The notes beneath the pieces are model-generated. The model saw only the letters and a list, made by a program, of their open reading frames with translations. It did not search any database and was not told where the DNA came from. The position numbers and the translations under genes are program-made. From Erysipelotrichaceae bacterium (GTDB lineage: Bacteria; Bacillota_I; Bacilli_A; ML615J-28; CAG-313), in the NCBI GenBank assembly GCA_015059015.1, contig SVBG01000003.1, positions 186,001 through 250,000 on the forward strand: 64,000 nucleotides of DNA, written 5' to 3'. Numbering within the stretch: the stretch's first letter is position 1; each line of letters starts with the position of its first letter. Below are positions 1 through 64,000 of the stretch, one piece after another.

Positions 1-18
1 AGTGTAATCCTTTTTATT

Positions 19-2482
19 TTATATTAAATCATTATCATTTCTTGAGATAACAATTCTTTCTGGTTTCATCTTATCATCATTAACAAAACGCTTACCATTA
101 TCAGCAATTGCAATTCTTAATACTGTGTAATCAATATCAACTTTACCTTCATTACAGAAAATCCAACAGCCAAGACTAGCTTTTGCGTTAACACCATGAA
201 TTACATCCATATGAATTGCACTATGCATATTAGATTTAACAACCTTCAAGTACATCTTACCAACATGATTTTTTTTACCCTTAAGAATTTCATCTGGTCT
301 CATACGTTTAATATTACCTCTATTTGTAAGGAGTAAGATAATATCTTTTTCAGAAACATACTTAGCACCGACAACAAAGTCTTTAGGACGACTCTTAAGT
401 TCAATTGATTTAACACCAAATGAAGATGGTTCAATAATACTAATTTCTTTAGCATCATAACGATTCATATAACCATCATGAGTTGCAACAACTACTTCTG
501 AATCTTCACCTGTAATAACGTCAACACTTACAACTTCATCACCTTCACGAAGTTTAGTAGCCATTAATGTCTTAGAATAACGATTAACTTTTAGACTTGA
601 TAGTTTCATACGTTTAATTAAACCACTCTTAGTAGCAAGTAATACATATTTTTCTTCTTCAAAGTCTGAAACTGGGAATGAGAAAATTACTTTTTCATTA
701 GGTTCCATTGATATTAATGTACTTACATGATATCCTAAATCTTTATGTTTAGATTCTGGAATCTTGTGAATTGGTAAGAAAATATAATTACCTAAATTAG
801 TAAATTGAAGTAATACATCAACCGTTGTAACTGAATAAATATCTGTTAATACATCTCCATCTTTTAGTTTAGTTTGCTCTCCTTCACCAAGTGTACCAAA
901 TGCACGCATTGAAATACGTTTTAAATAACCATCATGAGTAATTAATAACATTACATCTTCTTTAGTAATTACATCTTCAGTCTTAACTTCTAAATCAGAA
1001 ATCTCATCTTCAATTTGTGTTAAACGAGGAGTATCAATAATTTCTTTAGTATGTAATAATTCTTCAATAATTGCGTTATTTAAAGCACTATTACTTGATA
1101 AAATAGATTTTAATTTTCTAACTTCTTGGTCTAATTCTTTAGATTCTTGTTTTAATGCAAAAATATCTGTATTAGTTAAACGATATAATTGTAACATAAC
1201 AATAGCTTCAGCTTGAATTTCTGTAAATCCATATTTAGAAATAATGTTTTCTTTAGCATCAGCTTTATTTTTAGAATTTTTAATTGTTGTAATAACAGCA
1301 TCTAAAATAGATACCATTGCAATTAAACCCGCAACAATCTCTTGACGTTTTAAAGCACGTTCTAGATCATAATTACATTTGTTACGCATTACTTCTTTTT
1401 GATGATCAATATAAGCATCAATAAAATCCATTAACCCCATATAACATGGTTTACCTCTTACAATTGCAACCATATTAAAGTTATAATTAATTTGAAGCTC
1501 AGTAGCTTTAAATAAGAAATTAAGTATTGTTTCAGGATTAACATCACGACGTACATCAATAACAATACGTAAACCACTTCTATCAGTTTCATCACGAATC
1601 ATCTTAACGCCATCAACATTTTTCAACTGAATTTGATTACTCATTTTTTGTAACAAACTAGCTTTATTAACTTCATATGGAATTTCTGTAATAATAATTC
1701 TTGGATCTACTTTAGATGTATCAATAAAAGTTTTTGCTTTTAAAATTACTTTACCACGACCTGTAGTATAAGCTTGTTTTAGACCTTCAATACCTTGCAT
1801 AATCCCACCAGTAGGAAAATCAGGTCCCTTTACAATTTCAAGTAATTCTTCTAATGTACATTTACGGTTTTTCATACGATAAATTACCGCATCAATACAT
1901 TCACCTGGATTATGTGGTGGAATTTCTGTTGCATACCCTGCAGAAATACCATTAGCACCATTTACTAAAAGGTTAGGAAATTTAGCAGGAAGTACAATAG
2001 GTTCTAACTCTTCATCGTCAAAGTTAGGTACTAATCCCACAGTATGCTTATTAATATCTTCAAGTAACATTTCAGAGTTTTTACTCATTCTTGCTTCAGT
2101 ATAACGCATTGCAGCAGCTGGGTCACCATCAATACTACCATTATTTCCGTGCATATCAATAAGAGGAAGTCTAACCTTAAAATCTTGACTCATTCTAACC
2201 ATCGCATCATATACTGCAACATCACCATGTGGATGATACTTACCAATAACGTCACCAACAATACGAGCGCTTTTCTTAAAAGGTTTATTAGAATAAAGAC
2301 CTAGTTTGTACATTGCAAAAAGAATTCTTCTTTGAACAGGTTTCAATCCATCTCTTGCATCAGGTAAAGCACGATCTTGAATAACATATTTAGAGAATCT
2401 TCCGAATCTATCACCCATGATATTTTCAAAATTCTCTTGTATAATGTTCTCTTCAATAAAATCTGTTATTTTTTTAGATACC

Positions 2483-2490
<8 letters not shown>
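19..2490 (-). CDS. parC: DNA topoisomerase IV subunit A (ParC)
   Basis: Breakage-reunion subunit of topoisomerase IV, which decatenates daughter chromosomes with ParE. The 823-residue protein has the GyrA/ParC fold: the winged-helix segment with KYHPHGD near residues 84-90, the catalytic tyrosine in [10 protein letters not shown] (Y130), a coiled-coil arm, and a C-terminal beta-pinwheel with repeats such as [10 protein letters not shown] see no GyrA box (QRRGGKG type) in the pinwheel, and the gene directly follows parE, so ParC rather than GyrA. Its ATG overlaps the parE stop by 8 bases (ATGAGTAA), so the two are translationally coupled. The quinolone-contact positions differ from the usual Ser/Glu: HPHGD is followed by V91, and D95 replaces Glu. 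The gene ends 18 bases from the window edge, and its terminator is not visible. Confidence 0.95.
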
Positions 2491-4477
<1,987 letters not shown>

Positions 4478-4511
4478 TTTATAAACCTCCAATAATATCC
4501 TAATTATTTTT

Positions 4512-4540
4512 ATTGTATCATAAATCATTTTTTTTTGCAA
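4512..4540 (-). promoter_or_regulatory. parE-parC promoter
   Basis: On the minus strand TTGCAA is followed by a 17-base spacer and TACAAT. It lies about 35 bases upstream of the parE ATG at 4477 and inside the longer open frame, which supports the shorter ParE start. Confidence 0.75.
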
Positions 4541-4740
4541 GCAAAAAGAAAAAAATATAACTAAACCCTATATAAAACACATAAAATATTACTTTTAATA
4601 TTAAAAAATATTGTCAAAAATAGTATGAAAATATCAAAAATTAATTTAATAAAATTTATAATCACTTTACTACTAATTTATATTAAAATATTATATAATA
4701 ATATAAAGTATATTTATAAATTGAAAGAGGATCATATAAA

Positions 4741-5460
4741 ATGGATGGTTTATTTATACAAATAATATTTTTAATAGTTTCATATCTGTTAGGCTCAATC
4801 CCTTGGGCCTTAATAATCGGTAAAATCGTAAAAGGGATTGACATAAGAGAACACGGAAGCAAAAATATGGGTGCAACAAATGCATTTAGAGTCCTAGGTT
4901 TTAAATATGGTTTATTAGTATTTGCGCTTGATGCATTAAAAGGTGGTATAATTCTATTTATCATGAAACACAACTTCTTTAACTTTGATTTAGGAGATTT
5001 TGTAATTCATCCCCTTGCATATGGAGCTTGTGCATTCCTTGGTCACCTATTCCCAATCTTCGCAAAATTTAAAGGTGGTAAAGGTATGGCAACTGCATCA
5101 GGAATTGTACTATTCTATCATCCTATCGCATTTGCATTTGGACTTCTTACATTCCTATTAGTCATCATTACAACAAGATTTGTATCATTGTCATCTTGTG
5201 TAACAGCAATTGCAGTATTAATTACTTCTTTCTTTTATAAAGATAATTATTATATCACAATTGGTGATATTACAATTACATATTTTAGTATAATTTTAAT
5301 ATTTATTTGTACATTTTTAATTGTAAAACATATTCCAAACTTTAAAAGAATACTAACACACACCGAAACTAAAATTAATTTTAAAGCTATTAATGATCCA
5401 AAAGAAAAAGCCTTTCTTACCGAAGATGAAGAAAAAGAAATAATAAACAAAACAAAGTAG
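4741..5460 (+). CDS. plsY: Acyl-phosphate glycerol-3-phosphate acyltransferase PlsY
   Basis: Integral membrane enzyme that transfers the acyl group from acyl-phosphate to glycerol-3-phosphate, the first step of phospholipid synthesis. The family motifs are present: YLLGSIPWALIIGK near the N-terminus, EHGSKNMGATNAFRVLG near residues 38-54, and KFKGGKGMATASG near residues 109-121. Several hydrophobic segments follow, and the tail is acidic/basic and longer than usual (about 240 residues in all). A GAAAGAGG ribosome site precedes the ATG. It is transcribed divergently from parE-parC; in Bacillus the same three genes are adjacent. It ends in a long bidirectional terminator shared with yneF. Confidence 0.95.
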   Translation: MDGLFIQIIFLIVSYLLGSIPWALIIGKIVKGIDIREHGSKNMGATNAFRVLGFKYGLLVFALDALKGGIILFIMKHNFFNFDLGDFVIHPLAYGACAFLGHLFPIFAKFKGGKGMATASGIVLFYHPIAFAFGLLTFLLVIITTRFVSLSSCVTAIAVLITSFFYKDNYYITIGDITITYFSIILIFICTFLIVKHIPNFKRILTHTETKINFKAINDPKEKAFLTEDEEKEIINKTK

Positions 5461-5480
5461 AGTCACCTCTACTTTGTTTT
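5449..5480. terminator. Bidirectional terminator between plsY and yneF
   Basis: A perfect 14-bp stem (AAAACAAAGTAGAG paired with its complement) with loop TCAC. The stem ends supply A and T runs on both strands. It overlaps the plsY stop and serves the convergent genes plsY and yneF. Confidence 0.85.
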
Positions 5481-5488
5481 ATTTATAC

Positions 5489-5704
5489 TTATCTATATTT
5501 GTTCATTTCTTCAAGAACTCTTGTAATATCACGTTCTGAAGGTTTACGTCCCATTTGACGGAACATTGCTCTAATCATATCACGATTAATTGGTGGATTC
5601 TTTTCTAATTGTTTTTGGAAAACATTTTTAATTACAAAGAAACCAACAACAAAACCAACTGCTAAGCAAACAACACCAATAATTAATCCTACCCACCAAG
5701 GCAT
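5489..5704 (-). CDS. yneF: YneF family small membrane protein
   Basis: A 71-residue protein with one N-terminal membrane helix (WVGLIIGVVCLAVGFVVGFF) and a basic cytosolic tail. The tail carries the family signature PPINRDMIRAMFRQMGRKPSE (near residues 37-57). It matches the UPF0154/YneF family, common in Bacillota, with no established biochemical role. In Bacillus yneF also lies in the same chromosomal neighbourhood as plsY-parE-parC, which supports orthology. Confidence 0.88.
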   Translation of the reverse strand: MPWWVGLIIGVVCLAVGFVVGFFVIKNVFQKQLEKNPPINRDMIRAMFRQMGRKPSERDITRVLEEMNKYR

Positions 5705-5806
5705 ATTATATCTCTCCTTTTATATTTTTTTATTAATTTAATTATATCATATTTAAAAAATTTATTCAATAAATTAACCAATAATAAATTAAAAATATCT
5801 AAATAC

Positions 5807-5835
5807 TTGATACAATTAAATTTTTATTGTATACT
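5807..5835 (+). promoter_or_regulatory. Ferredoxin promoter
   Basis: TTGATA, a 17-base spacer and TATACT, placed 35 bases upstream of the ferredoxin ATG. It overlaps an upstream in-frame ATG, so the ferredoxin starts at 5870. Confidence 0.8.
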
Positions 5836-5869
5836 TTTATTGTTAATTTTTGACACGGAGGTAAATATT

Positions 5870-6037
5870 ATGCCAAGAAAAATTACTGATGCATGCGTAG
5901 CTTGTGGTGCTTGCGCAGCTGAATGTCCAGTTGAATGTATTCATGAAGGCGATATCTATGCTATTGATGCTGATCAATGTGTAGATTGTGGTGCTTGTGA
6001 ATCTGCATGTCCAATGGGCGCAATCGTTGAAGAATAA
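5870..6037 (+). CDS. Small 2[4Fe-4S] ferredoxin
   Basis: A 55-residue clostridial-type ferredoxin that carries electrons between cytosolic oxidoreductases. Two CxxCxxCxxxCP clusters are visible: CVACGACAAECP and CVDCGACESACP. Together they give the eight ligands for two [4Fe-4S] centres; one extra cysteine lies after the first cluster (PVECI). The start MPRKITDAC is preceded by CGGAGG. The gene is monocistronic, with its own strong promoter and terminator. It is a plausible electron donor or acceptor for the RnfC/RnfD proteins at 14.7-17.2 kb; that link is inference. Confidence 0.95.
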   Translation: MPRKITDACVACGACAAECPVECIHEGDIYAIDADQCVDCGACESACPMGAIVEE

Positions 6038-6058
6038 TATTATTCTAGAAAAAAAGCA

Positions 6059-6090
6059 AGTCTATTTCTTATGAAATAGACTCTTTTTTT
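6059..6090. terminator. Bidirectional terminator, ferredoxin / cyuA
   Basis: A perfect 10-bp stem AGTCTATTTC/GAAATAGACT with loop TTAT. It is followed by CTTTTTTT on the plus strand and by a T run on the minus strand. It lies between convergent genes. Confidence 0.85.
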
Positions 6091-7366
6091 ATTTTTTTAT
6101 CATAATTTCGATAATCTCTTTATCAGTTTCACACATTCCAACACGCGCAAGTGATCCAATAGCTTTAATAGTATTTTCAACACCTTTTTTAACTATTCCA
6201 TCACCACTAACAAACTGGTTACCATCTTTAAACATATAATATCCAAGTATTCCTGCTTCAACACTTGATGCAATTTTAGCAGCACAAGATGATTTAGCAC
6301 CATCACAAACAACACCACTTATTATAGCAAGTGAATTTACAATTGTATGAGCAATTTCTCTAAACTTTCCACCTTCTAAATATGCAACACCAGCACCGCA
6401 TCCTGCCCCTGCAATTACAACGCCACAAAAAGCAGATAGTTTACCAATACTATGTTTAATGTGAATTGTACATAAATTAGAAACAACTAGTGCTCGGTAT
6501 AATAAATCCAATGAACAGTTTTGTTCTTTTGAAAAGATAATAACAGGTACACTTGCAGTGATACCTTGATTACCACTTCCGCTATTAATTACAACAGGCA
6601 TATCACAACCATTCATTCTCGCATCACTTCCTGCTGCTGCATATGCTTTCATTTTATCAATTACAGAACCTTTACTATACTTTAATATCGTTTTACCAAT
6701 ATTAGCTCCATAATTATTAGTTACACCTTCTTCTGCAATAGCCATATTATATTTAATTTGAAGATCTAATTTATCTTTAACATCATCTATATCAACGATA
6801 TCAGCAAATTTAATAATATCTTCGATATTTAAAACTGAGTGATCAAGTTCTACTTTTTTTAAAACTACTTCTTTATCACTTTCAAATATAACTTTATTAT
6901 TTTTTTCAATTAATACAACATTAGTATGAGCGTCTTCAATAATTACTTTTGCATAATCGTTATTATAATAACCAATAATTTCAATATATAAAGTATGATC
7001 ATTTTCAGCATGATTAATTGAAATATCAGTATTTTTAATAAAATCAGGAATTAATAAAGCATCAGATTCTTTAACATTTGCGATAACTTCTAATTTTTTA
7101 GAAGCAACTCCTGCAATAATCCCTACTGCACATGCAGTATCAATACCACATAAACCAAGCGTATTAGGAACTGTAACACTTTTAACATTTTTAATAATAT
7201 TACCACTGACATTAATAATAACTTTAGTTGGAATATTACCTAGTGTATCTTTTACAAGTGCACCACAATATGCAATTGCAATTGGTTCAGTACATCCCAT
7301 TGCTGGAACTAATTCTTCGTTTAGTATACGAACATAATTTTGATATTTATTTTGATCAAATTCCAT
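6089..7366 (-). CDS. cyuA: L-cysteine desulfidase / CyuA family protein
   Basis: Predicted oxygen-sensitive [4Fe-4S] enzyme of the UPF0597/CyuA family (serine dehydratase-like), which breaks L-cysteine into pyruvate, ammonia and sulfide. The 425-residue length is typical. Visible hallmarks are MGCTEPIAIAYCGAL near residues 23-37, a glycine-rich GSGNQGITASVP, and GAGCGAGVAYLEGG followed by CDGAKSSCAAKIASS near the C-terminus; these contain the conserved cysteines expected to hold the cluster. It lies just downstream of nif3 (12 bases), probably in the same transcript, and ends in the terminator shared with the ferredoxin. The precise substrate (cysteine or another amino acid) is inferred from family. 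Confidence 0.85.
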   Translation of the reverse strand: MEFDQNKYQNYVRILNEELVPAMGCTEPIAIAYCGALVKDTLGNIPTKVIINVSGNIIKNVKSVTVPNTLGLCGIDTACAVGIIAGVASKKLEVIANVKESDALLIPDFIKNTDISINHAENDHTLYIEIIGYYNNDYAKVIIEDAHTNVVLIEKNNKVIFESDKEVVLKKVELDHSVLNIEDIIKFADIVDIDDVKDKLDLQIKYNMAIAEEGVTNNYGANIGKTILKYSKGSVIDKMKAYAAAGSDARMNGCDMPVVINSGSGNQGITASVPVIIFSKEQNCSLDLLYRALVVSNLCTIHIKHSIGKLSAFCGVVIAGAGCGAGVAYLEGGKFREIAHTIVNSLAIISGVVCDGAKSSCAAKIASSVEAGILGYYMFKDGNQFVSGDGIVKKGVENTIKAIGSLARVGMCETDKEIIEIMIKK

Positions 7367-7378
7367 AGTATCCTCTAA

Positions 7379-8158
7379 TTATAGACATTTAAAAGGATTT
7401 ACATCTTTTTCACTAAGAATAAATTCAATATCCTTAAATTCTTCGGTTAAGATATTTTTAATATATTCTTTAAATAATGCTTCAACACTATGACTAACTT
7501 CTATTATTCCCATGTTATATTCAATAGCATCAATAGCATTATTTTGTTTAACTTCACCAGTAATAATACAATCACAACCTAATTTCTTTGCAGCAACTGC
7601 ATAACTACCACCAGAGCCACCTAATATTGCAACTTTTTTAATTTGTTTATCTAAGTCACCAACAACTCTAATTCCTTCTTCATTAAATGTTTCTTTAACA
7701 AAATAAGCAAATTCTGCAAGACTACATTTATCTATCTCACCGATGCGCATATAAGATTCACTAGTTGGAATTTCTGGAATAGAATAAACGTTTTTAAGTC
7801 CTAATAAATTTGCTAAATGATCATTCATGCCATTAATTGCACAATCAAAATTAGTATGCATTGCAAAAATGTTAAGTTCATTTTTAAATACTTTTAACAT
7901 CTTCTTACCTAGTGGACTATTATAATCTAGATTAATAATTGGACTAAATAAAAAAGGATGATGACAAAGTAATAGATCACAATTTTTTTCAATTGCTTCA
8001 TCAACTACTGCACTTGTTCCATCAAGTGCAATCATTACTTTTTTTACTTCTTTTGACATTGATCCAAATTGTAATCCAACTTTACCATAGTCAAATGAAC
8101 TAGCAAGTTCTAATGGATATTTAACTAATAAATAATCGACAATTTCTTTTACTTTCAT
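7379..8158 (-). CDS. Nif3-like dinuclear metal centre protein
   Basis: A 259-residue protein of the NIF3/YqfO/YbgI family, with a two-metal site of unsettled function. Metal-ligand segments are visible: LLCHHPFLF near residues 64-72, HTNFDCAINGMNDHLA near 100-115, and VSHSVEALFKEY near the C-terminus. Bacillus YqfO carries a PII-like insertion and is about 370 residues; that insertion is absent here, so this is the short form. The gene overlaps trmK by 4 bases (ATGA), the same pairing as trmK-yqfO in Bacillus. Confidence 0.9.
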   Translation of the reverse strand: MKVKEIVDYLLVKYPLELASSFDYGKVGLQFGSMSKEVKKVMIALDGTSAVVDEAIEKNCDLLLCHHPFLFSPIINLDYNSPLGKKMLKVFKNELNIFAMHTNFDCAINGMNDHLANLLGLKNVYSIPEIPTSESYMRIGEIDKCSLAEFAYFVKETFNEEGIRVVGDLDKQIKKVAILGGSGGSYAVAAKKLGCDCIITGEVKQNNAIDAIEYNMGIIEVSHSVEALFKEYIKNILTEEFKDIEFILSEKDVNPFKCL

Positions 8159-8808
8159 AATATTTCCTCAATCATTTTACAATATTTAACTAATTTATCT
8201 GGTATAATTTCTGATTTATTAATTATATTTTGATATTTATTATAAACATCAGTCCATTTTTTAATAAAAATAGGACTTTTTTCTTTTCTTAAAATCGGAC
8301 CAAATTCTATGTCAAAATTATTATATTTTATAATAGAATTAGTTTTCTTACATAAAATAAGTTCATAATATTTATTATTTTCTTTAACAATTTTTTCCGA
8401 TACAATTTCATATTTATTTAAGAATAAATACTTTCTTAAACTAGGAACTTTAGTATTAGCTTCTAAAATAAATTTAGCTACATTAGAAGATTTATGAGCC
8501 CCTTCTTCTAAGATATTAATAATCAACTCTCCACCCATTCCAAGAATTGCAACGCAATTTACTTTAGGATCAAGTTCTAATAAACCACTAGCAAGTGTAA
8601 ACTTAGTTTTATTACTATAATCGTACTTATTTAAATTATTTTTTGCAACATTCAATGGGCCTTCTTTATTATCAATTAATTGAACAAATGAAAGACCTTT
8701 TTTTAATGCTTCAATTGCTAAATACCCATGGTCACAACCAATATCAGCAAGTCTATCATTTACATCAACCCAATCTAGTGCAGCATTTAATCTTACTAAT
8801 GATCCCAT
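8155..8808 (-). CDS. trmK: tRNA (adenine22-N1)-methyltransferase TrmK
   Basis: SAM-dependent Rossmann-fold enzyme that methylates N1 of A22 in tRNA. The SAM motif DIGCDHGYLAIEAL is near residues 22-35, and AILGMGGELIINIL (near residues 88-101) is characteristic of the family. The length, 217 residues, is slightly shorter than Bacillus TrmK (about 235). It sits directly after the sigma factor gene and overlaps nif3, as in Bacillus. Its stop is TGA, which shows that TGA is a stop codon in this genome. Confidence 0.9.
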   Translation of the reverse strand: MGSLVRLNAALDWVDVNDRLADIGCDHGYLAIEALKKGLSFVQLIDNKEGPLNVAKNNLNKYDYSNKTKFTLASGLLELDPKVNCVAILGMGGELIINILEEGAHKSSNVAKFILEANTKVPSLRKYLFLNKYEIVSEKIVKENNKYYELILCKKTNSIIKYNNFDIEFGPILRKEKSPIFIKKWTDVYNKYQNIINKSEIIPDKLVKYCKMIEEIL

Positions 8809-8822
8809 AATTTATTCCTTTT

Positions 8823-9989
8823 CTATTTAATAATTTTTAATCTTGAGGGATGACGAAGTCTTCTTATTGCTTTTACTTCTAGTTGTCTAACACGCTCTCT
8901 AGTGATACCAAATTCCTTCGCAATATCTTCTAATGTATGAATAATATTGTCTTCTAATCCATAACGAAGTCTAATGATACGTTCTTCACGAGGAGTAAGT
9001 GTTTTTAACATTTTATCAATTTTATTTTTATACTCTAAATTTTCTAAATATGTACTTGGATTAACTGCTGTAATATCAGGAATAACATCAGATAAAAGTG
9101 TTTCTTCTTCATCATCAATGCTTATATCTAATGAAATAACATCTTGTGATGCTTGTAAAAGGAATTCAACTCTTTCTAGTGGCATATCTAAATATGCAGC
9201 TAATTCTTCATTGGTTGGTTCCTTTTGCAACATTTGCGTAAGTACAGTTCTTTCTTTCATTAACTTACTAACTGCTTCAGACATATGAACAGGAAGCCTT
9301 ACCATTCTACCCTTATCAGCAATAGCACGCGATATAGCTTGTCTAATCCACCATGTACCATATGTCGAAAATCTAAACCCACGTGATGGATCATATTTAT
9401 AAACAGCTTTAATTAACCCAATATTCCCTTCTTGAATTAAATCCATAAATGCAAGTCCTCGATTTAAGTATCTTTTTGCAATCGAAACGACTAATCTTAA
9501 ATTAGATTCAATCAAAAGTTGTCTTGCTTCAAGACCAATAAACGAAACCTTGCGTAATTCTTTTTTCTCTTCAGATGTCAATGACTTATTAGTAACTAAC
9601 TCTTTTTCAGCAACTGTACCTCTTTTTATTTCATTAGCACATTTAAGTTCTTGTTCATAAGAAAGCAGTGGAATTTTACCAATATCATTTAAATAAATTC
9701 TTATTAAATCATTGATATTTACATACTCATTAGTATTTAAATCTAACTCATCTAATACTTCATTTGAGTTTACACTAAGTAATTCTTCATCACTAGGCTC
9801 GACTTCATCAGTTAAATCACAAACGATTTCTATATTTTTAGATTCTAAATATTTTATAACATCATCAAATAAAATAGATCTATCTATTTCAAAAATTTCA
9901 CATATGTAACTTTCAGTAACATAGTGAAATTCATCATTAAAACTCAACAACTTATCAAGTTGTTCTTTGTATTTTCTTGTATCTAACAT
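8823..9989 (-). CDS. RpoD/SigA-type sigma-70 factor (paralogue 1)
   Basis: A 388-residue primary-type sigma factor. An N-terminal region 1.1-like domain is followed by region 1.2 (VNINDLIRIYLNDIGKIPLL), region 2 (SNLRLVVSIAKRYLNRGL, then TYGTWWIRQAISRAIADKGR for -10 recognition), region 3, and region 4 ending in HTLEDIAKEFGITRERVRQL for -35 recognition. It lies 17 bases after dnaG, the classical dnaG-rpoD arrangement, so by position it is the sigA orthologue. A second RpoD-like gene lies 3.4 kb away at 13378-14628. Region 2.4 reads AIS instead of the usual AIT, and ADKGR replaces ADQAR. Which paralogue is the housekeeping sigma cannot be settled from the sequence. Confidence 0.9.
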   Translation of the reverse strand: MLDTRKYKEQLDKLLSFNDEFHYVTESYICEIFEIDRSILFDDVIKYLESKNIEIVCDLTDEVEPSDEELLSVNSNEVLDELDLNTNEYVNINDLIRIYLNDIGKIPLLSYEQELKCANEIKRGTVAEKELVTNKSLTSEEKKELRKVSFIGLEARQLLIESNLRLVVSIAKRYLNRGLAFMDLIQEGNIGLIKAVYKYDPSRGFRFSTYGTWWIRQAISRAIADKGRMVRLPVHMSEAVSKLMKERTVLTQMLQKEPTNEELAAYLDMPLERVEFLLQASQDVISLDISIDDEEETLLSDVIPDITAVNPSTYLENLEYKNKIDKMLKTLTPREERIIRLRYGLEDNIIHTLEDIAKEFGITRERVRQLEVKAIRRLRHPSRLKIIK

Positions 9990-10006
9990 ACCCCTTTTAA
10001 TTCCTC

Positions 10007-11800
10007 CTATAAATTATTTTCGTCTTTTTTTGATTCAGTAAAATCTTTAATCGCAGATTCATCCCCTCTTATGACGCGATTTTTAATATTTCTTGTTTTT
10101 ACTTTTTTTATAAATTTAATAATTAGATTTAAACTTTGTTCAAAATCATCATCATTAGTTATATCAATAAATTTATCATTAATAATAGTTTCTACATATT
10201 CTTTAAATTGATTATCAGCACATAACACACTTATATTATGTGCAGCAAACTTAGAAGTATTTAACAATTTAGGATAAATTAACATTTCATTTTCAATAAC
10301 TTTAATTATAGAAAATTCTAAAACCAATCCACTACCTGCAAAAAAGTCTTGCGTGTAAGCTAAATATGTATTTAACTTATTATGGTTATAAATACAATGT
10401 TTAATTATAATTTGATAAGCTCTTCTAACTGCCTTAGTAATAGGAATTTCAGCTAATTGAACTGGTTTTACAGCTTTAACTTGATTAGAATTATTTACTA
10501 CTTCATTATTATCAAAACTTGACTTTTTACCGATAAAATCTTTTTTAAGGCTACTAACATCTATGCCTAAATCATTAGACATTTGATTTAAATAATAATC
10601 AATAATCGTTTCTTGGTTAATTTCACTTATAAACTCAAATACTGTATGTTTAAACTGTTCAACACTTGCAATATCATTTTTAATTACTTTATCATATGCA
10701 AGCTTATATAACCAATAATAAACAGGTTTAGCCTTGGAAATTAAATAAGCCTCTAATTGTTTAGCACCATATTCTTTAATATATTCATCAGGATCTTGAT
10801 TGTTTGGTAAAACAACTGCATCTGGAATAATATTATGACTAGAAAGCATTTTAGCAGAACGGCGCATTGCTTTAATACCAGCTTCATCACCATCAAAACA
10901 TAATACAATATTTTTTGTTACAGATAAAATACTTAAAATATGTTCTTTAGTAAGCGCTGTCCCCATAGTGGCAACACCATTTTTAATACCAGCACGATAA
11001 GCTGCAATAACATCCATAAAACCTTCAAATAAATAGATTTTATCAAGTTGTCTTGCAAATAGTGCAGCATTATGCATATTGTAAAGCACTTCACCTTTAT
11101 GGAACAAGATATTTTCGTTAGAATTTATATACTTAGCTTGATTACTTACTGTATAAATACGACCACTAAAACCTACTATTTTACCATTACTTGATGCAAG
11201 TGGAAACATTACACGAATTCTAAAAATATCATGAATTTTGTTACTCTCTCCTTGTTTTACAAGTCCTAATTCAATTAAATCAAGTTCCGAAACCCCTTTT
11301 TTAATTAAGAATTGATAAAGTCCATCACTTAAACTAGGAGCAAGACCAATTCTAAACTTTTCAATAATTTCATCACTTATTCCACGTTCATGTAAGTATT
11401 TTAATGCTTCAATACCTTCTTCACTATTCTTAAGATAAAAGCTATAAAACCTAGCAGCTTCATTCATAATGTTTTCTAAACGCTCTTGTTTTAAAGTTTC
11501 TTTAGAAGTATTAGCACTAATCTTTAAACCAATGCGCTCTGCAAGTTTAATTGTCGCTTGATCATACGAAATATTTTCATATTTTGCAACAAATGTAATA
11601 ACATTACCTTTAGTATTACAACTAAAACAATTAAACATTTTAACAGAATCACTTACACTCATTGAAGGATTCTTATCATCATGAAATGGACAAACGCCAA
11701 AATAACTATTACCTTTTCTAGTTAATGGTAAATATTCAGACACAACTTCAACAATGCTAAGATCTTGAATTATTTTATTTCTAATATTACCGGGAATCAT
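10007..11800 (-). CDS. dnaG: DNA primase DnaG
   Basis: Synthesises RNA primers at the replication fork. The 597-residue protein has the usual order: an N-terminal CHC2 zinc domain (CPFHDDKNPSMSV and CFSCNTKGNVITF, near residues 37-70), the catalytic core with GFSGR, the TOPRIM motif LFEGFMDVIAAYRAG, and the acidic FDGDEAGIKAM motif, then a helical C-terminal helicase-interaction domain. A strong AAGGAGGTG site precedes the ATG. It lies between glyS (39 bases) and a sigma-70 gene, as in the Bacillus macromolecular synthesis operon. Confidence 0.96.
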   Translation of the reverse strand: MIPGNIRNKIIQDLSIVEVVSEYLPLTRKGNSYFGVCPFHDDKNPSMSVSDSVKMFNCFSCNTKGNVITFVAKYENISYDQATIKLAERIGLKISANTSKETLKQERLENIMNEAARFYSFYLKNSEEGIEALKYLHERGISDEIIEKFRIGLAPSLSDGLYQFLIKKGVSELDLIELGLVKQGESNKIHDIFRIRVMFPLASSNGKIVGFSGRIYTVSNQAKYINSNENILFHKGEVLYNMHNAALFARQLDKIYLFEGFMDVIAAYRAGIKNGVATMGTALTKEHILSILSVTKNIVLCFDGDEAGIKAMRRSAKMLSSHNIIPDAVVLPNNQDPDEYIKEYGAKQLEAYLISKAKPVYYWLYKLAYDKVIKNDIASVEQFKHTVFEFISEINQETIIDYYLNQMSNDLGIDVSSLKKDFIGKKSSFDNNEVVNNSNQVKAVKPVQLAEIPITKAVRRAYQIIIKHCIYNHNKLNTYLAYTQDFFAGSGLVLEFSIIKVIENEMLIYPKLLNTSKFAAHNISVLCADNQFKEYVETIINDKFIDITNDDDFEQSLNLIIKFIKKVKTRNIKNRVIRGDESAIKDFTESKKDENNL

Positions 11801-11839
11801 TTGCCCACCTCCTTATCTTATATAATTCTTTAATTGTTA

Positions 11840-13213
11840 TTAAAAATCAAATTTACCTGTAAAATATGCTTTTAAGTCTTCTACTGCAACAACATCTTGT
11901 TTCATAGAATCACGATGACGAACAGTCACTAAACCTTTTTCTAAAGTGTCAAAGTCAACAGTTACACAATATGGTGTACCAATTGAATCTTGACGACGAT
12001 ATCTTTTACCAATTTTACCACTTGTATCGTATTCACAAATAAAATCTTTAGCAAGCATCTTAAATACTTCAGTAGCTTTTTCATTTAATTTATTTACAAG
12101 TGGAAGTACAGCAATCTTAATAGGAGCAAGTGCTGGATGTAAATGTAACACTTCTCTTGTTTCGCCACCCTCTAACTCTTCTTCTTCATATGCGTCAGTT
12201 AAAACTGCAAGTAATAATCTTTCTACACCTACACTTGGTTCAACTACATATGGAATATATTTTTCATTAGTTTCTGGATCTAAATATTCTAAACTTTCAC
12301 CTGAATGTTTTTGATGAACACCTAAATCGTAATCAGTTCGATCTGCAATACCCCAAAGTTCACCCCAACCAAAGAAATATTTAAATTCTACGTCAGTCGT
12401 TGCTTTAGAATAGAAACATAACTCTTCAGGTTTGTGATCTCTAAATCTTACAGACTCATCTTTTAATCCAAGTTTTGCAAGGAAGTCTAAGCAGAACTTC
12501 TTCCAATACGCAAACCATTCTAAGTCACTATCTGGTTTACAGAAAAATTCTAATTCCATTTGTTCAAATTCACGTGTTCTAAAAATAAAGTTACCTGGTG
12601 TAATTTCATTTCTAAATGATTTACCAATTTGACCAATACCAAATGGTACTTTTTTTCGTGTAGTTCTTTGAACATTCTTAAAGTTTACAAAAATACCTTG
12701 AGCAGTTTCAGGACGTAAATAAACTACTGATTTTGCTTCTTCAACAACACCTTGATGTGTTTCAAACATTAAATTAAACTTTCTAATAGGTGTATAATTA
12801 ACTGCACCACACTTAGGACAAGCAACTTTATTTTCAATAATAAAATTAAATAATTTATCATTGTCCCAACAATCACCTGTTTCAGCACCAAGTGTAAAGT
12901 CCTCAATTAATTTATCAGCACGATGTCTTGAACCACATGCTTTACAGTCAACTAGTGGATCTGAGAATCCTCCTACATGTCCTGATGCAACCCAAGTTTG
13001 AGGGTTCATTAAGATTGCAGCATCAATACCAACATTATTTGGATGGCATTGTATAAAATCTTTCCACCAAGCTTTCTTAATATTATTTTTTAATTCAACA
13101 CCAAGTGGACCATAGTCCCACGCATTAGCTAGACCACCATAAATCTCACTACCTTGATATACGAATCCTAATTGTTTTAAATATGCAACAAATTTTTCCA
13201 TTGTCATTTCCAT
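11840..13213 (-). CDS. glyS: Glycyl-tRNA synthetase (single-chain, dimeric type)
   Basis: Class II synthetase that charges tRNA-Gly. The 457-residue single-chain alpha2 form differs from the GlyQ/GlyS tetramer of Bacillus. Motif 1 region: [19 protein letters not shown] zinc-type element is formed by [12 protein letters not shown] and ACPKCGA. Motif 2 region: [19 protein letters not shown]. Motif 3 region: [13 protein letters not shown]. The anticodon-binding domain follows ([14 protein letters not shown]). The start is preceded by AAAGGTGGTG. No T-box is visible upstream; the GGTGG there is the ribosome site. It lies between the second rpoD-like gene and dnaG. Confidence 0.95.
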
Positions 13214-13320
13214 ATTTTACACCACCTTTAATATATTTTTTATCATTTTTGTCTTTCTTATTATACCACAATTACTATTTATTTACCAAAAAAAAGAATA
13301 TAAAGAAAAAATCAACTAAT

Positions 13321-13356
13321 AAAAAAAGAATTTAATACTATAAATGTACTAAATTC
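13321..13356 (-). terminator. Terminator after rpoD paralogue 2
   Basis: On the minus strand an 11-bp stem (GAATTTAGTAC pairing with GTATTAAATTC, one G-U pair) is followed by TTTTTTT. It lies between the sigma factor stop and glyS. Confidence 0.75.
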
Positions 13357-13377
13357 TAATTAATTTATTTAATATGT

Positions 13378-14628
13378 TTACTCAATATGTTGTTTTAAAC
13401 GATTCATTCTTTGATGGTTACGTAATCTTTGAAGTGCTTTAGCTTCAATTTGACGTACTCTTTCACGAGTAACGCCCATAATCTTACCTACTTCTTCTAA
13501 AGTATGACTTCTATCAACACCAATGCCATAACGAAGACGAATAACCATTTCTTCACGAGGAGTAAGAGTTTGTAAAACATCATCGATTTCTTCACGATAT
13601 AATGTTTTTTCAGTATATTCAAGTGGATTAAGTGTATTTTCATCTGCAACTAAATCAATTAATGTTGAATCTTCTTCATCACCAACAGCATTGTCAAACG
13701 AAATAGAGTCTTGTGCAACTCTTTGTAATTCAACAATTTTCTCAACTGGTAATTTCATTTCTTCAGCAATTTCTTCAATTGTAGGTTCACGATGTAATTC
13801 TTGTACTAAACGTCTTCTAGTTCTAGTTAAACGATTAATGCATTCATGCATATGAACTGGAATACGTACATTACGACCTTTATCAGCAATCGCTCTTGTG
13901 ATAGATTGACGAATCCACCATGTAGCATATGTACAGAATTTAAAACCACGTGTAGGGTCATATTTAAGTACTGCTTTCATAAGTCCCATATTACCTTCTT
14001 GAATTAAGTCAGAAAGTGGTAATCCTCTTGTCATATATCGTTTTGCGATATGGACAACTAAACGTAGGTTTGCTTCAATCAATAAATCTTGAGCACCTTT
14101 ACCAATTGAAATCTTTTCTTCTAATTCTTTTAATTCCTCTTCTGATAACTTTTTACCTGCTTTTTCATATTGTTCAATCTTTTCTTTTGACATAATCCCT
14201 TCTTGAACTTGTCTAGCAAGTTCTAATTCTTGAGTAATATTTAAAAGATCAACTTGACCAATTTCATGTAAATACATTTTAACAATATCATCAGATTGAT
14301 AAGGTGTAGAATCAATATTATCAAAATCTGAAACCTTAATTTCAACTTCTTCTTCAGAAATTAAATCTTCATCATCAGGTTCTTCATCTAAATCATCTAA
14401 ATCATCACCAATTTCATCAATTGATATATCATCAATAATATCAGGAGAATTTGCATCATCTTTTGTTACTTCATAATTTTTTGATTCTAAATGAGAAATT
14501 ATTTCATCTAATAATTCTTCATCATCATTAGAAAATAACTTTGTGATTAAACCAATAGGAATATAACCATGTTCGTCCCCATACTTAGTTAATTCATCAA
14601 TTTGAGTTTTGTATAATTCAATATTCAT
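13378..14628 (-). CDS. RpoD/SigA-type sigma-70 factor (paralogue 2)
   Basis: A 416-residue primary-type sigma factor. Region 1.1 (near residues 10-60) is followed by a highly acidic linker (residues about 60-105). Region 1.2 is SDDIVKMYLHEIGQVDLL. Region 2.4 is TYATWWIRQSITRAIADKGR, and region 4.2 is HTLEEVGKIMGVTRERVRQI. Compared with paralogue 1 it keeps the usual AIT in the -10 recognition helix, and region 4.2 is closer to typical SigA. Its own terminator separates it from glyS. Either this is the vegetative sigma and the dnaG-linked copy is an alternative group 2 factor, or the reverse. Confidence 0.9.
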   Translation of the reverse strand: MNIELYKTQIDELTKYGDEHGYIPIGLITKLFSNDDEELLDEIISHLESKNYEVTKDDANSPDIIDDISIDEIGDDLDDLDEEPDDEDLISEEEVEIKVSDFDNIDSTPYQSDDIVKMYLHEIGQVDLLNITQELELARQVQEGIMSKEKIEQYEKAGKKLSEEELKELEEKISIGKGAQDLLIEANLRLVVHIAKRYMTRGLPLSDLIQEGNMGLMKAVLKYDPTRGFKFCTYATWWIRQSITRAIADKGRNVRIPVHMHECINRLTRTRRRLVQELHREPTIEEIAEEMKLPVEKIVELQRVAQDSISFDNAVGDEEDSTLIDLVADENTLNPLEYTEKTLYREEIDDVLQTLTPREEMVIRLRYGIGVDRSHTLEEVGKIMGVTRERVRQIEAKALQRLRNHQRMNRLKQHIE

Positions 14629-14716
14629 TATTTAATCCTCTCCTTTTCCACCTATATAACAAAAAAAAGTACGTTTTTTTGAAAAATTTTTATTTTTTTT
14701 TAAATATTTTGTCATA

Positions 14717-15925
14717 TTATTTCAAATTAGCAAATATTTTATTAAAAAAACTCAAATCAGTTGTTTGATACACAATATATGTAGAAATAATTAAAAAGAT
14801 AACAGTTATTAAAACATAATAAATTATAACTTTAGAATCAATAATAGGTCCTCTAATTTTAGATGCTACAATATCAATTACAGGTGTAAGTAATGATACT
14901 AAAATTATTGATAAGCAAACACCATCAAATCCAATTACTAAACGAATAAACGATGTAAAAATACCTAATAAAATGGCATAAATAATTTTACCATTAGGTG
15001 TTTTAGGTGTTGTTACGTAATCAGTAGCAAGAAAAACAGCACCAAATAAAATACTACCTGATAATAAATTAAAGGTTGGAAACCAAATCCCATAAAATGA
15101 ACCATTTATTTTATTAACTATTGCAGCAACATAACTTATTACAAATACAGTTCCAGTATAGAAGATTGGTACACGCCAATTAATAGATTTTCTTATAACT
15201 AAATAAATATATGCAAGAACACATAAAATCCCACTTACTTCACCTAAGTTACCACCTTTAAACCCTACAAATAGATTAAATAAACTTCCAAATTGATTAA
15301 TTAAACTACTATAGCTAAAACCTAAATTACCAAGTTTTAACATAAGTTCACGCATGGCGGGTACAGGAGCTTGCGTTGCAGTAATATTTAATGTATTTGA
15401 TAAAATCAAAACTTGTTCATTCATTGAATTAACAATAATCTTATTAAACACAACATATAAAACTGCATATGCTAAAAGGGCAGGATTAAAAATATTTTTA
15501 CCTAATCCACCGAAAATCATTTTTAAACAAATATTTCCGATAAAGCATCCAACAACAATGATGTACAACGGAACTCTCACAGGTAATAATAAACTAATAA
15601 CAAGTCCTATCATAAAACCAAAACTATAATGAGTTTCTCTAATTAATAATTTAAATTTTTTTACTTTTTTAAATATCAATATATAAATGGCTTCCAAAAT
15701 TACACTTGAAAGAATTCCAACTAAAACATTTATAAAAGGTTTAACCAAATAATAAACTTGTGTAATTTCTCCATTAATAAAGGGAACTAAACCATTAATA
15801 ACAAAACCAAACATTATAAATGAAATAAAAGCAACTAAATAATCATACATCATTCTTGTTGTAGAAATACTCCCCAAATCAACAGAGCGAATAAATGGTG
15901 TTTTACTAATTAAAAATTTTTTCAT
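14717..15925 (-). CDS. rnfD: RnfD-like ion-translocating membrane subunit
   Basis: A 402-residue integral membrane protein of the NqrB/RnfD/RnfE family, a subunit of ferredoxin:NAD+ oxidoreductase complexes that couple electron flow to Na+ or H+ transport. About nine to ten hydrophobic helices are visible. Family signatures are GLGKNIFNPALLAYAVL near residues 140-156, SILFGAVFLATDYVTTP near 291-307, and a TATQAPVPA segment near 184-192, where the covalent FMN threonine of RnfD is expected. It follows rnfC by 8 bases. The other Rnf subunits (A, B, E, G) are not in this window, so assembly of a complete complex is uncertain. Confidence 0.87.
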   Translation of the reverse strand: MKKFLISKTPFIRSVDLGSISTTRMMYDYLVAFISFIMFGFVINGLVPFINGEITQVYYLVKPFINVLVGILSSVILEAIYILIFKKVKKFKLLIRETHYSFGFMIGLVISLLLPVRVPLYIIVVGCFIGNICLKMIFGGLGKNIFNPALLAYAVLYVVFNKIIVNSMNEQVLILSNTLNITATQAPVPAMRELMLKLGNLGFSYSSLINQFGSLFNLFVGFKGGNLGEVSGILCVLAYIYLVIRKSINWRVPIFYTGTVFVISYVAAIVNKINGSFYGIWFPTFNLLSGSILFGAVFLATDYVTTPKTPNGKIIYAILLGIFTSFIRLVIGFDGVCLSIILVSLLTPVIDIVASKIRGPIIDSKVIIYYVLITVIFLIISTYIVYQTTDLSFFNKIFANLK

Positions 15926-15933
15926 AATCTCAC

Positions 15934-17241
15934 CTACTTCTTCTGATCTAATTTAACATCTTTTGATGCAACTAATAAATCTTTAGCAAGCCCTACAATT
16001 TCACTTACATCAACACGAGATGGACAAATATATGAACAAAGTCCACATCTAACACATTTTAATGTGTTAAGAGCTTCAATTGTTGAAATTTTATTTTTTT
16101 CATATGCCTTTTTTATTAAAGTTGGAGTTAACTTTACAGGACAAATTTCTGCACATTTACCACAACCAATACAATTTAAAGTAATAACAGTAGGACTTTT
16201 TAAAAGAACTACAACATTATTAAGATTAGATGTGATTATAAAATCATCATTAGGCATCGATTTACCACTTAGTGGTCCACCCGCAATAACGTAAGCTTCT
16301 TCTAAACCATCAATGTATCCACCACATCGCTCTAAAAGAGTAGAAAATTTTGTTCCTATTTTAATTCTTAAATTTTTAGGTTCATTAATACCTTCTCCAC
16401 TAACAGTTATAACTTTTTCAATTAAAGGTTTATTTTCTTCAATTGCTTCACAAACACTAATTGCTGTTTGAACATTATTTACAATAACACCTATTTCACG
16501 AGGTAGTGCAGCATATGTTTTTTTAGTAACACGTTCTACAATATGCTTTTCCCAACCTACAGGGTATTTATCTTTTAATAAAAATAAAGTAATATTTTTT
16601 TCATTTTTTAGTTTTTCCGATAATAATTCTACAGCTTCCACTTTAGCTTTTTTAATCGCAATAACACCACGTTTTGCACCATTAACTTTCATAATGTATT
16701 TTAAGCCACGAATTAATTTATCAGCATTTTCTAAAATAGAAACAAAATCACATGTAATATAAGGTTCACATTCAGCAGCATTAATAATAATTAAATTAGC
16801 ATTTTGTTTAGGTAAATACTTTACATAAGTAGGAAAACCTGCTCCACCTAAACCAACAATACCAGCATTTTTAACTCTATTAACAATTTCATCTCTAGAT
16901 AAATCTACATTACTACACGCATTATAAAAAGTTTCTTCTTTAAAATCATTCGTAATTTCAAGCATTTCAACAATTTTTCCATTTGAATGAAGCATTTTTT
17001 TAATATCAGAAACAGTTCCACTAACTGATGAACATACTGGATGAGCATAACGATCTTCACGATAAAGAATTGGTTGGCCCATTAAAACACGAGTTCCAAT
17101 CTCTACAACTTTTTTATATAAAATACCATTACTTTCTAGTGGAAAATAAACAACATTTGGATTAAGAGCATTTTCAATCGGATTTTTAATTGATAAACGC
17201 TTTTTACCATGAAGTTTTATACCATGAACTTTGAGAAACAT
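15934..17241 (-). CDS. rnfC: RnfC-like NADH:ferredoxin oxidoreductase subunit
   Basis: Peripheral iron-sulfur/flavin subunit of the Rnf type. The 435 residues hold an N-terminal barrel-sandwich domain (about 1-100), a nucleotide/FMN domain with GIVGLGGAGFPTYVKY (near 127-142) and NAAECEPYITCD, an SLBB-like segment, and two C-terminal [4Fe-4S] motifs (C357, C360, C363, C367 and C396, C399, C402, C406). It is the first gene of a two-gene operon with rnfD. AAGGAGG precedes the ATG, and an extended -10 promoter lies about 75 bases upstream. Confidence 0.9.
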   Translation of the reverse strand: MFLKVHGIKLHGKKRLSIKNPIENALNPNVVYFPLESNGILYKKVVEIGTRVLMGQPILYREDRYAHPVCSSVSGTVSDIKKMLHSNGKIVEMLEITNDFKEETFYNACSNVDLSRDEIVNRVKNAGIVGLGGAGFPTYVKYLPKQNANLIIINAAECEPYITCDFVSILENADKLIRGLKYIMKVNGAKRGVIAIKKAKVEAVELLSEKLKNEKNITLFLLKDKYPVGWEKHIVERVTKKTYAALPREIGVIVNNVQTAISVCEAIEENKPLIEKVITVSGEGINEPKNLRIKIGTKFSTLLERCGGYIDGLEEAYVIAGGPLSGKSMPNDDFIITSNLNNVVVLLKSPTVITLNCIGCGKCAEICPVKLTPTLIKKAYEKNKISTIEALNTLKCVRCGLCSYICPSRVDVSEIVGLAKDLLVASKDVKLDQKK

Positions 17242-17314
17242 AAGATTCCTCCTTTTTATTTTAATAAATCATAGTAAAAATCAAATAACAATATTACTAC
17301 CATTTTACTACATA

Positions 17315-17323
17315 ATTATATCA
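17315..17323 (-). promoter_or_regulatory. Extended -10 promoter of rnfC-rnfD
   Basis: On the minus strand TGATATAAT matches an extended -10 element. The -35 region at the right distance (TCGCAA) is poor. It lies downstream of the yqfD terminator, so rnfCD forms its own unit. Confidence 0.5.
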
Positions 17324-17378
17324 TATTTTGTAAAAAGTTGCGAGAAAATAAGTCATTTAACTAAAAAAACAAATAAAA

Positions 17379-17400
17379 AATCTACTTTTAAGAGTAGATT
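17379..17400 (-). terminator. Terminator of yqfC-yqfD
   Basis: An 8-bp stem AATCTACT/AGTAGATT followed by a T-rich tract on the minus strand. It overlaps the yqfD stop codon. Confidence 0.7.
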
Positions 17401-18515
17401 CCAATACTTTTAATTTCATTTACTAAGAAAAAAAAGGTAAAACTATCCTCATTTTCTTCATAATTTAAAAGTTTAATATTATTTATTTTCTCTAATGTTG
17501 ATTTACGATATAGTTCTAAATTATAATATATTGTACTTATTGCATAGTTATATGCATCTTCATAATTATATACTAATTTAATAAAATCTTTCTCATAATA
17601 ATAAACTTTATCTAATTTAATATAATTAAAAATCTCAAATATTGACTTAAGTTCAATAGTTTGATTATCATAAATATTTTTGTAATTTAAAAGATTATTA
17701 TTACCAAATCTAATATTATATTTTCTAATAAACTTTCCAGTATAATCAAAGATAATTTTTTCTTTTTTAACAACTACAGTTTTATATTCCGCAAGACTTC
17801 CTAATACTACAGCATCACAATATCCAGATTCACCATTAGGAGTTACTAGAACTTCACCTTTTTTTATACTTTGATTTAAATTTACAAGTACAACTCCTTC
17901 TTTACAATTTATACTATAAATAACTGCATTATAATTACTTATAAGAGAATTTTTATTTTTTAACACTTTGTTATTTTGCTTAACATCTATTTTTTCAATA
18001 TCAATTATTAATGCACCACCACTTTTACTTATTCCAATATAAGCATAATTAGGAAATGTTGCTCTTAAAGACAATGAAATACTATTTATATCCTCATTTA
18101 AAGAATATAAAAACCATTTTTTATCTAATTTACTATTTACATAACTATAAACCCTATAATCATACATTGATTCATCTTTGAATTTAATTTCCCTTATAAA
18201 ATAACTACTAGATAAAAAAATTAAACATATTAAAATGAATGTTAAAATAATTATTATTTTATTTAGTATTACTTTTTTAAATACTACTTTATACTGATCA
18301 ACATATAAAATATCATACTCTTTTAAATAATTATATAGTTTTTTATTACCATAACAAATAATAAAATCATCACTAGATGATATAAAATATGCTTTTAGTT
18401 TTAACTTATAAAATAACTCTTTAGGAATCCTAAATTCATAATGAAACAATTTATGTAACTTAATCAACGATTTTAATTTCTGTAATTTTCCCATACACTT
18501 CAATATAACTTTCAT
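17388..18515 (-). CDS. yqfD: Sporulation protein YqfD
   Basis: A 375-residue protein of the YqfD/SpoIV stage family. An N-terminal soluble domain precedes one strong membrane helix (IIIILTFILICLIFLSSSY, near residues 87-106). The extracytoplasmic domain contains the family segment ATFPNYAYIGISKSGGALII, with a barrel-like region later (GEVLVTPNGESGYCDAVVLG). In Bacillus yqfC and yqfD are adjacent and expressed in the mother cell; here they overlap by 56 bases. The start is uncertain: no clear ribosome site precedes the first ATG (18515), and an internal ATG 7 codons on is possible. Unlike Bacillus, phoH is not next to it but lies 36 kb away. Confidence 0.82.
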   Translation of the reverse strand: MKVILKCMGKLQKLKSLIKLHKLFHYEFRIPKELFYKLKLKAYFISSSDDFIICYGNKKLYNYLKEYDILYVDQYKVVFKKVILNKIIIILTFILICLIFLSSSYFIREIKFKDESMYDYRVYSYVNSKLDKKWFLYSLNEDINSISLSLRATFPNYAYIGISKSGGALIIDIEKIDVKQNNKVLKNKNSLISNYNAVIYSINCKEGVVLVNLNQSIKKGEVLVTPNGESGYCDAVVLGSLAEYKTVVVKKEKIIFDYTGKFIRKYNIRFGNNNLLNYKNIYDNQTIELKSIFEIFNYIKLDKVYYYEKDFIKLVYNYEDAYNYAISTIYYNLELYRKSTLEKINNIKLLNYEENEDSFTFFFLVNEIKSIGIYS

Positions 18516-18663
18516 CTAAAATCGTAATTTTAAGTAAACTACCAATTAATAAATAATTATCAACCAATATATAATCATCATTAATACTCTTTAATTCCTT
18601 AAAATTTTTTATTGTTACATGTTTATTACTATCTAAAATAACTTTTACTTCTTCATTAAACAA
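18460..18663 (-). CDS. yqfC: YabP/YqfC family sporulation protein
   Basis: A 67-residue protein of the YabP/YqfC family (beta-rich, for example DNYLLIGSLLKITIL and YIEVYGKITEIKIVD), adjacent to yqfD as in Bacillus. I take the TTG at 18663, because AGGTGATT sits 5 bases before it. A GTG at 18672, inside that same ribosome site, would give 70 residues. A 14-bp hairpin (18667-18699) covers the ribosome site, so translation may be controlled or the gene may depend on a promoter inside the stem. Confidence 0.75.
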   Translation of the reverse strand: MFNEEVKVILDSNKHVTIKNFKELKSINDDYILVDNYLLIGSLLKITILDESYIEVYGKITEIKIVD

Positions 18664-18666
18664 AAT

Positions 18667-18699
18667 AATCACCTATTAAAGTATATTTAATAAGTGATT
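18667..18699 (-). promoter_or_regulatory. Hairpin over the yqfC ribosome binding site
   Basis: AATCACTTATTAAA pairs over 14 consecutive positions (one G-U) with the segment ending in AGGTGATT; the loop is TATAC. The 3' arm contains the whole ribosome site and the possible GTG start of yqfC. Confidence 0.6.
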
Positions 18700-18717
18700 A
18701 AATTATGAAAAAATAAA

Positions 18718-18745
18718 AATAGGTTTATATAACTATAAACCTATT
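18718..18745 (-). terminator. rpsU terminator
   Basis: A perfect 12-bp stem AATAGGTTTATA/TATAAACCTATT with a 4-base loop, followed on the minus strand by a T-rich tract (TTTTATTTTTT). Confidence 0.85.
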
Positions 18746-18756
18746 ATTTATTGATA

Positions 18757-18936
18757 CTAACGAGCACGTCCTGCTTTACGAGCAGCTCTTCTTTTTTCTT
18801 TACGAACTTCAGCTGGCTTCATATAATGTTGACGTTTTTTAGCTTCCACAAGGGTACCTGCTCTTGAAACATCACGTTTGAAGCGTTTGATAGCATCATC
18901 TAGTGAATCATTATCTCTTACGATTGTTTTTGGCAT
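18757..18936 (-). CDS. rpsU: 30S ribosomal protein S21
   Basis: Small-subunit ribosomal protein. The 59 residues starting [20 protein letters not shown], with a very basic C-terminus ([15 protein letters not shown]), match S21 closely. The frame is open 9 codons upstream, but AAGGAGGG lies between that start and the ATG at 18936, and S21 normally begins MPK/MSK, so the short start is right. The gene is monocistronic, with a consensus promoter and strong terminator. Confidence 0.96.
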
Positions 18937-18976
18937 TTTCTCTGGTCCCTCCTTCCGCACCATAAATTACTCATAT

Positions 18977-19005
18977 ATTATACACGAAAATAGTCATTTT
19001 GTAAA
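18977..19005 (-). promoter_or_regulatory. rpsU promoter
   Basis: TTTACA, a 17-base spacer and TATAAT on the minus strand, about 40 bases before the rpsU start. Confidence 0.8.
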
Positions 19006-19024
19006 GTTTTTTGAACTTTTATTT

Positions 19025-19633
19025 TTATTTTTTTACAATATAATCTTTTAATTGTTCAATTAATAAACGCGATGCATTACCACGATGATTGATAGCATAT
19101 CTTAACTCATCATCTATTTCTGCAAGTGTCATTTTGTACTTTGGAATTTCAAAAATTGAAGAATATCCAAAACTCTTTGTACCACGAGGTTCGAAAGTTA
19201 TAGTACCACTTAATTCTCCAATAGAACTAATTAAATTAATTCCATCATAATAATACATTGCGGTAACAAACTTAGCATTACGATTAAGGTTGTTTTTAAG
19301 TTCCCTTAAAATACGTTCATTATTTTTATCTGGATCAGTATGTTCACCATTAATACTGCCATATCTTGCAGATAGAACACCAGGAGCACCACCAAGAGCT
19401 TCAACTAACAAACCAGTATCATCTGAAATAGTTGGAATTTTAAACTTCTCGTAATAGTAGATTGCCTTAATATAAGCATTTGCTAAGAAAGTATTACCAT
19501 CTTCCACAGGTTCTTCGACACTTTCAAAATCTTTAAATGTTAGTATCTCAACATCACTAAGTTTTGCAGCTCTAAATACATTTTCCATTTCAATTAATTT
19601 ACCAATATTTCCTGTTGCAAGTAATATTTTCAT
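19025..19633 (-). CDS. rdgB: dITP/XTP pyrophosphatase (RdgB/HAM1)
   Basis: House-cleaning enzyme that hydrolyses dITP, ITP and XTP to monophosphates. The 202 residues show ATGNIGKLIEM near residue 6, ISDDTGLLVEALGGAPGVLSARY in the middle (D and SAR substrate contacts), GYSSIFEIP, and the C-terminal HRGNASRLL. The start MKILLATGN at 19633 follows GAGGTG; an upstream ATG overlaps that site. It lies downstream of gerM, as in Bacillus (gerM-rph-ysnA, here without rph). Confidence 0.93.
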   Translation of the reverse strand: MKILLATGNIGKLIEMENVFRAAKLSDVEILTFKDFESVEEPVEDGNTFLANAYIKAIYYYEKFKIPTISDDTGLLVEALGGAPGVLSARYGSINGEHTDPDKNNERILRELKNNLNRNAKFVTAMYYYDGINLISSIGELSGTITFEPRGTKSFGYSSIFEIPKYKMTLAEIDDELRYAINHRGNASRLLIEQLKDYIVKK

Positions 19634-19690
19634 AGCACACCTCATTTCTAATCGTAATTATATCAAATTTTATACAAAAAAACAAAAAAA

Positions 19691-19709
19691 GGCTTTAATT
19701 TCTAAAGCC
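19691..19709 (-). terminator. gerM terminator
   Basis: A 7-bp stem GGCTTTA/TAAAGCC followed by TTTTTTTG on the minus strand; it overlaps the gerM stop. The next gene, rdgB, therefore probably has its own promoter or is read through. Confidence 0.7.
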
Positions 19710-20550
19710 CATTTTCCTCAGTAATTTCTAACAATACTTGGTTTAAACCTTGTACTTGAATATTACTAATATTCATATTATAATTAATTGTTTCTACAAT
19801 ACTTTTCTTTAAATTTTCACTTAATGAAGTTTCAACTGCAAGATCAATAATGATAGAATCAGTACTAATTACGTAATCATATTCTCTATTATTATATATT
19901 TCATTAAATAACTTACTTACAATAAAATCACATTCATCTAAATCTTTATAAACATAAGTAACTGGTCTAATAAGATCATCAACATATTCAATAACAGTTG
20001 TAGTCTTTGCTTCAAAGATAAAATTAGTTTCACAAGTTAAATTAATCCCCATATCTATTGATAAGTTGTCAAAATAAAATCCATTTATTGAATTAATTAA
20101 TTCTCCTTCTACTAAAACTTCAACTTCATTTATTTCATCATTACAATAAGTCCATACAATTTGTTCAATTGTTTTTCTTCCCTCAGATTCTAAAAATTCT
20201 TTAGAAACATTTAGAGAAAGAACATTATTATTTAATTCATAACTAATAAGTGATGTCATTGTATTAATGCTAGTATCATAAGTATTTTTAAATGTACCTG
20301 TTTTTTTAGTTAAAATATCGAATTTTTGATTAATTAAATCTTCTTCTAGACTATTTACATATGCATTAACACCAACTAATTGATTATTTTCATCACACAT
20401 ATAAACCAATATTTTTTCATTATTCTCTTCAATATTTGCTTGAATATCATCATCTTTTCCAAATATCTTTCGGTATGTATCCTTAGGAATTAAAAATAAA
20501 ACAGCAATTAAGATAACTAATAAAATTATAAAAATTATTTTCTTTTTCAT
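19702..20550 (-). CDS. gerM: GerM-like spore germination/sporulation lipoprotein-type protein
   Basis: A 282-residue protein with an N-terminal signal-anchor helix (IIFIILLVILIAVLFLIP) and two GerMN-like repeats, near residues 45-165 and 170-280. It matches the GerMN family, which in Bacillus is needed for asymmetric septum and germination functions. No lipobox cysteine follows the helix, so it is probably membrane-anchored and not a lipoprotein. The ATG at 20550 follows GAGGTGAT; the longer frame begins with a GTG inside that site. It lies next to rdgB, as in Bacillus. Confidence 0.75.
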   Translation of the reverse strand: MKKKIIFIILLVILIAVLFLIPKDTYRKIFGKDDDIQANIEENNEKILVYMCDENNQLVGVNAYVNSLEEDLINQKFDILTKKTGTFKNTYDTSINTMTSLISYELNNNVLSLNVSKEFLESEGRKTIEQIVWTYCNDEINEVEVLVEGELINSINGFYFDNLSIDMGINLTCETNFIFEAKTTTVIEYVDDLIRPVTYVYKDLDECDFIVSKLFNEIYNNREYDYVISTDSIIIDLAVETSLSENLKKSIVETINYNMNISNIQVQGLNQVLLEITEENGL

Positions 20551-20605
20551 AAATATCACCTCTACAAAATTTTATTCTTCTAAATAAAATAATATTCACA
20601 AATAC

Positions 20606-20634
20606 TTGAATTAAACTTAATAAAATGATATACT
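20606..20634 (+). promoter_or_regulatory. CPBP protease gene promoter
   Basis: TTGAAT, a 17-base spacer and TATACT. It overlaps an upstream in-frame ATG and so supports the start at 20658. Confidence 0.75.
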
Positions 20635-20657
20635 ATTTTAAAAAGGAGAATACATTT

Positions 20658-21737
20658 ATGATAAATTATTCATTAAGTATAATAAACAATAGTACTATTG
20701 CTACAATTTTATATTCTATTTGTACACTTTCATTTTTAACTGTACCCTTTATTGTCTATTATATAAAATCACAAAACGATACAACTCTAATCCAAAAGTA
20801 TTTAACAGTTTTTAAAAATCCTGATGAAGCATACGCAGCATATCAAAGAGATAAAGAAAACTTAAATATTGTAGAACCTTATAAAACAAGATCATTAATA
20901 TCAATAATTTACTACTTATCGATATTTTTTATTGTATCAGAATTTATTGGTTATATTGCTATATTATTATATTTAAATGCTAACGGATTCTCAAAAGATG
21001 TTATTACTGAAGGTTCTTCACTTTTCGATCCAAATGTATATGATCATATGCAATCTTATTTAAATTTAATTCTTCAAATAATAATTTATGGTATCGCAAT
21101 AATAGGTGTATTAATACTAATGTGGAAACCATTAATTGAAGATTTTAATCGAATCAGTGGTAAAACATTTGCTTTTGGCGCAATGGGACTAGGAATAACA
21201 TATGCAGGTAGTTTAATTGGATCATTATTCCTTAGCATTATTGGTGTTACAAATTGGAAATCTGATTCATCTAATCAACAAGCAATAGATGAAATGTTTA
21301 GTACATCACCTTTAAATCTAATAATACTATTCGTTGTAATAGTTATTATAGCACCAATTCTTGAAGAATTAATCTTTAGAAAAGCAATTTTTAAACAATT
21401 TAAAAAACGAAATCTTGCTTTAATAGTTTCATCATTATCATTTGGTCTATTACATGTCATATCAAGTGCAACAGCTGTACTAATTCAAATACCTAGAGGT
21501 ACTGCTACATTCTTAGACTTTGTTTTAGAATTAATTTATGTTATTCAATATTCTTTAATGGGAATTGGAATGGGAATCGCGTACATAAAATCATCTAATA
21601 ATATTTGTGCACCTATATTTACACATATGTTAAATAACTTTTTAAGTTATTGTATAAGCGTATTTCTTATATTTAACCCTGAACTATTAGATCTTTTAGA
21701 GCAATATGGTGTAATTTTTATAAACTTCTTATTCTAA
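20658..21737 (+). CDS. CPBP-family intramembrane metalloprotease
   Basis: A 359-residue polytopic membrane protein with about eight hydrophobic segments and the Abi/CaaX (CPBP, Rce1-type) motifs. These are LEELIFRKAIFKQFKKRN near residues 234-251 (the paired glutamates and arginine), SLSFGLLHVIS about 20 residues later (second motif with His), and HMLNNFLSY near the C-terminus (third motif). Family members cleave or process membrane-bound peptides, and some give bacteriocin immunity; the target here is unknown. AAGGAG precedes the ATG. It is monocistronic and divergent from gerM. Confidence 0.87.
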   Translation: MINYSLSIINNSTIATILYSICTLSFLTVPFIVYYIKSQNDTTLIQKYLTVFKNPDEAYAAYQRDKENLNIVEPYKTRSLISIIYYLSIFFIVSEFIGYIAILLYLNANGFSKDVITEGSSLFDPNVYDHMQSYLNLILQIIIYGIAIIGVLILMWKPLIEDFNRISGKTFAFGAMGLGITYAGSLIGSLFLSIIGVTNWKSDSSNQQAIDEMFSTSPLNLIILFVVIVIIAPILEELIFRKAIFKQFKKRNLALIVSSLSFGLLHVISSATAVLIQIPRGTATFLDFVLELIYVIQYSLMGIGMGIAYIKSSNNICAPIFTHMLNNFLSYCISVFLIFNPELLDLLEQYGVIFINFLF

Positions 21738-21745
21738 AAAAAGAT

Positions 21746-21776
21746 ACTCTCAAACCAAAAAAATTGGTTTGAGAGT
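21746..21776. terminator. Bidirectional terminator, CPBP gene / hup
   Basis: A perfect 13-bp stem ACTCTCAAACCAA with its complement and an A5 loop, between convergent genes. Confidence 0.85.
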
Positions 21777-21777
21777 T

Positions 21778-22050
21778 TTATTTTAATGTCTCTTTTAATT
21801 TTTTACTTGCATTAAATCTAATCTTATATTTTCCTGCAACTTTAATAGGTTGCCCTGTTGCAGGATTAACACCTGCATAACCTTCTTGATAATACTTTTC
21901 AAAAGTACCAAAACCACTAATTACAACTTTATCTTCTTCTACTAGTCCTTGTGAAATAAGTTCAAATATCAAATCGGTAATTTGTTCAATATCTGCATAG
22001 TTATAATCAGAATTAGCATGGATTTTTTTAATTAATTCACTTTTTGTCAT
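21778..22050 (-). CDS. hup: HU family DNA-binding protein
   Basis: Histone-like nucleoid protein, 90 residues. The N-terminal helices start MTKSELIKKIHA. The dimerisation region has GFGTFEKYY, and the DNA-binding arm carries GVNPATGQPIKV (the NPxTG proline loop). The arm reads YYQEGYAGVNPATG, less basic than the usual RxAxxGRNPxTG, so DNA affinity may differ. Monocistronic. Confidence 0.93.
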   Translation of the reverse strand: MTKSELIKKIHANSDYNYADIEQITDLIFELISQGLVEEDKVVISGFGTFEKYYQEGYAGVNPATGQPIKVAGKYKIRFNASKKLKETLK

Positions 22051-22136
22051 AGTATCACCTCTAGTTACATTATACCAAAATATAATTATTTAAACAATTA
22101 AAATAATAACTTTTTTTAAGGTTTTACTTAACTTTT

Positions 22137-23615
22137 TTAAATAATTAAAGCAATTACGCCACCATGACCATGATTAACGACTTTTTCCAATCCTTCTTTA
22201 AACTTAATTAACGTTTCATCACTTAAAGAACTTGTTTTCGAATATATTCCATCATTAATTACATCACATAGTTTTCTACCAAAAATTTCACTGTTCCATA
22301 ACTCTTCAATATTATTTTCACTTTTTTCTAACATATGATTAATTAATGCTTCTGCTTGTGCTTCAGAACCAATAATTGGTTCAAATGTTGATTCAATATT
22401 CACTTCTGTTAAACAAATAGCAGGTGCAATGGCTTTAATCTTAATTCCATAACGTGAACCTTGTTTAATTAATTCTGGTTTATCTAATCTCATTTCATTA
22501 ATTTTAGGTACAGCAATATCATAACCACGTTCTCTTACAATATCTAAACTATTTCCAAGTTTTTGATATACAGAGACTGCCTTTTTATAATTTTGTAGTA
22601 ATTTCATAAAATTACCTTTATTATCAATTGTCTCACCAATGACCTCTTCAATTAATGTTTTAAATAAATCTTCACTACATGTTATTGTAATTTCAACATG
22701 ACCTGTTGATGGATCTAAATCACTAATCTCAACATTTTCAAATAATTCACTATTTTTTAATGTATCTTGTATTTTAAACACATCTTTTAATTTACGATAA
22801 TTAGCAGTTGTATCATTAATTAATGTATTAAACTTTTGTTTATAACTTACATCATCATCTAATACATCAATATAACTTGGTACATGAACTGATAATTCAT
22901 TAATATCAAATTCATTTAAAACTTCTTTTAAAATCTTATCAGCATCAGTTTCAGTCATATTTTTAACATCAACCGCAACAACAGCGTTATTATATTTATC
23001 TTTTAATTCATTTACTAAATTAATAGTTTCTTCACTATTAGGTTTAATAGTATTGACTACAATAATAAATGGTTTATTGAATGCTTTTAACTCATCAATA
23101 ATCTTTTCTTCAACAACTTCATATTCATGGCGTTTAAACTCACCAAAACTACCATCACTAGTTACAACTATTCCAATATTTGCATGTGATTCGATTACTT
23201 TTTTCGTACCTAGACTTGCTGCTTCATTAAATGGAATATCCTCGCTATACCAAGGTGTTTGAACCATACGCGAAGTCCCATCATCATTTAGATAACCTGT
23301 TGCGGAAGGTATAACATAGCCTACACAGTCAACAAGTCTTGCATTAAACGAAATATCATTTTCAATTGTTACTTTCATTTGATCACTTGGAACAAATTTA
23401 GGTTCAACTGTCATAATCGCTCTACCTTCAGAACTTTGAGGTAATTCATCTAAAATACGTTTATATAAATCTTTATCTTGAACATATGGTAATACTTTTA
23501 ACTCCATAAATCTTCTAATAAAAGTACTTTTACCACTTCTAACAGACCCCACCACACCTAGAAATAATTCACCGCTTGTTCTTGTGATGACGTCTCGAAT
23601 AATATTATCACTCAT
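22137..23615 (-). CDS. spoIVA: Stage IV sporulation protein A (spore coat ATPase)
   Basis: Spore morphogenetic ATPase that polymerises on the forespore surface as the coat base. The 492-residue length equals the family norm. The N-terminal TRAFAC-like domain has GSVRSGKSTFIRRFMEL (Walker A, residues 23-39) and DCVGYVIPSATGYLNDDG, closely matching Bacillus. The usual RTGKS is RSGKS here. The C-terminus ends GHGGVIALII, a variant of the glycine-rich terminus needed for localisation. A possible sigma-E type promoter lies upstream (23641-23668). The gene is strong evidence for an endospore programme. Confidence 0.95.
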   Translation of the reverse strand: MSDNIIRDVITRTSGELFLGVVGSVRSGKSTFIRRFMELKVLPYVQDKDLYKRILDELPQSSEGRAIMTVEPKFVPSDQMKVTIENDISFNARLVDCVGYVIPSATGYLNDDGTSRMVQTPWYSEDIPFNEAASLGTKKVIESHANIGIVVTSDGSFGEFKRHEYEVVEEKIIDELKAFNKPFIIVVNTIKPNSEETINLVNELKDKYNNAVVAVDVKNMTETDADKILKEVLNEFDINELSVHVPSYIDVLDDDVSYKQKFNTLINDTTANYRKLKDVFKIQDTLKNSELFENVEISDLDPSTGHVEITITCSEDLFKTLIEEVIGETIDNKGNFMKLLQNYKKAVSVYQKLGNSLDIVRERGYDIAVPKINEMRLDKPELIKQGSRYGIKIKAIAPAICLTEVNIESTFEPIIGSEAQAEALINHMLEKSENNIEELWNSEIFGRKLCDVINDGIYSKTSSLSDETLIKFKEGLEKVVNHGHGGVIALII

Positions 23616-23640
23616 ATTAAAAATCCACTCCTTTTAGTTA

Positions 23641-23668
23641 AATATATGAGCAACTTATCTTAAATATG
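23641..23668 (-). promoter_or_regulatory. Possible sigma-E type promoter of spoIVA
   Basis: On the minus strand CATATTT, a 13-base spacer, then CATATATT. This resembles the mother-cell sigma-E pattern (ATATT at -35, CATANNNT at -10), and no good sigma-A promoter is seen. Inference by eye only. Confidence 0.35.
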
Positions 23669-23676
23669 AAAAAAAA

Positions 23677-23696
23677 GATAAGAATTTCTTCTTATC
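23677..23696 (-). terminator. Terminator of the DUF402 gene
   Basis: An 8-bp stem GATAAGAA/TTCTTATC with a 4-base loop, followed on the minus strand by TTTTTTTT. It overlaps the TGA stop. Confidence 0.8.
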
Positions 23697-24255
23697 ACTT
23701 TTTATTCTGAACGATTTGATACTTTTTTTTACGGTTCATTTGTTTTTTTAAATTCAAATAAATTTCATAATCTTTGAGTACAACATCTGATGAAAAAGGA
23801 ACATCACTATTATCAATACGATTAAGTAAATCTTTCATCTCCTTTTCAACTATTTGAATTAATTTTTCAGGATACGCATAATCAACTTGATTAAATTCAA
23901 ATTCATCACGATCCAAAATAATTTTATCTCCACTTGGAAATACTTTTACATCTAAATCATAATCAATGTACTTTACACCTTCAGAATCCTTTACATAAGG
24001 TGAGCTTAGATTGCAGTAATATGTAATCCCTGTAGGACGTAGCATACAGACAATATTATACCAATGATCTTTGAAAAAATAACATACTGCTGGCTCTTTA
24101 GTTCTCCAGCGACGACCATCACCATCAATAACATTTGGATAATCATTTACTAATACAATCATGTTACTAGTTTGACGCACAACATATGCGTACTGCCATA
24201 CACGATGAAGTCCACCATTATGCTTATAACTAATAATTTCTACTTTGTTATTCAC
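23695..24255 (-). CDS. DUF402 nucleoside di/triphosphatase (YgaC/Ntdp-like)
   Basis: A 186-residue protein of the DUF402 family, whose characterised members hydrolyse nucleoside di- and triphosphates. Conserved segments are YFFKDHWYNIVCMLRPTGITYYCNLSSPYV (near residues 60-89, written here only as a landmark), YIDYDLDVKVFPSG and DRDEFE; the tyrosine and aspartates match the metal/phosphate site. The close resemblance to Bacillus YgaC supports the call. It has its own terminator, and a TGA stop. Confidence 0.85.
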   Translation of the reverse strand: MNNKVEIISYKHNGGLHRVWQYAYVVRQTSNMIVLVNDYPNVIDGDGRRWRTKEPAVCYFFKDHWYNIVCMLRPTGITYYCNLSSPYVKDSEGVKYIDYDLDVKVFPSGDKIILDRDEFEFNQVDYAYPEKLIQIVEKEMKDLLNRIDNSDVPFSSDVVLKDYEIYLNLKKQMNRKKKYQIVQNKK

Positions 24256-24328
24256 ATGGACCTTCTTTCTTACTCAACTATATTATAACAAAAAAAAACA
24301 ACTTTTTAAAGTAATATGTTTATAAAAA

Positions 24329-24363
24329 AAACCTATTCAAGAATTAAACTCTCAAATAGGTTT
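24329..24363 (-). terminator. Terminator of the fic gene
   Basis: A 9-bp stem AAACCTATT/AATAGGTTT with a 17-base loop, followed by T residues on the minus strand. Confidence 0.7.
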
Positions 24364-24372
24364 ATTTTTTTA

Positions 24373-25101
24373 TTATTTTACGTGTGGTTCAATTAATTCA
24401 ATTAAACGATCATATTCTTTATTTAATAAATCATTTAATAAATTAGTAAATGGAACACTTGTTTTTTCAACTTTATATAATTCTAATGTTGCAAAATATT
24501 CATTACGACGTTTTGCAGGAATAGAAATAGGTAAATAACCTTCAGAAATTAACATATAATTAAGAATTAAGCGACATAGTCTGCCGTTACCATCAAGGAA
24601 TGGATGAATTTTTGAAAGTTGTAAATGAGCATAAACAACTTTATCTAAATTATTTTCCATCTCATTTAATTGAGCAATATACTTATCCATACGATGATAA
24701 ACTTTGATTGGATCACAAGGAACATATTTAGAACCTTTAATAGAAATATTAACATTACGATACACGCCACCTTCAATAACTCCTCGAACTAGGACTTCAT
24801 GAATGTCTTTAATAATTTCTTCATCTAAATAGCCTTCTGGATGTTGTTTTAAATAATCTAACATTTTTAAGTAAGCAGCATAATGATTATAAATATCACG
24901 TTTTAATCCTTCATCTAGTTTAGAAGGATGTCCTTTTACAACTGCTACTACATCTTCTAATTGTGCTTTGTATCCACTTTCCATACCAACAGAATTTCTA
25001 GTTAATACACAAAGAAAATTAAAATCAAAAGCCTTCTTTTCAAATTCTGGTAAGTATTGTAAATTAGCTTCTACATACGCTTTCTTTTCGCTTAAATTCA
25101 T
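24373..25101 (-). CDS. Fic family protein (predicted AMP transferase)
   Basis: A 242-residue Fic/DOC-type protein predicted to transfer AMP (or a similar group) onto protein hydroxyls. The catalytic loop HPFLDGNGRLCR (residues 166-177) matches HPFxDGNGRxxR, and the flap region has VYRNVNISI. An N-terminal NSVGMES (residues 36-42) sits where class II Fic proteins carry the autoinhibitory (S/T)xxxE(G/N) helix; serine and glutamate are kept but the last residue is Ser. No antitoxin gene is adjacent. Single gene with its own promoter and terminator. Confidence 0.9.
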   Translation of the reverse strand: MNLSEKKAYVEANLQYLPEFEKKAFDFNFLCVLTRNSVGMESGYKAQLEDVVAVVKGHPSKLDEGLKRDIYNHYAAYLKMLDYLKQHPEGYLDEEIIKDIHEVLVRGVIEGGVYRNVNISIKGSKYVPCDPIKVYHRMDKYIAQLNEMENNLDKVVYAHLQLSKIHPFLDGNGRLCRLILNYMLISEGYLPISIPAKRRNEYFATLELYKVEKTSVPFTNLLNDLLNKEYDRLIELIEPHVK

Positions 25102-25125
25102 GTTATCACTTCTCCTTTTTTATAA

Positions 25126-25154
25126 AGTATATCATAAACTTTTTTTATTTGCAA
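25126..25154 (-). promoter_or_regulatory. fic promoter
   Basis: TTGCAA, a 17-base spacer and TATACT (with TGA just before the -10) on the minus strand. Confidence 0.75.
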
Positions 25155-25183
25155 AGCATTATATAAAAAATTTTAAAAAGTAA

Positions 25184-25207
25184 ATGCTCACCTTTTTAGG
25201 TGAGCAT
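25184..25207 (-). terminator. Terminator of mutS2-thioredoxin
   Basis: A perfect 10-bp stem ATGCTCACCT/AGGTGAGCAT with a 4-base loop, then a T tract on the minus strand. Confidence 0.85.
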
Positions 25208-25210
25208 AAA

Positions 25211-25522
25211 TTACGCTAATAATTCATTAAATTTATCTTCAATTTCCTCATATTCAATATATCCATCAAGTGTATCCACAATTTTACCATTTTTAAAACA
25301 TAAAATTGTTGGAACATTATGAATATCATATGACTTATGAATATCTTTAAAATTATCAGTATTAATTAATAAAAATACATTATCCGGATAATTTTCCATA
25401 TATTCTTCTACAATTGGCTTTAACATCTTACAAGGTGGACACCAAGTTGCATAAAAAAATACAAATATAACCTTATTCTCATTTAATATTTTTTCATAAT
25501 CTTCTCTATTTAATAATTCCAT
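25211..25522 (-). CDS. Thioredoxin
   Basis: A 103-residue thioredoxin-fold protein with the active site WCPPCK (C28 and C31); Pro-Pro replaces the classical Gly-Pro. The cis-proline region reads IHNVPTILCFKNGK. It is predicted to reduce disulfides in the cytosol. It lies 10 bases after mutS2, in the same transcript, an arrangement (mutS2-trx) also seen in Bacillus and relatives. Confidence 0.92.
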   Translation of the reverse strand: MELLNREDYEKILNENKVIFVFFYATWCPPCKMLKPIVEEYMENYPDNVFLLINTDNFKDIHKSYDIHNVPTILCFKNGKIVDTLDGYIEYEEIEDKFNELLA

Positions 25523-25532
25523 AAAAAAACAC

Positions 25533-27887
25533 CTACTTCAATGTAATAACAGTTACCCCAAGTCCGCCTTCCCCCGCTACTCCATATCTATAACTATCAA
25601 TATATTTAGACTTACGACAATAATCTTGAACAAGTTCACGAATGGTTCCAGTACCAAAACCATGAATAATCGTAGCAGACTTAATATTAGCCATTAATAA
25701 ATCATCAATATACTTTTCTAACATATCTTTTGCGTCACTAAACCTAGCCCCTCTTAAATCTAGTGATAATTTAACGCTTTTTGTGTTAGAACTTTTTTCT
25801 ATTACAACATTATGAACAACAACTGGTTCTTCAACCTCAACAAGTTCAATATCTTCCTTAAATACATTTACAGAAATATTGCCGATTTCTACATCCAGGC
25901 TTTTATCTTTTCTAATTCTTTTAATTGTACCATATTGTTGATAATCAACTAAATAAACACGATTACCAACAACTGGCTCTATTACTTTCTTTTTAACTTT
26001 GCTTTTAGGTTTATTGACATTAACACTATTTGAAACATTATCAATTTGTGCTTGTGCTTCAATAATTTCATGAAGTTTAACACCTTTACCTTGAAGTTCC
26101 CTAACTTCTTCTAATAATTTATTAGCTTTTTCTACTGCCTCATCAACAATACTACTGGCTTCTTTTAAGGCTTCATTTACAATTTTTTCTTTTTCTTTAT
26201 CAATATTATCTAACTTTTTCTCATACGTTTCTTTTACTTCATTTGCATTCTTAATATCAATCTTATATTGTTCTTCTAATTTTTCAAGTTGTCTAACCTT
26301 TTTTTCAATACTATTAATTAATGCTCTAGTATCAGAACTATTAGTATTAAAATGATGTCTTGCAGCATCAATAATTTCTTGTTTTAAACCAAGATTCTTA
26401 GCAATTGATAAAGCATTACTAGAACCACTCTTTCCAATTACTAAATGATATGTTGGTTCCATAGTATCTTCATTAAATGCCATTGAAGCATTAACAACAC
26501 GTTCTTTGGTATAAGCGTATGCCTTTAATTCTGCATAGTGAGTTGTTGTAATAAAACTAACATTTTTCTTAACAAAATAATTAAGTACCGCAATTGCAAT
26601 TTGAGCACCTTCAACTGGATCAGTCCCTGATCCTATTTCATCAAACAACGCAAGTGAATTAGGTGTAACTTGATTAACAATAGCAACCATTTTTTTCATA
26701 TGGGAAGAAAAAGTAGATAAATTTTCAACAATACTTTGATCATCCCCAATATCACAGAATATATGATCAAAAATCATAATGTTACTTTCCTCATCAGCAG
26801 GAATTAATAAGCCAAATTTAACCATTAAAGAAAGTAATCCAACAGTTTTAAGTAAAACTGTTTTACCACCTGTATTTGGGCCTGTAATAACAATACCTAA
26901 ATGATTTTTACCAAAATTTATATTATTAGGGATAACTTTTTCTACTTTTAAAAGGGGATGCCTTGCATTTTTTAAATCCAAAATACCTTTATTATTAACA
27001 CTAGGTGCACTACCATTATAAGACATACCTAGTTTTGCTTTAGCAAATATCTTATCAAGTTCAATTAGTGTTAAATAATTATTTTTTAATACTTCTTCTT
27101 CACATGCAACCAAATCAGATAGATATCTTAATATACGTTCCATTTCTTGTTTTTCTTCATTGCGAAGACGATCTTTTTCATTAGACATTTCTGCTATTTG
27201 AAGAGGTTCCATAAATGCAGTTAAATTACTTGATGAAACATCATGTAAAATCCCTTTAAAAGAGTTCTTATATTCAGCTTTTACAGCTAAACAATATCTA
27301 TCATCACGAATAACAACAACACTATCTGCAAGATAACTACTATTAGCTCCAATTATTTCTTGTAAACGCTGTTTAATACGATCATCAATACCTTTTAATC
27401 TATTTCTAATCTTCTTAAGTTCAGGTGAAGCATCATCTAAAATATCACCATTATCATCAAGAGATTTACGAAGTACTTTTTCTAGTTCAACTAAAATATA
27501 TAAATTACTTACATATGATTTAAAATATTTACAATCCATACGGTCTTTTTCTAAATAACCTAGTAATCTTTCATTTGCACGAATAGAAGAAAACATTTTA
27601 ACAGTTTCAAATAGTTCAATTCCTGATAAAATACCACCTTTAACTGCAATATCTAATAATTCATCATATTCATAACTTAAATAAATTGGACTTCTTTCAT
27701 ATTTAACACAAATAGTATATGCTTCTTTTACTTTAGCTAGTTCTTCTTTAATTAACTCTAAATCATTAATCACATTCATTTTATCAAAGTATCTAACAGA
27801 TGCTTTTAATATACAATGTGATTTAAGTTCATCAATAATTTCAAGAATTTCTAACTTTTTATAAAAATATTGATCATTATACTTCAT
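25533..27887 (-). CDS. mutS2: Endonuclease MutS2 / ribosome quality control factor
   Basis: A 784-residue MutS2 (RqcU). It lacks the mismatch-binding domain I and has the MutS core, then Walker A GPNTGGKTVLLKT near residues 338-350 and Walker B LALFDEIGSGTDP near 415-427. A long coiled coil spans about 515-625, and a C-terminal Smr domain has LDLRGARF and GFGTGTIR. Family members split collided ribosomes and may suppress recombination. It is co-transcribed with thioredoxin and divergent from rnhC. Confidence 0.95.
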   Translation of the reverse strand: MKYNDQYFYKKLEILEIIDELKSHCILKASVRYFDKMNVINDLELIKEELAKVKEAYTICVKYERSPIYLSYEYDELLDIAVKGGILSGIELFETVKMFSSIRANERLLGYLEKDRMDCKYFKSYVSNLYILVELEKVLRKSLDDNGDILDDASPELKKIRNRLKGIDDRIKQRLQEIIGANSSYLADSVVVIRDDRYCLAVKAEYKNSFKGILHDVSSSNLTAFMEPLQIAEMSNEKDRLRNEEKQEMERILRYLSDLVACEEEVLKNNYLTLIELDKIFAKAKLGMSYNGSAPSVNNKGILDLKNARHPLLKVEKVIPNNINFGKNHLGIVITGPNTGGKTVLLKTVGLLSLMVKFGLLIPADEESNIMIFDHIFCDIGDDQSIVENLSTFSSHMKKMVAIVNQVTPNSLALFDEIGSGTDPVEGAQIAIAVLNYFVKKNVSFITTTHYAELKAYAYTKERVVNASMAFNEDTMEPTYHLVIGKSGSSNALSIAKNLGLKQEIIDAARHHFNTNSSDTRALINSIEKKVRQLEKLEEQYKIDIKNANEVKETYEKKLDNIDKEKEKIVNEALKEASSIVDEAVEKANKLLEEVRELQGKGVKLHEIIEAQAQIDNVSNSVNVNKPKSKVKKKVIEPVVGNRVYLVDYQQYGTIKRIRKDKSLDVEIGNISVNVFKEDIELVEVEEPVVVHNVVIEKSSNTKSVKLSLDLRGARFSDAKDMLEKYIDDLLMANIKSATIIHGFGTGTIRELVQDYCRKSKYIDSYRYGVAGEGGLGVTVITLK

Positions 27888-27924
27888 AAAAAAGTCTCCT
27901 TTTTAAAAAAATTATAATATTATT

Positions 27925-27952
27925 TTTACTAAAAATATTTTTTTGATATAAT
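27925..27952 (+). promoter_or_regulatory. rnhC promoter
   Basis: TTTACT, a 16-base spacer and TATAAT, followed by a GGAGG site before the rnhC ATG. Confidence 0.65.
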
Positions 27953-27972
27953 AAAGTCGGAGGAAGAAAAAT

Positions 27973-28941
27973 ATGGCTGAACCTAGACTAAATACAACAC
28001 ATAAAATTAAAGCAACAAGTTCACAACTAGATCAAATGTTAAGTCATTATCAAGGATATCTAACTTACAACACTAGTGAGTATACAATTGCAAGAGCAAA
28101 ACTATCTCATGCTACAATAACATTTTATAAAACAAATGTTGTTCTTTTTCAAGGTGAAAAGGAAGCTGAAGAATATAATTATTGGGCAAAAATTTTTGGA
28201 TTACCACTTGAAGAGGTAACTGAAAGTGACCAAATAAATTATTTTAATTTATCAGCAGTAGGTAGCGATGAAGTTGGAACAGGTGATTACTTCGGTCCAA
28301 TCGTTGTATGTGCAACATATGTCAACACAGAACAAATCGAAACTTTAAAACATCTTGGTGTCAAAGATTCTAAACTTTTAACTGATAAACAAATTATCAA
28401 TCTTGCACTAAAACTATCAGAAATACTTCCTTATAGTATAATGTTTTTAGAACCAAAACGCCTAAATAAACTTTCTAAAGAAAAATCTAATTTTAACTTT
28501 CTAAAATCATATTTACACAATAAAGTTATTATTAGTATACTAAATAAAATCAAAAATGTAAAGTGTGACGCTATCTTGATAGATGAGTTCACGCCTAAAG
28601 ATAAATACTTTGATTATCTTGAAAAAGAAGAAAATGTATATAAAAACGTTACAATGATACCTAAAGGAGAACGTGCTCATCTTGCTATAGCAGCTGCTAG
28701 TATTCTTGCAAGATATACATTTCTAAGAGAAATAAATAGAATAAATAACGAATACTCATTCCATTTCTTAAAAGGAGCAGGACCTGAAGTAGATAGAACT
28801 GCTATTTCATTTGTAAAAGCTTATGGATGGGATAATTTATCATTAGTTGCAAAACTAAAATTTGCAAATACAGCAAGAGTAAAAGAATATTTTATTAATA
28901 ATCCTTTACCAAAATCAAAACAGGGTAATATAAATGAATAA
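27973..28941 (+). CDS. rnhC: Ribonuclease HIII
   Basis: Cleaves RNA in RNA-DNA hybrids. The 322 residues comprise an N-terminal TBP-like substrate-binding domain (about 1-90) and a type 2 RNase H domain with SDEVGTGDYFGP (D and E of the active site, near residues 97-108), LIDEFTPKDKYF, and AAASILARY near 235-243. The N-terminal domain separates HIII from HII. In Bacillus rnhC lies near mutS2, as here (divergent). Confidence 0.95.
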   Translation: MAEPRLNTTHKIKATSSQLDQMLSHYQGYLTYNTSEYTIARAKLSHATITFYKTNVVLFQGEKEAEEYNYWAKIFGLPLEEVTESDQINYFNLSAVGSDEVGTGDYFGPIVVCATYVNTEQIETLKHLGVKDSKLLTDKQIINLALKLSEILPYSIMFLEPKRLNKLSKEKSNFNFLKSYLHNKVIISILNKIKNVKCDAILIDEFTPKDKYFDYLEKEENVYKNVTMIPKGERAHLAIAAASILARYTFLREINRINNEYSFHFLKGAGPEVDRTAISFVKAYGWDNLSLVAKLKFANTARVKEYFINNPLPKSKQGNINE

Positions 28942-28972
28942 ACTCATCATATCAATTTGGTATGATGAGTTT
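28940..28972. terminator. Bidirectional terminator, rnhC / GNAT gene
   Basis: A perfect 12-bp stem AAACTCATCATA/TATGATGAGTTT with a 9-base loop, between convergent genes. Confidence 0.8.
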
Positions 28973-28977
28973 ATTTT

Positions 28978-30120
28978 CTACTTATATATTTTTTTTATGT
29001 AACATCTTCTTCGTTTATGTAAAACACTATCAAATGATTTCCATTGATTTTGAATACTGCTATTTATTTCTAAATTTAAATTTGTTTCACAATATTCAAT
29101 TTCGCCAGAAGATAACATTTTCATAATTTCAGCAATCAACGCTGAACTAACACCCTTCATTTGATATTGTGGCAAAACTCCTATTAAACCTAAATCAAGA
29201 ATTTTAGGTTTTTTAATAGCCTTTATAAGTCTTATTATAGCAATAGGTGTCAAATGGCCATTACTTTTGCGAATTTCTTCAGATAATGATGGAAAGCATA
29301 TACCAAAACATACTACATCATCATTCTCATCTACTATTACTGCTACATGTTTTAAATCAACTATTAATTTAAAATTATTTATCATTAATTTTCTTGTTGC
29401 AGGTGTGAAAGGAACAGAGCCATAAATATCTTTATATGTTTCATCAATTATATCAAAAAATTTATTCGCATATTTATTGATAAATTCCTTCTTATTTTTT
29501 GCAACTCCAAACTTTAAATGATATCTTTTTAGCATTAAAGCACTAAGTCTTTCTAAACGTTCATCTTTTTGTTTTGGCGCATATAATTTTCTTTCAATCC
29601 AATCAACTTCTTTAACAAAACCATAATTTTCTACTAAAGTTTTGTAATATTTATAATTATATTGTTCTTCAAAAGTAGATAATTCATTAAATCCCTCTAT
29701 TAATAAACCTTCTCTTTCTAAATCAGAGAACCCTAATGGACCAACTATTGTATCCATTCCTTTTTCTTTAGCCCAATTTTCTACATTTTGAAATAATGCA
29801 TTTGCAACTTCTTGATTATTAATAGAATCAAATCTTGTAAATCTAACTCTTTTTTCGTTATTTTTACTATTCGAAGCAAATTGAATAATCCCAGAAATAC
29901 GACCTACAATTTTTCCATTGATATATGCATTGTAATACACAGCTTCTGCTTGATCTAAATATAAATAATTTTTGTTGAATATTTTTTTCTCATCCACATA
30001 TAAAGGAGGAACAAAATATTTACAATTTTTATACAATTTTAATGGAAAATTTAAAAATTCCTTTTGTTGTTTTTTTGTTTTTACTTCTTTAATTTCAATT
30101 ATATTATTTATGCTTAGCAT
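28978..30120 (-). CDS. GNAT-like N-acetyltransferase
   Basis: A 380-residue protein whose C-terminal half looks like a GNAT fold: LGLIGVLPQYQMKGVSSALI resembles the acetyl-CoA site (Q/RxxGxG/A), and VKEVDWIERKLY lies in the middle. The N-terminal third (EIKEVKTKKQQKEFLNFPLK, GRISGI) is typical of a large uncharacterised acetyltransferase-like family found in many gut Bacillota. The substrate is unknown. I chose the ATG at 30120 (GGAG lies about 9 bases before it); the frame is open further upstream but runs through degV, with which it overlaps by 17 bases, so it is coupled to degV. Confidence 0.7.
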   Translation of the reverse strand: MLSINNIIEIKEVKTKKQQKEFLNFPLKLYKNCKYFVPPLYVDEKKIFNKNYLYLDQAEAVYYNAYINGKIVGRISGIIQFASNSKNNEKRVRFTRFDSINNQEVANALFQNVENWAKEKGMDTIVGPLGFSDLEREGLLIEGFNELSTFEEQYNYKYYKTLVENYGFVKEVDWIERKLYAPKQKDERLERLSALMLKRYHLKFGVAKNKKEFINKYANKFFDIIDETYKDIYGSVPFTPATRKLMINNFKLIVDLKHVAVIVDENDDVVCFGICFPSLSEEIRKSNGHLTPIAIIRLIKAIKKPKILDLGLIGVLPQYQMKGVSSALIAEIMKMLSSGEIEYCETNLNLEINSSIQNQWKSFDSVLHKRRRCYIKKIYK

Positions 30121-30973
30121 AAAATGCAACTCCAATAGTATCAGGGCCACAATGGCTGCCTGCGGTAGGATTAACAACGACATATTCAATTTTTAAATTC
30201 TGACCATATTTTTCAATAAGCATTTCTCCTAGTTTTTCAGCAAGTTCTATAGCATCTGAATGACCAATAATAATACGATGACTATATGGATCAACAATTA
30301 ATTCTTCAACATATTCAACTAATTTCTTTAAAGCTTTGTTACGTCCTCTTTCTTTACCGATGTTTGTCATCATCCCGTTTTCGTCCATAAAGATAATTGG
30401 TTTAACACCTATAAAATTTCCCATTGCAGCTGTAACATTACTTACCCTACCACTTAATTTAAAAAACTTTAGATTATCAGCAAAAAAATATGTTGCAAAA
30501 TGCTTAACTTCATCATTAGCCCATTTTAATATTTCCTCTAATGATTTTCCATTTAAACACATATCGCCAATTTCTTTTACAATTATATTACTTAAAATAG
30601 TAATTCCATAAGTATCAATTGTATAAAGCTTACGTTCAGGATATTTTTCTTTTAATTCCTCATAAGCAAGTTCCATTGCATTAAATGTACCACTCATTGC
30701 TTTAGAAAAATGAACATATAATATATCATTACCTGCCTTAAATTCTGGTTCAAAATATTCAATATATTTAGCTGGACTAATAGCACATGTTTTAGGTAAA
30801 ACACCATTTCTTAATAAATCATAAAAAGATTTATAATCAAACTCTTCAAAATCTTCATAAGGAAAAATTTCTTTTTCATCAATTAAATATGGCATACTAA
30901 TTAACTTATAACCATAATAATCAGCTTCTTGTTTTGTTATATCTGTGTCTGTATCTGTAAATAATTTTATCAT
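30104..30973 (-). CDS. DegV family fatty-acid-binding protein
   Basis: A 289-residue DegV/FakB-type protein, which binds a fatty acid and can present it to a fatty acid kinase. The N-terminus has LFTDTDTDITKQEADYYG (family pattern TDSTxDLP). The middle has VHFSKAMSGTFNAMELAYEEL (the SSxLSGTY-like lipid carboxylate contact), and the end has GSHCGPDTIGVAFY (the G.H.GPG.xG motif). Two ATGs are 9 bases apart; the second (30973) has correct spacing from AAGGAG. A GNAT gene overlaps its end. Confidence 0.88.
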   Translation of the reverse strand: MIKLFTDTDTDITKQEADYYGYKLISMPYLIDEKEIFPYEDFEEFDYKSFYDLLRNGVLPKTCAISPAKYIEYFEPEFKAGNDILYVHFSKAMSGTFNAMELAYEELKEKYPERKLYTIDTYGITILSNIIVKEIGDMCLNGKSLEEILKWANDEVKHFATYFFADNLKFFKLSGRVSNVTAAMGNFIGVKPIIFMDENGMMTNIGKERGRNKALKKLVEYVEELIVDPYSHRIIIGHSDAIELAEKLGEMLIEKYGQNLKIEYVVVNPTAGSHCGPDTIGVAFYAKHK

Positions 30974-31061
30974 ATATTTCATCTCCTTACATTATACACT
31001 TATATTATAATATAAATAATTCAATAAAACTTCAACTTAAAATCAACAATTGTTGAAAAAA

Positions 31062-31083
31062 CTAGGTTAAATTTAAAACCTAG
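31062..31083 (-). terminator. Terminator of the first two-component operon
   Basis: A 7-bp stem (CTAGGTT and its complement) followed by TTTTTT on the minus strand; it overlaps the kinase stop. Confidence 0.65.
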
Positions 31084-32141
31084 CTTTTTATATCATTATA
31101 TAATACAACTATAAACTTACATCCATGTGGAATTTTATTTTCAACAGAAATTTCACAATGCGATATATCAAGAATTTTTCTAACAAGCGCTAATCCTAAT
31201 CCATTACCTTCAGATTTATGTGAAGTATCACTTTGATAAAACTTATTAAATATTTTCCTTATATCACTTTCTATTATACCAGGACCGTTATCTTCAATAA
31301 TAAAAATTATTTTATTATTAATGCTCGTTAAAGACATAGAAATTTCACCATCATTAGGACTAAATTTAATTGCATTACTTATTAAATTATTCCAAACATG
31401 AATCATCAATTCTTCGTTGCCAAAATAATTTATTTCTTCTAATTCTATATTAAAGAAAATATTTTTTTCACTCCATTTAGGCTCTAAAAATACAATTGAT
31501 TGCCTAATTTGTTCATCTAAACAATATATTTTTTTATTAGATTCAATTGACATATTATCAACCTTAGAAAGAAGTAAAATATTACTAATTAACTCGTTCA
31601 TTCTCTTAGTATTATATAATATTTTATCAATATAAATATTTTTTTCTTCTTCTGTTAAATCTTTATTTGTAAGTAGGGTAGCATATCCTTCAACAGCATT
31701 TAAAGGCGTTCTAATCTCATGTGATACATTAGAAATAAAATCTGATTGTATTATTTCAGTAGATCTTAATTCTTTAATCATCACATTAAAATAATGATAC
31801 ATATCTTCTACTTCATCAATTTTACTTTTTGCTTTAATTTCAACTTCAAAATTACCAGTTGAAACTAAATCCATATGTTCTTTTAATTTATTAATTGGAC
31901 TAAGTAACATTTTACCAACAAAAAAAGACAAAACAAATCCAATTATCAAACTAAATGCTAGTAAAACAAAAATATCTGGAATATTAACAAATTTTATAAG
32001 CCAATCGTTAAAATATTTAGTTATAAAATCTGAAATTGTAACTGTTACATAAATTGTTAAAACCGAATAAAAAACAAAATAAAAGTGAAAACCTAAACGT
32101 TTCTTTATTTTCCAATATTTTTTGATATCTATTTTTTTCAT
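31080..32141 (-). CDS. Sensor histidine kinase (two-component system 1)
   Basis: A 353-residue membrane kinase. Two helices (about 18-40 and 52-75) are separated by a very short external loop (about 15 residues), followed by a HAMP domain, then the phosphoacceptor FISNVSHEIRTPLNAVEGYA (H near residue 142) and the ATPase domain with NLISNAIKFSP, EDNGPGI and GNGLGLALVRKI. The short loop means the signal is probably sensed within the membrane or by a partner. Overlaps its regulator by 4 bases. No target gene is obvious next to it. Confidence 0.93.
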   Translation of the reverse strand: MKKIDIKKYWKIKKRLGFHFYFVFYSVLTIYVTVTISDFITKYFNDWLIKFVNIPDIFVLLAFSLIIGFVLSFFVGKMLLSPINKLKEHMDLVSTGNFEVEIKAKSKIDEVEDMYHYFNVMIKELRSTEIIQSDFISNVSHEIRTPLNAVEGYATLLTNKDLTEEEKNIYIDKILYNTKRMNELISNILLLSKVDNMSIESNKKIYCLDEQIRQSIVFLEPKWSEKNIFFNIELEEINYFGNEELMIHVWNNLISNAIKFSPNDGEISMSLTSINNKIIFIIEDNGPGIIESDIRKIFNKFYQSDTSHKSEGNGLGLALVRKILDISHCEISVENKIPHGCKFIVVLYNDIKS

Positions 32142-32809
32142 TTTTTCACTACCTTATAACCAATACCGCGCATAGTAACAATTTCAAAATCTACATTATT
32201 TTTTAATTTTTTCCTAAGTCTTTCAATATGTACATCAACCGTATGCATATCACTATCAGAATCATATCCCCAAATATCAACCATTAACTGTTGTCTAGTA
32301 AATATTTTCCCGGGAAAAGAAGCCAGTTTATATAGAACTTGAAATTCTTTTAAAGGTAAAACAATGGATTCACCATCAAAATTTACAGTAAATGTATCAT
32401 ATTCTAAAATTGTATTACCTAAAATAACTTTTCTTTCATTTATTATTTGTGCTCTTCTTAAAAGTGCTGCTACTCTGATTACCATTTCATTTAAATTTAT
32501 AGGTTTAATCATATATTCATCACTTCCAACTAAAAATCCAAGTTGCATATCATCAAACTTATCTTTTGCAGTAATCATCATTACGGGTATTTTAATATTA
32601 TTTTCTCTTAATATTCTTACTAACTCATATCCATCTAATCTTGGCATCATTACATCACTTATTAATAAATCATAATAATTATCTTTTATTTCAGTTAATG
32701 CATCCATTCCATCTCCCACACTTTTAACATTATAACCATTTTTAACAAGTATACTTTTAAATAACTGTCTTAATTCGTTATCATCTTCAGCAATTAATAT
32801 TTTGAACAT
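32138..32809 (-). CDS. OmpR-type response regulator (two-component system 1)
   Basis: A 223-residue regulator. The receiver domain has DD (residues 9-10), phosphoacceptor D53 (YYDLLISDVMMPRLDGYE), T81 and K103 (IKPINLNEM); the winged-helix DNA-binding domain ends HTVDVHIERLRKKLKNNVDF and RGIGYKV. It is the first gene of a regulator-kinase operon on the minus strand, followed by a terminator. The regulon is unknown. Confidence 0.94.
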   Translation of the reverse strand: MFKILIAEDDNELRQLFKSILVKNGYNVKSVGDGMDALTEIKDNYYDLLISDVMMPRLDGYELVRILRENNIKIPVMMITAKDKFDDMQLGFLVGSDEYMIKPINLNEMVIRVAALLRRAQIINERKVILGNTILEYDTFTVNFDGESIVLPLKEFQVLYKLASFPGKIFTRQQLMVDIWGYDSDSDMHTVDVHIERLRKKLKNNVDFEIVTMRGIGYKVVKK

Positions 32810-32883
32810 TAACTCATTCCTTTCTTATTTATAAATTTATAACTAGAATAAAAATTAATTATTAACTAAATATTTGTAAAAAA

Positions 32884-32903
32884 ACCTCAAAACAATTTGA
32901 GGT
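32884..32903 (-). terminator. Terminator of the lspA-rluD operon
   Basis: A perfect 8-bp stem ACCTCAAA/TTTGAGGT with loop ACAA, then a T run on the minus strand. Confidence 0.8.
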
Positions 32904-32904
32904 C

Positions 32905-33813
32905 TTATTTTCTTAACGTTTCTAACATTTCTTTAAATTCATCAGGAAGTTCAGAATCAAACTCCATATATTTACCTGTTACAGGATGAACAAATCCAAG
33001 TGTTTTAGCATGCAAATATTGACCAAAAGGAGTTGTTTGTTTTTTAGAACCATATAATGGATCGTTTAAGACAGGAAACTTAATATAAGACATATGAACC
33101 CTAATTTGATGTGTACGACCTGTTTCAAGTGTACACTCAATCAAAGTATGATCTTTAAATCTTTCAAGAACTTTAAAATGCGTAACAGATTCTTTACCAC
33201 CTTCCACAACAGCCATTTTTTGTCTGTTAGATGGATCTCTTCCAATTGGAGCATTTATTTTACCTAAATTATGCCCTATATTACCATTTACAATCGCATA
33301 ATATTTTCTAGTTGTATTTTCTTTATTTTTAAATTGTTCTGCAAGATTGCGATGTGCTTTGTTGTTTTTACAAGCAACAAGAAGGCCAGAGGTATCTTTG
33401 TCAATACGATGAACAATCCCTGCTCTAGAGTCCCCTCCTACATTGGATAGTGTATTACAGTGGAATAATAAACCATTAACAAGTGTTCCATGATGATGTC
33501 CAGGAGCAGGATGTACTACCATACCTGTAGGTTTATTAACAACAATTACATCATCATCTTCATAAACAACTTCAAGATTTAAATCTTCTTTTTCTAAATC
33601 AATAATTTGATCATCACGTTCTAAAATATTAATGATATCACCATTAAATATTTTTAATGATGGTTTAGCAAGTTTACCATTAACTAATATTTTCTCTTCA
33701 TCAAAATAATACTTTAACTCACTACGTGATACTTCATCATAATTTGCAGCAATATATTTATCTACACGAAGTTCCTCAAATAAATCTTGTACAATTAATT
33801 CTATTTTAAGCAT
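32905..33813 (-). CDS. RluD-type 23S rRNA pseudouridine synthase
   Basis: A 302-residue enzyme predicted to make pseudouridines in large-subunit rRNA (RluD/YlyB type). An N-terminal S4 RNA-binding domain (ELRVDKYIA...LVNGKLAKPSLKI) is followed by the catalytic domain with HRIDKDTSGLLVACKN (catalytic Asp, near residues 138-153) and GRTHQIRVHMSY. It overlaps lspA by 8 bases; lspA-rluD (lspA-ylyB) adjacency is the Bacillus order. Confidence 0.92.
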   Translation of the reverse strand: MLKIELIVQDLFEELRVDKYIAANYDEVSRSELKYYFDEEKILVNGKLAKPSLKIFNGDIINILERDDQIIDLEKEDLNLEVVYEDDDVIVVNKPTGMVVHPAPGHHHGTLVNGLLFHCNTLSNVGGDSRAGIVHRIDKDTSGLLVACKNNKAHRNLAEQFKNKENTTRKYYAIVNGNIGHNLGKINAPIGRDPSNRQKMAVVEGGKESVTHFKVLERFKDHTLIECTLETGRTHQIRVHMSYIKFPVLNDPLYGSKKQTTPFGQYLHAKTLGFVHPVTGKYMEFDSELPDEFKEMLETLRK

Positions 33814-34336
33814 TTTCTTCTTCTCCTAGTTCATTATTTAGGGGATTTTTTTTATCAGGCTCTTTATAAAAGAATAAAACATACACCATCAAAACAATAG
33901 CACCACATGTTAAACATGAATCTGCAAAGTTAAATGTCGGAAAATCAATAAATTCTAAATGCAAAAAATCAATTACACCTTCACTATAAAAAGCACGATC
34001 AATTAAATTACCAATAGAACCAGCATCAATTAATATTAATGCAATACTAAGTAATAAATTATTCTTAAAATCAACAAGTTTTACAATCATAAAAGTTACA
34101 AACACACTAGCAAGTAAACTAATTGAAACTAAGAAAAATTTCTTTCCCTCTAAAATACTCCAAGCAGCACCTTTATTATATGCAAGTCTAAAACTAATAA
34201 AGTTATTAATTACAATAATCTTATCGCCACTTAATAAAATATCATTTGTATTACATAACCATTTAGTCAATTGATCAATTCCAATTAAACCTAAAACACA
34301 TGCAAATGCAATAAGTAAACTATATTTTTTCTTCAT
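33806..34336 (-). CDS. lspA: Lipoprotein signal peptidase (SPase II)
   Basis: Aspartic membrane protease that removes signal peptides from prolipoproteins. The 176 residues include four hydrophobic helices and the catalytic pair GNLIDRAFY (near residues 108-116) and FNFADSCLTCG (near 136-146). The N-terminus has GIDQLTKWL. It is followed by rluD with an 8-base overlap, as in Bacillus. Lipoprotein candidates in the window include a cyclophilin and HtrA. Confidence 0.95.
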   Translation of the reverse strand: MKKKYSLLIAFACVLGLIGIDQLTKWLCNTNDILLSGDKIIVINNFISFRLAYNKGAAWSILEGKKFFLVSISLLASVFVTFMIVKLVDFKNNLLLSIALILIDAGSIGNLIDRAFYSEGVIDFLHLEFIDFPTFNFADSCLTCGAIVLMVYVLFFYKEPDKKNPLNNELGEEENA

Positions 34337-34346
34337 TGTTTACCTC

Positions 34347-34748
34347 CTAAAAAAACATATAAATAAATAAAATATTAATCAAAACTATCATTATCATTAT
34401 AAAACTAATTTGAAATAAATCACAAATTGATACAAAAAACAATTTTTTATATGATACATCAATATCTAAATCTTTATTTAACTCACTTAATGAAACAAAA
34501 TATATTGGATACATTAAAGAAATTAATAAATGCAATAATGCCCCACATAAAAATAATAACAATACTACAACTAATTTTATACCTAAATATTGCATCAAAA
34601 AATTAATAATTACGCAAACTATCGGACATACACATAAAAGTCCAACAATTATTGTAAATATAAAAGCAATTCTTTTACTTTTTTTAGAAACTGTACTAAA
34701 AACATCAATTAAGTTTTTTAAATAATTCTTATATTCTTTTAATCTCAT
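34347..34748 (-). CDS. Unknown small membrane protein
   Basis: A 133-residue protein that I do not recognise. A basic N-terminus (residues 1-27) precedes three to four hydrophobic helices: about 28-50, 56-82 and 108-133. It lies between a PDZ protease gene and lspA with 9-10 base gaps, clearly in one operon. The A/T codon use matches its neighbours. Confidence 0.65.
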   Translation of the reverse strand: MRLKEYKNYLKNLIDVFSTVSKKSKRIAFIFTIIVGLLCVCPIVCVIINFLMQYLGIKLVVVLLLFLCGALLHLLISLMYPIYFVSLSELNKDLDIDVSYKKLFFVSICDLFQISFIMIMIVLINILFIYMFF

Positions 34749-34757
34749 ATCTAGTAC

Positions 34758-35810
34758 CTACCTATTTTTCAAGTAATAAATACAATCTTGTAAAGAACTA
34801 ACACTAACTAATTCCATATCTGTTTGATGTTTATCATATTGTTCTTTAGCTTCTTCATAATTAGACGAAGGAACAAAGAAAATATCAGCATCATCTAATA
34901 TAGCTGCCATTATTTTAGCTTTTACTCCACCAATAGAACCAGCATTTCCATAACTATCAACTGTTCCAGTTCCAACAACATGTAAATCTTTTGTTAATTT
35001 TTCACCAGTTAATGCATCATAAATAAATAATGCTTGCATTAGTCCAGCTGATGGTCCAAATGAATCTGGTGCATAGATTTGATATTTGATATCAGCATTA
35101 ATTGAAGAAATATTGTACTTTTCATAATAATTAAATCCTAAACTAGGAAAAATATCATCTTCGGTTTCATAATTAAATGCTTTAACATTTATATCTAAAG
35201 TAACTCCACTTCTTAAAACAGTAAAGTTATATATTTTATCTGCTTCAATATTTACATAATGTGAACCATCTTTTTCATAAATACCATATTTATCTGCAAG
35301 TACATTAACAATCGTTACCTCCTCGCTTAATTTAACACCTTCACATTTAACAATAATATCACCAAGTATTATTTCGCTTTTTTCTAATCCGAATACACTA
35401 TGCACAATATAGCCAACAAATGATTCATTAATTTCAATATTAGCAGCACGATAACCTGCTATTAAAGAGTTATCAAGTGCAACACTTTTTTGGATTGTAC
35501 CAGATGTAACACCATATTCTATACTTGTATTGACATACTTATTATGTTTTTCTAAAACTTTATAAGGATTGATTAATGATTGTAAATAATTTAAAACACT
35601 AATATTATAATATGAATATACACTTACGCTAGAAACATTAACATCTTCTGTGTCAATACCTTCAAAATCATATGTATCATCAATATCAGCAAGTGTTGCA
35701 GGAACAGTTAAATCATAATTAGTAGGAATAATAGATAATGTAATAAATAATGTAGCTATAATTGATGGAATAATTACTAATAATTTATACTTTTTTAGTA
35801 ACTTCAACAT
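34758..35810 (-). CDS. PDZ/Lon-type membrane serine protease (YlbL/SepM-like)
   Basis: A 350-residue protein with one N-terminal membrane anchor (LLVIIPSIIATLFITLSIIP). A degenerate PDZ domain (about 130-215) follows, then a Lon-type Ser-Lys protease domain: FGPSAGLMQALFIYDALTG carries the catalytic Ser, and GSIGGVKAKIMAA carries the Lys. Relatives (Bacillus YlbL, streptococcal SepM) cleave peptides or checkpoint proteins outside the cell. Its stop and the dCMP deaminase stop are close, and the genes downstream are the unknown membrane protein and lspA. Substrate not predictable. Confidence 0.88.
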   Translation of the reverse strand: MLKLLKKYKLLVIIPSIIATLFITLSIIPTNYDLTVPATLADIDDTYDFEGIDTEDVNVSSVSVYSYYNISVLNYLQSLINPYKVLEKHNKYVNTSIEYGVTSGTIQKSVALDNSLIAGYRAANIEINESFVGYIVHSVFGLEKSEIILGDIIVKCEGVKLSEEVTIVNVLADKYGIYEKDGSHYVNIEADKIYNFTVLRSGVTLDINVKAFNYETEDDIFPSLGFNYYEKYNISSINADIKYQIYAPDSFGPSAGLMQALFIYDALTGEKLTKDLHVVGTGTVDSYGNAGSIGGVKAKIMAAILDDADIFFVPSSNYEEAKEQYDKHQTDMELVSVSSLQDCIYYLKNR

Positions 35811-35812
35811 TA

Positions 35813-36283
35813 TTATTCTAATACAATTTTTGGTGTATCAAGTTGACGTAACTTAATACCTGCAGCTTCTAACATTCTTCTAGAAGCTTTAGAAGCATCT
35901 GTATCTTGATATTTATCACAAGAATAAACAATTTCTTTAATCCCACTTTGAATAATTAATTTAGCACATTCATTACAAGGGAAAAGTGTAACATATAGTG
36001 TAGCATTAGTTAAATCACTTGTAGCATTTAAAATTGCGTTAGGTTCAGCATGAACAACATAAGCATATTTAGTATCTAAAAAACTACCACTTCTTTCCCA
36101 TGGAAATTCATCATCACTACACCCACATGGAAGTCCATTATAACCAATACCAACAATACGTTTATTACTATTTACAATACAAGCACCTACTTTTGTAGAA
36201 GGATCTTTACTTCTTAAAGCAGATAACATTGCAACACCCATAAAATATTCATCCCAAGAAATATAATTATTACTTTTCATCAT
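35813..36283 (-). CDS. dCMP deaminase (ComEB-like)
   Basis: Zinc enzyme that converts dCMP to dUMP for dTTP synthesis. The 156 residues contain the deaminase zinc site HAEPNAILNA (His and Glu, near residues 78-87) and PCNECAKLIIQSGI (two Cys, near 105-118). The N-terminal STKVGACIV is typical of this family. It is closely linked to aspS upstream (12 bases) and to the PDZ protease downstream. Confidence 0.92.
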   Translation of the reverse strand: MMKSNNYISWDEYFMGVAMLSALRSKDPSTKVGACIVNSNKRIVGIGYNGLPCGCSDDEFPWERSGSFLDTKYAYVVHAEPNAILNATSDLTNATLYVTLFPCNECAKLIIQSGIKEIVYSCDKYQDTDASKASRRMLEAAGIKLRQLDTPKIVLE

Positions 36284-36295
36284 TAAACCTCTTTC

Positions 36296-38041
36296 TTATT
36301 TATCTACTTTAATACCAAGTTCAGCAAGTTGTGCATCAGTAACTTCAGTTGGAGCTCCACTCATTGGGCATTTAGCTGAAGCTGCTTTAGGGAATGCAAT
36401 TACTTCACGTAAGTTATTATTCTTAGTAAGAAGCATTACAAGTCTATCAAAACCAAGAGCAAGTCCACCATGAGGAGGTGTACCATATTTAAGTGCATTT
36501 ACAAAGTAACCAAACTTAACGCTTGCATCTTCATCTGTTAAACCAATAGCTTTAAACATCTTACTTTGAATTTCTTGATTATGAATACGGATACTACCAC
36601 CACCAAGTTCATAACCATTTAAAACAACGTCATATGCTTTAGCATAACAATTAGCAGGATCTGTTAATAATTTATCTTCATCACCATCTTTAGGAGATGT
36701 AAATGGATGATGTGCTGCTTCATAGCGACCTTCTTCTTCATTATATTCAAATAATGGCCAATCAACAACCCATAAGAAATTAAACTTATCATTATCAATT
36801 AAATCAAGTTCTTTACCTAATTGTAAACGAAGAGCACCTAAAGATTGATTACAATTAGCAAGTTTATCAGCAACAATTAAAACTAAATCATTAGTATTTA
36901 AACTTAGTTTTTCAACTAAAGCATTCTTATTATCTTCAGATACAAATTTAGCAACACTACCATTTAAAACACCATTTTCATATTTTAACCAAGCAAGTCC
37001 ACCAGCATGATATTTTTTAGCAAGTAAAGTTAAACGATCAATTTCTTTTCTAGAATATTTATTTGCAGCATCTTTTGCAACGATACATTTAACATTTCCA
37101 CCATTTTCAATAGCTGATTTGAAGAAACCGCATTCAGTAGTTAATGCCCAATCAGAAATATCATTAAGTAGCATTTCAAATCTTGTATCAGGTTTATCAG
37201 AACCATAATTATTCATTGCATCAGTCCATTTCATATGCATAAATGGAGTAGCAATATCAATATTTAAACAATCCTTCCAAACCTTTTTTAGTAATCCTTC
37301 AACAAGTGCTTGAACATCTGGTTCATCAACAAAACTCATTTCAAGGTCAACTTGAGTAAATTCTAACTGTCTATCTGCTCTTAAATCTTCATCTCTAAAA
37401 CATTTAACAATTTGGAAATATCTTTCAAATCCCGCTACCATTAATAATTGTTTATAAAGTTGTGGACTTTGAGGAAGTGCATAAAATTCCCCTTTATGAA
37501 CACGTGAAGGAACTAAAAAGTCACGAGCACCTTCAGGTGTAGACTTACCAAATACAGGTGTTTCAACTTCAATAAAATCAAGTGCGTCAAAATAATTACG
37601 AATTGACATCGCAGCTTTATGACGAAGTTTCATATTATATTGCATTTGAGGTCTTCTTAAATCTAGGTAACGATATTTCATTCTTGTATCTTCAAGTGCA
37701 TCAGTGTTATCTGCAATAATCATAGGAGTAACTTCTGCAGAAGATAAAATTTCTAATTTTTCAACAATTACTTCTACTTCACCAGTAGGAATGTTTTTAT
37801 TTTTACTTTCACGTTCTACAACTTTACCAGTTGCTTTTAAAACATATTCATTTTTAACATCAACCGCAACATTATAGTATTCATTAGTTGGATTAACAAC
37901 AATTTGGGTAATACCCCATCTATCTCTTAAGTCAATGAAAACAAGCCCACCTAGGTCACGCTTTTTACTACACCAACCAACAAGTGTAACAACTTCACCA
38001 ACATTACTAATTCTTAATTCTCCATTATTTTTTGTACGCAT
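36296..38041 (-). CDS. aspS: Aspartyl-tRNA synthetase
   Basis: Class II enzyme charging tRNA-Asp. The 581 residues run in the bacterial order: OB-fold anticodon domain (about 1-105), class II core with [20 protein letters not shown] (motif 2, about 217-236), the bacterial GAD insertion (about 285-415), and motif 3 [11 protein letters not shown] near 527-537. The bacterial GAD insertion argues for the Asp-specific or dual enzyme; a gatCAB locus is not in the window. Overlaps the end of hisS by 17 bases, forming a hisS-aspS operon as in Bacillus. Confidence 0.96.
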
Positions 38042-39314
38042 ATTTTTCTCCTTCTATATTAAATATTTCATTTAACTCTTCAATCTTTTTGATTTCTTCT
38101 GTTTTTAGTATTGTATTTTTTAATTTAAATACACCATTTTCTACTTCTTCTGAACCAATTATAATAATGTATGGTGCATTCACTCTTTCAGATAATTTAA
38201 ATTGTGGTTTTAAATTACTACTTACATAATCAATTTCACATGATACATCATTACTTCTTAAGTGTGCAGCAAGACTTAAAGCTTCAAGTTTAGTTTCTTC
38301 ACCGATATTAATTACAACTACATCAACTAACTTTTCATCATCTTTAAATAAACCTAGTTCATCAAGCACTAACATTAATCTTTCAACACCAGTACCAAAT
38401 CCGATTGCATCTGTTTCAGGTCCATCAAACTGACGTGATAAGCCATTATAACGTCCTCCACCAAGTAAAGTTAATCCATCAATATTAGAATTCTTATCAT
38501 CATAAATAAATTCAAATACAGTGTGATTATAATAATCAAGACCACGAACTAATTTTTGTTCAATTACATATTCAACACCTAACTTATCTAAACACTTAAG
38601 TACTTTTTCAAAATACGCAATATCTTCTTCACTTAGGTAATCAATGATTTTAGGTGCATTTTTCATGATATCGCTTTTTGCATCAACCTTACAATCTAGA
38701 ATACGAAGTGGATTTTTCTCAAGTCTTGTTTTACAATCATTACACATTTTATCAATATGTGCACTAAAATATTCTTTTAATGCTTCTTCATATTTTGCAC
38801 GACCAGATTTACTACCAATTGTATTAATTGCAACTTTAACATTTTTAATACCAAGTTTTTGTAAGAATAAATAACCAAAATAAATCACATCAGCATCTAA
38901 ATATGCAGAACCAGGTCCTATTGCTTCAATACCAAATTGTGTAAATGCTCTATATCGTCCAGCTTGAGGACGTTCACATCTAAACATTTGACCAAAATAG
39001 AATAATTTTTTTAATCCTGGATCAACATACATTTTATTTTCAACATAAGCACGAGATACACCTGCAGTTCCTTCAGGACGTAGTGTAAGTGACTTTTCAC
39101 TTCTATCTAAGAAAGTATACATTTCTTTATTTACAATATCAGTACCTTCTCCAACACCACGTGCAAATACTTCTGTTGCTTCAAAGATAGGTGTTACAAT
39201 TTCAAGGTATCCAAATTGTTTAGAAATACTTCTCGCAACATTTTCAATATAGCGATATTTTTTAACATCTCTTCCAAAATAATCTAATGTACCTTTAATT
39301 TTACTTACTTTCAT
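38025..39314 (-). CDS. hisS: Histidyl-tRNA synthetase
   Basis: Class II enzyme charging tRNA-His. From the ATG at 39314 it has 429 residues (starts [16 protein letters not shown]). Motif 2 is [19 protein letters not shown], the HisA motif is [15 protein letters not shown], and motif 3 is [11 protein letters not shown]. The frame stays open 41 codons upstream, but that segment is the non-coding T-box-like leader; GGGAGG lies just before the ATG at 39314. Followed by aspS with overlap. Confidence 0.95.
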
Positions 39315-39331
39315 ATTTCCTCCCATATAAT

Positions 39332-39410
39332 AAAAAAAGAGTGCATAAAACAACCTAAGGACGTAAATATTTATACGCGATACCACCTTAGTTTGGAATA
39401 ATCCACTCTC
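39332..39410 (-). promoter_or_regulatory. T-box-like leader element of hisS-aspS
   Basis: On the minus strand the T-box core TAAGGTGGTATCGCG lies at 39376-39390 and the matching 3' arm ACGTCCTTAGG at 39354-39364, so the antiterminator helix (TAAGG/CCTTA) can form. AGAGTG/CACTCT then TTTTTTT (39332-39338) makes a terminator-like outer stem. Only about 110 bases separate the promoter from the core, and no standard stem I motifs (AGAGA, GNUG-type) are seen. The discriminator-pairing base is T, whereas tRNA-His (C73) and tRNA-Asp (G73) would call for G or C. Confidence 0.65.
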
Positions 39411-39507
39411 ATTTAATTCACTTAACGCGCAAATCACTTCGTTTTTTCTCCAAATTTGTCAGATTCTTCACTGAAAAAAGTAATTATTAAATTTTTTTAT
39501 TAGTAAT

Positions 39508-39536
39508 ATTATACTTTATTTTAATTTTAAAATCAA
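39508..39536 (-). promoter_or_regulatory. hisS-aspS promoter
   Basis: TTGATT, exactly 17 bases, then TATAAT on the minus strand. It lies 194-222 bases upstream of the hisS ATG, with the T-box-like leader between. Confidence 0.85.
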
Positions 39537-39544
39537 GAACATTA

Positions 39545-40735
39545 CTATTCTTTTGGTAATTTACCAACACCTATTTGAATAGAATTTGATCCAACGATAT
39601 TATTAATATCTTTTATAACTTTTGATACTTCTAAATCTAAAGATTCTTTATCAAGTTCATCAAAAATACTCATCTGAACAACTGTATCTTTACCTTTAGT
39701 AAGTTTACTAGAAGCAACACCTACAAGTCTAACCGCAAAATCAGGATCATACAATTCTTCAAAAATCTCAGTATACATTCTAATCATTTGATAACTATTA
39801 TTTGTAGGTTTAGATATCGTAATAGATTTAGAAACCATTTTAAAATTATTATACTTAAGTTGTAATGTAAATGTCTGACCACGTAGATTATCCTCTTCCA
39901 TTCTAGATGAAACTGTATTAGATAATAACTTAATTAACAAAATAATGTTATCAGAATTATATTCATCATGGTCTAAAGTATGAGAGTTACTAATAGATGA
40001 AACATTATCATACCTATTAGGATCTACTTCTGTACTACCTTCACCATTAGCATGACTAATTAAATACTTAGTATTATTTTCCCCCACTAAACGTTCTAAT
40101 ATTTTAACATCAGAAAATGTTGCAAGATCACCAATTGTTTTAATATTAATACTTCTTAACAATTCACAAGTTTTCTTTCCTGCTCCAAAAAAATCTTCAA
40201 TTGGAAGTGGCCACATAATTTCTTTAATATCTCTTTTTCTAAGAACTGTTATACCAAGAGGTTTCTTTATATCAGAGGCCATTTTTGCAAGAAACTTATT
40301 AGGAGCAATACCAATACTGCAAGGTAAATTATAAAGTTCTAAAATATCAGTTTGTATCTTTTTAGCAAGATCTAAATACTCAGTTGGTCCACAAACATCA
40401 GTAACATCCAAGTAACCTTCATCAATACTTGCAGGTTCTACAAGGGGAGTTATTTTATGAAAGTAACTAAAAAACTTTCTAGAATATTCCTGATAAAGTT
40501 CATGATTAGGTTCAACAAAAATAATATCAGGGCAAAGTCTTTCTGCTTCATACACCAACATCGTAGTTTTAATTCCATAAGCCTTAGCTTCATATGTAGC
40601 AGCAAGAACCATACCTTTTTTATCTAAAGATACGTGTGCTACTGCAACTTTTTTGCCTTTTAACTCTGGATTTTCTGCAATTTCACAACTTGCAAAAAAA
40701 CTATTCATATCAATGTGAAAAATAACTTTGCCCAT
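39545..40735 (-). CDS. dinB: DNA polymerase IV (Y-family)
   Basis: Error-prone translesion polymerase. The 396 residues show HIDMNSFFASCE (metal ligand D9), the steric gate region, PASIDEGYLDVT with D105 and E106, a thumb/helix-hairpin-helix segment (FFGAGKKTCELLRSINIKTI) and a little-finger domain. The C-terminus contains VQMSIFDEL, a likely beta-clamp-binding peptide (QxxLF type). It is 11 bases downstream of the htrA-like gene, so probably part of the stress operon. Confidence 0.94.
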   Translation of the reverse strand: MGKVIFHIDMNSFFASCEIAENPELKGKKVAVAHVSLDKKGMVLAATYEAKAYGIKTTMLVYEAERLCPDIIFVEPNHELYQEYSRKFFSYFHKITPLVEPASIDEGYLDVTDVCGPTEYLDLAKKIQTDILELYNLPCSIGIAPNKFLAKMASDIKKPLGITVLRKRDIKEIMWPLPIEDFFGAGKKTCELLRSINIKTIGDLATFSDVKILERLVGENNTKYLISHANGEGSTEVDPNRYDNVSSISNSHTLDHDEYNSDNIILLIKLLSNTVSSRMEEDNLRGQTFTLQLKYNNFKMVSKSITISKPTNNSYQMIRMYTEIFEELYDPDFAVRLVGVASSKLTKGKDTVVQMSIFDELDKESLDLEVSKVIKDINNIVGSNSIQIGVGKLPKE

Positions 40736-40746
40736 AATTACCTCAT

Positions 40747-42006
40747 TTATTCACCAGTTTTTAATGTAATTTGCATTGTTTCAACTGTTTTAGTTTTACA
40801 ACAATAATATGTGATTTCAACGACAGTACCAACACGATACTCATCAAGTGAATTTAAGAATCCACTTATTTGACTACTTTCATATAGTTTGTCGCCATCA
40901 AACGTTAAAATAATATCTCCTTCATGTAAGCCTTGATTTACTAAAGAACCACTTGATGTAAATTCACTAATATAAATACCATAAGGTTTTTCATCACCAT
41001 AAATATTAGGGAAACTTGTAATACCTTGTTGAATCATTGCTTCTGAATTAAAATCACGTACCGCAATAATCATAACACCAAGTCTAGGACGAATAATTTC
41101 TAACCCTTTTTCAAGATATTCTTCTACTGCAACCTTAACAATATTAATAGGAATAGCAAACCCCATATTATCAATTGTTTCACTTGCAAGTTTAATTGAA
41201 TTAATACCAATTAATTTACCATCTAAAGTAAATAATCCACCACCTGAATTACCAGGATTTATTGCAGCATCAGTTTGAATATACTCACCCATATAATCAT
41301 GTGTTCCATCACCATCAGTATCAAAAGAAATATAACGTCCTAAATTACTTATAATACCAAAAGTCACAGATCCATAGTAATCATAACCATCTGGATTACC
41401 TACCGCAATAACAAATTGTCCTTTTTCAAGTTTTCTTACATCTTGGAACTCTACAGGATTAATATAATAATAAGATTCAAAAGTAATTACAGCTAAATCA
41501 ATTTTTTCATCATACCCTAAAATATTAGCTTTAATTTCAGTATTATAATTACCCAAATATGCATAAACAACATGATCTTCATCATCATCACTTAAAATAA
41601 CATGCGCATTAGTAATAACATAATAAGTATAAGAAGTTAATTCACCATTTATATTCGTATTCTCAATACGCTTATAAACTACACCACTACCAATACCTTC
41701 AATATCTTCAAAAGTATATTTTTTACCTGCCATAGTAGATGTTGTAATTTCTTTTAACGTAACACCAATAACTGAAGACTCTACCATTTTAGTAGTAACA
41801 CAAACTGCATCTTCTAAATCTTCAATCGTAACATTACTATTATAATCAACAACAGTTTGTGTAATTTCATTAGTAACATTATTAGTAACATTATTTGAAC
41901 CACCACTAGTAGTTCCATCATAAATACAGCCACATACTAAACAAATGAAAGCTGTAATCATCACAAATAATAATACTCTATTTTTAAACTTATTTATTCT
42001 TTTCAT
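40747..42006 (-). CDS. HtrA/DegP-like serine protease
   Basis: Membrane-anchored quality-control protease. The N-terminal hydrophobic segment ends LVCGCIYDG, which could be a lipobox, so it may be a lipoprotein. The trypsin-like triad is visible: TNAHVIL (His), KIDLAVITF (Asp) and NPGNSGGGLF (Ser). One C-terminal PDZ domain follows (about 300-415). Of two ATGs, the one at 42006 has proper spacing from AAAGGAA. It follows a kinase-regulator pair directly, the arrangement of CssRS-type envelope stress systems that control htrA genes in Bacillus. Confidence 0.92.
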   Translation of the reverse strand: MKRINKFKNRVLLFVMITAFICLVCGCIYDGTTSGGSNNVTNNVTNEITQTVVDYNSNVTIEDLEDAVCVTTKMVESSVIGVTLKEITTSTMAGKKYTFEDIEGIGSGVVYKRIENTNINGELTSYTYYVITNAHVILSDDDEDHVVYAYLGNYNTEIKANILGYDEKIDLAVITFESYYYINPVEFQDVRKLEKGQFVIAVGNPDGYDYYGSVTFGIISNLGRYISFDTDGDGTHDYMGEYIQTDAAINPGNSGGGLFTLDGKLIGINSIKLASETIDNMGFAIPINIVKVAVEEYLEKGLEIIRPRLGVMIIAVRDFNSEAMIQQGITSFPNIYGDEKPYGIYISEFTSSGSLVNQGLHEGDIILTFDGDKLYESSQISGFLNSLDEYRVGTVVEITYYCCKTKTVETMQITLKTGE

Positions 42007-42059
42007 ATTATTCATTTCCTTTCATTAATACTATGATAATATATAAATATTAATTAATT

Positions 42060-43520
42060 TTAAATTTTATCAAAAATTGGAATTTCAAATGTAAATGTAC
42101 TACCTTTATCTTTAATAGAATCAACATAATATTTAAATCCATAATGATCTAAAATCTCTTTTACAATTGATAACCCAAGTCCAGTACCAACATTATTTCT
42201 TTGATGATTCTTATCTACTCGGTAATATCTATTCCAAATAAGATGTAATTCATCATCACTAATACCAATACCAAAATCTTTAACACTAATCAATATACTG
42301 TTATCTTTAACACTTTGTGTAATTATAATATGTTTTTCGTCTTTACTATAATTAATAGCATTGGTAATAAAATTATAAATCACTTGACTAATTCTTTTTT
42401 CATCAGCATAAACATGATATTCTTTATCAAAATTAAATTCAATATTAAAATCACTTAATAATACCTGACGTTCAACAATCTCTTTAATTAACTTAGTAAT
42501 ATTAAATTTAGCATTATTAAATGTAGAAGTTTTAGATTGAAGTCTTGATAACTCTAATAAATCATTAACAAGTAAATTTAACCTATTACATTCAGCAATA
42601 ATTAATTCTAAATTCTCAGACGTATTTTCCTCTTTAATATCTTTCATCATTTCTGCATAACCAGATATTAATGTAATAGGTGTTTTTAAATCATGAGAAA
42701 TATTCGCAAGAAGTTCTTTTTGCAGTTTTTCAGTTTTCTTAAGTTCTTGTACTGCATAATTTAGCGTACTATTTAAATCTTCTATTTCTAAATACCCTTT
42801 ACCATCAAAAACAATATCTCTTTTACCTGATGCTAAAAGTTTTGCAGAATCATTAATTTTCTTAATTGGTTTACTAATTAAGTATCCTACTCCAATAGCA
42901 ACAAATATACTAACAATTACAACAATAATCGAAATATAAATTAATTGATTTTTTAAGGTAGACACAGCTGGATTAACAGGAGCAAGTCTTGCATCTAATA
43001 CAAGTAGATATTCGACATTTTTAATTTTAACAAATTTAGCACAAATAATTGCAGAATCAACTGAATCAATTGGTTCTTTAGTAAGTGCTGGATACTCCAT
43101 ATTAATAGGTGCAGGAATATTATTATCAAATGTAATATAAAATTTACCCATTTTTAAAGAATCAGATTTTGCAATAATCTCTTTAAATAAGTCCTTGTTA
43201 CTAAAATCTTTATAATAATCGCCTTTATTAATTATTAAATACTCAGTTCCATCTAAACCAAATAAATAAATTGCTGTTTCTTCTTCAGTTGCAAGTTTTA
43301 AGAAATTATTATTAACATCTTTATTAGAAAAATCATGAATAGAAATTACATCTTTTTCAACTTCATTTAATAACTTTTCAATATTATTAATCTTAGTATC
43401 TTTATACATTGACTCAAGCATAAAAATTTGAAAAATACAAAATACTAATATTATTATTGCCGCAAATCCTAAAATATAGCCAAAGATTTGCCATTTTAAT
43501 TTAATTTTATTTAACCTCAA
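42060..43520 (-). CDS. Sensor histidine kinase (two-component system 2, CssS-like)
   Basis: A 486-residue kinase. A helix at about 14-34, an extracytoplasmic sensor domain (about 35-190), a second helix (about 192-213), HAMP, phosphoacceptor ANISHDLKTPITLISGYAEM (His near 276), then ATPase motifs NFITNAINYSK, VKDFGIGI and GTGLGLSIVKEI. It starts with TTG (43520), overlapping the regulator by 14 bases; TAGGAT precedes it. An HtrA-like protease follows, so it probably senses secretion or envelope stress. Confidence 0.92.
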   Translation of the reverse strand: MRLNKIKLKWQIFGYILGFAAIIILVFCIFQIFMLESMYKDTKINNIEKLLNEVEKDVISIHDFSNKDVNNNFLKLATEEETAIYLFGLDGTEYLIINKGDYYKDFSNKDLFKEIIAKSDSLKMGKFYITFDNNIPAPINMEYPALTKEPIDSVDSAIICAKFVKIKNVEYLLVLDARLAPVNPAVSTLKNQLIYISIIVVIVSIFVAIGVGYLISKPIKKINDSAKLLASGKRDIVFDGKGYLEIEDLNSTLNYAVQELKKTEKLQKELLANISHDLKTPITLISGYAEMMKDIKEENTSENLELIIAECNRLNLLVNDLLELSRLQSKTSTFNNAKFNITKLIKEIVERQVLLSDFNIEFNFDKEYHVYADEKRISQVIYNFITNAINYSKDEKHIIITQSVKDNSILISVKDFGIGISDDELHLIWNRYYRVDKNHQRNNVGTGLGLSIVKEILDHYGFKYYVDSIKDKGSTFTFEIPIFDKI

Positions 43521-44187
43521 AACGGTATCCTACCCTTCTAATTGTAATAATATTATCAGAATATTCTAAAATCTTTTTTCTTAAAGATTTGATATGCGTA
43601 TCAAGCGTTCTATCATCACTAGAAATACTAGAATCCCATACAGTTTCAACTAACTTCTCTCTTGTAACCGCATTATCTACATTTTGAATAAGTAAAACTA
43701 ACAATTCATATTCTTTATGCGTAAGTTCTACTTCAACCTCACTAATAAATACTCTACGCGCATCAAAATCAACTTTTAAAGTCTTATAAATAAAAACAGC
43801 CTTTTCTTTCAACTCAACATCTTTAGCACGATTAAAACGATTAGTAACAGCTTTAATACGCATTAACAACTCTTTAGGTGAAAAAGGTTTGGTAACATAA
43901 TCATCTATTCCTAAATCAAAACCATATACTTTATCATACTCTTCACTACGGGCAGATAGCATAATAACAGGAACATCTGAAAACTTACGAATTTCTTTAA
44001 CAGCAGAAAATCCATCAAGTACTGGCATCATAATATCCATAATAACCAAATCATAATTATTATTTCTTACCATCTCAACTGCTTCTTCTCCATTAGATGC
44101 AAATGATGATTCAAAACTCTCATGTTTCAAATATTTTGCAACAAGTTCACGAATATAAACTTCATCATCAACTATAAGGATATGCAT
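43507..44187 (-). CDS. OmpR-type response regulator (two-component system 2, CssR-like)
   Basis: A 226-residue receiver plus winged-helix protein. DD at residues 7-8, phosphoacceptor D51 (NNYDLVIMDIMMPVLDGF), and the conserved KPFSPKELLMRI. The DNA-binding domain ends RTLDTHIKSLRKKILEYSD and RRVGYRFEV. It is the first gene of a regulator-kinase-htrA-dinB run. Divergent from rarA across about 145 bases. Confidence 0.94.
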   Translation of the reverse strand: MHILIVDDEVYIRELVAKYLKHESFESSFASNGEEAVEMVRNNNYDLVIMDIMMPVLDGFSAVKEIRKFSDVPVIMLSARSEEYDKVYGFDLGIDDYVTKPFSPKELLMRIKAVTNRFNRAKDVELKEKAVFIYKTLKVDFDARRVFISEVEVELTHKEYELLVLLIQNVDNAVTREKLVETVWDSSISSDDRTLDTHIKSLRKKILEYSDNIITIRRVGYRFEVK

Positions 44188-44276
44188 AAACTATCCTCCT
44201 TTTTTATTTATTCTTATATTAGTATAACATATTTTAACAAAATATTTCATACTTTTAACTAAAAAAATGATTATAC

Positions 44277-44305
44277 TTGTTATTTTATAAAAAAAATAGT
44301 ATAAT
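44277..44305 (+). promoter_or_regulatory. rarA promoter
   Basis: TTGTTA, 17 bases, TATAAT, then an AAAGGAG ribosome site before the rarA ATG. Confidence 0.8.
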
Positions 44306-44331
44306 AACTTTAGGAAAAAAAGGAGAAAACT

Positions 44332-45561
44332 ATGAAACCTCTAGCTTATTTAATGCGACCTAACACATTTGAAGATATCGTTGGTCAAGACCATTTAGTA
44401 GGGCAAACTGGAATAATTAGAAAGATGCTAAACACAAATAGCTTATTTTCTTTTATTTTATATGGTAATCCTGGGTGTGGTAAAACAACAATTGCGGAAG
44501 CTACTTGCAAATTAAGTGGTTATAAATGGTTTAAATTTAACGCATCAACTGATAACAAAGAAACATTAAAACAAATCATCACAGAAGCAGCATTTTTAGA
44601 TGATGCAATCATAATAGTAGATGAAATCCATCGTATGAAAAAAGATATCCAAGACTATCTACTACCATATGTAGAAAACGGAACAGTTATTATGATTGGT
44701 CTTACGACAGTAAACCCATATCACTCTGTAAACCCTGCCATTAGATCAAGATGTCATATCTATAGACTAAATGATTTAACAAGTGTTCACTTAAGACAAG
44801 TTTTAGACCGTGCTTATAAATACTTAGATAAAGCAATTAAAATTGATGAAGAAGTATATAACTATGTTATTAATCTTGCAAATGGAGAAATTAGAACACT
44901 AATCAATCTATTTGAAACATTAGTAAAAACTGCAACAGAACACATTACTTTAAACGATGCTAAAACATCACTTAGCAAAGCAAATGTATCATTTGACGCA
45001 AATGGAGATAGTTATTACGACACATTAAGTGGTCTTCATAAATCAATTAGGGGTAGTGATGTTGATGCAGCATTACACTATCTTGCCAAACTAATAATTG
45101 CAGATGACCTACAAAGCTTATGCAGAAGACTTCTTTGCATCGCCTATGAAGATATAGGACTTGCAAATCCTGGTATAGGACCAAGAGTAAAAGCTGCATG
45201 TGATGCCGCAAGAGAACTAGGAAATCCAGAAGCTCGCCTGCCACTTTCAGTAGTCGTAATTGAAATGGCTCTTTCCCCTAAATCAAATTCAGCATACACA
45301 GCACTAAATAAAGCAATTGAAGACATTGAAAACGGTAAAAGTGGAACACTACCAAAACATTTAAAGAATACCTATTCATTTGATCCTACGCAAGGTGCAT
45401 ACAAATACCCACACGATTATCCAAACGCGTGGGTAGATCAACAATACCTACCAGATACATTAGTAGGAACTAAATACTACATTCCCAAACCAACTTCTAA
45501 ATCAGAAACAAGTCTATATAATAGATACATGCAAATAGAAGGATATAAAAATAAAAAGTAA
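44332..45561 (+). CDS. rarA: Replication-associated recombination protein RarA (MgsA)
   Basis: Clamp-loader-like AAA+ ATPase that acts at stalled forks. The 409 residues start with MRPNTFEDIVGQDHLVG. Walker A is GNPGCGKTT (residues 45-53), Walker B IIIVDEIHR (near 92-100), the sensor region LTTVNPYHSVNPAIRSRC, and the C-terminal tetramerisation domain contains ARLPLSVVVIEMALSPKSN. The family match is strong across the whole length. Monocistronic, with a bidirectional terminator. Confidence 0.95.
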   Translation: MKPLAYLMRPNTFEDIVGQDHLVGQTGIIRKMLNTNSLFSFILYGNPGCGKTTIAEATCKLSGYKWFKFNASTDNKETLKQIITEAAFLDDAIIIVDEIHRMKKDIQDYLLPYVENGTVIMIGLTTVNPYHSVNPAIRSRCHIYRLNDLTSVHLRQVLDRAYKYLDKAIKIDEEVYNYVINLANGEIRTLINLFETLVKTATEHITLNDAKTSLSKANVSFDANGDSYYDTLSGLHKSIRGSDVDAALHYLAKLIIADDLQSLCRRLLCIAYEDIGLANPGIGPRVKAACDAARELGNPEARLPLSVVVIEMALSPKSNSAYTALNKAIEDIENGKSGTLPKHLKNTYSFDPTQGAYKYPHDYPNAWVDQQYLPDTLVGTKYYIPKPTSKSETSLYNRYMQIEGYKNKK

Positions 45562-45577
45562 ATACTATTTAAAAAAC

Positions 45578-45616
45578 AAAAGGCTAACGATTTTTTTAAA
45601 AAAACGTTAGCCTTTT
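45578..45616. terminator. Bidirectional terminator, rarA / 78-residue gene
   Basis: A 12-bp stem AAAAGGCTAACG/CGTTAGCCTTTT with a 15-base A/T loop, between convergent genes. Confidence 0.8.
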
Positions 45617-45621
45617 ATATA

Positions 45622-45858
45622 TTAATTTAAATATAAAATTGTTTTTATTGTTATATTTTCTATAACTCCAAATTTATTAGTTATTTCATAAGCATTTTCT
45701 AATTCAAAATATATTATTTCTTTACTTATATCAGTTAATTTAAATGAAATTTCTAAATTAAAATCATCATATGAATCATATATTTTATCAATAATATCTA
45801 CATCTAATGATTTATCATACTCTTTAATAATTAATTCACACGTATAATATTTAAGCAT
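45622..45858 (-). CDS. Unknown small protein (78 residues)
   Basis: I do not recognise this protein. It is beta-rich and acidic, without membrane helices or cysteine motifs. The ATG follows directly after the stop of the preceding gene (TAA-ATG adjacent), so translation is likely coupled. It is the last gene of a three-gene set that begins with the FtsK-like protein, and it ends in a terminator shared with rarA. A role with those two partners is inference from the layout. Confidence 0.6.
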   Translation of the reverse strand: MLKYYTCELIIKEYDKSLDVDIIDKIYDSYDDFNLEISFKLTDISKEIIYFELENAYEITNKFGVIENITIKTILYLN

Positions 45859-46374
45859 TTAAAAAAAATCAGTTGATATATTGCCTTTAAAATATCCATC
45901 AATAACACCACTAGCAAAATATTCATTTTCTAAAGCAATTAATGATAAACATTTAAAATCATAAAACGAATCACCAACAGCAATATTAATAGGACATTTA
46001 ACATATACTTTTTTATTAGAAACAATAAGATTTTCAAATTTAATGTCGCTAAATATAAATGACAATACTTTTTCTATAATACAATTACCATTTTCATCTA
46101 ACACGTAATTTTCATCTTTTTTATGATAGTATTCACTAGATGAATATCTTTTCTCAATTATATCTTCGTTGTCTTTATAATAATTATAAGCTTTTTCAAT
46201 AATTGAATTAGAAATTAATTCTCTAATGATACCTTTTTGTGTCCATTTATATCTATCATGCCAATTAGGAATATGATGTTTTTGTACATCTACTTTTAAT
46301 AAATGAACTTCATTTAAATTCTCACCTAATTCTTTTCCTAAATTATAAGATTCTTCTTTATTAAATTTTAACAA
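45859..46374 (-). CDS. Unknown protein (171 residues) downstream of FtsK-like gene
   Basis: I do not recognise this family. The protein is soluble, rich in Asn/Lys/Asp/Tyr, with a charged N-terminal half (KWTQKGIIRELISNSIIEKA) and a more hydrophobic C-terminal half (DFKCLSLIALENEYFASGVI). The start is uncertain: the TTG at 46374 is the first standard start in frame, but AAGGAG lies about 17 bases before it and the open frame extends further into the FtsK-like gene. It is tightly linked to that gene upstream (32 bases) and to the 78-residue gene downstream (adjacent). Confidence 0.55.
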   Translation of the reverse strand: MLKFNKEESYNLGKELGENLNEVHLLKVDVQKHHIPNWHDRYKWTQKGIIRELISNSIIEKAYNYYKDNEDIIEKRYSSSEYYHKKDENYVLDENGNCIIEKVLSFIFSDIKFENLIVSNKKVYVKCPINIAVGDSFYDFKCLSLIALENEYFASGVIDGYFKGNISTDFF

Positions 46375-46406
46375 ACAATCTTTTAATGATTCTCCTTCAA
46401 TGATTA

Positions 46407-47990
46407 CTACTTTTCTATTTTTTTCTTTTCTTCTTCTGATAATCCACCTACCGCAACTCTCATAACAATATCTAATTGTTTAATTAAACCTTCTTCTCCA
46501 ATCTTTAAACCAGTACTATGAGAAAAACCAAACATTTTTAAAACATCAATAGAACTATTATCAAGAGTTAAAATATAACTAAACGAATCATAAAAATAAT
46601 GGTCATTTACAATATAATCATCAAGTCTTACAATAAAATAAAAAGAAAGATCTTTACTAAGTTCAATTAAATATCTAATTTTTCCTATTAAATCTTTATT
46701 TATAATTTTCTTACTTAAATTTACAAAACAGATTTCAATCTCATCATCTTCTTTATTCTCAACATCAACAATTAATTTATTAATATTATCACTATTTGTT
46801 TCATATAATAAATAGTCTTTAAACAAAGTTAATTCATTATTTAAATCAAATAATCTAACTTTATAACGCTTTAATAAACTTAAGGCAATATAAAAATATA
46901 AATTATTGATATTATTTATAAACATCAAACAACTAAAATGTTTATCATCTAATGCTTCAACTTCAAAATGATCATTTATTCCTAAAAATAAAATATTATT
47001 ATTATAACTATTAAATACTTCATATAAACTAATTTTTCTAATCTCTTCACTAGAAAATTCAATCATTATAATACTATCATCTTCATTAATTTTAAGTAAA
47101 AATGGTTTTGTAAGACTTCTAGATAACTCATTTTCTAATTTATAGTAATCAATTTTTAAATAACTTTTAATTTCAACAACTATAAGATGAGGAGTTAAAT
47201 AATGATTAACTTGATAATGATAATAATTTAATTTATTTAAAATAAGCTTAATCTCATTTATTATCTCTAGAGTAGAATTAGATTCAGTATATTCAGATAT
47301 ATCCCCTTTTTTTATAAAATTTTTAGGTAGTTTTTTTAGAACAGGTGTATTAAATTCTTGATTAATATTTTTAATTGCACTACGAGACTTAACTATTAAT
47401 AACTTAATTTTCTTAAATACTACTTTTAACACTTTAACAATTAATTTAAAAAATTCATTTAATGTTTTTCTAGATATAAAACTTACACCTAAAACAATTA
47501 ATAATAGTGATATTATGATAACTCCAGGAATTGATAACAAATAATAAAACAAATAAAAAAATAACATTCCTATTATTCCACCACCCGTAATAGATTCACT
47601 ATTTGCAGTTTTAAAATAATCAATATAAACACTAATTGTCAAAGAAAAATAATCTTCAGAATATTGTTTTATATAATTATGCATCGAAAAATGGGATAGG
47701 ACAATTAAACTTAAAAATATAAAAAAAATTCCTATTACCCTTAATGATGATATTGGTAAATGGTCATGAACCATTAAAAAATAACATCCTGCAAGTATCC
47801 CTATAATAATAAATAAAAATGCCCAATCTCCAAATAATAATTTAATCGTTAAAAATAAATATAATCCAAAACTACCTAATTTTGCAAGTGCAAAAAAAGA
47901 TAGTACTGCAAGTACTATACCTAATATTTCATAAAAAAATAAATTTTTCTTCTTTGAACTTTCATAAGGTTCTTTTTTTACTTTTGGCAT
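46407..47990 (-). CDS. Degenerate FtsK/SpoIIIE-like membrane protein without motor motifs
   Basis: A 527-residue protein that follows the SpoIIIE/FtsK layout. Four N-terminal helices (about 20-175) carry family landmarks FGDWAFLFIIIGILA, LIVLSHFSMH and TGGGIIGMLFF. A basic linker follows, then an alpha-like domain (about 240-320) and a beta-like domain (about 330-510) with VRLFDLNNELTLF matching the DPKxVELxxY region. Where SpoIIIE has Walker A (GATGSGKS) this protein has FINNINNLYFY (358-368), and the Walker B Asp-Glu is also missing. The C-terminal gamma DNA-reading domain is absent. It therefore cannot be an ordinary DNA pump. The frame is intact and starts with GGGGAT before ATG, so it looks like a maintained, repurposed protein. 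Confidence 0.8.
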   Translation of the reverse strand: MPKVKKEPYESSKKKNLFFYEILGIVLAVLSFFALAKLGSFGLYLFLTIKLLFGDWAFLFIIIGILAGCYFLMVHDHLPISSLRVIGIFFIFLSLIVLSHFSMHNYIKQYSEDYFSLTISVYIDYFKTANSESITGGGIIGMLFFYLFYYLLSIPGVIIISLLLIVLGVSFISRKTLNEFFKLIVKVLKVVFKKIKLLIVKSRSAIKNINQEFNTPVLKKLPKNFIKKGDISEYTESNSTLEIINEIKLILNKLNYYHYQVNHYLTPHLIVVEIKSYLKIDYYKLENELSRSLTKPFLLKINEDDSIIMIEFSSEEIRKISLYEVFNSYNNNILFLGINDHFEVEALDDKHFSCLMFINNINNLYFYIALSLLKRYKVRLFDLNNELTLFKDYLLYETNSDNINKLIVDVENKEDDEIEICFVNLSKKIINKDLIGKIRYLIELSKDLSFYFIVRLDDYIVNDHYFYDSFSYILTLDNSSIDVLKMFGFSHSTGLKIGEEGLIKQLDIVMRVAVGGLSEEEKKKIEK

Positions 47991-48062
47991 AATAATATCC
48001 CCTTTAGTTTTAATACTATAATATTTTACTTTACCAAAGATAAAAAAATTGATGAAAAAGAA

Positions 48063-48082
48063 AAAAACCCTTTCGGGTTTTT
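48063..48082 (-). terminator. rpmG terminator
   Basis: An 8-bp stem AAAAACCC/GGGTTTTT with loop TTTC (plus-strand sense); on the minus strand it ends in a T run. It lies 17 bases after the rpmG stop. Confidence 0.85.
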
Positions 48083-48098
48083 ACTTACTAAGTTAATA

Positions 48099-48254
48099 TT
48101 ATTTCTTAGTTTTTTCTTTGTGAATAGTCACTTTCTTGCATTTAGGGCAATATTTCTTTTGTTCTAAACGATCTGGAGTATTTCTCTTATTCTTTTGAGT
48201 TAAATAATTTTCTTCACTACATTCAGTACATCTTAATAAAATATTGATACGCAT
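48099..48254 (-). CDS. rpmG: 50S ribosomal protein L33 (zinc-binding form)
   Basis: A 51-residue ribosomal protein that begins [20 protein letters not shown] and ends in a basic tail. Cysteines at 9, 12, 37 and 40 (CTEC and CPKC) form the zinc ribbon of the C+ type. CAGGAGG precedes the ATG, and a consensus promoter and strong terminator flank it. Confidence 0.96.
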
Positions 48255-48284
48255 TTTATAAATCCTCCTGATAAAATCTCTATT

Positions 48285-48313
48285 ATTATACTACAAATTT
48301 ATAATAAATGCAA
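48285..48313 (-). promoter_or_regulatory. rpmG promoter
   Basis: TTGCAT, a 17-base spacer and TATAAT on the minus strand, about 30 bases upstream of the rpmG start. Confidence 0.85.
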
Positions 48314-48328
48314 GTGTTTAACTTTTAA

Positions 48329-48679
48329 TTAAACAATCTTACCTTTTGCGTCAAGTACCAAATAAAGAACTGTAATAAGAACAACGACACCAACAAAAAT
48401 ATAAAACGTAATTGCACCTTTTTTAGCAGATTTTGCACGTTCAGGATAACTATTTTTAAACATACCATAGAAAACCCATCCTAGCACAGATTCTGTAATA
48501 AATGCTAAAAATGCCCAAATCCATAAAGGTACATTATCAACAATTACCTTAGTATTTGTGCTTTGAACTGTTTCATCTTCATGACTTTCTAATTTAACAA
48601 ATTCATAACCACATTCGCATTTTTCTTGATTAATATCATATTGTTTTTGACATTTAGGACAATATTTAATTTTTTGCAT
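48329..48679 (-). CDS. Zinc-ribbon membrane protein
   Basis: A 116-residue protein. An N-terminal zinc ribbon (CPKCQKQYDINQEKCECGY, residues 7-25) is followed by an acidic linker and two hydrophobic helices (about 52-72 and 89-110). Such short zinc-ribbon membrane proteins are common in Bacillota and mostly uncharacterised. No partner is suggested by context. Confidence 0.75.
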   Translation of the reverse strand: MQKIKYCPKCQKQYDINQEKCECGYEFVKLESHEDETVQSTNTKVIVDNVPLWIWAFLAFITESVLGWVFYGMFKNSYPERAKSAKKGAITFYIFVGVVVLITVLYLVLDAKGKIV

Positions 48680-48747
48680 ATTTGATACCTCACTTATAAA
48701 TCAAACTTATTTTACCATATTTTTTAAGATATGTCAAAAGATTATAA

Positions 48748-49917
48748 TTATTTTATTTTATCAAAGATGCTTAAAACCATTTTTTTATCTATTTTTACAA
48801 ATCCAGGAACAAGAACAGTATCATTTTTTGTTATACGATTAGCCATTGGCAAATGGTCAGATTCTTTAATATTTAATTCACTAAGTGTTACAGGCATACC
48901 AATTGATTTAAAGTATTCTCTTAATACATAAATACCTTCTTTAGCACATTCTAAATCATCGCTAATATTAATATCTAACACACGACGAGCGAATTTTGCA
49001 AATTTATACGGTAGTTTATCATAAACAGATAAAGCCCAACCAGAATATAAAACAGAAAGACCAGCAGCATGAGCAACTTCATCAAAAGTCCCACTAATTT
49101 CATGTTCTAATTTATGAACTGTAAAATAAAAATTACCACCAAGACCAGTTAATCCATTATGAGAATAACTGCTTGCAAGCATAAGTGCAGCTCTTGCGTC
49201 ATAATTAAATGGATCATTATATGCAACTTTACCACATTCAAGCACTGTACGCATAATTCCTATCGCAACTTCATCAGTAAAATATTGACAAGGAATATCA
49301 TTTAAAAAACGTTCTAATGTATGCATTAAAATATCTACTATACCACAAGCCGTTTGATATTTAGATACAGTAAAGGTTAGTTCTGGATTAAGTACAGAAA
49401 ACAGTGGTCTAATTAAATCAGAATTAAATCCACTTTTAACTTTAGTATCATCATTAGTAATAACACATGAATTACTAAGTTCACTTCCTGCAGCACTGAT
49501 TGTTAGAATAGTACCTACTGGAAGTGCTTTTTTAGGTGTAACTAAATGTGCATTCAAGTGCCATGGATCTTCTTCTATATAATATCCAGCTGCAATAGCT
49601 TTAGCAGTATCGATAACACTACCACCACCTACAGCTAAAATTAAATCAACAGGTTCTTCTTTTATAAGCTTTATTCCTTCTTTTACTTTAGAAAGTTTTG
49701 GATTTGGTTCAATACCTGAAAGTTCTATAAAATTAATATTATTATCACTTAAACTTTTAACTACTTTATCATATAAACCAGTTTTTTTAATTGAATTTTG
49801 TCCATACACAAGTAAAACACTTTTATAATTATAATCAACTATTATTTTCCCGATTTCTTTTTCTTTATCTTTTCCAAAAAAAACTTTAGTTGGTGAATAA
49901 AAAGTAAAGTCATTCAT
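48748..49917 (-). CDS. Iron-containing alcohol dehydrogenase (YugJ/BdhA-like)
   Basis: A 389-residue NAD(P)H-dependent butanol-dehydrogenase type enzyme. The cofactor motif is LAVGGGSVIDTAKAIA near residues 95-110. The metal ligands are in GIVDILMHTLERF (Asp, His) and in HKLEHEISGTFDEVAHAAGL (His, His). I start at MNDFTFYSPTKVFFG (49917), which is the family N-terminus and has TTTGAGG upstream; a longer frame runs into the cyclophilin gene. It probably reduces aldehydes to alcohols during fermentation. Confidence 0.92.
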   Translation of the reverse strand: MNDFTFYSPTKVFFGKDKEKEIGKIIVDYNYKSVLLVYGQNSIKKTGLYDKVVKSLSDNNINFIELSGIEPNPKLSKVKEGIKLIKEEPVDLILAVGGGSVIDTAKAIAAGYYIEEDPWHLNAHLVTPKKALPVGTILTISAAGSELSNSCVITNDDTKVKSGFNSDLIRPLFSVLNPELTFTVSKYQTACGIVDILMHTLERFLNDIPCQYFTDEVAIGIMRTVLECGKVAYNDPFNYDARAALMLASSYSHNGLTGLGGNFYFTVHKLEHEISGTFDEVAHAAGLSVLYSGWALSVYDKLPYKFAKFARRVLDINISDDLECAKEGIYVLREYFKSIGMPVTLSELNIKESDHLPMANRITKNDTVLVPGFVKIDKKMVLSIFDKIK

Positions 49918-49918
49918 C

Positions 49919-50551
49919 TTATTCAGCCTCAAACTTTGTGTTAGATAATTTAATTGTTTTGATTTTAACAACTTTTACAGGCATATCAGTAAATATATTG
50001 CTATGCTCGTATGTCTCTACTTTAGAAATATCAATTACAATTTGTTTACTTTTTGCGTCTGATGTTTTACCAAAAGCAGCATAATCTCCATCTAAATTAG
50101 AAACACTTGAATTTGATGCAGAACAAATAAAGAATTGTGAACTTGCAGAATTCTTATTTGTTGCACGAGCCATTGATATAACACCTTCTACATGTTTGAT
50201 AGTATTCTTTTTCCATCCATTACTTGAAAACTCACCTGTAATTGTTTCAGGATCACCTTTTACTTTATAATCGTCACCTTTTTTAACATAACCTCCACCT
50301 TGAATCATAAATCCTTCAATAACACGGTGAAAAACAGTATTGTTATAGTATTTTTCTTCAACTAAATTAATGAAATTATCTACTGTAATAGGTGCTTTAT
50401 CATAATATAATTTTAAATTAATTTTACGATTATCACTTAAAATAATTTGAGCATAAATATTCTCTGTATCAGTACGATCAAACTTGTTTGTACAACTTGA
50501 ACAAATAACTATAGTTAATAAACAAATAACTACTAAAAATAACTTCTTCAT
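49919..50551 (-). CDS. Cyclophilin-type peptidyl-prolyl isomerase, probable lipoprotein
   Basis: A 210-residue protein with a signal peptide ending VICSSCTN, a probable lipobox (the -3 residue is unusual), followed by a bacterial cyclophilin domain. Domain landmarks are VFHRVIEGFMIQGGGY (active-site Arg/Phe), ASSQFFICSASNSS and YAAFGKTSD. It is predicted to act on proteins folding outside the membrane. Next to it is a cytosolic copy (50555-51082), so the two are likely an old tandem duplication. Confidence 0.88.
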   Translation of the reverse strand: MKKLFLVVICLLTIVICSSCTNKFDRTDTENIYAQIILSDNRKINLKLYYDKAPITVDNFINLVEEKYYNNTVFHRVIEGFMIQGGGYVKKGDDYKVKGDPETITGEFSSNGWKKNTIKHVEGVISMARATNKNSASSQFFICSASNSSVSNLDGDYAAFGKTSDAKSKQIVIDISKVETYEHSNIFTDMPVKVVKIKTIKLSNTKFEAE

Positions 50552-50554
50552 ATA

Positions 50555-51082
50555 TTATCCCTCAATAAAATTAATTGTTTTAATACCAATAACATCACAT
50601 GGAAAATCTGTAAATGCAGGATGAGCACGATATGTATCAACGTTAGATACTTCTAAAACAACTTGTTTACTTTCTTCATCCATACAATAGCCAAATGCAG
50701 CATATTCACCATCTAACCATGTACACTTAGCCGAACAAATAAAGAATTGTGAACTAGCAGAGTTTTTATCACTTGTTCTTGCCATTGAAATAACACCTAA
50801 ATCATGACTAAGTGGATTGTTAAATCCATTACTAGCAAATTCGCCAACAATTGAAGGTACTTCATCGGCTTCAACAAGTTGATTCATTTCATTAATTTTA
50901 TATCCACCTGTTTGAATCATAAAATCTTTAATTACACGATGGAATATTACACCATCAAAAAACTTATTTTCAACTAATCCAACAAAATTAGCTACACTTT
51001 TTGGTGCAAACTTACTATCTAAACAAAGTCTAATTACTTTCTCGTTAGTTAAAACTATTTCAATATAATATTTTTCTTGCAT
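50555..51082 (-). CDS. Cyclophilin-type peptidyl-prolyl isomerase, cytosolic
   Basis: A 175-residue cyclophilin without a signal peptide. Landmarks are IFHRVIKDFMIQTGGY, ISMARTSDKNSASSQFFIC and WLDGEYAAFGYCMD (tryptophan at the drug-binding position, present here but absent in the neighbouring copy). It follows luxS by 12 bases and precedes the lipoprotein copy by 3 bases, so it lies in a luxS-ppi-ppi-adh transcript. Confidence 0.92.
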   Translation of the reverse strand: MQEKYYIEIVLTNEKVIRLCLDSKFAPKSVANFVGLVENKFFDGVIFHRVIKDFMIQTGGYKINEMNQLVEADEVPSIVGEFASNGFNNPLSHDLGVISMARTSDKNSASSQFFICSAKCTWLDGEYAAFGYCMDEESKQVVLEVSNVDTYRAHPAFTDFPCDVIGIKTINFIEG

Positions 51083-51094
51083 AAACTTCTCCTA

Positions 51095-51571
51095 TTATTT
51101 ATAAATATATTTTTCTTCTATAAAGTTTTCTAGAACTTCTTTTTTATATTTCTTAGCATAAAATTTTGCCATTGATAAATTTAAATCTAAATAATTCCCA
51201 CATTCAATAGCACTTGCACCAGGTATAACTCCCTCATAATTTATAATAAACTCAAACATTTCTTTAACTAAATCATAAACATCAAGTGAATTATAATTAC
51301 CTGCTAAAATCATATAAAAACCTGTTCTACATCCCATTGGTCCAAAATAAATTACTTGTTCTTTCCATTTATCATGATTTCTAAGAAATGTTGCTCCTAA
51401 ATGTTCAATTGCATGAATACCAGGATTATCCATTACAGGTTCAGTATTTGGTTTTGTAATTCTAATATCAAATGTAGTAACAAAGGAATCATTAACTTTA
51501 TCAATTCTTGAGACATATAGTCCTGGAATTAGTGTTAAATGATTAACTGTAAAACTTGCTATTTTCTTCAT
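51095..51571 (-). CDS. luxS: S-ribosylhomocysteine lyase
   Basis: Converts S-ribosylhomocysteine to homocysteine and the autoinducer-2 precursor. The 158 residues include the metal site HAIEHLGATFLRN (H53, H57), C124 in AIECGNYLDL, and C81 in GPMGCRTGFY, which is the complete LuxS active site. It lies directly after recO (4 bases). Confidence 0.96.
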   Translation of the reverse strand: MKKIASFTVNHLTLIPGLYVSRIDKVNDSFVTTFDIRITKPNTEPVMDNPGIHAIEHLGATFLRNHDKWKEQVIYFGPMGCRTGFYMILAGNYNSLDVYDLVKEMFEFIINYEGVIPGASAIECGNYLDLNLSMAKFYAKKYKKEVLENFIEEKYIYK

Positions 51572-51575
51572 AAAT

Positions 51576-52310
51576 CTACCCTATTTTCTCTATAATATCT
51601 AAAACTTTAGATTTAAAATCTAAATGCCATTCATAATATGATTTAACACATTTATTAATGTTTACATGATTATTTATTTTAATTAATAACTCATTATTAA
51701 AATCATTTAATTTTGTAACATAAATCTCTTTTAATAATTTAGAATCTTCAATATTTAAACTGGTTTCTTTTAAATAGTGACAATCCTCACAAATTAATCC
51801 ACCACTTTTAATATCAAGTGCTGCATTAATAGCTTTCTTACCACAAACAGGACACCTATTAAATGATGGTGCAACACCCAATAAATAAAGAATTTTAATT
51901 TGAAAAATTAAAACAACTGCATTTAAATATTCAGTCACTTTTAATTTATCTAATAAACTAATTGTAAAATTATATAAAATCTTATAATCAGTAAACTCTT
52001 CAATAAAAAAAGTAATCTTTTCTAACATCACTAAAGCATAATTAAACTTTAGTAAATCATCTTTAATTATCGTATAATTATCAACTACAACACCTTCAGT
52101 AAGTGTACTTAACCCACTTGAATCAGTATGATTATATTCTATCAAAGTAAGTACATTTCCAAGTCGTCTAGTACTAGTATTTAACTTTTTAGCACCTTTG
52201 ATAATTATCGATTCTTTACCATTTTCAGTTAATATGGTTGCGAGAACTGCATTTTCTAAATAATCTTGAACTTTAATAATTAGTCCTTTACTTTTGATGA
52301 TTTTCCTCAT
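51576..52310 (-). CDS. recO: DNA repair protein RecO
   Basis: Loads RecA with RecR and anneals ssDNA. The 244 residues have an N-terminal OB fold (KSKGLIIKVQDYLENAVLATI), a helical C-terminal domain, and the zinc-ribbon pair CPVCGKKA and CEDCHYL near residues 156-182. Overlaps yqzL by 23 bases and lies in the recO-yqzL-era cluster typical of Bacillota. Confidence 0.93.
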   Translation of the reverse strand: MRKIIKSKGLIIKVQDYLENAVLATILTENGKESIIIKGAKKLNTSTRRLGNVLTLIEYNHTDSSGLSTLTEGVVVDNYTIIKDDLLKFNYALVMLEKITFFIEEFTDYKILYNFTISLLDKLKVTEYLNAVVLIFQIKILYLLGVAPSFNRCPVCGKKAINAALDIKSGGLICEDCHYLKETSLNIEDSKLLKEIYVTKLNDFNNELLIKINNHVNINKCVKSYYEWHLDFKSKVLDIIEKIG

Positions 52311-52413
52311 TTTCTTTTTGCTTCCTCTTATACTTTGAATACTCTAAATAATCTTCAATACTTCCTGTTGTTTTAAATTTTTCAAAAAGTTGTTCTTTTT
52401 TCTTATTATCCAT
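52288..52413 (-). CDS. yqzL: YqzL-like small protein
   Basis: A 41-residue ORF, MDNKKKEQLFEKFKTTGSIE followed by DYLEYSKYKRKQKENEENHQK, between era and recO. Bacillus has the small gene yqzL in exactly this position, and the TGSIEDYLEYxKYK pattern resembles it. GGAGGG precedes the ATG. It overlaps recO by 23 bases. A hairpin covers the ribosome site (52417-52451). Confidence 0.75.
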   Translation of the reverse strand: MDNKKKEQLFEKFKTTGSIEDYLEYSKYKRKQKENEENHQK

Positions 52414-52416
52414 TAA

Positions 52417-52451
52417 AATAATCCCTCCTTTTTATATTAGGATGGATTATT
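52417..52451 (-). promoter_or_regulatory. Hairpin over the yqzL-recO ribosome site
   Basis: On the minus strand AATAATCC pairs with GGATTATT over 8 bp, and the 3' arm joins the GGAGG ribosome site of yqzL. It lies just after the era stop and could be a weak terminator or translational control. Confidence 0.45.
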
Positions 52452-52484
52452 TTTTTATAATTTATACTGAATTAAAAAAGGTAA

Positions 52485-53396
52485 TTATTTCTTATAATCA
52501 TCAATCTTATATCCAAACTCTTTTAGATATTTCTTATTATTTCGCCAATTTTCTTCAACCTTTACAAATAATTCTAAATATACTTTTTGATTTAAAAACT
52601 TAACAATATCACGTCTTGCATCAGTACCAATACTTTTAATCATTTGACCACCTTTACCGATTACAATCATTTTTTGACTAGATCGTTCAACAATTATTGT
52701 TGCGTTAATCTCAATCATTTTACTTTTTTCTTTAAAACTCTCAATTGTAACAGCAACACTATGTGGTATTTCTTCTTTTGTTTTAAGCAATACCTTTTCT
52801 CTAATAATTTCCGCAACAACAAATCGTTCCGGTAAGTCTAGGACTTGATCTTCAGGATAGTACATTGGTCCTACTTCTAAACGCTCAACAATCATATCTT
52901 TAAGTTTATCAATATTAAAACCTTCAGTTGCAGAAAGAGTTATACCACCCGCAAAGTTATAAGCATCTTTATAAGAATTAATATTATTCATTAAAACTAC
53001 TTGATCTTCAACTAAATCTACTTTATTTAAAACCAATATTACTGGTATTTTAACCTTAGATAGTTGTTCAATTATATACTTATCACCTTCACCTATTTCA
53101 CATGATGCATCAACTAACATTAAAATTAAATCAGTACCATCAAGTGCTGAATAAGCAAATTCATTCATAACATTACCTAGTTCATTTTTTGGTTTATGAA
53201 TCCCAGGAGTATCAATAAAAATAATTTGTTCTGTTTCAGTTGTATAAATACCTTGTATTCTATTTCTTGTTGTTTGAGCACGTGGTGAAACAATTGCAAG
53301 TTTCATTCCTAAGAAATTATTAAGAAGTGTGCTCTTACCAACATTAGGACGACCAATAATTGATACAAATCCTGATTTAAAATTACTTTTGCTCAT
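52485..53396 (-). CDS. era: GTPase Era
   Basis: Ribosome-assembly GTPase that binds 16S rRNA. The 303 residues show G1 GRPNVGKSTLLNNFL (residues 15-29), switch I/II (FIDTPGIHKPKNELG), NKVD, and the C-terminal KH domain with IGKGGQMIKSIGTDARRDI. Overlaps cdd by 14 bases, the usual Bacillota order. Confidence 0.96.
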   Translation of the reverse strand: MSKSNFKSGFVSIIGRPNVGKSTLLNNFLGMKLAIVSPRAQTTRNRIQGIYTTETEQIIFIDTPGIHKPKNELGNVMNEFAYSALDGTDLILMLVDASCEIGEGDKYIIEQLSKVKIPVILVLNKVDLVEDQVVLMNNINSYKDAYNFAGGITLSATEGFNIDKLKDMIVERLEVGPMYYPEDQVLDLPERFVVAEIIREKVLLKTKEEIPHSVAVTIESFKEKSKMIEINATIIVERSSQKMIVIGKGGQMIKSIGTDARRDIVKFLNQKVYLELFVKVEENWRNNKKYLKEFGYKIDDYKK

Positions 53397-53796
53397 TTAA
53401 ATCTCCTTCATCAAATGCATATGGTAATAAATCTTTAACTTTTAATACTTTAACATCTTTATTTAAATTAAATAATGTAACCACTACATCTTCATTTAAT
53501 AATTCTTTCATAACCTCACGACATGCTCCACAAGGTGAAACAGGTTTTTTTGCATCAGCAATAATAACCACTTCAACAACATCTTTTGGATCATATCCAT
53601 TTGCTATTAAACTAAATAATGCCGTACGTTCTGCACAATTACAAAGACCATATGAAGCATTTTCTACATTGCAACCAAGCACATATTCACCACTTTTTAA
53701 AATGCATACAGCACCAACAGCAAATTTAGAGTATACACTATAACTTCTACTTCTCGCAAGAATTGCTAATTCATATTTTTCATCTAAGCTTAACAT
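53383..53796 (-). CDS. cdd: Cytidine deaminase
   Basis: Converts cytidine and deoxycytidine to uridine forms. The 137 residues contain NVENASYGLCNCAERTALFS (zinc Cys and catalytic Glu, near residues 40-59) and SPCGACREVM (two zinc Cys), the tetrameric type. Lies between ybeY (4 bases) and era (14-base overlap). Confidence 0.96.
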   Translation of the reverse strand: MLSLDEKYELAILARSRSYSVYSKFAVGAVCILKSGEYVLGCNVENASYGLCNCAERTALFSLIANGYDPKDVVEVVIIADAKKPVSPCGACREVMKELLNEDVVVTLFNLNKDVKVLKVKDLLPYAFDEGDLNEQK

Positions 53797-53800
53797 TTAA

Positions 53801-54250
53801 TTACCTCTTAATACCCAATATTGATAAAACTTCATCTTGTTTTTTAAACATCACTTGTTCTTCGTCATATTCTATATGATCATATCCAAGCAAATGCAGC
53901 GTTCCATGTGTTAATAAAAATGCAAATTCACGCATTACACTATGATTATAAGCCTTTGCTTGTTCATAAACTTTATCAATTGAAATATAAATATCACCAA
54001 GTTCATAACCTAATTCACGATTTATTGAAGAATCAATAGTCGCAAAAGATATAACATCGGTTGGACGATCAATATTTCTATAATCCAAATTAATCTCATG
54101 AATTTTTTTATTATCAACAAGAATAATACTCATAATATGCTCAGTATTTAATGATTCTATTTTTTTTACTGTTCTTAACACACTGCTAATAACTTTTCTA
54201 ACCGAAAAATCAAACTTTTTTACATCACCATATAAATTATAATGAATCAT
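53801..54250 (-). CDS. ybeY: rRNA maturation endoribonuclease YbeY
   Basis: Metal-dependent RNase used in 16S 3' end maturation and 70S quality control. The 149 residues include RPTDVISFA and the metal motif HGTLHLLGYDHIEYD (three histidines). Its start overlaps phoH by 14 bases. The order phoH-ybeY-cdd-era is conserved with Bacillus; the diacylglycerol kinase gene usually found between ybeY and cdd is missing. Confidence 0.95.
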   Translation of the reverse strand: MIHYNLYGDVKKFDFSVRKVISSVLRTVKKIESLNTEHIMSIILVDNKKIHEINLDYRNIDRPTDVISFATIDSSINRELGYELGDIYISIDKVYEQAKAYNHSVMREFAFLLTHGTLHLLGYDHIEYDEEQVMFKKQDEVLSILGIKR

Positions 54251-55220
54251 TTTCTACCTCTTCATATTTTTCAATTACTTTAGTTACAAGTGGATGTCTC
54301 ATTACATCATATTTACTAAAATGTAAATGTTCAATTCCTTTAATACCTTTTAATATTCTAGTAGCCTCTAAAAGCCCAGATGTAAGGCCTTTTTGCAGGT
54401 CTATTTGTGATAAATCACCAGTAATAATCATTTTGGAATTAAACCCAAGACGAGTAATAAACATCTTCATTTGATTATTAGTTGTATTTTGTGCTTCATC
54501 TAAAATAATTACCGCATGATCAAGTGTGCGCCCTCTCATATACGCAAGTGGTGCTATTTCAACAACACCTTTTTCAACTAATTTATCAACAGTTTCTTTA
54601 CCTAAAAACTCATTTAACGCATCATAAATTGGTACTAAATATGGATCAACTTTTTCTTTTAAATCCCCTGGTAAAAAACCTAATTTTTCACCTGCTTCAA
54701 CAGCTGGACGTGTGATAATAATTTTCTTTATTTCATTTTTCTTTAACTTTGATACTGCATACGCAACAGCTAAATAAGTTTTACCAGTACCAGCACTACC
54801 AGTTACAAATAAAATACTAGATGATTCTAATAATTCTAAATAACGCTTCTGCATTAAAGTTTTTGCATATATTCTTTTACCATCAGCAGTATGTAAAATT
54901 AATATTTTCTTCTTATAAAACTCTAATATTTCATTACTACTTACTTCTAAATTATCACTAGATTTTAAAACATGAATAACATGTACTAAATCACGATCAC
55001 TAAAATCAACTCCACTTAAAGATAATTTACTTACAACTTGTAATAACACTTTAACAATCTCTAAATTATCATTTTCTTCATTTGATATTAATTGATTAGG
55101 AATATGCATTAAATTAATAGATAATTCTGTATTAATTAAATTTAATGTTTGATTTACAGGACCTGTCATTCTCTTTTCAAGTTCTAAATCATCAAACGTC
55201 CAAACAATAATTTTATCCAT
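54237..55220 (-). CDS. phoH: PhoH-like ATPase
   Basis: A predicted RNA-handling P-loop ATPase, 327 residues. Walker A GSAGTGKTYLAVA lies near 141-153 and the Walker B region AVIILDEAQNTTNNQMK near 240-256; LGFLPGDLKEKVDPYL is typical. The ATG at 55220 follows AAGGTGGTA; a longer open frame upstream has no ribosome site. It is the first gene of the phoH-ybeY-cdd-era cluster. In Bacillus yqfC-yqfD precede phoH; here an unknown gene does. Confidence 0.93.
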   Translation of the reverse strand: MDKIIVWTFDDLELEKRMTGPVNQTLNLINTELSINLMHIPNQLISNEENDNLEIVKVLLQVVSKLSLSGVDFSDRDLVHVIHVLKSSDNLEVSSNEILEFYKKKILILHTADGKRIYAKTLMQKRYLELLESSSILFVTGSAGTGKTYLAVAYAVSKLKKNEIKKIIITRPAVEAGEKLGFLPGDLKEKVDPYLVPIYDALNEFLGKETVDKLVEKGVVEIAPLAYMRGRTLDHAVIILDEAQNTTNNQMKMFITRLGFNSKMIITGDLSQIDLQKGLTSGLLEATRILKGIKGIEHLHFSKYDVMRHPLVTKVIEKYEEVENDSL

Positions 55221-55283
55221 TTTTATACCACCTTTTTTGTTATTATAACATAATTTTAACATTTTATAAAGTAATAACACTTA

Positions 55284-55877
55284 TTAAACATTTATCTTAC
55301 TATTAAGATTACCTAAAAATTCACTTTTATCAAAACTAAATTGTAAATTATTATTTTTATTATTATTAAAATTTAAAATAAGTGGAATATGTAAAGGATT
55401 TATTTTATCTAAATTGTTAAAATCAATCGTAATATATTTATCTTTAATTCTTATTAATAACATATACTTAAAAACATCATTTGTTTTTAAGTATACATCA
55501 AAATAAATTAATTCATCTTTTTCAATTAATATATTTACTAACGGAATAATTAACCATTTATCTTTATCTTTAAAGAAACTAATTATAAACTCATTACTAA
55601 AATATACTAATAAAACTTCTTTTTTATATACAATTTTATTTATTATATTATTTCTTAATAACTCTTTAAATAAATTAAATATATTAACAATCATATCTTC
55701 TTCTAACTTTAATAAATCGATAATCATTGTTGTATCTTTAATATAAACAATCTTATTATTATTTACCTTTTCCATTATATAATAAAACTTAAAAGGATAC
55801 TTAACTATATATTTATCAATAAGATCTAAAAAAATATAATCAACTCTTTTTAACTCATAATATGACAAAATCTGCAA
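55284..55877 (-). CDS. Unknown protein (about 197 residues) upstream of phoH
   Basis: I do not recognise it. The protein is rich in Ile, Asn, Lys and Phe, with no clear membrane helix; repeated beta-like stretches (KEVLLVYFSNEFIISFF, KDKYITIDFNNL) suggest a compact beta-rich fold. The TTG at 55877 has GGAGG 9 bases upstream; an ATG 7 codons earlier lies in front of that site. It occupies the place where Bacillus has yqfC-yqfD, but it is not similar to either. Confidence 0.55.
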   Translation of the reverse strand: MQILSYYELKRVDYIFLDLIDKYIVKYPFKFYYIMEKVNNNKIVYIKDTTMIIDLLKLEEDMIVNIFNLFKELLRNNIINKIVYKKEVLLVYFSNEFIISFFKDKDKWLIIPLVNILIEKDELIYFDVYLKTNDVFKYMLLIRIKDKYITIDFNNLDKINPLHIPLILNFNNNKNNNLQFSFDKSEFLGNLNSKINV

Positions 55878-55884
55878 TAAAAAC

Positions 55885-55913
55885 AACCTCCAACACATTA
55901 TATGTTAGAGGTT
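55885..55913 (-). terminator. Terminator of the ABC operon, overlapping the next ribosome site
   Basis: An 11-bp stem AACCTCTAACA pairing with TGTTGGAGGTT (one G-U) then GTTTTTATT. It ends the rnj-ABC-ABC unit, and its 3' arm holds the GGAGG of the downstream unknown gene. Confidence 0.65.
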
Positions 55914-55926
55914 ATTAAATTATAAA

Positions 55927-58560
55927 TTAAATATCATATTTTGAATTAATCTCTGCAGGTGTTTTCTTTATTAATGATATAGTTGGTAATAAACCAATAA
56001 AAATACCAATTGAATAAAGTACAATAACACCTAAAATAACAATTAAAGGATTAATTGGAACTATATTTGTATATTTTTCCGTTACACTATTAGAAATACC
56101 ACGAATAACCCATGCAATAGTATATCCTATAATTGAAGAAACTGAAGTCATAAATAAATTATATCCAATTTTTTGATAAATTAAACACTTACGTGATTTA
56201 CCAATTGAACGATATACACCAATCGTATGAATTTCATTAATTATTCTACTACGATTAATTAAGAAAGTAAGTAGTACACTCACACCAAGGAAAATAATAC
56301 TAAATACAATTGTTGCGATATTATTTTTTTGATGAGCTCTTCTTATCGCAAATCGTTGGTAATCATCTAAATCATAAAGTTTATAATTTAAATTATTAAA
56401 ATACTCTTTAGCTCCATTATTGAATTCATAAGCTAAGCTATACTTTCCATTAGTATAATTATAAATACTTATAATTACAATGTTATCATACATAAAATTA
56501 TTACCTAGTGAACCACTATTATAACTCTTATTATACATTCCAACAATTTTATAGCCATAAATGCTTTCACCTATTTCAAGATTTGATCCCACATGAACAA
56601 TACATTCACCTTTTTTTAAGACATCTCTTCCCTTAACAATTTCATATTCATTATCTGGTAAATATGTTAACTCATATGAATGTTTAGTTTTAGAAACAGA
56701 ATAATTATATAAGTTATATGTATATCCATATAAACTTGAATCAAGTGTTAAAATAGATGGGACATCGATAATATTTTTTTCTTCAAAAATACCAACAATT
56801 TTATAATTCGTATTACCTACTTTAAGTGTATCACTAACGATTAAATTTTCTAAATTTGCAAATACATTATCAATAATAATCTCATCTTTTGATACAGGAT
56901 TTTCACCACTAATTAACGTATAAGTATCAAGATAATAATTTAAACAATCAATCATAATATTATTATTACGATTATTTGAATCAAAATTACAATATAAATT
57001 GATTGGATTATAATAGAAAGACATAGTATCTTTATCTACAACACCACTAATAATATATTGATTGTGTTTATAACCAATAACACTATTATAATCCTTTTTA
57101 GAATAACCTAAAATATTTATTAATTCATCAGCTAAAGCTTTACCAACAACAATTTCATTTCCATAAGGTCGATTCCCCGTAATCAATACAAAATCATCTT
57201 GATATGGGAAGGACCAAATATCTAAATCATGATATGTAGTAAAAATGAAATTTTCTTTAAAGGAAATATTATAATCATCATAATAGAAAGGAATTACGTT
57301 ATTGATTAAGCCTTCATCATAAGCATCTAAGTAAACATTTTTTTCATTTTCAGGAACTAAGGTATTTAAATTAGAAATCGGTGTTGTAACAACTTGTCCA
57401 ACAACATCTTTTGTTACATCTGTATATACAATGTGTGTAAATTTACCAAGATTAACAAAACATACACCTATTAAAATACCTAAAATAATATTAAGAATAA
57501 TTAAACCAACTTTCGATTTACCTTGATTTAATAGTTCTTTAAAACCATTTAAAAAGTTAGTTTTAATAAAATGTCTTTTTAATTCTTTTTTAGGTTCTTT
57601 GTACCATGAAGTATCAAACTCAAAGTCTTCAAGTATTTTTTCAGGTGCTTTATAAGAACCTTCAACAAGTTCAATACTAGACTCATCTAAATTAACAATC
57701 TTTTTACTAGATTTAACATAAATTGTATCATTTCTAACCGCAATAATCAAATCAGATTCAGTAGAAGTTTCATCTACATATATTTCAAAATTTAACTTAT
57801 TCGAAGATGTATTTTCATTCTTTAAATCTCCTAAATAAATCTTACGATCAGTTTGTGTATTTAATGTTCCATTATTAGTTACTATTCCATCAGAAATAAT
57901 TTGACCATCTTTAATTTGAATAATACGATCACTATAATACCTTGCGATAGAAATTTCATGTGTAACTAAAATAACAAGTTTAGTTTCACTAATTCTCTTT
58001 AAGATATTCATAATTTGAATCGTATTTTCACTATCAACATTTCCCGTTGGTTCATCTGCTATAATAACTTCACTATTCTTTACAATACAACGAGCAATTG
58101 ATACTCTTTGCATTTGACCACCAGATAAGTTTTTAACCTTCTTCTTACGAAATTTAAATAATCCTACACACTTTAAGGCATATTCAATACGTTTATTTTG
58201 TTCCAATGGATCTAATACATCAATTGCTTCTAATGCAACTCTTAAATTATCATAAACAGTAAAATGATTAATTAGTAAATAATTTTGGAAAATATAACCA
58301 ATTTTTTCATTTCTTAATTTATCAACCTCATCCATTTGATACTTATCAAATGATTTATCTCCATAATAAATAGTTCCAGAATCAAACTTATCAAGCCCAC
58401 CAATAATATTAAGAAGTGTAGTTTTACCACTACCCGATGCACCAAGAAGTGTTACAAATCCAGCTTTAGGAAATTCAAGTGTAACATTATTAACAACATG
58501 AATTTGATGACGTTCTCCTTTAAAATAATATTTATTAATATTCTCTAGTTTAATCATCAT
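55927..58560 (-). CDS. ABC transporter with fused ATPase and FtsX-type permease (large)
   Basis: An 877-residue fusion. The N-terminal ATPase (about 1-225) has Walker A LLGASGSGKTTLLNI, signature NLSGGQMQRVSIAR, Walker B VIIADEPTGNVDSE. A linker region, one helix (about 355-375), a large extracytoplasmic domain, and three C-terminal helices (about 745-870, SIIFLGVSVLLTFLI etc.) make an FtsX/MacB-type permease. MacB/BceAB relatives handle peptides, lipoproteins or mechanotransmission rather than small nutrients. The ATG at 58560 has correct spacing from GAGGAG; it overlaps the upstream ABC gene by 11 bases. Likely works as a heterodimer with that gene. Confidence 0.87.
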   Translation of the reverse strand: MMIKLENINKYYFKGERHQIHVVNNVTLEFPKAGFVTLLGASGSGKTTLLNIIGGLDKFDSGTIYYGDKSFDKYQMDEVDKLRNEKIGYIFQNYLLINHFTVYDNLRVALEAIDVLDPLEQNKRIEYALKCVGLFKFRKKKVKNLSGGQMQRVSIARCIVKNSEVIIADEPTGNVDSENTIQIMNILKRISETKLVILVTHEISIARYYSDRIIQIKDGQIISDGIVTNNGTLNTQTDRKIYLGDLKNENTSSNKLNFEIYVDETSTESDLIIAVRNDTIYVKSSKKIVNLDESSIELVEGSYKAPEKILEDFEFDTSWYKEPKKELKRHFIKTNFLNGFKELLNQGKSKVGLIILNIILGILIGVCFVNLGKFTHIVYTDVTKDVVGQVVTTPISNLNTLVPENEKNVYLDAYDEGLINNVIPFYYDDYNISFKENFIFTTYHDLDIWSFPYQDDFVLITGNRPYGNEIVVGKALADELINILGYSKKDYNSVIGYKHNQYIISGVVDKDTMSFYYNPINLYCNFDSNNRNNNIMIDCLNYYLDTYTLISGENPVSKDEIIIDNVFANLENLIVSDTLKVGNTNYKIVGIFEEKNIIDVPSILTLDSSLYGYTYNLYNYSVSKTKHSYELTYLPDNEYEIVKGRDVLKKGECIVHVGSNLEIGESIYGYKIVGMYNKSYNSGSLGNNFMYDNIVIISIYNYTNGKYSLAYEFNNGAKEYFNNLNYKLYDLDDYQRFAIRRAHQKNNIATIVFSIIFLGVSVLLTFLINRSRIINEIHTIGVYRSIGKSRKCLIYQKIGYNLFMTSVSSIIGYTIAWVIRGISNSVTEKYTNIVPINPLIVILGVIVLYSIGIFIGLLPTISLIKKTPAEINSKYDI

Positions 58561-60616
58561 CTTCATCTCCTCTCACAGATTCACGAACTGTAAACATAAA
58601 TACGCGTTTATTGAATCTTTTAGACATTGATGTTGTAAATACAATCATAACAAAGAAATATAAAATAACAGTTAAAAGACCTATTTGACGTAAGAAAGTT
58701 AATGCATCAACTGCAAATATCAATCCATTAAATAATAGATAAGTAAATAATATAATACTATAACCTATCACAATCATTTCAACATTTACAATCTTGGACA
58801 TATCTTTTTTCGTAACACCAAGTGTTCTTAAAATCGCATAATCTTTAACTCTTGAACGATATATTCTACTTAAAATTACATAACAAATAAAGAATATACC
58901 AATTAAATAAGCAGAAACTGACCCAACAGATATAATAATCAGTATTTCAGTTAATAACTTATTAAGAGCATTTTCATCTTTATACTCACTTGGATAAACA
59001 ACTTTTAGATTAGATTCAGTTAAATCATCCATAATTTTCTTAACTTTTGATTTAGACGAATATATGCTTGCGAAATAAGGATCAAGATTACTAGGTCCAT
59101 CCACCGATAATTCTAAATAAACTTTCTCACCACCATAAGTAATAACTTCACAATCATTCATTTTATACATATCAGTAAATAAACTAATATTTGGATTTTC
59201 TTCATACATCTTTGAAGGAATAATTAATCTAGGTGAAGTATCACCATTAACAAGTGATAAATATATTTCTCTTTTATGCCCATTTTGTTCTAGATAATAA
59301 TTAGGGGTTACTTTATTTAATACTTTTTGTAATCTCTTACAACCACTTGCGAAAACTTCTGAAGTGTTATTACTCTTATAACTACCAATACCTACAAGTT
59401 TAAATCTTTCATAACCACTTCCATTATTAACCTCAAATACAATTTCAGTACCAATGTTTTTGGCATTTGTTTGAATCGTAAGCTTACTAGGTGAATTAAA
59501 TAATAAAATAAACTCATTTTCTTTTTTTGGTATTGTTCCAGCAACTAATTTATACTCATCAATATTATCAGCATAACAAAAATTAAGACTATTGTTATTA
59601 AATTTATAATAATAACTCAGTTCAGTAGCAAAGTCATTAAGTTCATAATTATATCCACTCAGTAAATCAGCATCAAATGATGCTCCATTCTTACCATAAA
59701 CAAACAACCTATTATCAAATGTATTACTAAAATCACTATAAGATTCAGAACTTCTAATTGTAGAAGACAAATATTGCGCAACAAATAAAAAGCAAAATGA
59801 AATTATAAAATATATTAAACATACCAGAAAAGTCTTTTTAGGTGTTCTTAAGATATTAGTTAATCCAAGTGACCATATAACTTTTTTATTTAATGGTTGG
59901 AAAGAAAATTTTAATTCTTTATTTTCTTCGCAAGGTACTTGTTCAAAAGTAATATCTTCAACAATTTTACCATCTGACATTTTTAAAAGACGTGTAGCAA
60001 TTCCTTCAACTTCCGGATAATTATGTGTAACAATTAAAACAAGCTTGTCTTTTGCAACTTCTTTAATTAGCTTAATAATTTCTAATGCTGTTTGGCTATC
60101 TAAATTACCAGTTGGTTCATCACATGCAAGAATATCACAATCACCAGCAAGAGCTCTTGCAATAACACAACGTTGTTTTTCACCACCAGATAACTTACTA
60201 CCACGATGTTTTTCACGACCATCAAGACCAACTTTTTTAATTAATAGCATTGCTTCAACTTTAGCATCTTCTTTAGATAACCCTTTTAATAAAAGAGGTA
60301 TCATGACATTATCTAAAACCGTATATGAATCTAAAATATTATAATTTTGAAAAATAAATCCTACCTTATTTTTTCTAAAATCATCCATATCAGAAATAGA
60401 AAAATATGAAGTTTCATTTCCATAATAATAAATTTCACCTTCATCAAAAGTATCAATCTTAGAAATTACATTAAGTAACGTTGATTTACCACTACCAGAT
60501 TCACCAGTAATTGCAACTATTTCATTACGATGTAATTTTAAATTAATATTACTAAGACCAATATTAGTTATACCATTACTTGTATAAAACTTACTAACTT
60601 CTTTTAATTCGAGCAT
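58550..60616 (-). CDS. ABC transporter with fused ATPase and FtsX-type permease (small)
   Basis: A 688-residue fusion with the same layout. Walker A is ITGESGSGKSTLLNV (near residues 34-48), the signature KLSGGEKQRCVIARAL, and Walker B ILACDEPTGNLDSQ. A helix lies at about 263-283, then an extracytoplasmic domain, then three C-terminal helices (about 552-672). The external domain is shorter than in its partner. It lies 17 bases after the RNase J gene and overlaps the next ABC gene, so all three are one operon. Confidence 0.87.
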   Translation of the reverse strand: MLELKEVSKFYTSNGITNIGLSNINLKLHRNEIVAITGESGSGKSTLLNVISKIDTFDEGEIYYYGNETSYFSISDMDDFRKNKVGFIFQNYNILDSYTVLDNVMIPLLLKGLSKEDAKVEAMLLIKKVGLDGREKHRGSKLSGGEKQRCVIARALAGDCDILACDEPTGNLDSQTALEIIKLIKEVAKDKLVLIVTHNYPEVEGIATRLLKMSDGKIVEDITFEQVPCEENKELKFSFQPLNKKVIWSLGLTNILRTPKKTFLVCLIYFIISFCFLFVAQYLSSTIRSSESYSDFSNTFDNRLFVYGKNGASFDADLLSGYNYELNDFATELSYYYKFNNNSLNFCYADNIDEYKLVAGTIPKKENEFILLFNSPSKLTIQTNAKNIGTEIVFEVNNGSGYERFKLVGIGSYKSNNTSEVFASGCKRLQKVLNKVTPNYYLEQNGHKREIYLSLVNGDTSPRLIIPSKMYEENPNISLFTDMYKMNDCEVITYGGEKVYLELSVDGPSNLDPYFASIYSSKSKVKKIMDDLTESNLKVVYPSEYKDENALNKLLTEILIIISVGSVSAYLIGIFFICYVILSRIYRSRVKDYAILRTLGVTKKDMSKIVNVEMIVIGYSIILFTYLLFNGLIFAVDALTFLRQIGLLTVILYFFVMIVFTTSMSKRFNKRVFMFTVRESVRGDEDDD

Positions 60617-60633
60617 ACTAGCTCCTCCTTAAA

Positions 60634-62301
60634 TTAAATTTCAATTAAAACTGGAACAATTATCGGACGATGTTTTGTATATCTAAATATTATTTTTTGT
60701 GTTTCTTCTAAAATACCAGTTTTTACTGCATCTAAACTCCAAGTTTTCTTTTTAAAATAATCACTAATAAGCTTTTCTGCTAAACCTGTAATAATAGTCG
60801 ATAATTCATCATAACTAAATGAATGAGTAAAACCTTTTGTCTTAACAGTTAACTCACCACTAATTTGCCTTAAGCGCATATCAATTACACCATATATAAA
60901 GATTACTCCTTCTTCAGCTAGTTGAGTTCTTTCTTTAATTACATCACTATCAACTACACCAACACTTGAACCATCAATAAATACATCACCAGTTGAAATA
61001 ACCTCTGTTTCTTTTTCAAGTTTTCCATTATCAAAAGTAACAATTTCACCATTATCTAAAAGTAAAACATTATTTTTATCAAAATTAGCACTTTTAGCAA
61101 CTAAAAATTGATCATACATTTGACGATATTCACCCTTAATTGGAATAATATACTTAGGTTTTAACATTGTATAAAGTAATTTCAAATCTTCTGGTGATGC
61201 ATGTTGACTACGAAGTATATCACGATCAAAAATTGTAAAATCAATATCATATTCACTTAAAGTATTTACAGAATCACTAGCATGTTTTTCAATACCTGGC
61301 GCAGGTGGACACATTAAAACAACTTTATCATCTTTTTTAAGTTTTAAGTTAAATGCTTCATCAAGTGCCATCTTAACTAATAAACTATAAGGTTCATTTC
61401 TTGTACCAGCAATAATAAATACAACATTTTCTAACTCTTCAAGTTCTTCTTTAGTATAATCTTCTACTTTTAATAGATTATCACTAGGTATGTTTAAATA
61501 ATTATAACTAGTTGCAACTTTAAAAATACGTTCACTCTTTTTAGATAAAACACATACTTTTCTACCACTTAAAGCACTTAAATCAATAATCTTTTGAATA
61601 CGAATTAAATCAGAAACATAAGCAGCAACAAAAATACGTTTTTTGTTATGCAATAAAACATTATTATAATGATGTTCTAAAAGGGTATCGTTAGTAATAC
61701 GACCAGTAACGCCAGAATTTACACTTTCCGAAAGAACCGCAAGCACTTTTTTCTTACCCAAATCAGTAATCTTATCAAAACTAGTTTGATACTTATTATC
61801 ATTAACAGAACTAAAATTAAAATCTGTACAATAAACTATACTACCATCAATAGTATTAATTGAAATACCAATAGATTCAGGTAAACTATGCGTTGTATTA
61901 AAGAAACTTACCTCAACATCCCCAAAATTCATTACACGTGATGGGTTAATACGATATAATTTATAATCCTTAATATTTAAATGATGTTCTATAAGCATTG
62001 ATTCAATAATACTAATTGTAAAATGTGTTGCGTATACTTTTGCATGTAATTGCTTTAATAAATAAGGTATTGCACCAACATTTTCATCATGCCCATGAGA
62101 AACAAAAATACCTTGAATATTTTGTTTATTTTTAATTAAATAATCAATATTTGGAATTACTAAATCTACACCATACATATCAATATCTGGATAACGCATC
62201 CCAGCATCTAAAATAAATATTTTCTTATTAACTTCAACAATAGTTAAATTCTTTCCATTTTCCCCTAGTCCCCCTAGAGCCATAATTTTTATATTTGACA
62301 T
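60634..62301 (-). CDS. Ribonuclease J2-like protein (altered active site)
   Basis: A 555-residue beta-lactamase/beta-CASP RNase J homologue, the same length as Bacillus RNase J1/J2, starting MSNIKIMALGGLGENGKN. RNase J1 uses HGHEDH; here it is HGHDEN (69-74), so the Asp and second His ligands are changed to Glu and Asn. H138 (TTHS), D160 and H367 (SQHA) are kept, but HGEY is KGEY (389-392). This pattern resembles RNase J2, the weakly active partner of J1. It heads an operon with two ABC proteins. No J1 gene is in the window. Confidence 0.88.
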   Translation of the reverse strand: MSNIKIMALGGLGENGKNLTIVEVNKKIFILDAGMRYPDIDMYGVDLVIPNIDYLIKNKQNIQGIFVSHGHDENVGAIPYLLKQLHAKVYATHFTISIIESMLIEHHLNIKDYKLYRINPSRVMNFGDVEVSFFNTTHSLPESIGISINTIDGSIVYCTDFNFSSVNDNKYQTSFDKITDLGKKKVLAVLSESVNSGVTGRITNDTLLEHHYNNVLLHNKKRIFVAAYVSDLIRIQKIIDLSALSGRKVCVLSKKSERIFKVATSYNYLNIPSDNLLKVEDYTKEELEELENVVFIIAGTRNEPYSLLVKMALDEAFNLKLKKDDKVVLMCPPAPGIEKHASDSVNTLSEYDIDFTIFDRDILRSQHASPEDLKLLYTMLKPKYIIPIKGEYRQMYDQFLVAKSANFDKNNVLLLDNGEIVTFDNGKLEKETEVISTGDVFIDGSSVGVVDSDVIKERTQLAEEGVIFIYGVIDMRLRQISGELTVKTKGFTHSFSYDELSTIITGLAEKLISDYFKKKTWSLDAVKTGILEETQKIIFRYTKHRPIIVPVLIEI

Positions 62302-62343
62302 AAATAAATCCTTTCTTTATGTTAATTCCATTAATTTACATTT

Positions 62344-62372
62344 AGTATAGCATAATTTATTATTTTTTGCAA
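62344..62372 (-). promoter_or_regulatory. Promoter of the RNase J2-like / ABC operon
   Basis: TTGCAA, 17 bases, TATACT on the minus strand, about 45 bases upstream of the ATG. Confidence 0.8.
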
Positions 62373-62434
62373 ACATAAAAATTACTCTTATCTATCTACA
62401 AAACAAAATAAATTACTACTTTGTGACATAATAT

Positions 62435-62463
62435 TTGAAAAAACTATCAAATTATAATATAAT
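62435..62463 (+). promoter_or_regulatory. yeiH promoter
   Basis: TTGAAA, 17 bases, TATAAT on the plus strand, 34 bases upstream of the yeiH ATG. Confidence 0.75.
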
Positions 62464-62496
62464 TACATTATATGAAATAAGTGAGGTCTAGTTTAA

Positions 62497-63573
62497 ATGA
62501 AGAAAATATTAAAAACACTACCTGGTATAGGAATAAGTGTTCTAATAGCCGTTGTAGCAACACTTATCGAAAAAATACTCCCAATTCATGTCATCGGCGC
62601 ATCAGTAATTGCATTATTTATAGGAATTATAATAAATAATTTCTTAAAACAAGATAATGTATTTACACAAGGTATCAAATTTACATCAAAAAAAATTCTA
62701 AAATTTGCAATTATAATCTTAGGATTATCATTAAATATTAATAACATTTTATATGCCGGTAAATTATCACTTATAGTAATGATATTTACACTTCTTACAT
62801 GTTTTGGTGGTGGTTATTTTATTGGTAAAGCACTAAAACTAAATTGGAAACTATCTAATTTAATTAGTGCTGGTACAGGTATTTGTGGTGGTTCTGCTAT
62901 CGCCGCAATCGCTCCAACGATTGAAGCAGACGACACAGATGTTGCAATAGCAATGAGTGCTACATTCTTATTTGATATGGCTATGATAGTTTTATTCCCA
63001 CTACTTGGTCGTGCAGTGGGAATGAGTGATGAAGCATTCGGAATTTGGGCTGGAACTGCTGTTAACGATACATCAAGTGTAGTAGCAACTGGTTATGCAT
63101 TCAGTGAAGCTGCTGGAGATTTTGCAACGATGGTAAAACTTACTAGAACACTTTCCATTATTCCTACTGTACTAATATTCGCTCTAATTCAACTTAACTT
63201 GAAGAAAAAGGAAGCAAAACTAAATGAAACAACTGATTCATTTATTAAATTAAAATTCAGTTTTACTAAGATTTTCCCTTGGTTTATTATTGGTTTTGTT
63301 GTAATGTCAATTATAACAACAATTTTAGAACCTCGTCTTACAACTTCAGCTAATTTTTCATATTCAGACTTTGTGAAAATAACTAAAATCATCAGTAAAT
63401 TCTTAATGGTATCGGCACTTGCAGCAATCGGACTAAATACATCATTTTCTAAAATGAAAAAATCAGGACTAAGACCGATGATTCATGGTTTTGTAATCTC
63501 TGCACTTGTTGTTATTGTTGCACTAGTTGTAGAAATTTGTTTAGGATTAGTAGAACAAAATGATTTTTTTTAA
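62497..63573 (+). CDS. yeiH: YeiH/UPF0324 family membrane protein (putative anion exporter)
   Basis: A 358-residue polytopic protein with about ten helices. The family signature GTGICGGSAIAAIAPTIEAD is near residues 126-145, and AVNDTSSVVATGYAFS near 188-203. Members are annotated as putative sulfate exporters; the transported substrate is not proven. The stop lies inside an A/T palindrome, and a terminator follows at once. A TnpB-type gene converges on it. Confidence 0.88.
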   Translation: MKKILKTLPGIGISVLIAVVATLIEKILPIHVIGASVIALFIGIIINNFLKQDNVFTQGIKFTSKKILKFAIIILGLSLNINNILYAGKLSLIVMIFTLLTCFGGGYFIGKALKLNWKLSNLISAGTGICGGSAIAAIAPTIEADDTDVAIAMSATFLFDMAMIVLFPLLGRAVGMSDEAFGIWAGTAVNDTSSVVATGYAFSEAAGDFATMVKLTRTLSIIPTVLIFALIQLNLKKKEAKLNETTDSFIKLKFSFTKIFPWFIIGFVVMSIITTILEPRLTTSANFSYSDFVKITKIISKFLMVSALAAIGLNTSFSKMKKSGLRPMIHGFVISALVVIVALVVEICLGLVEQNDFF

Positions 63574-63583
63574 AAAATCATCT

Positions 63584-63599
63584 AAGAGCATTCGCTCTT
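63584..63599 (+). terminator. yeiH terminator
   Basis: A perfect 6-bp stem AAGAGC/GCTCTT with loop ATTC, followed by GTTTT on the plus strand. Confidence 0.7.
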
Positions 63600-63616
63600 G
63601 TTTTATAAGAAGCATT

Positions 63617-63659
63617 AAATCAAGTTATTAAATGTAATATTTCGTTTATAGCTTGATTT
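63617..63659 (-). repeat. Inverted repeat at the 3' end of the TnpB-type gene
   Basis: AAATCAAG (63617-63624) and CTTGATTT (63652-63659) form an 8-bp stem with a 27-base interior. The inner arm lies inside the last codons of the tnpB gene. Such hairpins mark the right end of IS200/IS605-type elements and the TnpB guide RNA scaffold; a simple terminator is the alternative. Confidence 0.45.
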
Positions 63660-64000
63660 TTTGTCTTATTGGTACTGTTTGACCTATATTCCTCAAGAAT
63701 GATATTATATCAATTCTATCGGGTTTACCTTTTTTTAAGATATTTAATGCGCCATTAATATCAGCATTAATGATCTTTCCTTCTTTTGTCTTAAAGAGAC
63801 TTCTTGTTATTCTTTTTCCTAAATAGCTTTTATGATATTTGATTTCTTCATTATCATAAAATGAACATATTGATGTATATGCTTCGTTTATTTCAATATA
63901 TTTAATATTGTATCTTTTGCACAGTTTTTTTATTTTATTTTTGAATTTAGAAATAGGAAGTTGAATAAAGTTTTGATTTATTCTTTTCTTTTCTTTATTT
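63646..64000 (-). CDS. tnpB: TnpB-type (IS605 OrfB) protein, C-terminal part, cut by window edge
   Basis: The last 118 codons of a gene that continues beyond the window. Readable family landmarks are INEAYTSICSFYDNEEIKYH and GKRITRSLFKTKEGKIINAD followed by INGALNILKK; the NADINGALNI aspartate is the third RuvC residue of TnpB. The treble-clef cysteine pairs typical of many TnpBs are absent, as in the subgroup with the SFYDNE / GKRIxRxLFKT pattern. Whether the full gene is intact is not visible. It converges on yeiH, and insertion beside a housekeeping operon is the only mobile-element trace in the window. Confidence 0.85.
   Translation of the reverse strand, partial: NKEKKRINQNFIQLPISKFKNKIKKLCKRYNIKYIEINEAYTSICSFYDNEEIKYHKSYLGKRITRSLFKTKEGKIINADINGALNILKKGKPDRIDIISFLRNIGQTVPIRQKIKL

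Follow-up and report, generated by a model that had tools for sequence, protein, structure and literature searches.

A T-box leader with an ultrashort Stem I and an aspartate specifier in front of hisS-aspS in Bacilli

The leader lying on the minus strand between dinB (DNA polymerase IV) and hisS-aspS in the window (the whole 64,000-nt stretch of DNA analysed, in whose numbering the leader coordinates are given) is a T-box leader. It is probably a transcription-attenuating T-box with a short Stem I that reads uncharged tRNA-Asp, with its Stem III discriminator stabilised against the terminator. Comparison of sequences establishes the anatomy, conservation, covariation and match between specifier and gene, and tRNA binding and switching are put forward as a proposal. 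Judged by its bulge, antiterminator, discriminator motif and specifier (a UGGN bulge in A1/A2 with a G-U pair, an RRRxG-Stem III-AA string and a specifier matched to the gene were all found), its membership of the T-box family stands. The features are collected in Table 1.

Table 1. Features of the leader and the genes that follow it, in window numbering
Feature	Position	Strand	Basis
Sigma-70-like promoter TTGATT-17 nt-TATAAT	39536-39508	-	10/12 consensus positions; consensus only
Ultrashort Stem I: base helix U6C/GA6, K-turn-like AGUGA/GA, 4-bp apical stem GAAU/AUUU	39479-39442	-	Rfam alignment and covariation
7-nt apical loop CUGACAA	39462-39456	-	identical in 10/11 same-family leaders, CUGACAC in the 11th
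Specifier GAC (Asp)	39460-39458	-	pairs with GUC anticodon of tRNA-Asp; UAC at the equivalent place in tyrS leaders
Stem IIA/B-like element, AACG able to pair with CGUU	39444-39417	-	overlap between AACG and the Stem I end; pseudoknot arm assigned by eye
Hairpin UUUGC/GUGAA with F-box-like loop GCGUUAA, within the Stem IIA/B-like element	39444-39417	-	sequence; IIA helix covaries
Discriminator motif GAGAG (RRRxG)-Stem III UGGA/UUAU/UCCA-AA	39410-39392	-	sequence; motif definition from the accessible part of PMC7583486
Antiterminator: A1 UAAGG/CCUUA, bulge UGGUAUC, A2 GCGUA/UACGU with G-U closing pair	39390-39356	-	alignment and covariation
T-box core TAAGGTGGTATCGCGTA	39390-39374	-	sequence
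Partner of the core TACGTCCTTA	39365-39356	-	sequence
Terminator AGAGUG/CACUCU and seven U	39409-39332	-	encloses antiterminator; folding and arm pairing in leaders
hisS, ATG at 39314	38028..39314	-	TIGR00442, 465.8 bits, above cut-off
aspS	36296..38041	-	NF001750, 841.7 bits, above cut-off

An earlier note on this DNA had described a T-box core, its partner and a terminator stem with seven T before hisS; all are present on the minus strand and their coordinates were confirmed. The promoter that it called perfect is a good one only (Table 1), and promoter-like sites are no rarer in the real sequence than in shuffles. Stem I, which it reported as missing, is present in ultrashort form, although its distal part is indeed absent. 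A Stem II with an S-turn is likewise absent from the window leader, where only ~8 nt separate Stem I from the IIA helix. The arms of the terminator stem are AGAGTG (39409-39404) and CACTCT (39343-39338), with the seven T at 39338-39332 on the minus strand, and the terminator includes most of the RRRxG string and the 5' strand of Stem III. The antiterminator is nested inside this outer stem, as the note had correctly seen, and the same nesting was found in 29 short-Stem-I leaders. Downstream of aspS, a deaminase-like gene (36283-35813 in the window) follows, in an order retained in L039, L043 and L045; its NCBIfam matches all fell below the cut-offs.

A search with the Rfam model RF00230, proposed in the earlier note, gave a match at 39480-39354 with 42.3 bits (E 3.3e-8 in the local search and 4.0e-8 genome-wide). 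The alignment is end to end and contains a large deletion within Stem I, and the score lies below the gathering score of 93 bits, which is a curator threshold and not a structural feature; a match was thus obtained, but not a high-scoring full model. None of the 20 sources containing short-Stem-I leaders reached this threshold, so annotation based on it would miss such elements. The genome contains ten T-box matches at E 4e-8 or better, six of which exceed the gathering score, showing that ordinary T-boxes also exist in the organism. Folded alone, Stem I of the window leader is weak (-3.6 kcal/mol, with 157 of 200 shuffles equally good). The stability of the whole leader is not above that of shuffles (z -0.88), and its MFE structure, which shows a different helix, was therefore not taken as evidence. 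The structure of the leader rests on comparison among relatives.

For this comparison, 30 hisS leader loci were taken from a search of 60 relatives; below, f1 denotes the window's own family, f2 its sister family and f11 another Bacilli family. The boundaries of stems and loop are our own reading, with the base helix UUUUUUC/GAAAAAA, the apical stem GAAU/AUUU and the loop CUGACAA placed according to the Rfam alignment. The same short Stem I design was found in six of the eight f1 hisS loci; the other two are G009, where Stem I is long and contains GACAC, and G007, which is cut off by the contig end. Across the six loci the apical stem varies (GAAU/AUUU, AAAU/AUUU, GAAU/AUUC, GAAG/CUUC, UGAG/CUCA) and the loop is constant. 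A pattern combining loop, F-box and T-box yielded nine records in a species collection of about 85,000 genomes, from Acholeplasmataceae, Anaeroplasma bactoclasticum, Bacilli and Firmicutes MAGs and one Clostridiales MAG (L044). In L039, L043 and L045 hisS is gone and the element lies directly 5' of aspS; a family search confirmed AspRS for L079, the G005 locus, whose leader is identical to that of L045. L044 (uncultured Clostridiales RUG12722) is a hisS-like leader whose short Stem I carries CUGACAA; it also has a mini Stem II hairpin and UGGC, and its terminator, which the terminator script did not score, is classical by eye. It represents either an independent origin or a transfer.

Alignment of hisS leaders, as the earlier note had suggested, revealed covariation. 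In nine f1 leaders, 92.7% of the cells were paired and 13 of 26 pairs showed two-sided changes; the covariation was 0.408 compared with 0.160 in shuffles, none of 500 shuffles was as high, and sliding the partners by 1-3 columns reduced the value to 0.05-0.09. An 18-row alignment taking in eight f11 leaders, G007 and the Clostridia leader L044 gave 93.1% paired cells, two-sided changes in 15 of 22 pairs and a covariation of 0.550, compared with 0.183 in shuffles. The Stem I base pairs 6-36 and 7-35 each changed on both sides in nine of the 18 rows, and the innermost apical pair was unpaired in eight, mostly Tyr leaders. Both Stem I helices thus covary and the loop is retained in relatives, and the A2 G-U closing pair is kept in nine of nine same-family leaders. 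The clear Stem I with an Asp specifier that the earlier note had named as evidence against its reading is there in an unexpected form, a short one that standard models score poorly, and the core, far from lacking conservation in relatives, belongs to a conserved element.

Two covariance models extended the search. Model 1, built from the nine f1 leaders, gave 74.9 bits or more for 11 of 15 f1 genomes and 53 or less for the others, and on 395 genomes of the class it ranked a set of f11 genomes next after f1. With model 2, short-Stem-I leaders were found in 14 of 145 f11-family genomes (at a chosen cut of 84 bits) and in 22 of 193 genomes of the order of f11 (E 1e-14), and in a 392-genome sample of the phylum only f1 (four) and f11 (two) scored 88 bits or more; relatives found by such model matches share the very features being counted.

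The specifier follows the regulated gene. GAC stands ahead of hisS-aspS or aspS in all 10 same-family leaders, out of 11, that have a readable gene, and the f11 short-Stem-I leaders have the loop YU-UAC-RN with the specifier UAC and tyrS as the first or second gene in 18 of 18 cases. TyrRS was confirmed by family search for L106, and the other tyrS genes were recognised by their start sequences. Ten further leaders from the order-level search with model 2, absent from any model, were checked separately: eight match the loop expression, L181 has the loop UUUACGA and a stem followed by GAA rather than GAG, and parsing failed for L186. All nine parsed leaders have UAC in the loop and a Stem III terminator, and tyrS is in reach in eight. 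In six Tyr leaders (L110, L112, L150, L152, L113 and L115) another gene precedes tyrS, either a HAD-type hydrolase (by family search for L110) or a gene resembling, by eye, an M29 aminopeptidase or a dUTPase; the gene in L113, of the M29 aminopeptidase-like group, had no NCBIfam match. The base 5' of the specifier is U in 30 of 30 short-Stem-I leaders, a count that is not unbiased, as the expression requires YU-[GU]AC and the leaders were picked by covariance score or DNA pattern; in the long-Stem-I f2 hisS leaders it is U in only three of 13 readable cases (16 given).

The GAC loop kept before hisS-aspS and the UAC loop before tyrS lead us to read the tRNA sensed by the window leader as tRNA-Asp. 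The tRNA-Asp of the window genome has the anticodon GUC, the anticodon loop CUGUCAC and G73 (loop and discriminator by eye), whereas its tRNA-His has C73 and its tRNA-Tyr A73. As the earlier note had pointed out, a U occupies the place that should pair with the discriminator base, G73 in Asp and C73 in His; however, the U of the window UGGU can pair with G73 of tRNA-Asp, by wobble only. Three Asp leaders (L040, L086 and L044) have UGGC, the Watson-Crick partner for G73, and UGGU is found in 18 of 18 Tyr leaders. According to the accessible part of the TBDB description, the same U situation is an exception present in 46% of Trp T-boxes. His was rejected as the sensed amino acid: CAC is not in the loop, C73 cannot pair with U, and the element remains before aspS where hisS is gone. 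With an Asp specifier in the apical loop, the unrelated tRNA suggested in the earlier note need not be invoked. A Y and a U before the triplet and an R after it give the layout of an anticodon loop, a likeness resting on seven letters, which suggests a possible U-turn and loop-loop kiss.

To characterise the terminators, each leader was folded from Stem III to the U-run, using the longest T-run. Before counting, 3 of 27 long f1, 2 of 15 f2 and 2 of 24 long f11 rows were dropped, having an unreadable core or U-run or a short Stem I in the long-Stem-I list, and L160, a tyrS leader with a similar loop and other flanks, was left out. In 11 of 11 f1 and 18 of 18 f11 short-Stem-I leaders, the partner of the arm preceding the U-run is the Stem III region, and in all 29, from two Bacilli families, the terminator avoids the antiterminator 3' strand. 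Own arms paired better than arms swapped between species (-12.4 compared with -9.2 kcal/mol in f1, and -9.6 compared with -6.6 kcal/mol in f11; 0 of 10000 permutations as strong in each), indicating that the pairing is maintained despite differing sequences. A classical hairpin was found in 21 of 24 long-Stem-I f1, 11 of 13 f2 hisS and 14 of 18 mixed Bacilli leaders, and these three groups showed no excess for own arms. The mean energy of the classical hairpin was only -2.2 kcal/mol in one short-Stem-I group and -0.6 in the other, whereas the long-Stem-I leaders of the same family averaged -11.7.

A terminator of the Stem III type also occurs together with a long Stem I: 15 of 22 long-Stem-I f11 leaders have it, among them L117, L123-L126, L130, L155 and L157-L159; in L123 the next gene is metS-like by eye and a hand count gave about 15 terminator pairs. 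The long hisS leader of G009 (L015 / L098; GACAC) also has a Stem III-type terminator (-15.7). In the HisRS tree G009 comes off at the base of f1, in a fork that is not resolved, so a change of terminator may have preceded the shortening of Stem I, and the G009 leader is a possible intermediate between the classical and short forms.

According to the accessible part of PMC7583486, sensing cannot do without Stem III and its purine flanks, and in the classical OFF state the 3' strands of A1 and A2 enter the terminator. The window terminator takes RRRxG and Stem III instead, and we therefore propose that uncharged tRNA protects Stem III. The loop C-U-GAC-A-A, with the layout Y32, U33, triplet, R37 and A38, would kiss the GUC anticodon loop-to-loop. 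The NCCA end of the uncharged tRNA would then pair with UGGU in the bulge of the antiterminator, with the RRRxG-Stem III-AA purine string locking on. With Stem III fixed, as the conserved pairing suggests, the downstream arm would be blocked from RRRxG and Stem III, the terminator would not form, and transcription would read through into hisS-aspS. When the tRNA is charged or absent, the arm would seize the Stem III region, closing the terminator with the antiterminator hairpin still inside. For the window leader, the calculated energies were -10.8 kcal/mol for Stem III plus antiterminator, -13.9 for terminator plus nested antiterminator and -22.4 for the best fold. A translational switch was rejected, as U-tracts and terminator arms are present and the ribosome site in the window lies 3' of the U-run.

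It could be argued that the tRNA stabilises the antiterminator against a hairpin of its own 3' strand, the Stem III terminator being incidental. An intact antiterminator is present, and the mechanism published in the accessible text of PMC7583486 is antitermination by A1/A2. However, the window leader has no complementary AAGGAC copy 3' of CGTCC, and the weak mean energies of the classical hairpin in both short-Stem-I groups also make this very unlikely. Protection of Stem III is thus preferred. The earlier note had also considered a decayed or relic T-box, whose core persists by chance or as a plain attenuator after tRNA sensing has been lost, and the weak fold energies of Stem I and the whole leader, the score far under the gathering threshold and the occurrence of decayed-looking leaders in the sister family (L021, L026, L029, L027 and L036) point in that direction. 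We consider this most improbable, because both Stem I helices covary, the loop, T-box bulge, Stem III flanks and A2 G-U pair are kept, the element is conserved in two Bacilli families, and the specifier tracks the gene across them. The sister-family leaders, moreover, differ in having lost GGTGG and kept the classical terminator. Lying 5' of hisS, these five have a classical CGTCCTTA...AAGGA-type terminator, some with a GCGTTAAAG-like piece, have no GGTGG core or Stem I, and look truly decayed.

A further explanation is that the element is a published class III short-Stem-I T-box, as in actinobacterial ileS, simply located in Bacilli. The specifier in the apical loop, the absence of distal Stem I, the K-turn and Stem IIA/B all agree with it. 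Class III is defined, in the accessible text of PMC10482949, by a loop of 5-6 nt and by its need for Stem II, whereas the loop here has 7 nt and the leader leaves no space for Stem II; the window leader also has a U-tract terminator, and the long Stem I of G009 at the basal f1 fork fits a local shortening. These points make class III membership unlikely. Our results favour the option of a minimal T-box with different logic, also raised in the earlier note.

The element is thus neither a relic nor a new kind of element, and it lacks testable defining features of classes I, II and III. Of the class I/II features, the elbow-binding interdigitated T-loops are absent, Stem I spanning 38 nt without a distal part; of the class III features, a 5-6 nt apical loop and a Stem II with an S-turn are absent. 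As far as the text of PMC10482949 is available, there are at least four T-box classes, in which binding is strengthened by the distal Stem I motif, by the S-turn of Stem II or by the two together, and short-Stem-I (class III) T-boxes require Stem II and are mostly translational; section 16 of PMC7583486, also available in part, states that transcriptional T-boxes generally need the elbow-binding motif for fast tRNA capture. A natural transcriptional T-box that has neither anchor allows this published elbow/Stem II rule to be tested directly, and as a tRNA sensor it would be unusually small; the Stem III terminator would give this sensor another, distinct means of gene control. No report of a transcriptional short-Stem-I T-box was found in the accessible literature on short or truncated Stem I, apical loops, ileS/Actinobacteria, Mollicutes/Acholeplasma, Stem III terminators and antiterminator structure. 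According to its accessible main text, TBDB applied its class II model to class I matches whose Stem I is truncated, and it may therefore already contain such elements without comment. We incline slightly towards a fifth T-box architecture, transcriptional and without elbow-binding distal Stem I or S-turn Stem II, with an anticodon-loop mimic for the kiss and a terminator that rivals the Stem III discriminator rather than the antiterminator, which would have arisen at least twice (in the Asp and Tyr families) and perhaps again in a Clostridia genome.

With class I T-boxes such as Bacillus subtilis tyrS, the window element has in common the K-turn, IIA/B with CGUUA, RRRxG-Stem III-AA, the UGGN bulge, A1/A2 with the G-U pair and a transcription terminator. 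The long-Stem-I f2 hisS leaders are class I-like and also have the Asp specifier GAC. Unlike both, the window element has no distal Stem I or Stem II, carries its specifier in the apical loop and builds its terminator with the Stem III region. With class III (Nocardia / Mycobacterium ileS) it shares the short Stem I, apical-loop specifier, K-turn and IIA/B, but, against class III as described in the accessible literature, it has a 7-nt loop rather than 5-6 nt, no Stem II, Asp/Tyr rather than Ile specificity, and a terminator in place of translational control. Class II (glyQS) is likewise transcriptional and without Stem II; according to the accessible text of PMC10482949, however, it keeps a long Stem I with the elbow-binding motif, which the window element does not have.

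Follow-up and report, generated by a model that had tools for sequence, protein, structure and literature searches.

A conserved SpoIIIE homolog with a predicted dead motor, kept by selection beside a soluble, probably SftA-type translocase

What might a bacterium keep a SpoIIIE-like membrane protein for once its DNA-pumping motor appears to be dead? In FtsK and SpoIIIE, a DNA pump is joined to a membrane part, and what the latter contributes is disputed; the question is posed by a gene in the window, i.e., the whole stretch of 64,000 nucleotides analyzed here from contig SVBG01000003.1 of an Erysipelotrichaceae bacterium. The gene (46407-47990, minus strand) is a genuine open reading frame of 527 codons with an ATG start and, 5′ of it, a good ribosome-binding stretch (AAGGGGATATT). 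We parse it as follows:

46407..47990, minus strand: coding sequence, including the stop, of the motor-dead SpoIIIE, 527 aa (open reading frame, orthologs, FtsK profile and fold matches)
47463..47942, minus strand: FtsK_4TM-type membrane domain, residues 17-176, the best-conserved half (hydropathy, AlphaFold2 helices, FtsK_4TM in 20/22 homologs)
47580..47696, minus strand: TM3-TM4 loop, residues 99-137, predicted to be extramembrane from the topology suggested by homology to SpoIIIE
47283..47462, minus strand: basic linker, residues 177-236, poorly conserved and modeled by AlphaFold2 as a long helix (177-212) followed by disorder
46986..47282, minus strand: alpha-domain-like part, residues 237-335 (hhalign to soluble motors and intact transmembrane FtsKs)
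46410..46985, minus strand: dead beta (RecA-like) domain, residues 336-527, with gamma absent (hhalign, Foldseek)
46887..46931, minus strand: former Walker A region CLMFINNINNLYFYI, residues 354-368 (motif table, coordinates)
46704..46742, minus strand: former Walker B region EIEICFVNLSKKI, residues 417-429 (motif table, coordinates)

Searched alone, the 527-aa sequence returned zero matches from the PDB with phmmer and a weak FtsK_4TM match (PF13491; E 0.11) from Pfam, but the same four-TM domain is found in 20 of 22 homologs, and the FtsK_SpoIIIE domain (PF01580; best E 9.4e-11) in 11 of the 22. A profile from 22 sequences reaches the FtsK motor in the PDB (2ius; E 2.2e-12). By hhalign, the 35 dead homologs match 17 intact membrane FtsKs across 577 columns (E 8e-67), and the set of 22 matches soluble motors across 352 (E 1.6e-21). 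The alpha/beta motor fold indicated by PF01580 in the homologs also emerges from the AlphaFold2 model of the protein (pLDDT 77, pTM 0.52), whose best PDB matches in Foldseek are FtsK motors (2ius, 2iut, 6t8b; E 3e-13). By these comparisons and the predicted structure, the protein is a SpoIIIE/FtsK homolog over its whole length, with predicted four-TM, alpha and beta folds. The first-pass annotation had read a SpoIIIE-like membrane domain and a motor-dead FtsK-type fold from the window and had named structure prediction as a check; that check finds the fold, and the reading emerges from the profiles, hhalign and the model stronger than it was put. Two of the landmarks it assigned to the motor were misplaced, as LIVLSHF (residues 95-101) and TGGGIIGM (135-142) both fall in the membrane domain.

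The motor itself lacks the catalytic residues and DNA-reading part of a translocase. The Walker A signature GK[ST] is found in none of the 35 homologs and the Walker B Asp-Glu pair likewise in 0/35, while Pfam yields no FtsK_gamma match for the window protein or its homologs, the chain stopping after the beta domain. The absence of the Walker motifs and of gamma, already remarked for the window protein, thereby extends for the motifs to the entire set, and none of the relatives shows the restored P-loop that would have pointed to a defect peculiar to the window. The manner of erosion differs between lineages: in many f2 members another residue stands in for the lysine of a loop that still looks like a P-loop (GSKGSGIKN), the seven f8 members retain the lysine without its neighbors (GNDINSKID) and have ND instead of DE, and in the window's clade, the most eroded, the P-loop is wholly lost. 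The protein is accordingly predicted to have lost normal ATP binding and hydrolysis and to have no gamma DNA reader, and it presumably cannot pump DNA by itself.

A lone sequence with almost no detectable family match might reflect faulty sequencing or assembly, or else a normal FtsK gene that has recently become a pseudogene. We reject this reading as vanishingly improbable: the same state recurs in independent MAGs from other species, the motifs are missing from all 35 homologs, which already refute it, and dN/dS is low. The frame is open in 35/35 homologs from five families, with identity down to about 22%. Against the 95%-identical ortholog of congener G001, the window gene has a dN/dS of 0.141 (NG86) or 0.057 (YN00), partitioned into 0.09 for the membrane half and 0.16 for the dead motor; another homolog pair gives 0.031/0.052, and in one pair the dead motor (0.042) compares with 0.061 for the active motor of that genus. 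In most comparisons, change has been quicker in the dead motor than in the membrane half. Nevertheless, dN/dS lies well under 1 in both halves, as the claim that selection maintains the gene had anticipated, and these ratios indicate purifying selection that retains the gene where it is present. All ten columns invariant among the 35 homologs (K3, K5, G39, G54, G87, H100, G136-138 and G168) are confined to residues 3-168, i.e., the N-terminal basic stretch and the membrane half; the TM3-TM4 loop contains the invariant His100 and extends into the invariant GGG of 136-138. Structural residues of the motor fold are also retained (Gly337 in 32/35, Leu495 in 33/35, Arg511 in 31/35).

The gene neighborhoods bear on whether this is a duplicate or spoIIIE itself. 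In families f4 and f8, the order is dpaA, aspartokinase, (dapA), RNase J, the dead gene, a lipoprotein gene and an ABC transporter, and in f12 an intact SpoIIIE occupies the slot that the dead gene holds in f4 and f8. This corresponds to the slot of spoIIIE in B. subtilis, which we take to lie after dapA and RNase J. RNase J still precedes the dead gene in f21 and part of f1, and the window copy retains only the rarA side of the neighborhood. In a membrane-domain tree made by a quick method, 35/35 dead homologs form one group apart from the intact transmembrane FtsKs (SH-aLRT 99). In a different tree, the one that splits soluble motors from transmembrane FtsKs at 99/96, the dead motors of f8 are placed on the transmembrane side, on a long branch. 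Since the slot is shared with the intact f12 SpoIIIE, we identify the window gene, on locus evidence, as the organism's own spoIIIE, motor-dead and no duplicate, a point missing from the first-pass annotation. Its neighbors are:

44332..45561, plus strand: rarA (mgsA), convergent, the nearest conserved neighbor of the dead spoIIIE (Pfam MgsA_C; neighborhoods)
45859..46374, minus strand: adjacent 171-aa orphan gene, not judged part of the system (absent from G001 L003/L065 and other loci)
45622..45858, minus strand: adjacent 78-aa orphan gene, not judged part of the system (absent from other loci; no Pfam match above cut-off)

Across the f1, f2 and f21 loci read, rarA lies convergent next to the dead spoIIIE, with lineage-specific genes between them in three. 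The 171- and 78-aa genes had been proposed as tightly linked partners; their adjacency stands, but they are present in the window's genome only among the loci examined, being missing even from the 95%-identical G001 locus, and the 171-aa protein has zero Pfam, plasmid or phage matches. We reject the partnership and regard them as species-specific insertions beside the dead spoIIIE. The gap between spoIIIE and rarA gathers lineage-specific genes (also at L073), and in G001 the place of the two orphans is taken by a 253-aa gene (L003 3163-3924, plus strand) resembling a P-loop kinase fused to a nucleotidyltransferase. On the other side, beside rpmG, the window encodes a 116-aa protein with a zinc ribbon and a membrane helix (48329-48679, minus strand), which is also found in G001 and G004 and belongs to no known family.

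The suggestion that a true translocase is encoded elsewhere proved right. The window's genome, in which the window protein is the sole FtsK_4TM-type protein, has one true FtsK motor (L001 694-2613, 639 aa) with intact Walker A and B motifs, alpha, beta and gamma domains and zero transmembrane segments, the soluble and catalytically complete architecture of SftA. All three domains are present in 26/26 aligned motors of the order; carriers of the dead gene have a single competent motor, and all the complete motors examined in carrier genomes are soluble. In trees, the soluble motors separate from the transmembrane FtsK/SpoIIIE proteins, including E. coli FtsK (support 100/92 and 99/96), and the f8 soluble motor has a DUF84/thioredoxin-like pair on one side and murC on the other, a placement shared by the f12 SftA-like protein, which marks the motor as SftA-type. 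From architecture, locus and a tree built without B. subtilis SftA, we consider the soluble motor a likely SftA ortholog; NCBIfam gives no means of telling SftA and SpoIIIE apart, as all motors match its FtsK model below the cut-off. An origin of the two genes by splitting one FtsK into membrane and motor genes is rejected on three grounds: soluble motors and transmembrane FtsKs form separate groups, the f8 motor occupies the f12 SftA-like slot, and the dead gene still has its own dead motor. The soluble motors of several families share an N-terminal motif, F-V-S-P-x-x-G-x-x-V-K-D (e.g., L186 5751-8600, plus strand; also L014, L076-L095, L148, L203 and L204), to which many add Y-x-N-x-G-x-Q-Y-D-x-F/L-R in an otherwise variable region; it is a candidate divisome-binding motif. 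Two further proteins came up in the survey: a large EssC-like (type VII secretion) ATPase in G001 (L028, G001:C40), not found in the window's genome, and a 623-aa P-loop protein of f18 (L207) with a coiled-coil-like N-terminus, which matches the dead-motor profile and has an architecture unlike FtsK or SftA.

The dead spoIIIE is present in 12/15 genomes of the window's family (10/10 of those of good quality), in 10/28 of a second family of the order and in representatives of another three families of the class, five in total; the related contigs are mostly gut MAGs labeled Bacilli, Anaeroplasma bactoclasticum or Acholeplasmataceae. A survey of the class, in which one to three genomes were read for most families, found a soluble motor with a dead SpoIIIE in f1, part of f2, f4, f8 and f21, an intact membrane SpoIIIE in f3, f6, f7, f9, f11, f14, f17 and f19, an intact membrane SpoIIIE plus an SftA-like protein in f12, and a soluble motor without a SpoIIIE-type match in f5, f13, part of f2 and one f21 genome; at this depth, mostly one to three genomes per family, no genome combined a dead and an intact SpoIIIE. 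The dead form was encountered only in genomes with a soluble SftA-type motor. It has also been lost cleanly, even among the window's congeners:

45541..48097, no strand: stretch with the dead spoIIIE and the 171- and 78-aa genes, absent from G003 and G004, two congeners (blastn against L226 and L227)

In both congeners, rpmG abuts rarA, leaving a clean empty site. The gene is likewise absent from 10/14 good-quality f2 genomes, and in the f2 genomes without it, rarA has other neighbors and no spoIIIE remnant was found. As it has been lost in several lineages (G003/G004 and f2), its job is not essential: the dead spoIIIE is dispensable, though selected where present. These repeated losses, together with the strong P-loop erosion in the window's clade and the faster evolution of the dead motor in most comparisons, could be taken to mean that the protein is a slowly decaying remnant of little function, heading for loss after an SftA-type motor took over. 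We regard this as unlikely, given that every frame is open across families of low identity, that both halves are constrained and that the residues of the motor fold persist.

We instead favor, at about even chances of its being right, the reading that DNA pumping passed to an SftA-type motor and that the dead spoIIIE, vertically inherited, was kept for a job at the membrane or septum. Under this proposal, an SftA-type soluble translocase would first have become able to pump DNA, after which the SpoIIIE ATPase would have died once, in a common ancestor of the five families. The dead protein would have retained its four-helix membrane domain, extramembrane loop and alpha/beta ring fold, and would act at the closing septum through the membrane domain, where a SpoIIIE-like ring or channel, presumably oligomeric, could help seal or separate the two daughter membranes or contact the divisome, DNA movement being left to the SftA-like motor. 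In B. subtilis, a SpoIIIE without ATPase activity is reported to allow fission of the septal membrane though it does not translocate DNA; its foci hold as many molecules as those of the wild type, and fission relies on the TM domain together with the large extracellular loop (PMC4423119). That mutant is the best precedent for the pattern of loss and conservation seen here, and the restriction of the invariant columns to the N-terminal/membrane half likewise appears to count for a septal or membrane role. Against a role of the membrane part only, about 290 dead-motor residues need not have been kept; against a septal role, the fission activity was described for sporulating B. subtilis, and these bacteria may not share it, and the gene losses make the protein non-essential.

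Retention of the dead motor fold would be explained if the dead SpoIIIE were a partner of the SftA motor, its inert ring stacking or mixing with SftA and holding it in place above a membrane channel. The dead form does occur only alongside such a motor, its fold is kept and in one pair is as constrained (0.042) as the active motor (0.061), and SpoIIIE and FtsK rings tolerate inactive, non-consecutive subunits (PMC4728128). However, genomes that lack the dead protein also encode the soluble motor, N-terminal motif included, which weakens the motif as a dock for that protein. SepF, which reportedly helps SftA bind the Z-ring in B. subtilis (PMC11790237), occurs in 38/43 genomes irrespective of the dead SpoIIIE, so that a dead SpoIIIE anchoring SftA in place of a missing SepF is not supported either. 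We therefore hold the partnership to be somewhat unlikely, while a regulatory-subunit role for a translocase, as the first-pass annotation had suggested, is possible. Distinctly unlikely, in our estimate, is a stable division of labor in which the inert membrane SpoIIIE ring forms a septal pore or receptor and the chromosome is threaded through it by a distinct, soluble hexamer of SftA type.

With the pump dead, the membrane part under selection and a soluble relative doing the pumping, the favored reading would make this a natural separation-of-function protein, and the congeners with a clean loss natural controls for asking which role the SpoIIIE membrane domain has when no pumping is coupled to it. 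Its occurrence beside an SftA-type motor also bears on the advantage of having two chromosome translocases, which is an open question (PMC5357621). In the open-access literature, to which our search extended, we found no earlier description of a conserved motor-dead SpoIIIE. With B. subtilis SpoIIIE, the window protein shares the four-TM N-terminus, linker, alpha/beta motor fold and genomic slot, and differs in its shorter linker and the lack of functional Walker A/B motifs and gamma. Like the laboratory SpoIIIE-ATP- mutant, which keeps assembly and septal fission (PMC4423119), it is a membrane SpoIIIE predicted to lack ATPase activity; unlike that mutant, it is natural, old and common to several families, and has lost gamma too. 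The FtsKs of E. coli and P. aeruginosa (2ius, 2iut, 6t8b) resemble it in motor fold and type of 4TM domain, whereas it is without their catalytic residues, gamma and long linker. B. subtilis SftA, soluble and catalytically complete in contrast to the window protein, is likely the ortholog of the working soluble motor of these genomes and not of the dead SpoIIIE.
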